From: a virus | Strand: one strand, 5' to 3' | Virus record (IMG/VR): IMGVR_UViG_3300005617_000141 | Coordinates: 1-36,669 of that record | DNA length: 36,669 bases | In this document: positions 1 through 36,669 of the stretch, piece after piece | How positions within the stretch are numbered: position 1 is the first letter of the stretch | Layout of the letters: each line of letters starts with the position of its first letter | Position numbers and translations under genes: made by a program | The notes under the pieces: generated by a model | What the model saw: only the letters and a program-made list of their open reading frames with translations | The model's database searches: none | Told to the model about the DNA's origin: nothing

Positions 1-1
1 C

Positions 2-124
2 CCTCACACCCTGCGCCTCATCATCGAGCGCGCATACAAGGCGGCGCTGTCTTTCGCGGTGCTGGTTCTGCTCGGACATATCGGATGGTCGGTCGGGACC
101 GTGATCGGGGAGGCGCTGCGGTGA
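2..124 (+). CDS. C-terminal end of a small membrane protein (partial)
   Basis: This reading frame is open from the first bases and ends at TGA 122-124; the start lies outside the window. The visible 40 residues contain one hydrophobic stretch (about residues 14-34, rich in Leu, Val and Gly) that looks like a single transmembrane helix, followed by a short Glu/Arg tail. The stop overlaps a GTG start at 121, the same coupling used by the following genes, so it probably belongs to the same rightward early operon. Function cannot be assigned. Confidence 0.55.
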   Translation, partial: PHTLRLIIERAYKAALSFAVLVLLGHIGWSVGTVIGEALR

Positions 125-303
125 GCCCTCACGATATCCTTAACGGCCCGCATCGCAGCGAGGTCATCGAAGACGGCGGCACTCCGCTCGTTATCAGCGA
201 GCCGCTGCAATTCATTCCGCTTGTCCGCACGTGGGATCGCGAGCGCGGCGTTTTTACCGACCGCGCCTCTCACGGCACAGCCCGCAAAGGGGCTGGGGTA
301 TGA
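121..303 (+). CDS. small hypothetical protein
   Basis: A 60-residue frame starting with GTG at 121, which overlaps the previous stop (GTGA); its own stop overlaps the ATG of the methyltransferase gene at 300. An in-frame ATG at 85 would lie inside the upstream gene and is less likely. The product is soluble, with no membrane segment or recognised motif. I do not recognise the family; the support is the double stop/start coupling. Confidence 0.5.
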   Translation: MSPHDILNGPHRSEVIEDGGTPLVISEPLQFIPLVRTWDRERGVFTDRASHGTARKGAGV

Positions 304-971
304 ACGCGGCCGGAGCAGCTTTCGCGAAAGCCCAAACGGATGACCCGATCAATCGGCATCCTGAGGACTATTACCCAACGCATCCCGGCGCGACCAAGGC
401 GCTGCTTACGGTCGAGCGCTTCGATGGCCCGATCTGGGAGCCGGCTTGCGGCGAAGGTGATATGTCCCGTGTGATCGCGGATGCCGGCTATGACGTCATC
501 AGCTCGGATCTGTTCGATCGAGGCTACGGCGAAACCGGCGTCGACTTCCTCACGGAATGGCAGGCGCGGGCACCGAACATCGTGACCAATCCGCCCTTCA
601 AAGAGGCGAAGATGTTTGTCGATCGCGCGTTGCAGCTGACCAGCGGCAAGGTCGCCATGTTCCTCCGTCTCGCCTTTCTTGAAGGATGCGAGCGCGGGAA
701 GTGGTTTCCTGAAACACCGCTCGCTCGAATCTGGGTCATGTCGCGGCGCGTACCAATGCAGCGGGGCCGGCTGTCCGAGAAGGGCGATGGGCATGGCGTA
801 ATCGCCTTCGCATGGCTTGTTTGGGACCATGCCCATACCGGCGCGCCTTCGCTTGGCTGGCTTGATTGGAAGGACGCCTCGCTTCGCACCAACACGCCCA
901 ACACAAACCACCCCGCATCCAGAGAGACTGAACCAGCTCGGGGTGTGGTGGAAGAACAGCATGGGAGCTGA
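300..971 (+). CDS. phage DNA adenine (N6) methyltransferase-like protein
   Basis: A 223-residue protein with the two hallmarks of class I N6-adenine methyltransferases: an SAM-binding motif I of the form EPACGEGDM at residues 47-55 and a catalytic NPPF at residues 97-100. Small phage enzymes of this kind methylate host-type adenine sites and may shield phage DNA from restriction. No restriction endonuclease gene is next to it, so it looks like an orphan methyltransferase. The ATG at 300 overlaps the previous stop; an upstream in-frame ATG at 231 would run deep into that gene and was not used. The C-terminal 30 residues are polar and probably disordered. The target sequence cannot be read from the protein. 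Confidence 0.82.
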   Translation: MNAAGAAFAKAQTDDPINRHPEDYYPTHPGATKALLTVERFDGPIWEPACGEGDMSRVIADAGYDVISSDLFDRGYGETGVDFLTEWQARAPNIVTNPPFKEAKMFVDRALQLTSGKVAMFLRLAFLEGCERGKWFPETPLARIWVMSRRVPMQRGRLSEKGDGHGVIAFAWLVWDHAHTGAPSLGWLDWKDASLRTNTPNTNHPASRETEPARGVVEEQHGS

Positions 972-975
972 ATAG

Positions 976-1437
976 GTGAAAACACGTACGAACGTCTTTT
1001 GCGCCGCGCAGCCTCTGACTGAAACCCGTTTCGGGGAGTTACTGACCGCTGCATGGGGCAGGGTGCGCGCAAAGCACACCGGGGCGTCCTTCGCGGAAGC
1101 CCTGGGTGTCACCCCGGAAACCGTCGGAAACGCGCTGTCCGGCCGCACGATGCCGAAGGGTCACACCATCTTCAACAGCCTCCGCGCAGACCCGACCGCA
1201 TTGGACGAGGTTGCTGCGCACTACGGCTTCAAGCTGATCCCGCTGAACTCGGACGCCGCCAACGATCTGGCGACCGCCGCCGGGACGATCGAGGCGATGG
1301 GCGCGATGGTCCGGTCGCTGGACGATCACCACCGTGACCACAACGAGACACTCGCGATTGCCCAGCTTCTCCGCCCACATCTGCCGGCGCTGAACGCGAT
1401 CGTGAACCAGGCGGATCAATTGAGGGGTGCAGCATAA
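976..1437 (+). CDS. helix-turn-helix protein, possible early regulator
   Basis: A 153-residue protein starting at GTG 976. Residues about 35-60 (from SFAEALGVTPETVGNALSGR) have the spacing of a helix-turn-helix of the Xre/phage-regulator type: a helix, a glycine turn, then a recognition helix. The C-terminal half is helical and may be for oligomerization. It sits early in the rightward operon, where Cro- or CII-like proteins are encoded, but it is not adjacent to the operator at 36.3 kb. It could be a regulator of the lysis-lysogeny choice or a replication accessory; the sequence alone does not decide. Its TAA overlaps the ATG of the next gene. Confidence 0.6.
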   Translation: MKTRTNVFCAAQPLTETRFGELLTAAWGRVRAKHTGASFAEALGVTPETVGNALSGRTMPKGHTIFNSLRADPTALDEVAAHYGFKLIPLNSDAANDLATAAGTIEAMGAMVRSLDDHHRDHNETLAIAQLLRPHLPALNAIVNQADQLRGAA

Positions 1438-1640
1438 TGTCCGACAATTCATCTTCATCTTCAAGCGGCGTCAGCATCCTCGGATTGCTTGGCGTGCTGT
1501 TCATCGGCCTCAAGCTCACCGGCTTCATTAACTGGTCATGGTGGCTGGTCCTGCTGCCCCTGTACGGCGGCTTTGTCCTGTTCGTGGTGGTCCTTGCGGT
1601 CTGCTTCGGCGTGGGCGTCGTCAGAGCGCTGCGGTCGTGA
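1437..1640 (+). CDS. small two-helix membrane protein
   Basis: A 67-residue protein with a Ser-rich N terminus and two hydrophobic segments (about residues 12-31 and 33-62) around a KLTGFINWSWWLVL core. This resembles the phage proteins often labelled transmembrane Fragile-X-F protein, whose role is unknown. The start overlaps the upstream stop (TAATG) and the stop overlaps a GTG, so it is cotranscribed with its neighbours. Its early position argues against a holin. Confidence 0.65.
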   Translation: MSDNSSSSSSGVSILGLLGVLFIGLKLTGFINWSWWLVLLPLYGGFVLFVVVLAVCFGVGVVRALRS

Positions 1641-1789
1641 AATCCCACCACCTACAGCGCGAGCCGCTGGTCATCCGCTCCCGCGTCGATGGAACGATCT
1701 ACTTCGTCGATGGCGATGTGCTGAACCTCAGAGAGAAGAAATCCGCTGCCAGCGCGAAGGGATGGCGGACACGGCGGGGGCTTAGCTGA
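1637..1789 (+). CDS. small hypothetical protein
   Basis: A 50-residue frame from GTG 1637, overlapping the previous TGA (GTGA). The protein is basic, with an Arg-rich C terminus and a short strand-like core (VDGTIYFVDGDVLNL). No family recognised. The region just after it shows signs of a frame change. Confidence 0.45.
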   Translation: MKSHHLQREPLVIRSRVDGTIYFVDGDVLNLREKKSAASAKGWRTRRGLS

Positions 1790-1868
1790 CGAGATCGCCG
1801 GGCGGGAATGGGCCGCCGCCCGATTGGAAGCGAACGACGGCCCTGCACAGAAGCGAGGAGTTTTATGA
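1762..1868 (+). pseudogene. possible short ORF interrupted at a G5 run
   Basis: From ATG 1762 the frame closes after 7 codons at TAG 1783-1785. One extra G in the run at 1776-1780 would open a frame reading LADEIAGREWAAARLEANDG and on to TGA 1866-1868. That stop overlaps the ATG of the ERF gene at 1865 exactly as ATGA, the coupling used throughout this phage. This suggests a gene of about 35 codons broken by an indel or sequencing error, or using a slippery G run. It could also be chance. Confidence 0.3.
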
Positions 1869-2479
1869 TGGAAATGAGTTCGGATATCAAGGAACTGGCA
1901 ACGGCCTTTTCCAAGGCGCAAGCCACGGTCGAGGGCGCGGCGAAGGACAGCTCCAACCCGCACTTCAAGAACAAGTACGCAGACCTTAGCTCGGTCTGGT
2001 CGGCCTGCCGCGATGCGCTCACCAAAAACGGCCTTTCTGTGGTGCAGTTCCCCGGTGAGCTGATCGACAACCGCATGACCATGACGACGATGCTGATGCA
2101 CTCGTCAGGCCAGTGGATGCGCGAGACGCTTTCGATCCCGCTGAGCAAGGTTGACGCGCAGGGTTATGGCTCGGCAACGACCTACGCCCGCCGCTACGCC
2201 CTTGCCGCAGTTGTCGGCGTATGTCCCGAGGATGATGACGGCAACGCCGCCAGCCAGGGAGCGCCCGCCCGCCAGAACGGTACGCAGCAGCAGGCCCCGC
2301 AAGGTAAGATCACCGCGCAGCAGCGGGTCGAGCTGGAAATGTTGATCAGGGATGTCGGCGCCAGCGAAGGGGCGTTCCTCGATTATATCAAGGTCGAGAA
2401 GCTGGAGGACATCAGGGCCGCCAATTTCGATCAGGCGAAGCGCGCACTTGAGGCGAAGCGCCAGCGGAAGGCCGCGTGA
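1865..2479 (+). CDS. ERF-family single-strand annealing recombinase
   Basis: A 204-residue protein of the ERF superfamily of phage annealing proteins, which pair complementary single strands during recombination or genome circularization. Family features visible are the NPHFKNKYADLSSVW segment near residues 31-45, predicted to form part of the annealing core, and the TYARRYALAAVVGV segment near residues 120-133. The C terminus is Gln-rich and then helical and basic. Start chosen at ATG 1865, 4 bases after a GAGGAG ribosome binding site; an upstream in-frame ATG at 1808 lacks one. It is followed with one-base overlap by a YqaJ exonuclease and then SSB, forming a recombination module. Confidence 0.9.
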   Translation: MMEMSSDIKELATAFSKAQATVEGAAKDSSNPHFKNKYADLSSVWSACRDALTKNGLSVVQFPGELIDNRMTMTTMLMHSSGQWMRETLSIPLSKVDAQGYGSATTYARRYALAAVVGVCPEDDDGNAASQGAPARQNGTQQQAPQGKITAQQRVELEMLIRDVGASEGAFLDYIKVEKLEDIRAANFDQAKRALEAKRQRKAA

Positions 2480-3147
2480 TGGCTACGCAATTCGAACAGG
2501 GAACCGAGGACTGGTTTGCGATCAGGTGTGGCCGGGTGACGGCCTCGCGCGTCGCCGACATCATCGCCAAGACGAAATCGGGGCCAAGCGCGTCGCGGGC
2601 TAACTATGCCGCGCAGCTTGTCGTCGAACGCCTCACGGGCTTTGTCGAACCGTCATTCCAGAACGCGGCGATGCAATGGGGGATCGAGAAGGAGGCCGAG
2701 GCGCGGACTGCCTATTGCTTCCTGGCCGACGCCGCCGTTCTCGAGACCGATTTCGTCCTGCACCCGGAAATCTTCATGGCCGGCGCGTCACCGGACGGGC
2801 TGGTCAATGAGGATGGGCTGGTCGAGATCAAATGTCCCAACAGCGCGACGCATATCGAGACGCTGCGTAACGAGTCCATCCCCGACAAGTATGTCGTGCA
2901 GATGCTCTGGCAGATGGCCTGCACCGGCCGCCAGTGGTGTGATTTCGTCTCTTATGATCCCCGCTTCCCGGAAGCCATGCGGCTGTTCGTCAAGCGCGTC
3001 GAGCGTGACGATACCCGCATAGCCGAACTGGAATTGGCCGTGCGCGAGTTCATCGCAGAGGTCGAGGAAACCTGCGCGGTCCTCAACGCCAAGCACACTC
3101 CCAATCCATATGTCGACGGCAAGATCGTCGATCTTCTGAGGGCCTGA
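2479..3147 (+). CDS. YqaJ-type viral exonuclease (lambda Exo-like)
   Basis: A 222-residue PD-(D/E)XK nuclease. The catalytic signature is clear: Asp106 in SPDGL, then Glu116 and Lys118 in EIKCP, with a preceding Gly-Ile-Glu helix at residues 68-70. In this family the enzyme resects dsDNA ends 5'-3' to give the single strands that the partner annealing protein uses. The ATG overlaps the ERF stop; a GTG three bases upstream is an alternative. Length is typical of phage YqaJ proteins. Confidence 0.9.
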   Translation: MATQFEQGTEDWFAIRCGRVTASRVADIIAKTKSGPSASRANYAAQLVVERLTGFVEPSFQNAAMQWGIEKEAEARTAYCFLADAAVLETDFVLHPEIFMAGASPDGLVNEDGLVEIKCPNSATHIETLRNESIPDKYVVQMLWQMACTGRQWCDFVSYDPRFPEAMRLFVKRVERDDTRIAELELAVREFIAEVEETCAVLNAKHTPNPYVDGKIVDLLRA

Positions 3148-3148
3148 C

Positions 3149-3508
3149 ATGCAATTTATCACCATTACCGGCAATCTGGGCCGCGACGCGGAGTACCGCG
3201 AAACACAGAGTGGCGATCAGGTTTGCTCGCTCAACGTCGGTGTAAAGCAGGGCTGGGGCGACAAGGCCAAAACCAACTGGTTCCGCGTTTCCGTCTGGGG
3301 CAAGCGCGCCAAGTCGATCGGCGACAATTGTTTCAAGGGAATGCTCGTCACCGCCGTCGGGGAACTGACGATCGGCGAATATGATGGCAAGCCACAATAT
3401 GAGGTTCGCGCCTCTGATGTGGCTTTCCAGCCCCGCCAAGGCGGTCAGAAGGCCGCTCAGGACGACCGCGCGTCTGGTTGGGGCGATGACGGGGACGCGC
3501 CCTTCTGA
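3149..3508 (+). CDS. ssb: single-stranded DNA-binding protein
   Basis: A 119-residue SSB with an OB fold: the start ITITGNLGRDAEYRETQSG, the core NWFRVSVWGKRA and a following GELTIGEYDG strand pair match bacterial and phage SSBs. The C terminus is acidic and ends DDGDAPF, close to the conserved DDDIPF tip that recruits repair and replication partners. A GAGGG ribosome binding site precedes ATG 3149. Together with the two genes upstream it protects and channels single strands during recombination and replication. Confidence 0.93.
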   Translation: MQFITITGNLGRDAEYRETQSGDQVCSLNVGVKQGWGDKAKTNWFRVSVWGKRAKSIGDNCFKGMLVTAVGELTIGEYDGKPQYEVRASDVAFQPRQGGQKAAQDDRASGWGDDGDAPF

Positions 3509-3849
3509 TGCCGCTCCCCGCTCGCCTCAAAGAAGATCACTTCAAGCCCAAGGCCCGCGTGCGCTCAACCGCGCACCGGGATTGGGTAAGGGACCACTTT
3601 TGCTGCGTCGATGGATGCCAGCAGATGCCGATCGAGGTTGCCCACATCAACCGGGCATCGACGCGCGGCATAGGCGAGAAATCGAGCGACGCTTTCACGA
3701 TCAGTCTCTGCCGAGACCATCATTCCGAATCCCACCGTGGCGAGAAGACGTTCGCTGCCAAGTACGGGCTCGATCTGCTCGACCTGGCGCACGAGTTCTA
3801 CCGCCGCTCCCCGCACCGCCAGAAACTGGATGACCCTTACAATGGCTAG
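3508..3849 (+). CDS. HNH-like / DUF968-type putative nuclease
   Basis: A 113-residue protein. It has Cys pairs (FCCVDGC, residues 31-37), a following EVAHINRASTRGIG and then SLCRDHHSESH (residues 66-76). This is the Cys/His arrangement of the small HNH-type phage proteins grouped with DUF968. Such proteins are usually placed in recombination modules, as here after SSB. Zinc binding by the CxxxxC and C..HH residues is likely; nuclease activity is inferred only. Start TGATG overlaps the SSB stop. Confidence 0.65.
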   Translation: MPLPARLKEDHFKPKARVRSTAHRDWVRDHFCCVDGCQQMPIEVAHINRASTRGIGEKSSDAFTISLCRDHHSESHRGEKTFAAKYGLDLLDLAHEFYRRSPHRQKLDDPYNG

Positions 3850-4192
3850 TCTGTCTGTCGTTTCCGAACATGCCATGGACCGCGCCATCGACGAAGCCGA
3901 ACGGCTGTTCGTCGATGCCGGCCGGGCGAAGGTTCAGGCTGAGGCAATGGACCTGCGCCGCAAGCGGGTCCGTGCTGTCCTGTTCGTCAAATACAAGGCC
4001 GATGGCAACGCTGCCGGCGCATCGGAACAGATGGCCGAAGCCGATACAGAATATGCGCTAGCCTGCGATGAATGGGAGAAGGCCGCCACGACTGCCGAGG
4101 TTCTGCGCGCGCAGGCGGAGGCAAAACGGCTCCGGTTCGAGGCGTGGAGAACCCAAAGCGCGACAGCCCGCGCACAGATGAACCTGCGGTGA
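3842..4192 (+). CDS. coiled-coil hypothetical protein
   Basis: A 116-residue Ala/Glu/Arg-rich, almost wholly helical protein, likely an elongated coiled coil (residues about 12-110). ATG 3842 overlaps the end of the preceding gene by 8 bases; the longer frame upstream lies inside that gene. No family recognised. Its place between recombination and replication genes suggests an accessory role, without direct evidence. Confidence 0.6.
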   Translation: MASLSVVSEHAMDRAIDEAERLFVDAGRAKVQAEAMDLRRKRVRAVLFVKYKADGNAAGASEQMAEADTEYALACDEWEKAATTAEVLRAQAEAKRLRFEAWRTQSATARAQMNLR

Positions 4193-4377
4193 TGGCTATG
4201 AAATTCCTGCCGCGCCAAAGAGCCGCCCGGTCATCGCCCACACTCGACGCTTTCGCCGACCTGATCGCCGATGGCATCGCCCCGCGCGACGCCGCCGAGC
4301 AGATCGGAAAACGTCGTGCCTATGGCGATCTTCTCATGGTCAAGCTTCGTCAGCGGTTGGGGCCGCAGGCGATATGA
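4192..4377 (+). CDS. small helical hypothetical protein
   Basis: A 61-residue basic protein beginning at ATG 4192 (TGATG overlap). Residues about 19-52 (LDAFADLIADGIAPRDAAEQIG) could form a helix-turn-helix like those that select sites in small phage DNA-binding proteins, so DNA binding is possible but unproven. Its end overlaps the next start (ATGA). Confidence 0.55.
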   Translation: MAMKFLPRQRAARSSPTLDAFADLIADGIAPRDAAEQIGKRRAYGDLLMVKLRQRLGPQAI

Positions 4378-4661
4378 GCGGCACATTCCGCTGCGGCCAT
4401 CCGCGCACACCCGAGAACATCAAGAAATTCTCCAGCACGAGAGGCGAGCGCTGCGCCACCTGTTACAAGGATGCTATCGATCGCTATCGGCTGTCTCATC
4501 ACACCAAGGCCAGGCCGGGTAGGCCGCAGAAGTATTTCAGCGAAGCCGCCATAGCGCACACCCCGGAGGACATCGCCTATCGCGAGATGGTGACGCGCGG
4601 GACCGAGATGCTTGGCGCTGCGGTCGACAAGTTGGCCCGCAAGATGCGGAGGGCGGCATGA
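4374..4661 (+). CDS. small zinc-finger-like hypothetical protein
   Basis: A 95-residue protein starting at ATG 4374 (ATGA overlap). Its N terminus has Cys7 and His9 in FRCGHPRT and a CATC pair 25 residues later (ERCATCYK), a plausible zinc site. The rest is helical and basic. In phages such proteins lie among replication genes and may bind nucleic acid; the exact function is unknown. Confidence 0.6.
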   Translation: MSGTFRCGHPRTPENIKKFSSTRGERCATCYKDAIDRYRLSHHTKARPGRPQKYFSEAAIAHTPEDIAYREMVTRGTEMLGAAVDKLARKMRRAA

Positions 4662-4969
4662 AGGTTATGCTGTTCGAACGCAACATGCTGGCACTTCACA
4701 GTGCGATTGCGCATGCGACAGGTGTCCCGACCCGCGATCTTGTCGGCCGCGCTCGGCACCGTGAAGCGGTAGAGGCCCGTTTTGCGGCGTTTCTCGTGCT
4801 CCGCGAGCGCACAATTGCCGATCGCCCGATGTCCACAACCCGTATTGGCCGGGTGTTCAACCGCGACCATTCTACGGTCATCGACGGATTGAAGAGGGCC
4901 AGGGACCTGATGGCCGACCCGGCATTCGCAGCGACATACGACCGCGTCAAGCAAGCACTGGGGACATAG
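4658..4969 (+). CDS. DnaA domain IV-like DNA-binding protein
   Basis: A 103-residue protein that corresponds to the C-terminal DNA-binding domain of the initiator DnaA without its ATPase. The signature is FNRDHSTVIDGLKRA (residues 67-81), matching the GRDHTTVxHA box that reads DnaA boxes in bacteria. The upstream helices, with a GVPTRDLVGRARHREAVEARF pattern, fit the basic helices of the same domain. It might mark the phage origin, or compete with host DnaA at its boxes. No cluster of consensus DnaA boxes was found in the window by eye. Confidence 0.75.
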   Translation: MKVMLFERNMLALHSAIAHATGVPTRDLVGRARHREAVEARFAAFLVLRERTIADRPMSTTRIGRVFNRDHSTVIDGLKRARDLMADPAFAATYDRVKQALGT

Positions 4970-4974
4970 ACACC

Positions 4975-5322
4975 ATGGGGGGCGACATCATCCTGCCTTG
5001 GCCGCCGAAGGAATTGAGCCCGAACGCTCGGGTTCATTTCCACACCCGCGCCAGCCATGCCCGCTCATATCGGGAATCCGCCTATTGGCTGACCCGCGCC
5101 AGCGATGTGATCGCTCCGGGCGATGGCGATATAGTGCTGCGTCTCGACTTCTACCCCCCCGACGCCCGCAAGCGCGATCTGGATAATATGCTCGCCAGTG
5201 CCAAGGCTGGGCTGGACGGGCTCGCCGACGCGCTGTGCGTCAATGACCAGCGGTTTGCTCTGCACCTTCACCGCCATGCACCCCGGAAGGGCGGCGCGGT
5301 CATCGTGAGTATCGAGAGATGA
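4975..5322 (+). CDS. rusA: RusA-family Holliday junction resolvase
   Basis: A 115-residue protein of the RusA endonuclease family, which cuts four-way junctions made by recombination. The catalytic centre is visible as RDLDN (Asp68 and Asp70), Lys77 and Asp91, with the usual N-terminal PWPPKELSPNARVHF strand. Length fits the family. In the phage it probably clears branched intermediates before packaging, working after ERF and YqaJ. The gene starts 6 bases after the DnaA-like gene; its stop contains an ATGA that could start a longer version of the next gene. Confidence 0.88.
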   Translation: MGGDIILPWPPKELSPNARVHFHTRASHARSYRESAYWLTRASDVIAPGDGDIVLRLDFYPPDARKRDLDNMLASAKAGLDGLADALCVNDQRFALHLHRHAPRKGGAVIVSIER

Positions 5323-5399
5323 AATTCGCCGGAGCGGTTTGGGCCGCGCTCCGAGGAACGCGAAGCACGGCCCGCCACACAACGAATGGAGAATCTATC

Positions 5400-6272
5400 A
5401 TGGTAAGCCTGTTGAAGAAAGTATCCAACGCCCCGACCGGGGTTCCGTTCGCAACCATGCACTGGCTGGAGGAGGCTGTGCGTCGAGGCCAAGAGACGGT
5501 TTACACCGATCGCGTCGTCATAACGCCTGGCGTCGCGGCTGAAATTCTTAATCGAAACCCCGACAATCGCAACTTGAGCCCGACCAAGGCAGAGCACTAC
5601 GCTTTGGATATGGCGGCGGGCCGCTGGTCAGAAAATGGCGAGACGATCATCGTTTCAAAAGATGGCCTTTTGAATGACGGCCAGCACCGGATGCAGGCCC
5701 TGATTGATGCCAATGTCTCGCTTCCGTTCCTGTTCGTTTTCGGCGTCGATCGATCGACCCGCACAACCGTCGATCAGGGGCGCGCGCGCTCTGCTGGTGA
5801 CTATCTCAGCATGGGCGGTACTCAATACGCGAAAAACGCATCTACGGCGGCGAAATGGATCATCGCCTATGAGCGCAGCGATGGCCGCAGCATCAGCCAG
5901 CGCGCCAAAATTACCAATGCCGAAATCGTCGCGCGCGTGCGGGCCGATCCAGAAATCGTCGCCTCGTGCGCCTTCGCATTCCATGATTATATGGCGTATC
6001 GGAGCCTGTTCAGCCTGACCACGATGGCGGTTTGCCATTATATCCTGTCGGAGGTCGATAAGGACGACGCGAAGGCTTATCTGAGCGAAGTCGCTGTCGG
6101 CGAAAATATCAAGCGGGGCGATCCGGCCTTTGCTGTGCGCGCGGCCTTCCTCTCGGCAAACAAGGAACGCCAGGAGGGCGTGGAGATCATTCTCCACGGA
6201 TGGAACGCATGGCGCCAAGGCAGGCCGCTAAAGGTAGCAAAGTCCTACGGCTCCCTGCCGGCGCTGATCTAA
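5400..6272 (+). CDS. DGQHR-motif, ParB-like fold protein
   Basis: A 290-residue protein containing the motif LNDGQHRMQAL (DGQHR at residues 93-97). This motif is shared by DndB-type regulators and ParB/sulfiredoxin-fold phage proteins. Around it lie a GRWSENGETIIVSKDG strand pair and a downstream TTVDQGRARSAGDYL segment. The C-terminal half is helical. It is followed by a second ParB-like protein, so the two may act together. Start chosen at ATG 5400 because GGAG at 5388-5391 is well placed; an in-frame ATG at 5319 overlapping the RusA stop would add 27 unusual residues and is the alternative. The biochemical role is not known. Confidence 0.65.
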   Translation: MVSLLKKVSNAPTGVPFATMHWLEEAVRRGQETVYTDRVVITPGVAAEILNRNPDNRNLSPTKAEHYALDMAAGRWSENGETIIVSKDGLLNDGQHRMQALIDANVSLPFLFVFGVDRSTRTTVDQGRARSAGDYLSMGGTQYAKNASTAAKWIIAYERSDGRSISQRAKITNAEIVARVRADPEIVASCAFAFHDYMAYRSLFSLTTMAVCHYILSEVDKDDAKAYLSEVAVGENIKRGDPAFAVRAAFLSANKERQEGVEIILHGWNAWRQGRPLKVAKSYGSLPALI

Positions 6273-6275
6273 GCC

Positions 6276-6965
6276 ATGAAGACCATCGCCCTATCGCCGG
6301 AGGATATAGAGGTTGGGGAGCGCCATCGTGCGCTCTCCGCTTCGGCGGTCGATCACCTCGCCAAATCCATGGCCGACATAGGACTCAGGCAACCCATCAC
6401 GATCCGGGTGATGGATGAAATGATCGTGGAAGGTCGCCTTACGTCTGGGGTGCCGGTGCTCGTCGCCGGACATCACCGGCTTGCCGCCGCTAAGCAACTC
6501 GGGTGGCCCCATATCGACTGTATCGAGGTCGATGACGACGCGATCAGCGCGGAGCTGTGGGAGATCGCGGAGAACCTTCACCGGCACGACCTGACGAAGG
6601 AGCAGCGGGACGAGCACATCCGTCGCTATGCTGAATTGATTGAGCAGCGGAAATCGTTGGTGCCGCAAAATGCTGCACCAACGGATCTGCGTAGCGATGG
6701 CCGGCGCAAAGGCCCTCAGCACGAGAAGGGAACTGCCCGCCTGATCGCGGACGAAACAGGCCTTAGCGTCGATACTGTGCGCCGCGCGCTCAATCCTGCG
6801 CCCATCCCGATAAAGCCCGCCCAGCCTGCGGAGAGCGAAGCGGAGGCTATAATCCGGGAAGCCAATGCCATCGTCTCGGCATGGAACCGCGCCCGGCAAG
6901 AGGCTCGTGATCTGGCTCTTGAGCAGATCGACACGCCTGTTTTCGACCGGACCCGCGCGGCATGA
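6276..6965 (+). CDS. ParB-like N-terminal domain protein
   Basis: A 229-residue protein with a ParB/Srx-type N-terminal domain. It opens with IALSPEDIEVGERHR and has GHHRLAAAKQLGW at residues 65-77, corresponding to the GEHRxxAA (CTPase/nucleotide) box of ParB. Next come AENLHRHDLTKEQRDEH, a typical ParB helix, and LIADETGLSVDTVRRAL, a helix-turn-helix. Known relatives include partition proteins and phage transcription or nuclease proteins. No ParA gene was found, so partition is unlikely; DNA binding is likely. Confidence 0.75.
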   Translation: MKTIALSPEDIEVGERHRALSASAVDHLAKSMADIGLRQPITIRVMDEMIVEGRLTSGVPVLVAGHHRLAAAKQLGWPHIDCIEVDDDAISAELWEIAENLHRHDLTKEQRDEHIRRYAELIEQRKSLVPQNAAPTDLRSDGRRKGPQHEKGTARLIADETGLSVDTVRRALNPAPIPIKPAQPAESEAEAIIREANAIVSAWNRARQEARDLALEQIDTPVFDRTRAA

Positions 6966-7552
6966 ACGACGCGCTGCTTCAAGAGCTATTGGATGCTGGC
7001 ACGCCGCCCCTGCTTGTCGCCAAGGTGGCGGCTGAGATCGCGCGTGCCAGCGCCGCCAATGATATTCTTGAGCAGCGTCGCGCCAACGAGCGTGAGCGTA
7101 AAGCCCGCGCCCGGTCACGTGAAGTCACGGGACAGCACGTGACGGCACGGGACAGTGCGGACACACCCCTTTCCCTTTCCCCCAATGAAAATAATTCTAA
7201 CCCCCATACCCATACCCCCGTGAGTAAACCCCGCGCGCGTAAGGGCTGGCCTGTCCCTGATGGGGTTGAGGCTGGGCAGTGGGAGGCGTTCTGCCGGCAG
7301 CGGAAGAAGCCGCTCAACGATCACGCATACCAACTTTTGACCGGGAAGCTTTTGAGCATGGCCCGCGACGGATGGCCGCCAGGCGAGATGATAGACCTCG
7401 CGATTGAACGCGGATGGGAAACCGTTTTTGCCCCGAAGGAATTTCGCAATGTTGAACGCTTCCGAGACCCGAGAAATGGCAGAACGCCGGCAAGCGGCTC
7501 CAGCATCCTCGAACGCCTTGATTCCGACGACTTTGCAGCCGGCATCGCCTAG
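6962..7552 (+). CDS. putative replisome organizer / DnaT-like protein
   Basis: A 196-residue protein with three parts: a helical N terminus ending in a basic Arg-rich run (residues 37-56), a polar linker with a Pro-Thr-His stretch, and a C-terminal domain. The last reads WEAFCRQRKKPLNDHAYQLL and then MIDLAIERGWETVFAP. This C-terminal pattern recurs at the ends of phage replication proteins of the O/DnaT type, where it helps load the replicative helicase. The family call is by resemblance only. ATG 6962 overlaps the ParB stop. Confidence 0.5.
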   Translation: MNDALLQELLDAGTPPLLVAKVAAEIARASAANDILEQRRANERERKARARSREVTGQHVTARDSADTPLSLSPNENNSNPHTHTPVSKPRARKGWPVPDGVEAGQWEAFCRQRKKPLNDHAYQLLTGKLLSMARDGWPPGEMIDLAIERGWETVFAPKEFRNVERFRDPRNGRTPASGSSILERLDSDDFAAGIA

Positions 7553-7916
7553 GCAATTCAGCCTCGAACTGCTTGGGTGCCTCACCCTGGTAGCCCCGGC
7601 CGGCATGTCCGAGGATCAACGGGTTGAGTGGATAAAGGTCGCTCGGGCCACGCTGGGCCATCTGCCCGCCGATCTGCTCGCTATTGGTTGCGCCGAGGCC
7701 CGGAAGGTGGCGGATCACCCGGCGAAGATCGTTCCCGCGATCATGCGGATGGTCGAACCGATGCTCGATCGCCGCAAGCGCATCCACGCCGAGCCTATCC
7801 CCGTCGAGCGCCGCATCGGGAAGGGCTGCATCACGCCCGCCGAGGCTCTGCGCGCCGCCGAGCAAATGAAGGACGCGCCGGCATGGTTCCGCGAAGCTTT
7901 CGGAGCGAAGCCATGA
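7449..7916 (+). CDS. hypothetical protein, replication region
   Basis: A 155-residue protein. ATG 7449 lies inside the end of the previous gene, with AAGGA at 7436-7440 at good distance; an upstream in-frame ATG at 7404 lacks such support. A Ser/Ala/Gln-rich N terminus precedes a helical domain (about residues 45-125, ELLGCLTLVAPAGMSEDQR onward), and the end is MKDAPAWFREAFGAKP. No known family recognised. Its position after a DnaT-like gene suggests a replication partner, for example a helicase loader, but no ATPase motif is present. The overlap of about 104 bases is notable. Confidence 0.6.
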   Translation: MLNASETREMAERRQAAPASSNALIPTTLQPASPRQFSLELLGCLTLVAPAGMSEDQRVEWIKVARATLGHLPADLLAIGCAEARKVADHPAKIVPAIMRMVEPMLDRRKRIHAEPIPVERRIGKGCITPAEALRAAEQMKDAPAWFREAFGAKP

Positions 7917-8296
7917 CCAGCATGATCTCGAAAATGGCGCGGGCGTTGGACCGAGCAGCCGAGGAGTGGTCGCGCGCAAACCCAGGCAACATTGCGGAAG
8001 AGTGCCCCTATGAAATCCTCGCCACCGCCGCCCTCCAGGCCCTACGCGAGCCTACGGAGGAGATGTGGGGCGGCCTCGCTCGACAAATTATGATGTGGCT
8101 GGACATGGGCGACAGAACGCCGCGCGCCTTGTTCCGGCACCTGGGTGTGCAAGGCGAACGCGCTACACAGTGCCGCATCCGCCATCGAAGCCGGAGAGCA
8201 TCACGGAACCAAAGGGAAGGAATAGGATATGGGGCGGAAGCGGGGGATCATGATCCACGAGAACACTATCGAGCGGCTGTCCCGGCTATCTCGTGA
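7913..8296 (+). CDS. hypothetical protein, C-terminal frame uncertain
   Basis: The frame runs 127 codons from ATG 7913 (ATGA overlap). Residues 1-80 look well formed (ALREPTEEMWGGLARQIMMW), a pattern seen in small phage proteins of unknown function. After about residue 80 the frame becomes Arg-rich, uses a cluster of rare codons (AGA, AGG, ATA, GGA) and overlaps the next gene by 68 bases. The +1 frame instead ends at TAG 8223-8225, three bases before the next ATG. A one-base error or frameshift near 8142-8150 would explain this. Confidence 0.5.
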   Translation: MTSMISKMARALDRAAEEWSRANPGNIAEECPYEILATAALQALREPTEEMWGGLARQIMMWLDMGDRTPRALFRHLGVQGERATQCRIRHRSRRASRNQREGIGYGAEAGDHDPREHYRAAVPAIS

Positions 8297-8744
8297 GAGG
8301 GATGCACGCGCCCAGCTAAGCGAGCCCTTGGTGACGACGGAGGCCGAGCGCCACGGCGACTATGAAGATGGCTGGACCGAGATCAACGGGGCCAGAACGC
8401 GGGTCAAGGTCAACCGGGGCGGTACGGCCATCGACCGCTGGCTGAACGCCAAGGCCGATGACGTGATGGGCGACCATGAGCGTGCGGCAATCCGCTATTG
8501 CCAAAAGCTGTGGCAGGCGATCGACCGCAAGGGCGCGGCTGTGATCCGCGTCGACTTCGGGCGGCCTGGGGAAGCTGAAGCGCAGGCGCTTGCTGAGCTG
8601 TCGCAGTTCAAGAAGAAGTTTCCCACGAAGTATTGGGACACTTACGAGAACATCTGTCGCTTCGGTCATGCCGCCGAGCATAGGCAGACGCGGGTGATGG
8701 TCGCGTTCGTCGCCGGCATGATCGCGCAGTGGGTCAAAATATGA
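8229..8744 (+). CDS. hypothetical protein at the early/late boundary
   Basis: A 171-residue protein beginning at ATG 8229 after GGGAAGG; an internal ATG at 8250 is also possible. The N terminus is polar; residues about 60-95 (TAIDRWLNAKADDVMGDHER) and the end (ENICRFGHAAEHRQTRVM) are helical and basic. Its place as last gene before the late region is where phages often encode a late-gene activator or antiterminator, but no recognised motif supports this. Confidence 0.6.
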   Translation: MGRKRGIMIHENTIERLSRLSRERDARAQLSEPLVTTEAERHGDYEDGWTEINGARTRVKVNRGGTAIDRWLNAKADDVMGDHERAAIRYCQKLWQAIDRKGAAVIRVDFGRPGEAEAQALAELSQFKKKFPTKYWDTYENICRFGHAAEHRQTRVMVAFVAGMIAQWVKI

Positions 8745-8810
8745 TTTGCATTTGCCGCGCAGCTAAGTTACCCAAATCACCTATCAGAGGAATTGCGCCA
8801 AGAGCGCTTG

Positions 8811-8838
8811 AAGGGCTGGCACATCGCTGGCCCTTTTC
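8811..8838 (+). terminator. weak rho-independent terminator candidate
   Basis: AAGGGC (8811-8816) pairs with GCCCTT (about 8830-8835), followed by a short T run, 67 bases after the last early gene. The loop is about 13 bases and contains a second weak pairing (GCTGG repeated). It may end the early transcript. Nothing else in the first part of this gap was recognised. Confidence 0.4.
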
Positions 8839-8856
8839 CGTTTCGGCTCCGGCCGA

Positions 8857-8918
8857 CCCGTTCGCTTCCAGCAAGCTGTCCAACCTCCTCCAGTCGGCTT
8901 CGCGGACAGGCGAACGGG
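8857..8918 (+). repeat. nested inverted repeat upstream of the late genes
   Basis: CCCGTTCGC (8857-8865) pairs perfectly with GCGAACGGG (8910-8918). Inside, CTGTCC (8876-8881) pairs with GGACAG (8904-8909), which directly abuts the outer arm. The predicted RNA is a long stem with a 5' bulge, ending 20 bases before the start of the first late gene. It could be a leader structure, a small RNA or part of a packaging (cos or pac) region; the sequence does not decide. Confidence 0.5.
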
Positions 8919-8938
8919 CTTCATCATGAGGTGACCTT

Positions 8939-9220
8939 ATGGCACTTGAGATCAGCTATTGGACCGGCCGCGCCAAGAACGGCACGCAAGCCTATGGCAA
9001 GCGCATCTCTTCGGAGACCCGCTCTCTGTCCGGTACGAGCGCACAATCAGGCGCGACGCCTTCCGGTTGCAAGATTGTCCGCATTGAAGCGACCGAGGCT
9101 GCTCGCGTTGCCTATGGCTCAAACCCAACGGCAGACGCCACGAGCTTATACATGGCCGCCAATGCCGTGATCGATCGTGAAGCTGAAGTGGGCTGGCTGA
9201 TCGCAGGCAAGACGGCTTAG
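8939..9220 (+). CDS. small hypothetical protein, first late gene
   Basis: A 93-residue protein starting at ATG 8939 after GAGGTGA. The sequence is Ser/Thr/Ala-rich with a YGKRISSETRSLSGTSAQ segment and an AANAVIDREAEVGWLIAG end, suggesting a small beta-rich structural protein. It precedes terminase by 3 bases. No family recognised; a minor virion component or packaging accessory is plausible. Confidence 0.6.
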   Translation: MALEISYWTGRAKNGTQAYGKRISSETRSLSGTSAQSGATPSGCKIVRIEATEAARVAYGSNPTADATSLYMAANAVIDREAEVGWLIAGKTA

Positions 9221-9223
9221 GCT

Positions 9224-9706
9224 ATGTCTCCCAACTTTGAGGACGATCAGGTCAAGGAATTGCTTGATCGCACCTCTCAAGGTGAACCCCTTTCGCGCAT
9301 CTGTCGCGATCCCATGATGCCATCGCGTTCGACGGTCTATGAATGGATTGAGGCTGACGAGCAGTTCGCTGGACAATTCCGCGCGGCGCGCGCGCGTGGC
9401 GTTCATGCAATGGCCGAAGAATGCCTGGACATTGCGGACGAGCCTGTAGCGAAGGACGATGGTGTCGCGGTTTCCAATAAGCGCGTGCGCATCGACACGC
9501 GGCTACGATTGGCGGGCAAGTGGCTGGCCAAGGAATATGGCGACAAGCTCGACGTGAATTACAATGCGGAGGTGACGCATCGGCATGACCTCAGCGCCTA
9601 TAGCGCCGATGAACTCGACGCGCTTGAAAAGCTTATCGCAAAGGCTCCCAACGCTACAGGAGATCAGAGCCGAGCGAGCCTCACGAAGCCTGATCGCATT
9701 CACTGA
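9224..9706 (+). CDS. terS: terminase small subunit
   Basis: A 160-residue protein. An N-terminal helix-turn-helix (LSRICRDPMMPSRSTVYEWI, about residues 24-43) recognises phage DNA for packaging in this family. It is followed by a helical oligomerization segment (EQFAGQFRAARARGVHAMAE) and RVRIDTRLRLAGKWLAKEYG, a hallmark of phage small terminases. It overlaps the large-subunit gene. It should bind the packaging start site and hand DNA to TerL. Confidence 0.85.
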   Translation: MSPNFEDDQVKELLDRTSQGEPLSRICRDPMMPSRSTVYEWIEADEQFAGQFRAARARGVHAMAEECLDIADEPVAKDDGVAVSNKRVRIDTRLRLAGKWLAKEYGDKLDVNYNAEVTHRHDLSAYSADELDALEKLIAKAPNATGDQSRASLTKPDRIH

Positions 9707-11063
9707 ATACACGAATCCAGCCTATGAACGGGCAGGACATCACGAACAGATTGCAGCCAAGCTAGAAGCGGTCTCCAGGGGCGAGATTGACCGCCTGATG
9801 ATCTTCATGCCGCCGAGGCACGGCAAGAGCGAGTTGGCGTCGCGCCGCTTCCCCGCATGGTATCTCGGGCATCACCCTACTCGGCACGTCATCTCAGCTA
9901 GCTACAACTCGGACCTATCGACAGACTTCGGGCGCGAGGTGCGCAACCTGATGGCGTCGCCTGATTATGGCGATGTGTTTCCCGGCGTAAGGCTGCGGGC
10001 TGACAGTAAGGCCGCCGAGCGCATGAACACCGAGCAAGGTGGCGCCTATTTCGCAGCCGGCGTCGGGACGGCGACAACGGGACGCGGCGCGCATCTGGGC
10101 AATATCGATGATCCCTTCAAGGATCGTGAAGACGCCGACAGCGAAACCCAGCGTGAGAAGGTCTGGAACTGGTATCGGTCAACATTTTTCACACGGTTGA
10201 TGCCAGGAGGCGCGATCGTTTTGACGCTGACCCGTTGGCATGAAGACGATTTGGCGGGCCGCCTCCTCGACCAGGATGGCCGTGTTGAAGATGGCGGGCA
10301 GTGGCACGTTCTAGACCTCCCCGCGATCAGCAAGGATGGCAAGGCGCTCTGGCCTGAATGGTATGACATCGGGGCGCTGAACCGGATCAAGGCGACGATC
10401 GGACCGCGTGAATGGTCGGCGCTTTACCAGCAGCAGCCGCAACCCGATGAGGGCACGTTCTTCCAGCGGGCCTGGTTCAAGGAATCGGTGAAGCCCGCCG
10501 ACCTGAGATATTACGGGACGAGCGATTACGCCGTGACTGATGGCGGCGGTGATTACACGGTGCATCGGATCTGGGGCATCTGCCCGCGCGGCAATATCCA
10601 CCGTGTCGATGGCTGGCGCGGACAAACCAGCTCGGACGTGTGGATAGAGAAGAAGATCGATTTGATCGCCAAATACAAGCCTCTGGCATGGTTTGGCGAG
10701 GGCGGGGTGATCCAGAAGGCGGTCGAGCCGATGCTTAGGCGTCGGATGATCGAGCGCAAGACGTTCTGCCGGTTGGAGTGGTTGCCGAGTGTGGCCGACA
10801 AGCCGACGCGGGCGCGTTCGTTTCAGGCGCAGGCGGCAATGGGCAAGGTCTATTTCGAGCCGGGCGCCGATCTTTCCGAGTTCCTGGTGTTTCCGGCCGG
10901 CAAGCATGACGACGACGTTGACACCGCATCGCTGCTCGGCCGGGCGATCGACCAGGCACATCCAGCGATCCTGAGGCAGGCTGACAAGCCGAAATCACGC
11001 GACGGTTGGAATCGGGCATTTAACAAATCCAGTGAGGACGATGGCGCATGGAAGACAGCATGA
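9585..11063 (+). CDS. terL: terminase large subunit
   Basis: A 492-residue DNA-packaging motor with two domains. In the ATPase domain the Walker A is FMPPRHGKSE (Lys81), the Walker B-like strand is HLGNIDDPF and a coupling segment is IVLTLTRWHEDD. In the C-terminal nuclease domain the acidic metal ligands appear in TSDYAVTDGGGDYT, WFGEGGV and KHDDDVDTAS. The translocase pumps DNA into the prohead and cuts it. The reading frame starts inside terS, overlapping it by 122 bases; GGAGG lies 12 bases before ATG 9585, and ATG 9612 is an alternative start. Confidence 0.95.
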   Translation: MTSAPIAPMNSTRLKSLSQRLPTLQEIRAERASRSLIAFTEYTNPAYERAGHHEQIAAKLEAVSRGEIDRLMIFMPPRHGKSELASRRFPAWYLGHHPTRHVISASYNSDLSTDFGREVRNLMASPDYGDVFPGVRLRADSKAAERMNTEQGGAYFAAGVGTATTGRGAHLGNIDDPFKDREDADSETQREKVWNWYRSTFFTRLMPGGAIVLTLTRWHEDDLAGRLLDQDGRVEDGGQWHVLDLPAISKDGKALWPEWYDIGALNRIKATIGPREWSALYQQQPQPDEGTFFQRAWFKESVKPADLRYYGTSDYAVTDGGGDYTVHRIWGICPRGNIHRVDGWRGQTSSDVWIEKKIDLIAKYKPLAWFGEGGVIQKAVEPMLRRRMIERKTFCRLEWLPSVADKPTRARSFQAQAAMGKVYFEPGADLSEFLVFPAGKHDDDVDTASLLGRAIDQAHPAILRQADKPKSRDGWNRAFNKSSEDDGAWKTA

Positions 11064-12946
11064 CTGCTGACGCCTACGACATCGGCTATCACACCAAGCG
11101 CTTCGAGGAAGCGGAGGACGCGACGCGCGATGCTCGCGCCGACGCCGAGCGGGATCGCGACTATTACGACGGAAAGCAGCTCACCTCGGACGAGCGGGCG
11201 GCGCTCAAGAAGCGCGGACAGCCTCCGGTCATCTACAACCGCATCCAGCGCAAGGTTAACTACCTCAAGGGTCTGGAGACGCAAACCCGGAAGGATCCGA
11301 AGGCGTTCCCCCGCACGCCGGGCGATGACGGCTCGGCGCAGGCCGCGACCGATGCGCTGCGTTATGTCTGCGATGCGCAGAATTGGGATGCCAAGCGCTC
11401 GGATGCCTACGAGAATATCATCGTCGAGGGCACGGCGGCGATCATGGTGGGCGTCGCACAGAGTCGCAGCAAGGCGGCGTTGAACGGTTCAACGGCCATG
11501 ACACCGCCGACTGTCGATCCCGAACTGATACAAATTCCGTGGGACCGCTTCTACTACGACCCTTATTCGCGCCGGGTCGCTTTCTCGGATGCAGCCTATA
11601 TGGGCATCATCACCTGGATGGACCTCGACGACGCCAGGCGCAAGTTCAAGGGCCGGGAAGAAGAGATCACCGCGACGTGGATGCAGGCCCGCGACAGCGC
11701 GACCTATGACGACCGGCCCAAGTTCAACCTGTGGGCAGACTACAAGCGCAAGCGTGTGCGGGTGAACGAGGAATATTATCTCGGCCCCGATGGCACGTGG
11801 ATGTGTTGCACATACACCAAGTCCGGCTTCCTGATCGACCCGGCGCCATCGCCCTACCTCGACGAGGCCGGCGAGCCGGAAAATCCTATCAAGGCCATCT
11901 CGGCTTATGTCGACCGCGATAACAACCGATATGGTGAAGTGCGGGCGATGATCAGCCCCCAGGACGAAGTGAATAAGCGCCGCTCCAAGGGGCTGCATCT
12001 AATCAACTCCCGCCAGTTCCGGCTCAGCCGGTCAGCCCAGTCGGGCAATGGAGGCATGCAGGCTAGCGACTTCAAACGCGAACTGGCGAAACCAGACGGC
12101 GTGATCTTTGCCGAGACGGGCGAAGTGGAGGTGTTGGCGACCGGCGACATGGCAGCCGCCAATTTCCAGATGCTGCAGGAGGCAAAGGCTGAGATCGACT
12201 TGCTCGGCCCCAATGCAGCGCTGGCGGGCAAGAACGAGAATGATGCATCCGGCCGGGCGATCCTGGCCCAACAGCAGGGCGGCATGGTTGAGGTTGCCTT
12301 GCTGATGGACCGCCTGCGGCAGTTGAGCCTCGCCGTCTATGAATCGATTTGGGCGCGCATCCGGCAATATTGGACCGATCAGCGCTGGATCAGGGTCACC
12401 GACGACGAGCGCAACCTTCGATGGGTCGGACTCAACGTGCCTCGCACCATGATCGACGTGGCGGCTGAGCGGTTGCAGGGCGATCCGCAGGCTGAATTCA
12501 AGCTGGAGATGCTGAAGCGCGATCCGATGGCGCAGCAGCCCGTGGAGATCAAGAACCAGGTCGCGGAGATGTTTATTGATATCGTCATCGACGAGGGCAT
12601 GGACACGCCGACGGTCGCGGCCGAGCAGTTCGATACGCTGTCGAAGATGATGCCGGCGATGACGCAGCTCCCGCCCGAGGCGCTGGAGATTTTGGTGACG
12701 GCATCGAGTCTGCGCGACAAGGACAAGATGCTGGAGATGATCCAGGGCATGAAGGCCAAGGCGTCGCAGCCCGATCCAATGGCCGAGCAGGCCAAACAAC
12801 TCGAATTGCAGAATGCACAGGCCACGGTCGGCAAAACGCAGAGCGAGACAGCCAAGAACATGGCCGATGCCGAGGCGAAGCGTGCAGGTGCGGCTAGCGA
12901 CCTGATGCAGGCACAGGCGCAGATGGCGCCGGTCCTGATCAATTGA
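11048..12946 (+). CDS. portal protein (P22-type)
   Basis: A 632-residue portal of the P22 gp1 kind, the dodecameric ring through which DNA is packaged and ejected. Features include the N-terminal DRDYYDGKQLTSDERAALK, PPVIYNRIQRKVNYLKGLE, the central DRFYYDPYSRR and RWVGLNVPRTMIDV, and a helical C terminus ending in an Ala/Gln/Lys-rich coiled coil (about residues 575-630) like the P22 barrel, but shorter. It overlaps terL by 16 bases. This call places the virion in the podovirus group. Confidence 0.93.
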   Translation: MEDSMTADAYDIGYHTKRFEEAEDATRDARADAERDRDYYDGKQLTSDERAALKKRGQPPVIYNRIQRKVNYLKGLETQTRKDPKAFPRTPGDDGSAQAATDALRYVCDAQNWDAKRSDAYENIIVEGTAAIMVGVAQSRSKAALNGSTAMTPPTVDPELIQIPWDRFYYDPYSRRVAFSDAAYMGIITWMDLDDARRKFKGREEEITATWMQARDSATYDDRPKFNLWADYKRKRVRVNEEYYLGPDGTWMCCTYTKSGFLIDPAPSPYLDEAGEPENPIKAISAYVDRDNNRYGEVRAMISPQDEVNKRRSKGLHLINSRQFRLSRSAQSGNGGMQASDFKRELAKPDGVIFAETGEVEVLATGDMAAANFQMLQEAKAEIDLLGPNAALAGKNENDASGRAILAQQQGGMVEVALLMDRLRQLSLAVYESIWARIRQYWTDQRWIRVTDDERNLRWVGLNVPRTMIDVAAERLQGDPQAEFKLEMLKRDPMAQQPVEIKNQVAEMFIDIVIDEGMDTPTVAAEQFDTLSKMMPAMTQLPPEALEILVTASSLRDKDKMLEMIQGMKAKASQPDPMAEQAKQLELQNAQATVGKTQSETAKNMADAEAKRAGAASDLMQAQAQMAPVLIN

Positions 12947-12950
12947 ATCA

Positions 12951-12964
12951 ACGTCGCGAGACGT
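12951..12964 (+). promoter_or_regulatory. GCGA-loop hairpin between portal and scaffold genes
   Basis: ACGTC-GCGA-GACGT forms a perfect five-pair stem closed by a GNRA tetraloop, just after the portal stop (12946) in an 86-base gap. There is no T run, so it is not a classical terminator; it may stabilise mRNA ends or be processed. Confidence 0.4.
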
Positions 12965-13032
12965 GGTGCCCGCCGCCGGGGCAAATAGGGCGATACCGGA
13001 CGACGCGGAGCGGTCGATGACGAGGCACGAAC

Positions 13033-13815
13033 ATGGAGAACGGCACGAGTTTCAGTGATATCCTCAACAGTGAACCCGAGGTCGATACGGAAGCCCAGCA
13101 GGGGCAACCGCGCGACGAACAGGGACGCTTTGCGCCGGTACAGCCGGCTGAGGAACAGGGCGAAACGCAACAGGAGTTGCAGCAGGAAGCGCCGCCGGCT
13201 TCCGAAACCGAACCGAGCCACATCCCGATCGCAGCCCTCAAGGACGAACGGAGCAAGCGGCAGCGTATCGAAGCCGAACACCAACAGGCTTTGGAGCGCT
13301 TGCAGCAGTATGAAAACTTTTTCGCGCAGCAGCAGGCACAGCCTCAGGCGGAAGAGATCGACCCGGAACAAGACCCCATTGAATTTCTCGTTCAGCAGGT
13401 TTTGGCGCGGGTCGGGCCTCAGACGCAGGAGCAGCAATTCAAGACGCATGTGCATGTGAGCGAACAGTTCGCTCGCACGAAATGGCCAGATTACGATCAG
13501 AAGGTGGAGATTTTCAGGGAAGCCTGTCAGCGCCAACCAGTTCTATGGGAGGCGATGAAGGAGGCGGCGGACCCAGCGTCCTATGCCTATAACGCTGCGA
13601 GCAACATCCTCGCGGCGCGCAACCTTGGCGACAGCCCTCCACCTTCTCGTGAACAGCTTGAAGCTGAAATCCGCCAGCAGATCATGGCGGAGATCGGCGT
13701 CAATCCTTCAGCTCCCGCCGTTCCCACCTCTCTAGCAAACCAGCAATCCAGGGGATCGCGCGGCGGCCCGGCATGGTCCGGCCCAACGCCGCTTTCCAGC
13801 ATCCTGGGGGGCTGA
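13033..13815 (+). CDS. putative scaffolding protein
   Basis: A 260-residue, strongly Gln/Glu-rich protein with long helices (about residues 70-150) and an acidic, disordered N terminus, located between portal and major capsid genes where scaffolds are encoded. The composition and a late RQLEAEIRQQIMAEIG helix fit an assembly core that leaves the head. It has no enzymatic motif. The C terminus is Ser/Pro/Gly-rich. GAGG precedes ATG 13033. Identity rests on position and composition. Confidence 0.65.
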   Translation: MENGTSFSDILNSEPEVDTEAQQGQPRDEQGRFAPVQPAEEQGETQQELQQEAPPASETEPSHIPIAALKDERSKRQRIEAEHQQALERLQQYENFFAQQQAQPQAEEIDPEQDPIEFLVQQVLARVGPQTQEQQFKTHVHVSEQFARTKWPDYDQKVEIFREACQRQPVLWEAMKEAADPASYAYNAASNILAARNLGDSPPPSREQLEAEIRQQIMAEIGVNPSAPAVPTSLANQQSRGSRGGPAWSGPTPLSSILGG

Positions 13816-13821
13816 ACGTCC

Positions 13822-13883
13822 CAAACCCAAGGTTTGCCCGCGTCGCGATGACGCCGGCTTTCCCAGTCCCCGGTTCGCCGGGG
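13822..13883 (+). promoter_or_regulatory. two hairpins directly upstream of the major capsid gene
   Basis: CAAACC-CAA-GGTTTG (13822-13836) forms a six-pair stem, and CCCCGG-TTCG-CCGGGG (13868-13883) forms six GC pairs closed by an extra-stable UUCG tetraloop. The second ends 4 bases before ATG 13888; its GGGG arm is the only Shine-Dalgarno-like element. Possible roles are mRNA stabilization, processing or control of capsid translation. Confidence 0.55.
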
Positions 13884-13887
13884 CAAG

Positions 13888-15066
13888 ATGGATTTTTTCA
13901 ACATGGCAGACACTACCGCAGCAACGGGGCTTACGCCTCAACAGTGGGACGACAAGTTCTTCGTCCAGTGGATCCACGAAGGTGGGTTCAAGTCTCTGAT
14001 GGGCACCGACGAGGCGTCGATCATCCAGGTGAAGGAGGACCTCTCCAAGAAGCCGGGTGACAGCCTTACCTACGCGCTGGTCAACCGCCTCACCAACTCG
14101 GCCACTACCGGGTCGGCGGTGCTGGAGGGCAACGAAGAAGACCTCGTTAGCCGCTCTATGCGCGTTTATGTGGACAAGCGCCGCAACGGCGTCCGCGTGT
14201 CCGAGATGAACGAGCAGAAATCGGCGATCAATCTCCGCAACGCCGGTAAGGCTGCGCTCATGACCTGGTCGACCGAGGATTTCCGCGACCTGTGCATCAA
14301 TGCCCTGGGCTCTCTGGCCTCGACTGGCACCAACTCGGTCAACTTCGTCGATCGCACCGCAGCTATCGGCGATGCGTGGCTGGTTAACAACAAACTGCAC
14401 ACCGTGTTCGGCGCCTATGCGGCGGGCGGCTCGGCGGGCGGTACCGATCTGTCGGCCGATCTGGCGCAGCTCGACACCACAGCAGACCTGTTCAACTTCA
14501 ACCGCCTGGATGACATGATCCTGTGCGCGAAGACGGGTTCTACCACGGTGCCGAAGCTTCGCCCGATCCGCGATCCGGGGAACGGCAAGCGCTATTTCAT
14601 GGCGCTGGCTAATCCCTATGCGTTCAAGAACCTTCGGGACAGCATCGACACCGAAGTTCTCGCTCTGACCAATGTGGAGGCGCAGGCGTCCAAGCTGTTC
14701 GAGGGTGGAGACCTGATGTGGAACGGTGTCATCGTCAAAGAAGTCGATGATTTGCCGATCTACAGCAACATCGGCGCATCGGCGACCACTGAGGTCACTC
14801 CGGTCTATCTTCTCGGCGCGCAGGCCCTGGCCTACGCCTCGGCGAAGCGCTGGACCACGGCGACCGAAGAGTTCGATTACGGCGACAAGCACGGCATCGC
14901 GGTCGAATCTATCTATGGCGTCCGCAAGCTTATCTTCGGATCGGGCAACGGTGACACCACCACGCCGATCGACAACGGCGTGGTCACCGGCTTTTTCGCC
15001 ACAACGGGTGCCGGCACCGCCAACGGTCTGAATGCTTCGTCCGGCACCAGCGCCGAGACCGCCTAA
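13888..15066 (+). CDS. major capsid protein (N4-gp56 family)
   Basis: A 392-residue coat protein. The N-terminal MADTTAATGLTPQQWDDKFF, followed by EGNEEDLVSRSMRVYVDKRRNGVRV and a long helical-beta body, fits the N4 gp56-type major capsid family with an HK97-like fold. Later landmarks are NPYAFKNLRD and LAYASAKRWTTATEEFDYG. It forms the capsid shell. An internal ATG at 13903 matches the usual family start better, but neither ATG has a clear ribosome binding site apart from GGGG in the hairpin. A terminator follows. The C terminus is Gly/Thr/Ser-rich. Confidence 0.9.
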   Translation: MDFFNMADTTAATGLTPQQWDDKFFVQWIHEGGFKSLMGTDEASIIQVKEDLSKKPGDSLTYALVNRLTNSATTGSAVLEGNEEDLVSRSMRVYVDKRRNGVRVSEMNEQKSAINLRNAGKAALMTWSTEDFRDLCINALGSLASTGTNSVNFVDRTAAIGDAWLVNNKLHTVFGAYAAGGSAGGTDLSADLAQLDTTADLFNFNRLDDMILCAKTGSTTVPKLRPIRDPGNGKRYFMALANPYAFKNLRDSIDTEVLALTNVEAQASKLFEGGDLMWNGVIVKEVDDLPIYSNIGASATTEVTPVYLLGAQALAYASAKRWTTATEEFDYGDKHGIAVESIYGVRKLIFGSGNGDTTTPIDNGVVTGFFATTGAGTANGLNASSGTSAETA

Positions 15067-15079
15067 CCCTCCCCCAACT

Positions 15080-15109
15080 GAGGCGGGGTTACGGCTCCGC
15101 CTCGTTTTT
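15080..15109 (+). terminator. rho-independent terminator after major capsid gene
   Basis: GAGGCGG (15080-15086) pairs with CCGCCTC (15097-15103), followed by GTTTTT. Placed 14 bases after the capsid stop and 22 before the next gene, it could attenuate transcription into the downstream genes so that capsid mRNA is most abundant. Confidence 0.75.
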
Positions 15110-15130
15110 CATTCAACGAGGTAAATCATC

Positions 15131-15607
15131 ATGGCAACTTTGACTGGCCCTCACGCCGCTGCCAATTACCCGGTCGGCGGCCCTGGCCCCGCGAACATGC
15201 TGCATGTCGCTTGGGGCACCTACACACTGGCCGCCAATCCCACGGCGAACGATGTCATCCGCTTCTGCAAGGTGCCGGCCGGTGCAACCGTCATCGGCGG
15301 TTGGTTTTCCGGCGCCGACATCGACACAGGCACCGAAGCGCTCGACATCGATATTGGCTGGGAAGCCAATGGCACCGATGCGGCCGACACCGATGGTTTC
15401 GGCAACTTCGGCACGCTCGACGGCGACGCGGTTTCAATGCTTCGTCCGGTGGCGGGTCTTTACTACCCGTTTGCCAACATCATCCAGGATGCGGGCTTCA
15501 AGAAGTTCGCAGCCGAGACCTATATTTCGGGCCTCGTCAACACCGCAGCGAATGCTGGCGGTACCGGCCTGCTCAAGGTCATCGTCCTGTACGTGATGGT
15601 CGACTGA
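15131..15607 (+). CDS. probable capsid decoration / head protein
   Basis: A 158-residue Gly/Ala/Thr-rich, beta-strand protein (LTGPHAAANYPVGGPGP at the N terminus, IGWEANGTDAADTDGFGNFG in the middle) immediately after the major capsid gene and bracketed by two terminators. The location and composition fit a decoration or head-fibre-like protein. GAGGT precedes ATG 15131. No catalytic motif; the family is not named with certainty. Confidence 0.65.
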   Translation: MATLTGPHAAANYPVGGPGPANMLHVAWGTYTLAANPTANDVIRFCKVPAGATVIGGWFSGADIDTGTEALDIDIGWEANGTDAADTDGFGNFGTLDGDAVSMLRPVAGLYYPFANIIQDAGFKKFAAETYISGLVNTAANAGGTGLLKVIVLYVMVD

Positions 15608-15612
15608 TAGGC

Positions 15613-15647
15613 GGGCGGGGCTTCACGGTCCCGCCCACTTTCTTTTT
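15613..15647 (+). terminator. rho-independent terminator after decoration gene
   Basis: GGGCGGG (15613-15619) pairs with CCCGCCC (15630-15636), followed by an AC then T-rich tract (about 15638-15647). It lies 6 bases after the previous stop. It is the second attenuator-like element in the capsid region. Confidence 0.65.
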
Positions 15648-15660
15648 GAGGGAGGCTCGA

Positions 15661-15924
15661 ATGCGCTTCAGGTTCATCGGTCAATACACCAACGGCCACA
15701 CCAGCATCAACGCGAACGGCGTCGACTTCCAGGGGTATGAGCCCGCCGAAGTCGCCGACAGCGGCGCCATCGCCAGCTTGAAGCGCCATCCGGAATTTGA
15801 GGAGGTCGGCGATGAGCCGTCCGGCTTGGAGCCGGTCACGCCGGATGGCATTCAACCCGTCGCCGACGGTCTCGTGCCGAAAGCGCCATCTAAGCGCCGT
15901 GGGCGTAAGCCGAAAGCCGCCTGA
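15661..15924 (+). CDS. small hypothetical head-neck protein
   Basis: An 87-residue protein with a GAGGGAGG ribosome binding site before ATG 15661. It starts MRFRFIGQYTNGHTSINANG, has an acidic middle and ends in a basic KRRGRKPK tail. The N-terminal motif is seen in small phage proteins next to neck genes, and the tail may bind DNA. It overlaps the adaptor gene by one base. Role unknown. Confidence 0.65.
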   Translation: MRFRFIGQYTNGHTSINANGVDFQGYEPAEVADSGAIASLKRHPEFEEVGDEPSGLEPVTPDGIQPVADGLVPKAPSKRRGRKPKAA

Positions 15925-16541
15925 TGGCACGCATCACCTCCTATGCGACGCTGATTGCGGAAATCGATCGCATGCTCGACGGTGCGACCACCGACGACGA
16001 CGCGGCCGGCTTCATCCAGCGCGCCGAGGAAAAGTTCAACACCCGCATCTACAGCCTTGAGACGGAGGACGCGACGACCGGAACCACGGTTGCCGACACG
16101 GCCTATATCGCGCTTCCGACAGGCTATGCGGGCATGATCTCGATCCGCATCGAGGACAATCCGCCGCTTACCCAGCTCTCCCCGAACGATTTCCAGACCA
16201 AGTGGCATGAAGCTTCGTCCGCGCTGCCTGAGAATTGGGCGATCATCGACAGTCAAATCTACTTCGGGCCGACGCCTGACGCGGCCTACACGGTCAACAT
16301 CAACTGTCTGCGCACCCTGACGCCGCTATCGGATGACGATCCCTCTAATTGGCTGCTTGAGCGCCATTCGCGGCTCTATCTGCATGCGGCACTGGTGGAA
16401 GCGTCCCTGTCGGGCTGGGAGGATGCTCGCGCCGCGAATTTCGATGCTCTGGTGGAAAAGGTCATCGCTGAAATCAACCAAGCCGACGCACGCCGCCACC
16501 GTGGCAACAGCGTCGATACGGTCGCGGTCGAGTATTTCTGA
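15924..16541 (+). CDS. head-tail adaptor protein
   Basis: A 205-residue helical protein. ARITSYATLIAEIDRMLDG at the start, QRAEEKFNTRIYSLE and the late LLERHSRLYLHAALVEASLSGWEDARAANFDALVEK region match the phage adaptor family (P22 gp4 and SU10-type) which attaches below the portal ring. Order portal - capsid - adaptor - gp10-like is the usual neck order. Start is TGATG with the previous gene. Confidence 0.8.
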   Translation: MARITSYATLIAEIDRMLDGATTDDDAAGFIQRAEEKFNTRIYSLETEDATTGTTVADTAYIALPTGYAGMISIRIEDNPPLTQLSPNDFQTKWHEASSALPENWAIIDSQIYFGPTPDAAYTVNINCLRTLTPLSDDDPSNWLLERHSRLYLHAALVEASLSGWEDARAANFDALVEKVIAEINQADARRHRGNSVDTVAVEYF

Positions 16542-17971
16542 TGAAGCAGGCATGGGGCGAATATCTTCCCGACCTTGCCCCGCACGGCGTTGAAGGGCTG
16601 GTGACATGCGATGGTGTTTATCCGACCGGCAACGGCTACGCGCCGTTCCGCTCGTTCGAGGCGGCGCCTGAGGGTGATTTGGGGTCCACCTGTCTTGGTG
16701 CAACCTCTTATCGCGCCCTCGGTGAGGTGTGGACCTTTGCGGCCGATGCGACCGACATCCATCTATACGACACGACCGGCTACACCTCGATCAACACCGG
16801 CATGACCTCTTCGGCCGCTTCAGGGGTGCGCTTCGCCGCCTATGCCAATTACATGCTGGTCACGAATGGCTTCGACGCCATCCAGCTTTTTGACCCATCC
16901 AGCCCCGCCGCGACCGCTGATCTGGACGCTAGCGCCCCGACCGCGAAATATATCGGTGTCGTCAAGGGTTTCGTGATCGCTGCCTATGCCGATGATGTTG
17001 CGCAGCGGATCCAGTGGTCGGGAAATGGCGATCCCGCCGAATGGACTTCGGGCACGCTGGAATCGGGCGTCTACGACCTCAACAATGGCGGCGGTGACAT
17101 CACCGGCTTCGTCGGCGGCGACTATGGCCTAATCGTTCAGGAGACGAAGATCATCCGCATGGACTATTCGGCGGATGACGCCGTGTGGCAATATACCGAG
17201 ATCGCCACCGACATCGGCTGCATCGCACCGTGGAGCCTCGCCAGCTACGGCAAGCTCCTTTTCTTTCTGTCTAATAAGGGACTCATGGCCTGCGACGGGA
17301 CGACCGTCCAGGCGATCGGCGACGAGAAGGTCAGCCGGACATTCCTTGCCCTGACCGACCTTGCCTATATCGACAATATGAGTGCGGTCGTTGACCCGAA
17401 GTCATCGCTCTATGTGGTGTCTATCCCGAGCGCGAGCCCGCCGAGTAGCGTCCTCGTCTACCATTACGGCCTCCAGAAGTTCACGACCGCGCCGATCACG
17501 GCGACGCGGCTCTTTTCGGCACTTGGTCAGGATATTTCGCTCGACGCACTCGACGCGATTTACGGCAATCTGGATGCGGTACAGATCAGCCTCGACAGCC
17601 CGGCTTTGAGGGGCGGCTATCCACTTCTCATGCTGTTCGATGGGTCTAATACCTTGGGCTCTCTCGCTGGCGAGATGATGGAGGCCAGCTTTCTAGACGT
17701 TCGGCGCGAATTGATCCCCGGTCGTCGAGCGCGGGTTACGTCGATCAGGCCAATTGATGACGCAGCGGCGGGCAGTGTGTCGGTTGGTGCCGCATCGAGC
17801 CTCGCCGATCTACCCGCCCCCACTATCTTTTCCACTCGCACCAGCGGCGGTTTCTACCGGACGCGAGTTTCGGGCAGTTTCATCCAGGTCGGCCGCCAGA
17901 TTCCGGCCGGCACCGCATGGACCTTTGCGCAAGGATTCGATGTCGAGGCCATGGAGGGCGCGCGCGCATGA
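16541..17971 (+). CDS. tail stabilization / neck protein (P22 gp10-like)
   Basis: A 476-residue beta-rich protein. Repeated blade-like units (YASVDGVYP-like segments, YMLVTNGFDAIQLFD, YIGVVKGFVIAAY, KLLFFLSNKGLMACDG) suggest a beta-propeller, the fold of P22 gp10-type neck proteins. It fits the position after the adaptor gene. It would close the neck and bind the tail. No enzymatic motifs are seen. Start TGATG overlaps the adaptor stop. Confidence 0.8.
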   Translation: MKQAWGEYLPDLAPHGVEGLVTCDGVYPTGNGYAPFRSFEAAPEGDLGSTCLGATSYRALGEVWTFAADATDIHLYDTTGYTSINTGMTSSAASGVRFAAYANYMLVTNGFDAIQLFDPSSPAATADLDASAPTAKYIGVVKGFVIAAYADDVAQRIQWSGNGDPAEWTSGTLESGVYDLNNGGGDITGFVGGDYGLIVQETKIIRMDYSADDAVWQYTEIATDIGCIAPWSLASYGKLLFFLSNKGLMACDGTTVQAIGDEKVSRTFLALTDLAYIDNMSAVVDPKSSLYVVSIPSASPPSSVLVYHYGLQKFTTAPITATRLFSALGQDISLDALDAIYGNLDAVQISLDSPALRGGYPLLMLFDGSNTLGSLAGEMMEASFLDVRRELIPGRRARVTSIRPIDDAAAGSVSVGAASSLADLPAPTIFSTRTSGGFYRTRVSGSFIQVGRQIPAGTAWTFAQGFDVEAMEGARA

Positions 17972-18201
17972 CGGCGGTTCCGCAGCTTATCGATAGTCCG
18001 GCAAACTCGATGCAGTGGATGAGGTCAGCCGCGCGCCTGCTTAATCAAGTCATCCGCTTCACAATGCAGAAGGGCGCCTCGGCCGACCGCCCCGGCAATC
18101 CAACGGACGGCCAGCAATTTTACGACCGGACACTCAAGAAGCCGATTTGGTGGAACACCGAAGACGCCGAGTGGAAGGACGCCACGGGGACGGGAGTTTA
18201 G
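17968..18201 (+). CDS. small hypothetical neck/tail protein
   Basis: A 77-residue protein starting at ATG 17968 (ATGA overlap). It has a short helical N terminus and a C-terminal WWNTEDAEWKDATGT segment like the ends of phage tail accessory proteins that bind or present carbohydrate. Family not recognised. Confidence 0.6.
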   Translation: MTAVPQLIDSPANSMQWMRSAARLLNQVIRFTMQKGASADRPGNPTDGQQFYDRTLKKPIWWNTEDAEWKDATGTGV

Positions 18202-18204
18202 GCA

Positions 18205-19485
18205 ATGGGCCTGTTTAGCAGCGTTTTCGGCAGCAACTCGTCGAGCAAACCGCCCAAATGGGCCAAGCCATACCTTGTGAAGGGTCTCGAGCAAACGCAG
18301 CAGGTTTTCGACACCCAGCAGCCGCGCCTCGATACGATGTCGAATCTTGCCCAGAATGCATTTGAATCGATGGCCCCCGGTGCGTTCAGCGACAACGGTT
18401 TCGTCCAGGGTGCGCAGGACAGTGCGCAGGCCATATCATCAGGCGGTCTTTTGGGCGCCAATCCGGGGCAGGCCACCTATGGGCGCATGATGCGGGGCGG
18501 CAACGACCCGTCCATGTCGGCGATGGGCCGGATGGCTTATGGCGACAACACGAACCCGGCCAGCAAATATGCGGAAGGCGTGGCGCAAGGAAGTTTCCTG
18601 AACCAGCAGCCAAGCGCCGGTCTCTACGGGGACATGATGGACCCACGCTATTCGACCTCAAACCCCTATCTTGAGTCCATGGTCAATCAGGCGCGCAACA
18701 ACGCGATGACGCAGACCAATCGGCTGTTCGCGACGCGCGGCATGGGCACGGGTATTTCGACCCCTTATGCGGCGGCAGCGGCCGGGGCGACCACGAACGC
18801 CGAAAACGCCTTGCGTTATCAGGCGTACAACGACGCGGAAGGTCGCCGGCTTCAGGCCGCAGGCCAGTCCGATAACGCCTTCGGCGCCGAGCGCAGCCGC
18901 ATGGACGCTTCGACCGGCCTTCTGGGCAACATGGCCGATAACGCAGCCAACCGCTCGCTGTCGGCGGCGCAGTCGCTCGGCAACCAGTTCAACGCCGGTC
19001 AGGATCGATCGCTCGATGCGGCCAAGGCGGCGGATTCGGTACAAGGCAACCAGGTGCAGCAAATATTGTCGGCCATCGGCATGACACCTGGCCTGCGGAG
19101 CGCGGACTATGCGGGCGTCGATCCGGCCTTGTCGTTGCTCAATTCGGCGGCGACGATCCCATGGGTCGGCGTCAACGCCTACAATGGCGGGATCACTGGC
19201 CTGACGGGCAAATATGGCACGCAGACTTCGACACCCAGCGTCGCTGGTGCGATCGGCCAGATCGCCGCTATCGCCTCGGATCGCCGTCTCAAGACGAATA
19301 TCGAGCGCGTCGGCGAAATGGACGACGGGCTAGGGGTCTACGAGTTCGACTATGCCGATCCGGCCCGCTTCGGCGAGGGACGCTTCCGAGGCGTCATGGC
19401 TGATGAAGTTGGCGAGCTTCGGCCATGGGCGCTCGGACCGCTGGTCGATGGCGAATACCAAACCGTCAACTATGGAGTGCTGTGA
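18205..19485 (+). CDS. putative ejection/tail protein with a short S74-like chaperone segment
   Basis: A 426-residue protein. Residues 1-340 are low-complexity, Ala/Gly/Asn/Gln-rich and helical, like internal (ejection) proteins. The C terminus has SDRRLKTNIERVGEMDDG (Ser358, Lys363) and ends in VMADEVGELRPWAL and YQTVNYGVL. This is the start of the Peptidase_S74 intramolecular chaperone pattern (SDxRLKxxI) normally at the end of tail spikes. Here it is only about 70 residues and seems truncated, so self-cleavage may be lost. The gene opens a block of three further proteins likely ejected with the DNA. Confidence 0.65.
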   Translation: MGLFSSVFGSNSSSKPPKWAKPYLVKGLEQTQQVFDTQQPRLDTMSNLAQNAFESMAPGAFSDNGFVQGAQDSAQAISSGGLLGANPGQATYGRMMRGGNDPSMSAMGRMAYGDNTNPASKYAEGVAQGSFLNQQPSAGLYGDMMDPRYSTSNPYLESMVNQARNNAMTQTNRLFATRGMGTGISTPYAAAAAGATTNAENALRYQAYNDAEGRRLQAAGQSDNAFGAERSRMDASTGLLGNMADNAANRSLSAAQSLGNQFNAGQDRSLDAAKAADSVQGNQVQQILSAIGMTPGLRSADYAGVDPALSLLNSAATIPWVGVNAYNGGITGLTGKYGTQTSTPSVAGAIGQIAAIASDRRLKTNIERVGEMDDGLGVYEFDYADPARFGEGRFRGVMADEVGELRPWALGPLVDGEYQTVNYGVL

Positions 19486-20306
19486 TGGGGCTGCTAGGCG
19501 AAGGTGGCGGCATGGACGAGATTCTCCGCCGCCTCGGTATCAACATCGGCGGCCAAGGCGGCGGGATGGGCGGCGCGCCTGGCACCGCTGGCGCCGCTCC
19601 GGTTGGCGGCCCCGGCACGATGCCGGCCGGACCTGCTGGCGCGATGCCGCTCGGCGCCCCTCAGCTGGACACCTCGCTTTCCGCCGACCCCTATGCCGGA
19701 CAGCGACCGGAACATGGCGGGTTGCGGGGCTTGATCGACAAGGGGGTCAACGCACTGGGCGGATCGGATCGCCTGAAGGAGATCGGCGCGATCCTCATGG
19801 CGGGCGACGGGAACACGTCGATGCTCAACTATCTGGCGCGCCAAAAGGAAAATGCACAGCAAGACGCGCGCGAACTCAGGTCAGAAGATCGGGCTGATCA
19901 GCGCTTCGACCGGCAGCGGGCTGCGCAGGATCGCGAGTTGAAGATATTCGGTGATTCCGAAACAGGCTTCAAAGGCATCAACGGGCTTGGTGAAATCACC
20001 GATCTGCTGTCTGGCTTGGGTCCAAAGAAGACGCAGGCAGAACTCAATTACGAAGCGATGATGAAATTGCCGCCCGAACAGCGCGGTCAATTTCGCTCGA
20101 TGCTCCCAGGCTACGGGCTGACCGATGACGGGGTAAACGCCTACGTCACCCGCACCAATCGGTCTCGGGCACCAAAGACTGGCGGCGGCGCGGGCGTCAC
20201 CCCAACAGCGCGCGCCAGGTACATCGCAGAGGCCGAAGCCGCCATCGCACAGGGCGCCGATCCGGCGAAGGTTCGCGCTCGCCTTGCCAATATGGGAATT
20301 CACTGA
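19485..20306 (+). CDS. putative internal/ejection protein
   Basis: A 273-residue protein beginning at ATG 19485 (TGATG overlap). The N terminus has a Gly/Ala/Pro-rich region (about residues 20-60), followed by helical segments and a charged, coiled-coil part (about residues 120-150, QQDARELRSEDRADQRFDRQ). The composition fits proteins stored in the capsid and injected with DNA. No motif identifies it further. Confidence 0.55.
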   Translation: MGLLGEGGGMDEILRRLGINIGGQGGGMGGAPGTAGAAPVGGPGTMPAGPAGAMPLGAPQLDTSLSADPYAGQRPEHGGLRGLIDKGVNALGGSDRLKEIGAILMAGDGNTSMLNYLARQKENAQQDARELRSEDRADQRFDRQRAAQDRELKIFGDSETGFKGINGLGEITDLLSGLGPKKTQAELNYEAMMKLPPEQRGQFRSMLPGYGLTDDGVNAYVTRTNRSRAPKTGGGAGVTPTARARYIAEAEAAIAQGADPAKVRARLANMGIH

Positions 20307-20914
20307 TGGGCATCTTTAGCGACCTGATTCCGGGCGGCGGCGGAAAAGCTGGCAAGATGTCTGCGCAGGAAAGCCCCGAATTGAGCCGAGCACGCGAGAA
20401 CAACGAGCAGGGCCGCGACATCTTCCCCGCGCTCGCGGAGACGTACCGCGTCGCCCAGCGCTATCCAGGCGGCATCCCCCAAAACGTGATCGACAAGGTA
20501 CGCAAGGGCGTTGGGTCGGATGATCCGGTGGCTCAGGACTACCAGCTTTTCGACACGCTTGCCGGTCGCGCCGCGCTCGCCAAGTTGAAGCTGTTTGCCC
20601 CGGTCTCGAACGCAGAATTCCCGATCGCCAAAAGCATCGGCGCGAATCCGGTTCTGAAGTTCGACAACAACAAGCAGATCATCGGGCAGGACTTCAGCAA
20701 CGCATCTCGTGCCTATTTTCAGAATGCATTCAAGCAGCGCTGGGCCGCGAAGAATGGCGGTCTGAACGGACGAGACAAGCAGGGCCACAGCTACGCCGAA
20801 GACTTGTCTCGCGTGATGCGGCAACCGGGTATCCAAAATCTGATGCAGGCCCCGTGGAAGCGCAAAGGCGCGGCCAAGGCGAAGGTCATTGACTTCAACG
20901 AGCTGGACGACTGA
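20306..20914 (+). CDS. putative internal virion protein
   Basis: A 202-residue protein starting with a Gly-rich MGIFSDLIPGGGGKAGK and ending in a Lys-rich KRKGAAKAKVIDF tail. The rest is mixed helical, with no recognised domain. It lies between two putative ejection proteins with one-base overlaps (TGATG), so it probably belongs to the same group. Confidence 0.55.
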   Translation: MGIFSDLIPGGGGKAGKMSAQESPELSRARENNEQGRDIFPALAETYRVAQRYPGGIPQNVIDKVRKGVGSDDPVAQDYQLFDTLAGRAALAKLKLFAPVSNAEFPIAKSIGANPVLKFDNNKQIIGQDFSNASRAYFQNAFKQRWAAKNGGLNGRDKQGHSYAEDLSRVMRQPGIQNLMQAPWKRKGAAKAKVIDFNELDD

Positions 20915-22608
20915 TGCCCGACGTTCGGATGCCAGATGGCACGATCATTCGTAATGTCCCGGAAGGGACGACGAAGGCCCAGCTTCAGGCGAAGCTCGCT
21001 AGACGCGCCCCTGCGCCAGATCGGGGGAATGCCTTGGGCTATGCCGATACGGTCGCTCGCGGCCTGTCGGACACAATGACTTTTGGGACAGCCGATAAGA
21101 TCGTCGCTGGACTGAACTCCGTCATCCCTCTCGACAAGGCGACCAACCCGAACATCAAGAGCGTGTGGGAGACTGGTGATCTCGGCGACGCCTTCCGCAA
21201 CAATCTCGGACAGGAAGAGGCCATCGCAGCACAGGACAGCAAGCAGCGTGGCGGCCTGCGCACGGCGGGCCAGATCGCGGGCGCGGTCATCGGGCCCGTA
21301 CCTGGGCGCGGCTTGATCGCAAAGGGTGCTGCCAACCTCGGCAGGCTGGCACCTGTCGCCCGCATTGCCGCAGAGGGCGCGGCCCAGAGTGCTGCGCATG
21401 GCCTGGGCTCCGGCAGCACAACTTCTATCAGAGAGCGTTTGGGGAATGCCGGTATGGAGGGCGCACAGGGCGCGGTCGGCTCCCTTGTGGGTGCTGGCAT
21501 CGTGAGGGGCGGCGCGCGCGCCATCTCGCCCGTCGTCAACCCGGCCGTGGCCAAGCTTGCGAAGATGGGTGTCATCATGACACCCGGCCAGCGCGCGGGC
21601 AGGGGTGTCCGCCAGTGGGCGGAGAACGTCGCCGAGAGCGTTCCCGGCCTTGGCGTGCCCATCCGCGCCGCCAAGCGCAGAGGGCTTGAGCAGTTCAACG
21701 CTGGAGCCATTAACGAAGCGCTGAAACCTATCGGAGCCATGCTGCCGAAGAAGGCCACTGCCGGTCGCGCGGCGATCGAGGCGGCGCAGGAGGCCATCAG
21801 CAACAGCTATGACCAGGCCTTATCGCAGGTGCAGGCCCCGATCGATGACATCTTCCAGCAGGGTATCGGCGCTACTGCCCAGCGAGCCGCAACCCTGCCC
21901 CCCAATGAGGCAGCGGCCTTCAAGCTGATCATGGAGCGCAAGGTCGGCCCACTTCTGTCAGGTAAGGCCGCGCTGGACGGTAAAGCTCTGCAGGACGTGA
22001 CGCGCACCCTCCAGACCATGGCCGCCAAGGCGGATAACGGCGACGTGGCCGGCGAGCTGCTCGCCGACGAACTGCGCGCTACCAGGCAGCATTTCATTGA
22101 CCTTGCCGCTCGGCATTCGCCAGAGGGAACTGACGCTTTCCTCCGCGCCAATGCGGCCGAGGCGAACATGAACCGGATCTATGACGCGGCAGGTAAAGCG
22201 CATGGCGATGGCGTGTTTACACCCCAACAACTTGCCACCGCTACCAGCAAGAAGGGTTTCGGCACCACGACCAAGCGCGCGGCTGCAGGCAAGGCCAGAT
22301 TGCAGGACGTGTCGGACGCCGGAAAGGCGGTCCTGCCGAACACCGTCCCCAATAGCGGCACCACAGAGCGCAACGCTTTCATGGTCGGTTTGGGCGGGAT
22401 CGGTACGGGCACTCTCGGCATCAATCCGGCGATGGCCGGTCTAGCCGCCCCGGCGCTCCCATATGCGCCTGGCGTTGACGCGCTACTCCAGAAACTTGCG
22501 CTTCGCGGCCAAGGCAAAACGGCGAAATCGCTTGCCGAGGAGATACGGAAGCGGGCGTACATCGGGGGGATATTTGGTGCCCCGGTGGCGCTCCAGGTAG
22601 GCGATTGA
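20914..22608 (+). CDS. large putative ejection (DNA transfer) protein
   Basis: A 564-residue protein. The first 30 residues, VRMPDGTIIRNVPEGTTKAQ and on, are a recurring N-terminal domain of phage internal virion proteins. The middle is Ala/Gly-rich, with amphipathic helices and hydrophobic glycine-rich segments (about residues 110-135, 180-205 and 490-515) that could insert in a membrane. This fits a protein forming a DNA channel through the envelope during injection. No lytic enzyme motif was seen. Confidence 0.65.
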   Translation: MPDVRMPDGTIIRNVPEGTTKAQLQAKLARRAPAPDRGNALGYADTVARGLSDTMTFGTADKIVAGLNSVIPLDKATNPNIKSVWETGDLGDAFRNNLGQEEAIAAQDSKQRGGLRTAGQIAGAVIGPVPGRGLIAKGAANLGRLAPVARIAAEGAAQSAAHGLGSGSTTSIRERLGNAGMEGAQGAVGSLVGAGIVRGGARAISPVVNPAVAKLAKMGVIMTPGQRAGRGVRQWAENVAESVPGLGVPIRAAKRRGLEQFNAGAINEALKPIGAMLPKKATAGRAAIEAAQEAISNSYDQALSQVQAPIDDIFQQGIGATAQRAATLPPNEAAAFKLIMERKVGPLLSGKAALDGKALQDVTRTLQTMAAKADNGDVAGELLADELRATRQHFIDLAARHSPEGTDAFLRANAAEANMNRIYDAAGKAHGDGVFTPQQLATATSKKGFGTTTKRAAAGKARLQDVSDAGKAVLPNTVPNSGTTERNAFMVGLGGIGTGTLGINPAMAGLAAPALPYAPGVDALLQKLALRGQGKTAKSLAEEIRKRAYIGGIFGAPVALQVGD

Positions 22609-22692
22609 CCAAGTAGCAAAGCCGGCGGCGATCAGCCCGCCCGCTGCAACGATGGCGCCCTTGATCGCCATCACCGTGAACATTGTGGCCAT
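22483..22692 (-). CDS. antisense small membrane protein candidate
   Basis: A leftward 69-residue frame in an otherwise rightward region. It has one clear hydrophobic segment (about residues 8-31, IKGAIVAAGGLIAAGFATW) and a basic C-terminal half. Its 3' end overlaps the last 42 codons of the ejection protein on the other strand. The upstream sequence has AGGGTGGCGGG just before ATG 22692. It may be a spurious shadow of a GC-rich gene end, or a real gene. Confidence 0.33.
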   Translation of the reverse strand: MATMFTVMAIKGAIVAAGGLIAAGFATWSIAYLERHRGTKYPPDVRPLPYLLGKRFRRFALAAKRKFLE

Positions 22693-22727
22693 CCCGCCAC
22701 CCTAACCGAAACGACCGTCCCAATCCA

Positions 22728-22749
22728 CCCTGCTTCTGCGGGGCTTTTT
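22728..22749 (+). terminator. rho-independent terminator before tail genes
   Basis: CCCTGC (22728-22733), loop TTCT, GCGGGG (22738-22743; one G-T pair) then C and five T (22745-22749). It ends the head/ejection transcript 120 bases after the ejection gene and sits 13 bases ahead of the next ATG. Confidence 0.7.
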
Positions 22750-22762
22750 CTGTGAGGCTCGA

Positions 22763-23308
22763 ATGGCCAAGAACACCGTAGAATCGTGGGATACGACTGC
22801 CTCGAACAATACTGATATCGGCGGGATCAACCTTGCCGAGGGCTGGGCAGCGGCGGGCGCCAACAACGCCTTCCGGGAGGGCATGAAGCAATTCGCGACG
22901 TGGCTGGCTACGCTCTTTGCCACTGCTGCCGATTTCATCGCGGGCACGTCCTCAACCAAGGCGCTGACACCAGACGCGATCACCGATCTCACGACGCCGA
23001 CGACGGTTGCCTATGGCGCGACGATCACGCTCGACATGGACACGCTGACGAGCCTTAACCTCAAGACGACGCTGACCGGCAATCTGACGCTGGCCAACAT
23101 ATCAAATAAGAAGATCGGCAAGGTCATCCGCTACCGCCTGACGCAGGACGGGACGGGCGGGCGCACGATTACATGGGGGAGCGATTATGTCGCGGCGGGC
23201 GGCCTGCCGTCACTCTCATCGACCGCTGGGGCTAAGGATTGTTTCTATCTAACCATCGAATCTTCCACCGAAGTCTCGGTTGATTACGGCCGGAGCTATT
23301 CGACGTGA
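22763..23308 (+). CDS. tail fibre/collar-type protein
   Basis: A 181-residue protein. The start VESWDTTASNNTDIGGINLAEGWAAAGANNAFREGMKQ is a recurring N-terminal unit of phage tail fibre or collar proteins. The rest is beta-strand-rich and Thr/Gly-rich (TLDMDTLTSLNLKTTL, TLANISNKK), fitting a slim fibre. GAGG precedes the ATG at suitable spacing. It overlaps the next gene by four bases. Confidence 0.7.
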   Translation: MAKNTVESWDTTASNNTDIGGINLAEGWAAAGANNAFREGMKQFATWLATLFATAADFIAGTSSTKALTPDAITDLTTPTTVAYGATITLDMDTLTSLNLKTTLTGNLTLANISNKKIGKVIRYRLTQDGTGGRTITWGSDYVAAGGLPSLSSTAGAKDCFYLTIESSTEVSVDYGRSYST

Positions 23309-23913
23309 TCCCCGGCATTATGATGCCACCGCCTCTCACGCGCGAGACTGGCACGGACTTCGTCGCGATCCAGACGGACACCGTGTCAAGCTCGACGATG
23401 GCGACCCTCGGCGCGGTGGCCGGTGATATCGTCTTCGTTTTCGCTGTCAGCGGCGGCACCCCGACGCTATCAGGTGGCGTCGCGTTGACCAGCATAGGCG
23501 GGGGCGGCTACTACAAAAAGCTCGTCAGTGGCGACCTGACGCGCAACGTCACGAATAGCAACGTCGTGACGGTTATGATCCTGCGCGGCGGCTCGACGAT
23601 AGCACTGGCGGTTAGCGACAGTTCGGCCTTGGCGGCGAGCAATCGCAGCGTTGCGGGATATACCAAGAATGCCGCCCATTATGGGCAGTTCGGGGCGATC
23701 TGGACGGGAACGTCGCTCGCCACCGTATCGATCAGCAGTCCAACGACCTTTGCCCAGCGCGCCAATTATGACCCGTCACTTGGGGGCATAAACACGGTCT
23801 ATCTCGCGACACGCTTTCAGCCAGCCAACGCGCCCTACATCAGCGGCACGGCCTTTGTCTGGTCATCCTCCGGGACGACGAACAACTTTGCCATGTTCGA
23901 GGTTCGGTCATGA
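23305..23913 (+). CDS. tail-associated hypothetical protein
   Basis: A 202-residue beta-rich, Ser/Thr/Gly-rich protein starting at ATG 23305 (ATGA). Pattern TLGAVAGDIVFVFAVSGGTP and the C-terminal SSGTTNNFAMFEVRS look like a jelly-roll-like or fibre accessory. No catalytic motif is visible. Its place between a fibre gene and the lysis cassette suggests a virion tail protein. Confidence 0.6.
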   Translation: MIPGIMMPPPLTRETGTDFVAIQTDTVSSSTMATLGAVAGDIVFVFAVSGGTPTLSGGVALTSIGGGGYYKKLVSGDLTRNVTNSNVVTVMILRGGSTIALAVSDSSALAASNRSVAGYTKNAAHYGQFGAIWTGTSLATVSISSPTTFAQRANYDPSLGGINTVYLATRFQPANAPYISGTAFVWSSSGTTNNFAMFEVRS

Positions 23914-23978
23914 TCGAACCGCTCCGGGTCAATCGGCTTCAACCATTTATCGAAACCGCCAACGGGGGCGTGCCGTGA
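23910..23978 (+). CDS. 22-residue mini-protein, coupled on both sides
   Basis: ATG 23910 overlaps the previous stop (ATGA), and TGA 23976-23978 overlaps the next ATG (TGATG). The 22-residue product has a hydrophobic-polar mix with no transmembrane segment. The exact double overlap matches the rest of this genome and suggests genuine translation, if only to carry ribosomes into the next gene. Not recognised. Confidence 0.45.
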   Translation: MIEPLRVNRLQPFIETANGGVP

Positions 23979-24313
23979 TGGATCAACCCTCTTTCCCTGG
24001 CAACATCGAGGCCGCGTTCGTGCGCTTGGAAGGTAAGATCGATCGCATTGTCGACAAGATGGACCATCAGAACGAGGAGACGATGCGCGTTCGCGATCGG
24101 GTCCATGAGATGGCGAACGACCTTACCCCGCTGGTGATGCTCAACATCCCCGACAAGATAGCCGACTTCCAAGGCCGCATCACCTCGCTCGAATCCGATC
24201 GCGAACAACGCAAGGGGGCAATGATCGTTGTGCGCGGCCTGTGGGCGCTAGCAGGGTTCATCTGTGGCGGCGGGGTTATCGGCATCATTCAATACGCTGG
24301 AGGTGGATCGTGA
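23978..24313 (+). CDS. coiled-coil membrane protein, holin-associated candidate
   Basis: A 111-residue protein with an N-terminal charged coiled coil (residues about 10-78) and one C-terminal transmembrane segment (about 84-107, GLWALAGFICGGGVIGIIQYAG). This design resembles XhlA- or haemolysin-type lysis accessories. The next gene, an amidase, starts at an overlapping GTG. A role in holin function or membrane attachment is plausible. Confidence 0.6.
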   Translation: MDQPSFPGNIEAAFVRLEGKIDRIVDKMDHQNEETMRVRDRVHEMANDLTPLVMLNIPDKIADFQGRITSLESDREQRKGAMIVVRGLWALAGFICGGGVIGIIQYAGGGS

Positions 24314-24726
24314 CACCTATCCGCTACCTCACCATCCACTGCGCGGCGACACCCGAAGGCCGCGACGTTTCCGCCGACACCATCGCGGCCTGGGACATCG
24401 CGAAATTCGGCCAGGAATCCTACCACCACATCGTCACGCTCGACGGGCACGATCATGTCCGCCTGCCCGATACGCGGCGCGGCGCCCACGTCGCCAAGGC
24501 GAACACCGGCAATATCGGCGTCTGCTATGTCGGTGGATGCGACAAGCAGATGCGGCCGAAGGACACCCGTACCGAGGCGCAGAAGATCACGCTGCAGGCG
24601 ATCGTGGCGGCCTATCGCATACGCTATCCGGGGATTGTCGTGCGCGGGCATAATGAGTGGCCGGGGGTGGCGAAGGCGTGTCCGAGTTTCAGTGTGGCCG
24701 CCGAGATAAAGGCGGGCAAGCTATGA
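24310..24726 (+). CDS. N-acetylmuramoyl-L-alanine amidase (T7 lysozyme-type endolysin)
   Basis: A 138-residue endolysin of the amidase_2 family. Zn ligands and catalytic residues line up with T7 lysozyme: His10 (TIHCAAT), Tyr38 (ESYHH), His114 (RGHNEW), Lys122 and Cys124 (AKACPSF). It cleaves the bond between the sugar and L-Ala of peptidoglycan, opening the wall at lysis. GTG start at 24310 overlaps the previous TGA. No signal sequence is present, so a holin is needed for export. Confidence 0.92.
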   Translation: MTPIRYLTIHCAATPEGRDVSADTIAAWDIAKFGQESYHHIVTLDGHDHVRLPDTRRGAHVAKANTGNIGVCYVGGCDKQMRPKDTRTEAQKITLQAIVAAYRIRYPGIVVRGHNEWPGVAKACPSFSVAAEIKAGKL

Positions 24727-25031
24727 AGCTGGTCGATCTAGAGCCGCGCTATTATGTGGTGAGTGGCAACCCGCATCCGGTCGGAATAACCTTCCGCTGC
24801 CCGCATTGCCATGCCAGCGGGCAGCGGCTCGCGATTGCCGTCCATCTTGACGGCACGAAGATGGATCCGGACCCGGACAATCCACAACAGCACGGCGCTG
24901 GCGAGTTCGTTTGGACGATCGCGGGTGGGGACAGCTTCGAGAACCTCACCCTGACGCCATCCATTGATGCAAGCCGTGGCGGCCATTGGCATGGCTTCAT
25001 AACGAACGGGCGGATCGAGGGGGGCATATGA
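24723..25031 (+). CDS. DUF6527-like hypothetical protein
   Basis: A 102-residue protein with a possible zinc site (FRCPHCHASGQ) and a C-terminal LTLTPSIDASRGGHWHGFITNG segment. This combination is found in phage proteins grouped as DUF6527, sometimes misnamed ammonia monooxygenase. Their function is unknown. ATG 24723 overlaps the amidase stop; this is a common neighbour of lysis genes. Confidence 0.65.
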   Translation: MKLVDLEPRYYVVSGNPHPVGITFRCPHCHASGQRLAIAVHLDGTKMDPDPDNPQQHGAGEFVWTIAGGDSFENLTLTPSIDASRGGHWHGFITNGRIEGGI

Positions 25032-25264
25032 GGCTCAACGCCCTACGTGGACCCAACGCCGGCCACTTCGATGTAGCCCGCATCCTGTGGGCGCTCTCGG
25101 TCGTCGCGGGCATCGCCTATCCCGGCGTTCACCTGATCGTGAACCATCAATTCTCGATCATCGAGTTTGGCACCGGCATGGGCATTTTGCTCGCGGGCGG
25201 CGGTGGCGCTGTGGCCATGAAAGATACGGCGGTTGCGAAGGCCGTGAAGGGAGGCGAGGCATGA
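25028..25264 (+). CDS. holin candidate with two membrane segments
   Basis: A 78-residue protein with two hydrophobic segments (about residues 19-39 and 45-66), no signal cleavage site and a charged C terminus. This is the size and layout of a class II holin. It follows the amidase and precedes the spanins. Holin identity is inferred by location and topology. Confidence 0.6.
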   Translation: MRLNALRGPNAGHFDVARILWALSVVAGIAYPGVHLIVNHQFSIIEFGTGMGILLAGGGGAVAMKDTAVAKAVKGGEA

Positions 25265-25380
25265 ACAACGATCTCGACAATCTACCACGCACGCTTCTGA
25301 TCGGCTGTGCTGTCGTCCTTCTCGGTATCGCGGCGATGGTTCTGCTTGTCATCGGCGCGATCAAGGGGCTGCTGTCATGA
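25261..25380 (+). CDS. small membrane protein of the lysis cassette
   Basis: A 39-residue protein with one strong transmembrane segment (about residues 11-33) and a short polar N terminus. Starts at ATG 25261 (ATGA) and ends in the Rz start overlap. Could be a pinholin, antiholin or a second holin. No motif separates these. Confidence 0.6.
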   Translation: MNNDLDNLPRTLLIGCAVVLLGIAAMVLLVIGAIKGLLS

Positions 25381-25763
25381 TGCCCATATGGCTCTATATC
25401 GCCGCAGGAAGCGCGCTGGCTGGGGCCGTGGGAGGCTGGGCAGTCCGAGACGCCTTCGCGGACAGCGCTGCCCTGAAGGCCGCAAATCGCCTCATAGCCG
25501 AGAAAGACCAGATGCAGGGGAAGATCGACCGGCAGGCCGCTGGGTTCGAGGCCTTTCGTCAGTCGATCGATCCTGTCCGCACTGAAGCCACTAACACCAT
25601 TCGCGAGGTCTACCGCAATGTCCCGGTTCCTGCCGATTGCGCTCTGCGCCCTGACGCTCTCCTCGTGCTCGAGGCCGCACGTCAGCGTGCCAATGCCGCC
25701 GCCGGCGGCGAACCTGGCGAGCCCCTGCCCACAGATAGCAGCCGTGCCGCCACTCGACCCTGA
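25377..25763 (+). CDS. i-spanin (Rz-like)
   Basis: A 128-residue protein with an N-terminal transmembrane segment (residues 3-24) and then an Ala/Gln-rich periplasmic coiled coil (about residues 30-75). This is the inner-membrane spanin pattern. A complete lipoprotein gene is embedded in its 3' half in another frame, the classic Rz/Rz1 arrangement. Together they fuse or disrupt the outer membrane at the last step of lysis. Confidence 0.82.
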   Translation: MMPIWLYIAAGSALAGAVGGWAVRDAFADSAALKAANRLIAEKDQMQGKIDRQAAGFEAFRQSIDPVRTEATNTIREVYRNVPVPADCALRPDALLVLEAARQRANAAAGGEPGEPLPTDSSRAATRP

Positions 25764-25866
25764 ACGCGCGCAATGGGAGGCGGGCCTTCTGCTCACCTAT
25801 GCCGAATGCGCGGCCAAGCACTTGGCGACGATCGGCGCGTGGGACGACGCGGTGAGGCGCAAATGA
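25618..25866 (+). CDS. o-spanin lipoprotein (Rz1-like), nested in Rz
   Basis: An 82-residue protein with a signal peptide and lipobox LTLSSC (Cys17 is the lipidation site). It is Pro-rich in residues 20-48 (PMPPPAANLASPCPQ, PPLDPERAQ), as expected for an Rz1-type outer-membrane spanin. The start lies 146 bases before the Rz stop and the frame runs 103 bases past it. This is direct evidence for a Gram-negative host. Confidence 0.85.
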   Translation: MSRFLPIALCALTLSSCSRPHVSVPMPPPAANLASPCPQIAAVPPLDPERAQWEAGLLLTYAECAAKHLATIGAWDDAVRRK

Positions 25867-26006
25867 CCGTCCACATCCAACCCTGGTGGCAAACCCTCGC
25901 CCTTTGGATCGGAGCACTACTGTCCGTGGCTGGCTTCGTGCTGGCCTTCCGCGTCCTGCACAAGGGCGACATCGATATCGAAGAGGAAGACGATGAAGAA
26001 TCTTGA
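25863..26006 (+). CDS. small membrane protein before the tail fibre
   Basis: A 47-residue protein with one transmembrane segment (about residues 10-31, LALWIGALLSVAGFVLAFRVL) and a strongly acidic tail (DIDIEEEDDEES). It overlaps the spanin stop by four bases (ATGA), and its end overlaps the fibre start. It might be an additional holin or an immunity or exclusion protein. Confidence 0.6.
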   Translation: MTVHIQPWWQTLALWIGALLSVAGFVLAFRVLHKGDIDIEEEDDEES

Positions 26007-27858
26007 CCGCCACCTGTCGCGCCTGCGGGCTCCGGAACTTGGCCTCGGGCTGGGCCTTGGACTGACGCGGCCTGGTGGTGGGGGAGGGGGCGCTCCAACG
26101 CTCCCCGCAGGCGCAACTGGCGTGTGGTACGCCTCGGACTATACGGCGACCCCGCGGAAGATGATCAAGAACTCGGCTGTTAACGGGACGGCGGACGCCA
26201 ACCTGCTAACGGCCTCGCGCAGGCAGTTCAGCAACGTCCGCTTTTTCACCACTTCGGGCACGCCGACGATAACTGATGCGAACGCCACCGCGCCGGACGG
26301 CACGACTTCCGCATCAACGCTGGCGAAAAGCACAGCGGTCGATTGGCAGCTTCGAGTTATAGGCGTTCCGCTCACGTCGTTCCCGGCGGGCACCTATACG
26401 ATCTGTTGCAGCGTACGCCTTGTCTCGGGATCGGGCGACTTCCGGCTTGGCGACAATAACGGGACGCTCACGGCGTTCACGGCGACAGGTTCGTGGCAGC
26501 GCTTCGCCGTGACGACAACGACCGGCGGCACGAACTTCTTCCCATATCTCCGCGCAGCCGCGACGCCGGCAATTCAGACGCTGGAGATATGCGACTTTGA
26601 AATATTCGCGGGATCTGCTGATCTCAATCCGGCACCGCTCTCCCTGGCGCCACTCGCGGAACGAAACGGCGACCTGAGGATCGGCGTCCATGCCTATGAC
26701 GCGAATAGCGTAGTGGCCGGGGGCTACCTTGTCAGCGCGAACAACGCGATGTCTCTGCTCAGCCTCGCTGCCAACCTGAGCAATAATTACACATTCGTTT
26801 ATGTCATTAAGCGGACTAACGCCCCATCGTCGATTGCCTATGTTCCAATCGCGTCCGACGCCATGAGCACGGGCGACCCGTTCATGATCGGGCAGCATAA
26901 CGGTCGGTGCGGGGCGCGGTTCAACGCGAACTATATCGACGGTGTCGCGGGCACAGTACAGCAGATGCTATTCAACGATCTGTGGGCGAAGGCTGGGGGC
27001 AGTCTGTTCACTGGTGCCAACCGATATAATGGCGCAGTGTCGTCGGTGTTCGTGAATGGCGTGAAAGGGATGAAGCGCAGCACAGTTATCGCCGCGCCAA
27101 GCGCCGTTAAAGATCTGCTCCTCCTGACTAACCGATCGAACTTGTACAGTGGCCTAGAACTTGCAGCCATTGCACACTGGCCGAGCGCGTTGACTGACGC
27201 GGAGGTGAAGCAGGCCGAAGCCGCGCTGCTGGCCCATGAAGCAAAGAGCGTCTCGAACAAGAAGACGATCTTCTTCTACGGCACGTCGATCACGAATGGA
27301 TTTGCGGGGAAGTCCTATCCCTACATCTACGCGAACAACGCTTCTCCAGAAGTTCACGGCTTCAATGGCGGCGTCAACGGCGCGACCGTCTCCGCGATCA
27401 GTACGTCTGTGGCAGCGGCCCTCACAGCACTGTCCGAGTCTCCGCCAGACCACCCGGTTATCTTCAGCCTCGAAATCGGCGCGAACGACCTCAACGGCTC
27501 ATATACCGGCGATCCATCTGGGCTTGCGACCGTCGTTGCCACGCTATGCGACAGTATTCGCACTGCGGGCTATAAGGTGGCCCTGCACACGGTGCTCAAC
27601 CGAACCGATGCCGGGGGGTCGATCGAGACCCAGCGGAACACCTATAATGGCATCATTCGCACATGGGTCGGCACGCATGTCGATGCCATCATAGACGTGG
27701 CGGCGGATGCTGTCATCGGTACGGCTACGTGGTGCGACGACGTCAATCTCTCCCGCGACAAGATACACCCCATCGGCGCTCCGATCACGGGGACTGAGAT
27801 CGATGTATATACGACCTATTGGGAACCGATCGCGCGGCCCATCCTGGACGCGCTTTGA
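25993..27858 (+). CDS. tail fibre with C-terminal SGNH hydrolase (esterase) domain
   Basis: A 621-residue receptor protein. Residues 1-40 carry a GLGLGLGL and Gly-rich linker. The middle part (about 45-410) is beta-rich and may hold one or two carbohydrate-binding jelly-roll modules. The C terminus is an SGNH/GDSL hydrolase: nucleophile Ser432 in FYGTSITNG, Asn498 in IGANDLNG, and Asp589/His592 in DKIHPIG. Such enzymes remove acetyl groups from surface polysaccharide, aiding adsorption. Ser occurs in GTS instead of the usual GDS. A good AGAGGAAG precedes ATG 25993. Confidence 0.85.
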   Translation: MKNLDRHLSRLRAPELGLGLGLGLTRPGGGGGGAPTLPAGATGVWYASDYTATPRKMIKNSAVNGTADANLLTASRRQFSNVRFFTTSGTPTITDANATAPDGTTSASTLAKSTAVDWQLRVIGVPLTSFPAGTYTICCSVRLVSGSGDFRLGDNNGTLTAFTATGSWQRFAVTTTTGGTNFFPYLRAAATPAIQTLEICDFEIFAGSADLNPAPLSLAPLAERNGDLRIGVHAYDANSVVAGGYLVSANNAMSLLSLAANLSNNYTFVYVIKRTNAPSSIAYVPIASDAMSTGDPFMIGQHNGRCGARFNANYIDGVAGTVQQMLFNDLWAKAGGSLFTGANRYNGAVSSVFVNGVKGMKRSTVIAAPSAVKDLLLLTNRSNLYSGLELAAIAHWPSALTDAEVKQAEAALLAHEAKSVSNKKTIFFYGTSITNGFAGKSYPYIYANNASPEVHGFNGGVNGATVSAISTSVAAALTALSESPPDHPVIFSLEIGANDLNGSYTGDPSGLATVVATLCDSIRTAGYKVALHTVLNRTDAGGSIETQRNTYNGIIRTWVGTHVDAIIDVAADAVIGTATWCDDVNLSRDKIHPIGAPITGTEIDVYTTYWEPIARPILDAL

Positions 27859-27881
27859 GGCGCCCCATCGACCCACGAACC

Positions 27882-28235
27882 TTAATCACCCAGCAGTGCC
27901 TTAGGTCGATCACGCCACCCCGCAGGCCCCAGCACGACGCCTCCGGTCTCGACATCAATCCACGCGCCCTTGTTCTTATCCCAGGCGTCACGGTGCCACC
28001 TTGCCCTGTAGACATGTCCTGTCGCGGCCCGGATGAGGATGGCCTTGTTGCGGGGTGCTGTATCGAGGGAAAGGAAGTTCTCCTCCACGGCTCGTTTCTG
28101 GAAGGCTTCGTCGAGCTTTAGCTGGGCTTCCGAGCGAGGATGTTTCCGGGCCGCTCGCGAGTGATGATAGAATGCCGCGATCGTCTGTTCGCGGGCGTAT
28201 TCGGAGGCGCGTTCTTTCGGGGTTTGATCGGGCAT
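27882..28235 (-). CDS. DUF551-type hypothetical protein
   Basis: A leftward 117-residue protein with a helical N-terminal half and a C-terminal segment, DTAPRNKAILIRAATGHVYR and WIDVETGGVVLGPAGWRDRP, that matches the tryptophan/proline scaffold of DUF551-like phage proteins. It ends 23 bases from the fibre stop, so the operons meet tail to tail. Function unknown. Confidence 0.6.
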   Translation of the reverse strand: MPDQTPKERASEYAREQTIAAFYHHSRAARKHPRSEAQLKLDEAFQKRAVEENFLSLDTAPRNKAILIRAATGHVYRARWHRDAWDKNKGAWIDVETGGVVLGPAGWRDRPKALLGD

Positions 28236-28366
28236 CAGAAGTCGACGCCCCTTTCCTCCATGACGGAAGCAACCCGGTCCACCTCGGGATCATCCGGGTC
28301 CAGCGATTCATACAGCTCGACCAGTTCGAGATCGGTCAGGGTGGATAGGTCGGGGAGGTCAGGCAT
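28235..28366 (-). CDS. small acidic hypothetical protein
   Basis: A 43-residue leftward frame from ATG 28366: acidic, with the repeats LSTLTDLELVELYESLDPDDPE. Its stop overlaps the next gene's start. A TTG at 28501 would extend it by 45 Pro-rich residues that look non-coding; it overlaps the stop of the upstream gene, so it cannot be excluded. No family recognised. Confidence 0.45.
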   Translation of the reverse strand: MPDLPDLSTLTDLELVELYESLDPDDPEVDRVASVMEERGVDF

Positions 28367-28497
28367 CTGTTTAAGGTGGACCGATTCGACGATCTTGGGT
28401 AGAGGGGATGTGTGATGCGGCGGTGCTGATGGAAGCACACTGACCGGGACGGAACAACGTCGGGCCTTTGCGTGAATGCGTAAGGGTGGGTTGGGTG

Positions 28498-28773
28498 TCA
28501 AAATTCGTAAAGTACGATGATTTGCTCGTGCTTGCGTATTGCCGCAATCAAGGATTGGAAGGCATCCTCTATGTCCTGAGCGTAGTCGAATGGCGGATCT
28601 TTTTCGCCCTTCATCTGCCTCTCACCAACAGTTTGCAGCAATGGGATATGATCCTTGCCAAGGGTGCCGTAGAGGCCGTTGTCGAGTAGTAACTGATGCA
28701 TCATGGACCGCCACCCCGGCGTTACCCAACGTGTCTCAGGCTCAATCGGCTGCCATCCTATAGAAACGCCCAT
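28498..28773 (-). CDS. hypothetical accessory protein
   Basis: A leftward 91-residue protein. The start ATG 28773 is chosen because GAGG lies 6 bases upstream; a TTG at 28785 is possible. The N terminus is WQPIEPETRWVTPGWRSMMHQ, and the rest has a helix around AQDIEDAFQSLIAAIRKHEQ. A tRNA fragment lies upstream in the leader. I do not recognise the family. Confidence 0.6.
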   Translation of the reverse strand: MGVSIGWQPIEPETRWVTPGWRSMMHQLLLDNGLYGTLGKDHIPLLQTVGERQMKGEKDPPFDYAQDIEDAFQSLIAAIRKHEQIIVLYEF

Positions 28774-28788
28774 TTCGGTCCTCAATCT

Positions 28789-28836
28789 CCCGACTTCTAT
28801 GCGGGTGTGTTGTGGGTTCGAATCCCGCCGCGGAAG
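28789..28836 (+). other. partial tRNA-Arg(TCT)-like 3' half
   Basis: The sequence keeps the anticodon arm (stem CCCGA/GCGGG with 4 of 5 pairs; loop CTTCTAT, anticodon TCT at 28796-28798), a short variable region and a T-arm with GTGGG-TTCGAAT-CCCGC (28812-28828), followed by CGCGGAA. No matching 5' acceptor or D-arm is found upstream. It cannot fold as a complete tRNA, so it is probably a fragment. Possible origins are an old or foreign attachment site. Confidence 0.6.
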
Positions 28837-28854
28837 CCCGCATCACCTTCCCGC

Positions 28855-28871
28855 GCGGGGCTAGGGGGTGG
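28855..28871 (+). repeat. 17-bp direct repeat, copy 1
   Basis: GCGGGGCTAGGGGGTGG; the same 17 bases recur at 29120-29136. This copy spans the stop codon (TAG on the minus strand) of the gene ending at 28861. The other lies in the next gene's end. It may reflect duplication of a gene tail. Confidence 0.5.
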
Positions 28872-29103
28872 GCGTAGCCGGTAGCGGCATCCAGTGGCTT
28901 GGGGGTGGCCCAGGAACACGCTGGTATCCTCCATCTTCGCGGAACATCATCCATGATCCCATATAGGACCGGGCAACAACGCGCCTGATGCCATTCCATA
29001 CAAGCACATCAACCTCTTGGGGCGCTGAGATAATCGGCATCCATAGGTCAGGAGTAGCCCAGCTTTTCGGGTCATATAGGCAAGACCATTCAACTTTGCT
29101 CAT
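28861..29103 (-). CDS. DUF551-type hypothetical protein
   Basis: A leftward 80-residue protein ending SHWMPLPATPTP. This SHWMPLP ending, together with WMPIISAPQEVDVLVWNG, is typical of DUF551, a small phage domain of unknown function. Start ATG 29103 overlaps the previous stop (ATGA). A second DUF551-like gene is at 27882-28235. Confidence 0.7.
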   Translation of the reverse strand: MSKVEWSCLYDPKSWATPDLWMPIISAPQEVDVLVWNGIRRVVARSYMGSWMMFREDGGYQRVPGPPPSHWMPLPATPTP

Positions 29104-29297
29104 CCTTCATCCTTCTCGGGCGGGGCTAGGGGGTGGTATGTCCCGCCCGCAAGAACCTCGTCAATTCGTCCTGCGGTCGCGCGTAGAAAGCCCGAAAGGT
29201 TCGGAATTGGCTCACCGCGCTCAAGGATGGCCGCGATATCGAACATCCTATCCCGCGATAGGACCAGCGCCTCGCTAAACCGCTCCGCGTCGTCCAT
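29100..29297 (-). CDS. small hypothetical protein
   Basis: A leftward 65-residue protein with a strong GGAGG before ATG 29297. It is helical and acidic (DDAERFSEALVLSRDRMFD) with a proline-rich end (YHPLAPPEKDEG). Overlaps the next gene by four bases. No family recognised. Confidence 0.6.
   Translation of the reverse strand: MDDAERFSEALVLSRDRMFDIAAILERGEPIPNLSGFLRATAGRIDEVLAGGTYHPLAPPEKDEG
29120..29136 (+). repeat. 17-bp direct repeat, copy 2
   Basis: GCGGGGCTAGGGGGTGG, identical to 28855-28871, 265 bases downstream of it. In the minus-strand gene it codes within YHPLAPP. Confidence 0.5.
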
Positions 29298-29338
29298 CTA
29301 TACCTCCTTATGGCCGGGGGTGGGGGTGAGAATATCCC

Positions 29339-29359
29339 TGCGGTAAAAGTGCGGTAAAC
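29339..29359 (+). repeat. integrase arm-type repeat pair (left of attP core)
   Basis: Two tandem units TGCGGTAAAA and GTGCGGTAAAC, spaced about one helical turn. The same pair lies at 29535-29556 on the other side of the tRNA-like core. Paired short repeats flanking a core are the hallmark of integrase arm sites. The left pair is about 90 bases from the core. Confidence 0.55.
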
Positions 29360-29448
29360 ATGCCATCGACTCGGGCAATGTTCCCATGCCGTTCGCATTT
29401 GACCGATTCAGAAAACCTATATATTGCCCCGTTTGGGCGGGACGGCGC

Positions 29449-29495
29449 AAGCTTCCCAAGCTTACGACGAGGGTTCGATTCCCTTCACCCGCTCC
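29449..29495 (+). other. attachment site core: 3' half of tRNA-Gly(CCC)
   Basis: This 47-base segment reads as the 3' half of tRNA-Gly: anticodon loop TTCCCAA (anticodon CCC) in a stem of AAGC/GCTT, T-arm GAGGG-TTCGATT-CCCTT and acceptor strand CACCCGC followed by TCC. A matching 5' half is absent. Phages commonly integrate at the 3' end of tRNA genes and carry this copy so that the tRNA is restored. The integrase gene ends 8 bases downstream. Here both flanks are phage genes, so the site is attP or an att junction in tandem DNA. Confidence 0.78.
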
Positions 29496-29502
29496 GCAGT
29501 TT

Positions 29503-30735
29503 TCAGCCATTTTCTGAACTCCCCGCGATTTTTAGTGCGGTAACAGTGCGGTAAACGTCGTTTCCGAACGCCCCCGGCGCCAGCTTTTCAATCTCGTCGA
29601 TGATCGATTCGGTAGCCGCCAGCGCCAGCCCATAATTGGCCGGATCGGGCAGCGCGTAGATGTCGCTGATGCTCGATTTGACATGGCCGAGCCACATTTC
29701 GCCCTGCCGCCAATTTGCCTCTCCGATGCGCGATCGAACCAGTGTCGCCATCGAGCGCCGGATGAGCTTTGGTCCGGCCTCACGGTCGCCCGGCAGGCCA
29801 AGCGCTTTGCGCATATTATCCCACGGCCCCCGGATTAGATCGACGGGCATGTATTTTCCGGCGAAGTCCAGATGCGGCGAAAACTGGCTCGCGATCGGGA
29901 TACGCCCACGATATTTCTTCGTCTGTCGCCGGCCTGGGGGATTGAGATCCAGAACGCGAGCGGCCGGGGCCCATTGCGGGGCTGTCAGGTCGAATATCTC
30001 TTCGGGCCTTGCCCAGGTCGCCACGGCTGCGCGTAGGTAGCGCAGCAGGTTCGTGCGATAGCCTATATAGACTTGACGCTCCTTCTCGCTGCGGATGTTG
30101 GGCCCCTGTGGATCGAGGCAGAACCGGAACATGGCCGCAAGCTCATCCACGGTAGAACGGTGCTTGGGCGACGCCGCCACCGCCTTGGGTTGTTCGGCTG
30201 TGAACTGCGCACGCTGGCCAGGTGTGGCGTTGATAGCGGCTGCGAGCTGGAGAACGCAGCCCTCGACCGCGCCGATAGTGCGAACGCGCGTTGTGCGGCC
30301 CTGAACGACGGGCTTTGCCGAAAGCCATTTCCGGAAGCCGTCGATCCACCGTTGATCAATCTGCGCGCAGGTGACGGCGGGGTTCATGATTGCGAGATAT
30401 TCGACGGCATGGGCCAGCCTGCCCTTGGTCGCCCGGTAGCCAGTCTTGCCTTCGCTCAACAGCAGATAGTCGGCTATGGCGTTGGCAAGCAGGGGACTGG
30501 CCTCTCCGTCGAAGGGTCTACCGCATGTCTCGCAAAAGCGCTGCCCGGTTGCCTGAAGGTACATGCGATCGAGCGCTAGCCGGGCCTGCCCGTTATCGAC
30601 TGTACCCGCCGAAGCGCTGCGCTCACGTCTTGAGGCGCTGTCGTACCAGACGATTTCGTGGTTACGCCCCTCGCGGGCGTAGAGCTTGAAGTCTCCGCGC
30701 TGATAGAGCGGCTTCGGGCGCTTCGTTTTAGGCAC
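29503..30735 (-). CDS. int: tyrosine integrase
   Basis: A leftward 410-residue tyrosine recombinase. The N-terminal half has a strand-rich DFKLYAREGRNHEIVWYD arm domain and a CETCGRP pair that may bind zinc. In the catalytic half I see WARPEEIFDL (Arg box), KKYRGRIPI (Lys), KLIRRSMATLVR (His-x-x-Arg box, with Lys at the His site), WLGH (His) and DIYA (Tyr nucleophile). GTG 30735 is the only reasonable start. It ends beside the tRNA-like attP, so it mediates integration at tRNA-Gly. Confidence 0.9.
   Translation of the reverse strand: MPKTKRPKPLYQRGDFKLYAREGRNHEIVWYDSASRRERSASAGTVDNGQARLALDRMYLQATGQRFCETCGRPFDGEASPLLANAIADYLLLSEGKTGYRATKGRLAHAVEYLAIMNPAVTCAQIDQRWIDGFRKWLSAKPVVQGRTTRVRTIGAVEGCVLQLAAAINATPGQRAQFTAEQPKAVAASPKHRSTVDELAAMFRFCLDPQGPNIRSEKERQVYIGYRTNLLRYLRAAVATWARPEEIFDLTAPQWAPAARVLDLNPPGRRQTKKYRGRIPIASQFSPHLDFAGKYMPVDLIRGPWDNMRKALGLPGDREAGPKLIRRSMATLVRSRIGEANWRQGEMWLGHVKSSISDIYALPDPANYGLALAATESIIDEIEKLAPGAFGNDVYRTVTALKIAGSSENG
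29535..29556 (+). repeat. integrase arm-type repeat pair (right of attP core)
   Basis: Two tandem units GTGCGGTAACA and GTGCGGTAAAC within the 3' end of the integrase gene, 40 bases from the core. It mirrors the pair at 29339-29359. Because this pair lies in coding sequence, chance is less easy to exclude than for the left pair. Confidence 0.5.
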
Positions 30736-30890
30736 TGGTCCCTCTGCATTTCGGTGACGGCCTCGCGGAACTTGGCAATAGCGCCCGTCGCGACAAGCAG
30801 GTCAAGATCGGTCGGCGATAGCTGTATGCTCCGCTCGGACTCGATCTTCCGCGTCAGGCGCCGGTCCAGGTCAAAGATATGCGCTGTCAT
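30576..30890 (-). CDS. hypothetical protein overlapping integrase start
   Basis: A leftward 104-residue protein from ATG 30890 (GAGGGGTAGG precedes it). The first 60 residues (HIFDLDRRLTRKIESERSIQ and VATGAIAKFREAVTEMQRDQ) look like a genuine small helical protein. The last 53 codons lie in the integrase coding region (160-base overlap) and are Ser/Arg-rich. Either the overlap is real or the protein ends early. It may help excision or integration; no excisionase motif was seen. Confidence 0.55.
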   Translation of the reverse strand: MTAHIFDLDRRLTRKIESERSIQLSPTDLDLLVATGAIAKFREAVTEMQRDQCLKRSARSRSISAETSSSTPARGVTTKSSGTTAPQDVSAALRRVQSITGRPG

Positions 30891-30891
30891 C

Positions 30892-31104
30892 CTACCCCTC
30901 CACCCCGCTACCGGCGCGGGCTTTGCCGAGATGCAATGTGCTCGCGCGGGAAAGGAATTCGCTGAAGGTGATCGGAAAGCCGACAGCTTCGCGGAATAAG
31001 ACATAGGCGGCCCATCGGGCTTTGCCCGGCGTCTCAGCAAGAAACGGCTCGACATCGTAGCCGTCGATCAGGATAGCGTAGCGCTTCAACGTTCGCCCGC
31101 TCAT
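30892..31104 (-). CDS. small hypothetical protein
   Basis: A leftward 70-residue protein. RYAILIDGYDVEPFLAETPGKARWAAYVLFREAVG is a well-defined segment, likely an alpha/beta fold, seen in small phage proteins of no known role. Ends one base before the next start. No RNA or DNA binding motif. Confidence 0.6.
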   Translation of the reverse strand: MSGRTLKRYAILIDGYDVEPFLAETPGKARWAAYVLFREAVGFPITFSEFLSRASTLHLGKARAGSGVEG

Positions 31105-31367
31105 TCGCCCCTCGCCTTGTCAGAGGGGAGGGCTTGGCGGATTTCGAGGCCTTTATCCTGGATAAGGTAGGAGCGCGGCCCGCCATAGACTTTGGAGCTT
31201 GTCGCGAGCCCTTTTTCCCACAGCGAGTTGAGCGTTCGATGGGCGGCCCCAAGCTCTGCAGGCGTCCAGCCATAAGGATTAGAGCCCGCATCGGCCAACG
31301 CGATCAGCGCCCGCCTCTGCGCCTCCGTCAGCCCCCGCACCAAGGCGGCTAGATCGGGCGGGGTCAT
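31101..31367 (-). CDS. winged-helix-like small protein
   Basis: A leftward 88-residue protein. The order of helices and turn (DLAALVRGLTEAQRRALIAL, WTPAELGAAHRTLNSLWEKG, GPRSYLIQDKGLEIRQAL) fits a winged helix-turn-helix with a wing of YGGPRSYLIQ. It may be a DNA-binding regulator. Stop overlaps the next start (ATGA). Its role is not known. Confidence 0.6.
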   Translation of the reverse strand: MTPPDLAALVRGLTEAQRRALIALADAGSNPYGWTPAELGAAHRTLNSLWEKGLATSSKVYGGPRSYLIQDKGLEIRQALPSDKARGE

Positions 31368-31567
31368 GGGCGGCGCCCTTCCTTTTTCGCGCGCAGAAAG
31401 TGCGCTATGCCGAGGCTTCCTTTTACCGTTCCCAGGCCGTCTTCGCCTATGGTGTCCACAAGCTGATGGCCGTCCGGCAGGCGCACTCCCAGGTCGTCAG
31501 TGCTGCCAACATAGGCGCGATCCCTGTTGCGCAGGACCAGGTAGCGGTGCGCGGCGTCTATCCCCAT
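31364..31567 (-). CDS. small hypothetical protein
   Basis: A leftward 67-residue protein from ATG 31567, preceded by AGGGGAAATAGG. The longer frame (start 31678) has a Ser/Arg-rich start inside the upstream gene and was rejected. AHRYLVLRNRDRAYVGSTDDLG and the basic C terminus HFLRAKKEGRRP are visible. No family recognised. Confidence 0.55.
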   Translation of the reverse strand: MGIDAAHRYLVLRNRDRAYVGSTDDLGVRLPDGHQLVDTIGEDGLGTVKGSLGIAHFLRAKKEGRRP

Positions 31568-31568
31568 C

Positions 31569-32258
31569 CTATTTCCCCTCGCGGCGTGAGCGGATGGCCT
31601 GCTTAATAATGCGCTTGGCCACGACGATACCGGTGTCGGCGTCTGTGAACGGGTTGAAGCCCTCCTCTTTCTCGGCACGGTCGATCTCGTCGCGGATAGG
31701 CTCGAACAGTTGGCTTCCGAGAGTGCGGCCGACCGCGCGGCTATCTTCCATGGTCTGACCGCGCAGGCTCAGCGCCCATGCATAGCCCATGTCGAAGATG
31801 TCGTCGGATGACAGCACCCTATCCCGAACCTGCGCCTTCCCCCGGTTGAGGGTGGCTAGGGCTGCGCGGGCGACTGCTTCATACCGTTCGCGGGTCAAAA
31901 TATGGTCGGGGTAAAGGATCGGCTCTATTCCCCTGATTACACGCTCTACCTCATCCTCCCCGCCGTCGCGCGGTGCGAGGCGTTCGAGGAGGTCGGCGGC
32001 TCGGGCACAGACGGGATGCACATTATCGCCGGGGTCTTTTTCATGCCACGATCCGTCTCTGCGGATATGGCGCAACTCCTTAATCAACTCCCCCACCTCC
32101 CCGGCCTGCGCTTCTGGGCGGGAGAGGATGGTGGCTATAACGTCATCAGTGGCCTGCGGGATCGAGCGCTCGGAATAGCAGACACTTCCGATGATACGCA
32201 TGATCTGCTGGCGCGCCTCTTGCGTCACAGTGGGATCGGGGGCGTTGGGTTCAGTCAC
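31569..32258 (-). CDS. hypothetical protein
   Basis: A leftward protein of 229 residues from GTG 32258, chosen for AAAGG 8 bases upstream; ATG 32279 or 32288 would add 7-10 residues. It is helical and charged (DEVERVIRGIEPILYPDHIL, EEEGFNPFTDADTG). The first half (residues about 8-100) and second half may be separate domains. Not recognised; the largest unknown gene of this operon. Confidence 0.55.
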   Translation of the reverse strand: MTEPNAPDPTVTQEARQQIMRIIGSVCYSERSIPQATDDVIATILSRPEAQAGEVGELIKELRHIRRDGSWHEKDPGDNVHPVCARAADLLERLAPRDGGEDEVERVIRGIEPILYPDHILTRERYEAVARAALATLNRGKAQVRDRVLSSDDIFDMGYAWALSLRGQTMEDSRAVGRTLGSQLFEPIRDEIDRAEKEEGFNPFTDADTGIVVAKRIIKQAIRSRREGK

Positions 32259-32475
32259 AAATCGGACCTTTCTTTTCATCCCAGTCATTGTACCCGTTCG
32301 GGCACCTCTTTCGCGCCAGGCGTTCAGCATCCTGCAGGCACTTCGTTGGGCTGTCGCGCTCAGCGCAAACATCGACGGCATAGGCCTTGCTAACGCTCGG
32401 GAAGTTGGCGCAGGCGCTAAGGGCGAGAATGTAGCCAGTTGAAATAAACATAGTAAAAATGCATGCCTTCTTCAT
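32251..32475 (-). CDS. small lipoprotein
   Basis: A leftward 74-residue protein starting at ATG 32475 after AAGGAAG. MKKACIFTMFISTGYILALSAC is a lipoprotein signal peptide with lipobox LSAC (Cys near residue 22). The mature part is short and polar, with Cys residues (DVCAERDSPTKCLQDAE, KRCPNGYN) that could form disulfides. It probably acts at the cell envelope of a lysogen or infected host, such as in exclusion, but this is inference. Confidence 0.7.
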   Translation of the reverse strand: MKKACIFTMFISTGYILALSACANFPSVSKAYAVDVCAERDSPTKCLQDAERLARKRCPNGYNDWDEKKGPICD

Positions 32476-32497
32476 GATGACTTCCTTTCTATGCCGC

Positions 32498-32782
32498 TCA
32501 TGACTGCGCACTTTCTTCGGCCACACACTCCACCGCCGGCTCGTTAATGACGTGCTCAAGCTCACCCGGCTTGGGCCAGATGAATGCATAGGCTCGACCG
32601 GTCAGAACCCACCACGCAGCGCGAAGGCGGCCAGCGGTATAAGGTTCGGCGACGGCCAGCACTTCGCGAGAATGGGGCGGTAGAACCTTGCAATAAGGAC
32701 TATAGATATGCGCGAGCTTGTGAACGCCCCAAGGTGCGCACTGCTCGACAACCACCTTATCGTGGGTCATTGGGTCAGGCAT
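32498..32782 (-). CDS. hypothetical protein
   Basis: A leftward 94-residue protein. ATG 32782 was chosen because GAGGG lies 9 bases upstream; two earlier starts (32797 and GTG 32803) overlap the upstream gene. Aromatic-rich middle (AGRLRAAWWVLTGRAYAFIWP) and an acidic end. Possibly a small membrane-associated protein, but no clear transmembrane segment. Not recognised. Confidence 0.55.
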   Translation of the reverse strand: MPDPMTHDKVVVEQCAPWGVHKLAHIYSPYCKVLPPHSREVLAVAEPYTAGRLRAAWWVLTGRAYAFIWPKPGELEHVINEPAVECVAEESAQS

Positions 32783-33050
32783 ATCGATAACCCTCATATT
32801 CACGGCGAGTCAGAGCGCGCAGAATGTCCTTTTCGCCGCCATAAAAGTTATTGTTGCGATAGGTTGGATGCCGCAGAGAATAGATAATCAGCGGCTCAAC
32901 TGGTCCATGGCCCCAGCCATGCCACTTCGCCTCAATCCAGCGGACCTCTCCACGCTGCTCGCGGCCATGGTGGTCGACGTAGAGGACATGTTCGCCGACA
33001 CGATACTTCGGTGCGGCCGGCGGTGTGTCGCGATAGCCTGCGCTGCTCAT
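32775..33050 (-). CDS. hypothetical protein
   Basis: A leftward 91-residue protein from ATG 33050 (ATGA overlap). YRVGEHVLYVDHHGREQRGEVRWIEAKWHGWGHG suggests a small beta-barrel with the strand pattern of SH3-like folds. The longer upstream reading was rejected as Arg-rich and inside another gene. Function unknown. Confidence 0.55.
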   Translation of the reverse strand: MSSAGYRDTPPAAPKYRVGEHVLYVDHHGREQRGEVRWIEAKWHGWGHGPVEPLIIYSLRHPTYRNNNFYGGEKDILRALTRREYEGYRYA

Positions 33051-33712
33051 AGCCCTTCCTCCCCACCCTCGGGCTGAAGCGTGGCGCGTGCAGCGATACA
33101 CTCCTGATCGAGCGCGCAAGACTTCGGCATCTGGCAGCCTCTGTCGATTACGCAGGCGACAATCCCACCCTCGGGCTGAGAGAGCGTGGCTGCGAATTCG
33201 TTGCTCAAGCGCTCGATGTGATGGAGGCAAGTTGCAACTTTGACCCGACTGTTCCCGTTCGCGCCGCGCCCAAGGCGGATAACATTGTTCGCCATAACCG
33301 CATGGCCACGTATTTCGGCGACGTTTTTCCGCGCAGTGCTAAGCGATTGCTGGGCTGCCTTTAGTTGATCGCTGCATTTGAACCACTCATCTTTCCGATA
33401 GTCGGCCTCTGTCTTCCAAGCATCCCGCTCTTTCGTCACCTTGGCTAGTTGGGCCTCGGCTGCGGCAAGAGCGCCATCAGTTCCGGTAACGACCCTCTCA
33501 AGATCGCGGATGCGCGCCCGGTCGGATTCACCTTGGCGAAGTGCGGTGATCAGCCGCGCAACTTCCACGCGCCTAACGACCGCGTCATCGCCTGGTCCGC
33601 CAGTGCGGCGGTTCAACAGGTCATATTCGATCAGTCGTATGGCTTCGGCAATATCCGTCGCCCCATGCTCATCACAGGGGCACTCGTCGCCATGGTCTCG
33701 GTTGTCGGTCAT
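33047..33712 (-). CDS. coiled-coil hypothetical protein
   Basis: A leftward 221-residue protein. A Cys pair at the N terminus (DECPCDEHG), then a long coiled coil (about residues 60-125, ESDRARIRDLERVVTGTDGA and on to LKAAQQSLSTARKNVAEI), then a Cys-containing C terminus. Starts at ATG 33712 (ATGA overlap). Could be a scaffold-like adaptor; no family recognised. Confidence 0.55.
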   Translation of the reverse strand: MTDNRDHGDECPCDEHGATDIAEAIRLIEYDLLNRRTGGPGDDAVVRRVEVARLITALRQGESDRARIRDLERVVTGTDGALAAAEAQLAKVTKERDAWKTEADYRKDEWFKCSDQLKAAQQSLSTARKNVAEIRGHAVMANNVIRLGRGANGNSRVKVATCLHHIERLSNEFAATLSQPEGGIVACVIDRGCQMPKSCALDQECIAARATLQPEGGEEGL

Positions 33713-33945
33713 GAGGATTGCTCCACCTTGGGTGCAGCTAACGCAGCCTTTACCCGGTCGCGATCGAGCCAGAGTACAATGCCAAGCTTGCGGGTGCCGT
33801 TCAGGTCGATCGGAACTTCGGTGCCAAACATGATCTTCGTGCCAGACTTCGCCGAATAGTTGAGGTCGGTGGCGCACTGGTCGAGGAACTGTATTTCCAG
33901 TTTTTCGTCACCGCCAGTTGCCGCAATGAGTTCGGTCAGGGTCAT
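33709..33945 (-). CDS. small hypothetical protein
   Basis: A leftward 78-residue protein (LEIQFLDQCATDLNYSAKSG, KIMFGTEVPIDLNGTRKLG). Mixed alpha/beta character. Overlaps its neighbours at both ends by four bases. Not recognised. Confidence 0.55.
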   Translation of the reverse strand: MTLTELIAATGGDEKLEIQFLDQCATDLNYSAKSGTKIMFGTEVPIDLNGTRKLGIVLWLDRDRVKAALAAPKVEQSS

Positions 33946-34049
33946 CTCTCACCACCCTCTTGTAGCCCGCAGCCGCGCTCCGAACGGACAGGGGCAGGGT
34001 GCTTGGAACGGGGGCTGTTCCACGAAGCAGCGGGGGATGGGTTAGGCAT
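33942..34049 (-). CDS. 35-residue mini-protein
   Basis: A leftward short frame from ATG 34049, ending at TGA 33942-33944, which overlaps the next ATG (ATGA). The product is Pro/Ser-rich at the start and Gly/Glu/Arg-rich at the end (APVRSERGCGLQEGGER). There is no ribosome binding site nearby. Its coupling supports translation. Confidence 0.45.
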   Translation of the reverse strand: MPNPSPAASWNSPRSKHPAPVRSERGCGLQEGGER

Positions 34050-34056
34050 TGGGGCA

Positions 34057-34329
34057 TCAGTCCATCCGCCGCTTGAATGGATGCACATCGAACACCGTTG
34101 CGCCGAAGATCGGGTCATGGACCGTCACCTTGGCGCAATCTCCGCGCGCCGTTCGTTTGAAAGGCAACCGCATTGGCTCACCCGCTCCGGTGCAGACGAT
34201 GTGATCGCCATCGACAGTCACGTCGTACAGCCAATGGAATTTGTATGGCGCGTTGAGGCTTGCGCCCTCCAGCATGCCCATGTCCGCCTCTGCGAACGTC
34301 TTGACGTAGTTTCCGATGATCGTGCCCAT
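34057..34329 (-). CDS. hypothetical protein
   Basis: A leftward 90-residue protein beginning at ATG 34329 after GGAGTGATGTG. Beta-rich (YKFHWLYDVTVDGDHIVCTG, VTVHDPIFGATVFDVHPF). The upstream longer frame belongs to the membrane mini-protein region. Not recognised. Confidence 0.55.
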   Translation of the reverse strand: MGTIIGNYVKTFAEADMGMLEGASLNAPYKFHWLYDVTVDGDHIVCTGAGEPMRLPFKRTARGDCAKVTVHDPIFGATVFDVHPFKRRMD

Positions 34330-34415
34330 CACATCACTCCCAAGAAAAAGGTGGCCATCACGGCAATAATCGCGCACCCGATCAGACAAGCGCAGATGTT
34401 GGTAACGCGGGTCAC
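34329..34415 (-). CDS. 28-residue single-pass membrane mini-protein
   Basis: From GTG 34415 (overlapping the previous TGA, GTGA) to TGA 34329-34331 (overlapping the next ATG, TGATG). The product is almost wholly hydrophobic (residues about 8-26, CACLIGCAIIAVMATFFLG). The double coupling and the clear transmembrane segment support it despite its size. It could be a small exclusion, pore or regulatory peptide. Confidence 0.5.
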   Translation of the reverse strand: MTRVTNICACLIGCAIIAVMATFFLGVM

Positions 34416-34618
34416 TTGGTGCGCTCCAGTTCGGCCAGCAATTCCAGCGCGCGCGGCGATATGCGATCGATGATCGTTGTTGCTGCCAGCGTGCATGAAT
34501 CCGGATCCGGGGCCAGCCCCAAGCCCACCGGGTAGCCGAGCTCGCTGATTGCGTGCTCCAGATCGTTCGCGATGGCGTAGATCAGGGAGTCGCGGACGGT
34601 TTGCGATATCTCGCTCAT
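34412..34618 (-). CDS. small hypothetical protein
   Basis: A leftward 68-residue helical protein (EISQTVRDSLIYAIANDLEH, ISPRALELLAELERTK). Overlaps genes on both sides by four bases. No motif recognised. Confidence 0.6.
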   Translation of the reverse strand: MSEISQTVRDSLIYAIANDLEHAISELGYPVGLGLAPDPDSCTLAATTIIDRISPRALELLAELERTK

Positions 34619-34884
34619 GGCTGTTCACCACGGGCGGCGGCGAGGGCGGCCATCCCCGTCAGCATTTCCGCGGTCAGTCCATCCCGCGTGCATTGCTGGC
34701 GCAGCACATCCTCAGCCTCGTCCAGCGCCTTCCGGGCGAAGCAGGCGGTCTCGTGAGCGGCCTTGTAAGCAGCCGAGAAAACCGGCCATGCGTCGCGTCC
34801 TGCGTCAGCCGTGTCGTAAAGCTGACGCTTGGCCTGCACATCGGCCCAAAGGAGCGCCAGGATGTTGATGCGGTCGTGCTTCAT
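34615..34884 (-). CDS. small helical hypothetical protein
   Basis: A leftward 89-residue Ala-rich helical protein (QAKRQLYDTADAGRDAWPVF, ARKALDEAEDVLRQQ). Start ATG 34884 overlaps the previous stop. The function is unknown. Confidence 0.6.
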   Translation of the reverse strand: MKHDRINILALLWADVQAKRQLYDTADAGRDAWPVFSAAYKAAHETACFARKALDEAEDVLRQQCTRDGLTAEMLTGMAALAAARGEQP

Positions 34885-35024
34885 TTCGCAGACCTCCTTT
34901 CGGCAATCCGGTCCAGTCTGGCGGGCAGATTGATCCTGTCGCGTGCTGCCTTCTCAGCGCTCTCGATCGAGGCAAGCAGGCTCTGCATCGTGCTGCCGTG
35001 GAGTTGTGCGTCGAGGCGGATCAT
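34881..35024 (-). CDS. small basic hypothetical protein
   Basis: A leftward 47-residue helical protein (SLLASIESAEKAARDRINLP) from ATG 35024 (ATGA overlap). The longer reading from 35111 lies inside the upstream gene and was rejected. Not recognised. Confidence 0.5.
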   Translation of the reverse strand: MIRLDAQLHGSTMQSLLASIESAEKAARDRINLPARLDRIAERRSAK

Positions 35025-35476
35025 GCGGCACCTGTCAGCTTGTGCCGCAGCGCCATCGCATCCCACCATGCGTTGTGCTGGACCGCGCCTTTGAGCGGCG
35101 TCGGGTAGCAATCGACGTTGTGAACCTTGAAGGTCATCCGGGGATAATCAACCGACGCCCAACCGCCGCCGTCACCCGTGCTGATCGCCTGACAGAACCG
35201 CCCGATGTCGACCGGACTGTCCGCGACAATGACCGGATGCTCGTCGCCGCCGATGAAGGACCGCAGTTCCGCGCCCACCTCGTTTTCCGGCGTGAATACG
35301 CGCCCCATGTCCGCATGGTGGGCGCCCAGGTGCGGAACGACATTCTCGCGCACCCACGGATCGAAGGCGACATTATCGGTACGCACGTAAAGCGACCGGA
35401 CGACGCCGATGAGCGCGATGCTGAGCAGCGGACCACCGTGGCCGTCGAACTCGCAGTCGAGATAGTAGCGGCTCAC
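35021..35476 (-). CDS. DEDDh 3'-5' exonuclease-like (Rv2179c-type)
   Basis: A leftward 151-residue protein from GTG 35476, preceded by GGAGGTGGGAGC. YYLDCEFDGHGGPLLSIALIG carries the D-x-E pair (Asp7, Glu9), VADSPVDIGRF the second acidic box, and HNAWWDAMALRH the H-x4-D box of DEDDh nucleases. The middle, FDPWVRENVVPHLGAHHAD, is like the small mycobacterial and phage exoribonuclease family. It may trim RNA or ssDNA. The substrate cannot be told from the sequence. Confidence 0.75.
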   Translation of the reverse strand: MSRYYLDCEFDGHGGPLLSIALIGVVRSLYVRTDNVAFDPWVRENVVPHLGAHHADMGRVFTPENEVGAELRSFIGGDEHPVIVADSPVDIGRFCQAISTGDGGGWASVDYPRMTFKVHNVDCYPTPLKGAVQHNAWWDAMALRHKLTGAA

Positions 35477-35736
35477 GCTCCCACCTCCCCCGCCCGCACA
35501 TACAGCTCGTCGCTGTCGAACAGGGCTGCGGCTGCGAGAAGGATATCGCCCTGATAGCTCTCGGCATGGTCGCAGCAGTTGGCCCATTGCCGGTTGCCGA
35601 CGATGCCCAGGCGCTGCCAATAGGTCGCCTTGTCCAGCCAGATGCGCTTTTTCAGGAGCAACATCATCAGCGCATCGATCTCGCGCAGTTCGCGCTCGGC
35701 TTGGGTTTCCGCTACGGGGTGAGCGTGGAGGGTCAT
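35473..35736 (-). CDS. small hypothetical protein
   Basis: A leftward 87-residue protein with helical segments (EIDALMMLLLKKRIWLDKATY, DHAESYQGDILLAAAALFD). Overlaps the exonuclease start by four bases, so they may work together. Not recognised. Confidence 0.6.
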   Translation of the reverse strand: MTLHAHPVAETQAERELREIDALMMLLLKKRIWLDKATYWQRLGIVGNRQWANCCDHAESYQGDILLAAAALFDSDELYVRAGEVGA

Positions 35737-35737
35737 T

Positions 35738-35923
35738 TCAGCGCACCACGCAATTGCTGTTGGTTGGCCCGTTATAGATCCAGCTACCGCCGCGATTGAT
35801 GCAGGCTTTTGCGGTTTCTGCTTTCGCCCTATTCTTGAAATAGCTGTCGACCGTACATGCCGGCACGATCACGATCCCGCAGAACAGCACTAAGCCGATG
35901 ACTGCCTTGATCTCCGAATCCAT
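35738..35923 (-). CDS. small membrane protein
   Basis: A leftward 61-residue protein with one transmembrane segment (about residues 5-25, VIGLVLFCGIVIVPAC) and a short polar C terminus with two Cys (residues about 41 and 58). GAAGGGAAGATGAG precedes ATG 35923. The Cys near the end of the helix could be lipidated, but no clear lipobox is present. Role unknown. Confidence 0.6.
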   Translation of the reverse strand: MDSEIKAVIGLVLFCGIVIVPACTVDSYFKNRAKAETAKACINRGGSWIYNGPTNSNCVVR

Positions 35924-36001
35924 CTCATCTTCCCTTCAAAATACTGCCGTCATCCTCGGAGCCGGCCCTTTCCTAAGGTGTGGCTCTCTGGGGATGGCAG
36001 G

Positions 36002-36256
36002 TTAGGCGCTGAAATACTTGGCGTTGCGGAGGCGCAGGCAGGCGAGCGACCAATTGATCAGGTGGCCGTTTCCGGCGCTGTCGATGGCGAGCCAGCGGCC
36101 ACGAGTGCCGGTTGCGAGCATGGCCCGCTTGATGGCATCTCGGCTGTAGCGCTCAGCGTGCGAGACGCCGCTGCGATCGGTGAAGAAAACCCAATCACGA
36201 TGACCCTGCCGAGCCCTCTGTTGGACATCTTGAAGCCTAACACCGCTGTCCATCAT
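36002..36256 (-). CDS. hypothetical protein, first leftward gene
   Basis: A leftward 84-residue protein. AGGAGG precedes two adjacent ATGs (36256 and 36253); the second has better spacing. Motifs: RDWVFFTDRSGVSHAERYSRD and ATGTRGRWLAIDSAGNGHLIN. No helix-turn-helix could be recognised, so it is not an evident repressor despite its place next to the operator region. The 78 bases to its left hold no recognised feature. Confidence 0.55.
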   Translation of the reverse strand: MMDSGVRLQDVQQRARQGHRDWVFFTDRSGVSHAERYSRDAIKRAMLATGTRGRWLAIDSAGNGHLINWSLACLRLRNAKYFSA

Positions 36257-36341
36257 CTTCCTCCTGTGCTCGCCGTCCGGGGACGGGGTGTGCTGCTCGC
36301 CGTCTTCGGTCCGGAGACGATCTGGCGATGGAGAAGGTGTG

Positions 36342-36413
36342 TGCGACTATCGCAACAATCGCAATACATAAAATGCGACTATCGCAAAAAAGATTGCGAT
36401 TGAGGTTTGCGAT
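36342..36413. promoter_or_regulatory. divergent operator region with repeated TTGCGA half-sites
   Basis: Two identical sites TGCGACTATCGCAA (36342-36355 and 36374-36387; each a TGCGA/TCGCA dyad with 3-base spacer) lie 32 bp apart, about three helical turns. Additional copies of TTGCGAT or ATCGCAA occur at 36357-36364, 36394-36400 and 36407-36413. ATCGCAA with TTGCGAT (36381-36400) also forms an inverted repeat. A leftward promoter with -10 TATGTA and -35 TCTTTT is possible between sites. The pattern is that of phage repressor operators between diverging operons. Confidence 0.7.
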
Positions 36414-36435
36414 CGGTTTGTGGCACGATTCGGCC

Positions 36436-36669
36436 ATGCCCCTCCTCATCTGCCTCTCTGCCCTCGCGATCGACGGAGACACCCTCCGATGTGCGGATGA
36501 CACGCACCTCCGAATCGCGGGCATCGAGGCCAACGAGCTGCACCAGCCCGGCTGTCATCTGCCGGTCTGTCCTGCGATGTCGGGGGTTGAGGCCCGCGAG
36601 CGGATGCAGGCGATCGTCAGCGGGAAGACGTTGACCTATCAACCTGTGGGCAAGTCGTGGAACCGGGTG
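36436..36669 (+). CDS. thermonuclease (SNase)-like protein, C terminus cut by window end
   Basis: The frame starts at ATG 36436 and is open to the last base; 78 codons are seen. IDGDTLRC and LRIAGIEANEL match the staphylococcal-nuclease family's Asp-Gly-Asp-Thr box and the R-I-x-G-I-(D/E)-A-x-E strand. A pair of Cys is at residues 44 and 49. It would cleave DNA or RNA, or be secreted. It is the first rightward gene after the operators, so it probably begins the early operon that continues at position 1 if the DNA is circular. Confidence 0.75.
   Translation, partial: MPLLICLSALAIDGDTLRCADDTHLRIAGIEANELHQPGCHLPVCPAMSGVEARERMQAIVSGKTLTYQPVGKSWNRV

Follow-up and report, generated by a model that had tools for sequence, protein, structure and literature searches.

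A probable lambda-type attP directed to tRNA-Gly(CCC) in an uncultivated temperate phage

In phage lambda, the attP core is an intergenic site, and the xis and int genes overlap. Phage HK022 has the arm specificity of lambda together with a different core, a modularity that corresponds to the pattern described below across five tRNA targets. The attP analysed here resembles that of lambda in having arm sites to either side of its core, an integrase with an N-terminal domain predicted to bind them, and a small gene that lies directly upstream of int and overlaps it. A further likeness is the presence of direct repeats by the far arm, where lambda has its Xis sites (PMC4880445). The differences from lambda are that the core lies in a tRNA anticodon loop rather than between genes, that the arms are tight 11-bp doublets, one of which is inside the 3' coding end of int, that the overlap with the upstream ORF is about 157 nt and its predicted product is all-helical rather than winged-helix, and that the attP has no match to the IHF consensus.

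Three other described systems are close in layout. As described in a study of mycobacteriophage integrases (PMC10865867), putative arm-site pairs flank the attP core and anticodon-loop sites are common; in Omega, the core of 44 bp falls in the tRNA-Leu-CAA 3' half and attL has a functional tRNA, and Fionnbharth has a core of only 10 bp and relies on a phage-encoded tRNA. The mycobacteriophages infect a different host phylum, and the likeness concerns the site layout. In Mesorhizobium, the IntS/RdfS system of ICEMlSym-R7A has several arm motifs in a 283-bp attP, and the RDF binds beside an arm site (PMC11963761). The alphaproteobacterial integrase, the several arm motifs and the RDF site by an arm are points of likeness; the points of difference are five arm motifs of consensus TGKTGGTATC and a winged-helix RDF whose gene is part of a conjugation operon and does not adjoin int. 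Islander class A tDNA islands (PMC4383910) are similar in their anticodon-loop crossover and in the 3' tDNA fragment that marks one end, and differ in that they are grouped by the place of crossover only.

The locus described here is thus of a known kind, a lambda-type attP of the anticodon-loop class. Within the searches made, the integrase family with its arm sequence, the clear decoupling of constant arms from tRNA cores that vary, the GAAC element at its nearly constant spacing and the conserved int-overlapping gene are new; among the literature matches listed, neither an integrase-overlapping RDF gene nor a description of this integrase family is found.

Organization of the attP and its integrase

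The window, the whole stretch of 36,669 bases that was analysed, is a single virus record (IMGVR_UViG_3300005617_000141) and contains terminase, portal and major head protein genes. The core has about 29 kb to its one side and 7 kb to its other, which would be expected of an unintegrated genome. The features of the locus are listed in Table 1.

Table 1. Features of the attP region, in window coordinates
Feature	Position	Strand	Remarks
Far (P-side) arm-type pair, CTGCGGTAA + GTGCGGTAA	29338..29359	.	minus-strand TTACCGC-N4-TTACCGC, units 11 bp apart
Putative excisionase/RDF site, GAAC-N7-GAAC doublet	29380..29394	-	37 bp before far arm pair
attP core, 3' half of tRNA-Gly(CCC), AAGCTTCCCAAGCTTACGACGAGGGTTCGATTCCCTTCACCCGCTCC	29449..29495	+	47 bp
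Near (P'-side) arm-type pair, GTGCGGTAA + GTGCGGTAA	29535..29555	.	in 3' end of integrase frame
Tyrosine integrase	29503..30735	-	410 aa, begins with GTG; arm-binding, core-binding and catalytic domains predicted
Small ORF, candidate excisionase/RDF gene	30576..30890	-	104 aa; directly upstream of int, overlaps its first 157 nt

The original prediction, that tandem repeats lie on both sides of a 47-base tRNA 3' half with an integrase adjoining, agrees with the coordinates, the identity of the repeats and the shuffles. The far-side repeat stretch, TGCGGTAAAAGTGCGGTAAAC at 29339-29359, and the near-side stretch, TGCGGTAACAGTGCGGTAAAC at 29536-29556, are 95% identical. Three of the four arm units are exact copies of GTGCGGTAA (29349-29357, 29535-29543 and 29546-29554), and the fourth is CTGCGGTAA at 29338-29346. 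One correction concerns the right-hand pair, which is situated within the integrase frame and not past its end: the stop codon of int is at 29503-29505, and the near pair falls within the last codons of the gene. The doublet pattern YTACCGCRMYNTTACCGCR (minus strand) has two exact matches in the window, and none of 100 dinucleotide-preserving shuffles has any; with three mismatches allowed, there are three matches against 0.47 expected, a number reached by two of 100 shuffles. Because this pattern was defined after the window and related sites had been seen, its recurrence in relatives is stronger evidence than the shuffle counts.

The core consists of the anticodon stem-loop AAGCTT-CCC-AAGCTT, followed by the T arm and the acceptor strand. 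ARAGORN calls no whole tRNA anywhere in the window, which is what a 3' half alone should give. With arm-type repeats flanking the core and an N-terminal domain predicted to bind arms, the locus has the layout of a lambda-type, heterobivalent system. An IHF consensus, WATCAANNNNTTR, searched as a regular expression with one mismatch allowed, has no match in the window attP; it is found once in each of four of eight attP rows, always on the int side of the core and exactly in two near-identical rows.

From this layout and from the relatives described below, it is highly probable that the locus is the complete lambda-type attP of a temperate phage that integrates at a host tRNA-Gly(CCC) gene. The N-terminal domain of the integrase would bind the TTACCGC doublets on both sides, and its other domains would bind the anticodon-loop core, which would recombine with tRNA-Gly(CCC) of the host. 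The tRNA would be rebuilt with the 3' half that the phage brings, and the displaced host 3' half would come to lie at the far end of the prophage.

Searches of Pfam, PHROGs and NCBIfam gave no match to the integrase at the thresholds applied, and a signal for Phage_int_SAM_5, a core-binding SAM-like family, is observed in seven of 12 relatives (best E 2.9e-5; 0.055 for the window protein). Residues R243, K274, K323-x-x-R326, H351 and Y360 are invariant in 12 of 12 aligned rows, with a lysine in place of the first histidine of H-x-x-R; R243, K274, K323, R326, H351 and Y360 are presumed to fill the catalytic roles of the tyrosine recombinase family, namely Arg, Lys, His/Lys-x-x-Arg, His/Trp and the nucleophile Tyr. 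A structural model built with 12 sequences (mean pLDDT 77) has an N-terminal block of pLDDT 82-94 with predicted strands at residues 11-13, 16-19, 27-32 and 37-42 and a helix at 48-63. Rows 1-13 of the Foldseek output are all tyrosine recombinases, among them the Tn1549 integrase, XerH, XerD, XerA and lambda Int, at a best E of 2.5e-3, with none below 0.001, and at low TM-scores of 0.22-0.29 of the query. The protein is a divergent tyrosine integrase.

Two other elements are observed to the left of the attP. A second tRNA-like piece at 28800-28843, with a T-loop GGGTTCGAATCCC at 28814-28826 within a TGCGGG...CCCGCA stem, is not called as a tRNA by ARAGORN and has no arm repeats seen nearby. 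A 26-base direct repeat, CCTTCCCGCGCGGGGCTAGGGGGTGG, is located at 28846-28871 and 29111-29136, with copies that are 92% identical and 265 bp apart.

The host tRNA-Gly(CCC) site and the Root720 prophage

A scan of a collection of species genomes with the integrase returned a single relative, in Sphingomonas sp. Root720, at 75% identity. The int end of this element adjoins a complete tRNA-Gly(CCC), and the exact 47-mer of the window core occurs twice on the same strand of the same contig, at 74547-74593 and 128605-128651, in direct orientation and 54,058 bp apart, with int just inside the first copy. On the attR side, a GCGGTAA doublet is positioned at -131/-120 from the T-loop motif, compared with -132/-121 in the window. 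From the core copies and the doublet positions, attL is the tRNA rebuilt with the phage 3' half together with the int-side arm, and attR is the displaced 3' half together with the far arm; the intact tRNA and the displaced half are therefore found at the ends where targeting of a tRNA gene would place them. The predicted host site, tRNA-Gly(CCC), is in this way confirmed by a prophage for which both junctions were located. A lysogen of the window phage itself was not found, and attL and attR are known from the Root720 relative. Several of the fetched loci (L003, L013, L014, L029, L066 and L094) all appear to be the Root720 prophage or its IMG/VR copy. Another IMG/VR record, G005 (locus L006), has direct core copies at both of its ends.

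It could be argued that the tRNA half of the window is a relic of a phage tRNA, or a regulatory fragment, with no role in integration, since tRNA-like pieces do occur without an obvious att role, as the second T-loop-like sequence at 28814-28826 illustrates. The attL and attR of the relative lie at the same tRNA with the same arm geometry, however, and the Root720 prophage already contradicts the relic reading, which is hardly credible. The tRNA half is better viewed as the attP core.

A search of candidate hosts, which had been proposed as a check, recovered the exact 47-mer in 58 of the 296 genomes sampled from the order to which Root720 belongs, so many hosts are possible. The phage very probably inserts in tRNA-Gly(CCC) of sphingomonad-type bacteria, and relatives with the same arms dock at other tRNA genes. 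An integration site can thereby be named for an uncultivated temperate phage.

Prophage-free sites were compared in two of the 14 genus genomes searched, G415 and G406. G415 has a tRNA-Gly(CCC) without a prophage, between flanks that share 87% and 76% identity with the DNA on either side of the Root720 prophage; 49 bp match the attR core of Root720 exactly, and the tRNA is then followed by other DNA for about 1.0 kb. In G406, a tRNA-Gly(CCC) also lies between homologous flanks with no prophage, but it is inverted relative to them. The stretch of about 1.09 kb between the Root720 attR and the syntenic flank has no counterpart in G415 or G406. Because of this stretch, the 1.0 kb in G415 and the inversion in G406, the sites with and without a prophage cannot be aligned cleanly base for base.

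Three further observations concern this tRNA and its surroundings. In three genomes of the genus, the DNA adjoining tRNA-Val(GAC) shares 81-85% identity with about 0.9 kb to the right of the Root720 attR (loci L119, L120, L121 and L140), so that this flank must have moved, or been exchanged, between two tRNA hot spots. The inverted tRNA-Gly(CCC) of G406 (L143, 1265-1342) lies in flanks that are otherwise collinear and is a possible trace of past recombination. In Mesorhizobium phage vB_MseS-P1 (L147, PP232116.1), positions 1-45 are identical over 45 bp to the window core and lie beside a tyrosine integrase that is not among the matches of the protein search with the window integrase; distinct integrases thus appear to share tRNA-Gly(CCC) as a target.

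Arm-type doublets and tRNA cores among relatives

All viral contigs were scanned with a two-doublet pattern of 26 specified bases, a scan that finds only contigs with both arm pairs exact and that may leave out the window's own record. It returned seven stretches, all at relatives of the window integrase. In six, the integrase is 44-64% identical to that of the window over most of its length; the seventh, L024, is a cut contig end, and the integrase of its contig is 47% identical. A tRNA 3' half is observed by eye between the doublets in all seven. The repeats accordingly recur beside related integrase genes, as the original prediction had required of true arm sites.

A wider set comprised 58 integrases, from 29 viral loci, 26 genome loci, the window, L027 and phage Mae-JY04, with some loci being second fetches of one contig. 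Removal of rows at least 95% identical to another row (L076, L090, L092 and L094) left 54, and three of these with a truncated or broken N terminus (L098, L105 and L115, with 2, 5 and 0 near-doublet mismatches, respectively) were set aside. The remaining integrases have one of two N-terminal types, assigned from a hand list that was checked against the N-terminal sequences. The short type, to which the window protein belongs, accounts for 33 rows and has 16-18 residues from RG to WYD, for example GRNHEIVWYD; the long type accounts for 18 rows and has 24-25 residues, with an insert.

Near doublets were sought between -110 and +60 nt relative to the stop codon of int. With at most three mismatches in 14, a doublet is present in 30 of the 33 short-type rows versus one of the 18 long-type rows; with at most one mismatch, the counts are 26 of 33 versus 0 of 18. 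For those of the 30 that were shuffle-tested, no more than two of 200 shuffles of the same stretch do equally well. The one long-type exception, L113, has three mismatches, a score reached by none of 200 shuffles, and its doublet may be a related repeat. Three short-type rows have no near doublet. In L065, other genes follow int, and the attR side of that element (locus L018) has the far doublet; L085 has GGACAC-like repeats and a Val(CAC) core, as judged by eye; and in L096, inspection by eye revealed no tRNA core.

Since the near pair lies inside the int frame, its sequence could in principle reflect a conserved C-terminal protein sequence of the integrase, and repressor operators, too, can be short direct repeats. 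The relatives argue against both. In most of them, the near-arm DNA encodes YRxxTA, whereas in L079, L081, L097 and L099 it is read in another frame as GAFTAxLP, and in L115 it follows the int stop codon. The same DNA is therefore read in two frames, so that it is the DNA, and not the peptide, that is conserved, and protein-level conservation was rejected as the source of the repeats. The same doublet, with zero to two mismatches, is also found across the core from int, outside the gene, in 15 far sides, and the arm sequence follows the N-terminal type of the integrase. A coding or operator origin of the near pair is accordingly very improbable, and the arm-site assignment is preferred; the integrase probably binds the TTACCGC doublets. 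Fourfold third-base identity is 0.55 in int codons 389-410 versus 0.40 in codons 60-388 (252 pairs, pooled from non-independent pairs of related sequences, so that no p-value is claimed).

No single helical phase relates the near arm to the core: distances measured by hand of about 60, 74-75, 81-84 and 115 bp fit none convincingly, and a phase rule was rejected.

The cores of these relatives vary. They were identified by ARAGORN for whole tRNAs and by eye from the anticodon loop for half-cores, those of L066 and L072 being taken from their near-duplicates L094 and L092. Among the 33 short-type rows, the core is Gly-CCC in 14, Val-GAC in six, Gly-TCC in two, Ala-GGC in two, Thr-GGT in one (Microcystis phage Mae-JY04) and Val-CAC in one (L085), with none in view in seven. 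In a tree of 27 rows, which predates the last loci added, the window falls in a supported set of 12 rows (98/99) that have Gly cores or no core in view. The distribution of near doublets between the two types (30 of 33 versus one of 18), together with the varied cores, indicates that the arms track the N-terminal domain and not the core; in these sequence comparisons, the arm sequence keeps to the integrase N-terminal type while the core changes across five tRNA targets. Such a natural family, in which arm recognition is constant and the target tRNA changes, would make the core-choosing residues readable from sequence.

Several members deserve mention in their own right. L085 (IMGVR_UViG_3300037420_001448) has the N-terminal domain RHHQIIWYD...CERRL instead of RNHEIVWYD...RERS and is a possible natural switch of arm specificity. 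Other 11-bp-spaced doublets, for example CACCCGAG, CGCCCCGATT, GCGTGCCAG and GCACCCAAG, are found close to the 3' ends of int genes that belong to more distantly related integrases within the order (L042, L046, L048, L053 and others), suggesting that a layout with an arm in the 3' end of int may be wider than the window's integrase family. Mae-JY04 (L145, PP395637.1), a phage recorded on a cyanobacterium, has an integrase of the window type and a tRNA-Thr(GGT) half-core; as the sole match among the species genomes is a Sphingomonas, and the other genome searches covered its order, the host label of Mae-JY04 deserves a check.

A GAAC doublet by the far arm and a small ORF that overlaps int

A GAAC-N7-GAAC doublet with at most one mismatch is present in all 13 non-duplicate far sides (10 attP and three attR) and is perfect in 10; the search took the best match over 20-49 bp, and the one-mismatch cases, L075, L078 and L145, carry less weight than the ten that are perfect. 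The short-type attP of L085, whose arms are changed and which has no TTACCGC pair, lies outside this count. The distance from the GAAC doublet to the first TTACCGC is 37 bp in 10 cases, 38 bp in one and 26 bp in two. When 12 far sides were tested by shuffling at constant composition, 1-14 of 2000 shuffles had a perfect doublet at any position; ten of these far sides have a perfect doublet, and the other two are the near-identical L075 and L076.

By analogy with lambda, the GAAC doublet may be an excisionase site. It is also possible, if on the doubtful side, that it serves a host factor, for example IHF or Fis, or is an additional and weaker site for the integrase, as the spacings of 37 and 26 bp from the arm differ by 11, the period of the arm pairs. 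Against an integrase site, its sequence is unlike TTACCGC, and tandem direct repeats by the far arm suit an Xis-like site better than an IHF site. The lambda Xis sites X1, X1.5 and X2 are placed on the P arm, where they aid Int at P2 (PMC4880445). An excisionase site is the preferred assignment in what follows.

The small ORF begins 155 nt upstream of int and runs 157 nt into it. In all 51 relatives, the +1 frame is open for at least 148 nt into int, and in 49 a start codon is located 146-188 nt upstream of int; the two exceptions, the long-type L106 and L109, have none between -190 and -120, long-type int starts being match starts and hence approximate. Across codons 1-48, the +1 frame is open in all 33 short-type genes, compared with 0-18 of 33 for 48-codon windows of the same frame elsewhere and 4-22 of 33 for the +2 frame. 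About 50 amino acids encoded upstream of int are conserved as well. The frame-openness count took in all 51 relatives with no filter for small-ORF location.

The third bases of int point in the same direction. Fourfold third-base identity, pooled as above, is 0.60 in codons 2-52 versus 0.40 in codons 60-388 for 209 short-type pairs. For the 252 pairs, it is 0.58 in codons 2-52, with bins of 0.63, 0.57 and 0.54 to codon 52, and downstream it is 0.37 in codons 53-75 and 0.37-0.44 to codon 388. The fourfold third bases of int are second codon positions of the overlapping frame. This comparison used 23 of 34 sequences, ten without a located small ORF and L081 being left out.

A structural model of the small ORF product has four helices and no strands, and is confident for approximately residues 1-60 and of low confidence over the overlap half. 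Identification as a winged-helix excisionase was rejected, given the absence of strands from the model and a single Foldseek match at E 6.8. A Pfam scan of 22 members gave scattered weak matches and none for the window ORF; the best, at E 0.0016, is to an unrelated anaphase-promoting-complex family in three of the 22.

These weak family matches, the unconvincing fold match and the low model confidence in the overlap half would be compatible with a chance open frame, kept open by the conserved N terminus of the integrase, particularly as high-GC frames are often open and the overlap region encodes a strongly conserved domain. The openness of the +1 frame in 33 of 33 genes compared with other windows and the +2 frame, the start codon upstream in 49 of 51, the conserved amino acids before int and the fall in fourfold identity from 0.58 to 0.37 and 0.40 make chance unlikely, and a coding role for the small ORF is favored. 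From its place, the gene is a candidate for the excisionase.

A more far-reaching proposal, held tentatively and at somewhat less than even probability, is that int is double-coding at its 5' end. The first 50 or so codons would also encode the C-terminal half of an all-helical RDF of a new kind, which would recognize the GAAC doublet, set one phased step away from the far arm. The RDF, the N-terminal domain, the arm doublets and the GAAC doublet would then travel as a fixed unit, with the core exchanged among at least five tRNA genes. A conserved overlapping gene of this sort can be missed by standard annotation, and it may be the excisionase that the system otherwise lacks. The Mae-JY04 record, the single annotated relative examined, has no CDS annotated at the place of the small ORF, and the frame is open over the same 157 nt.
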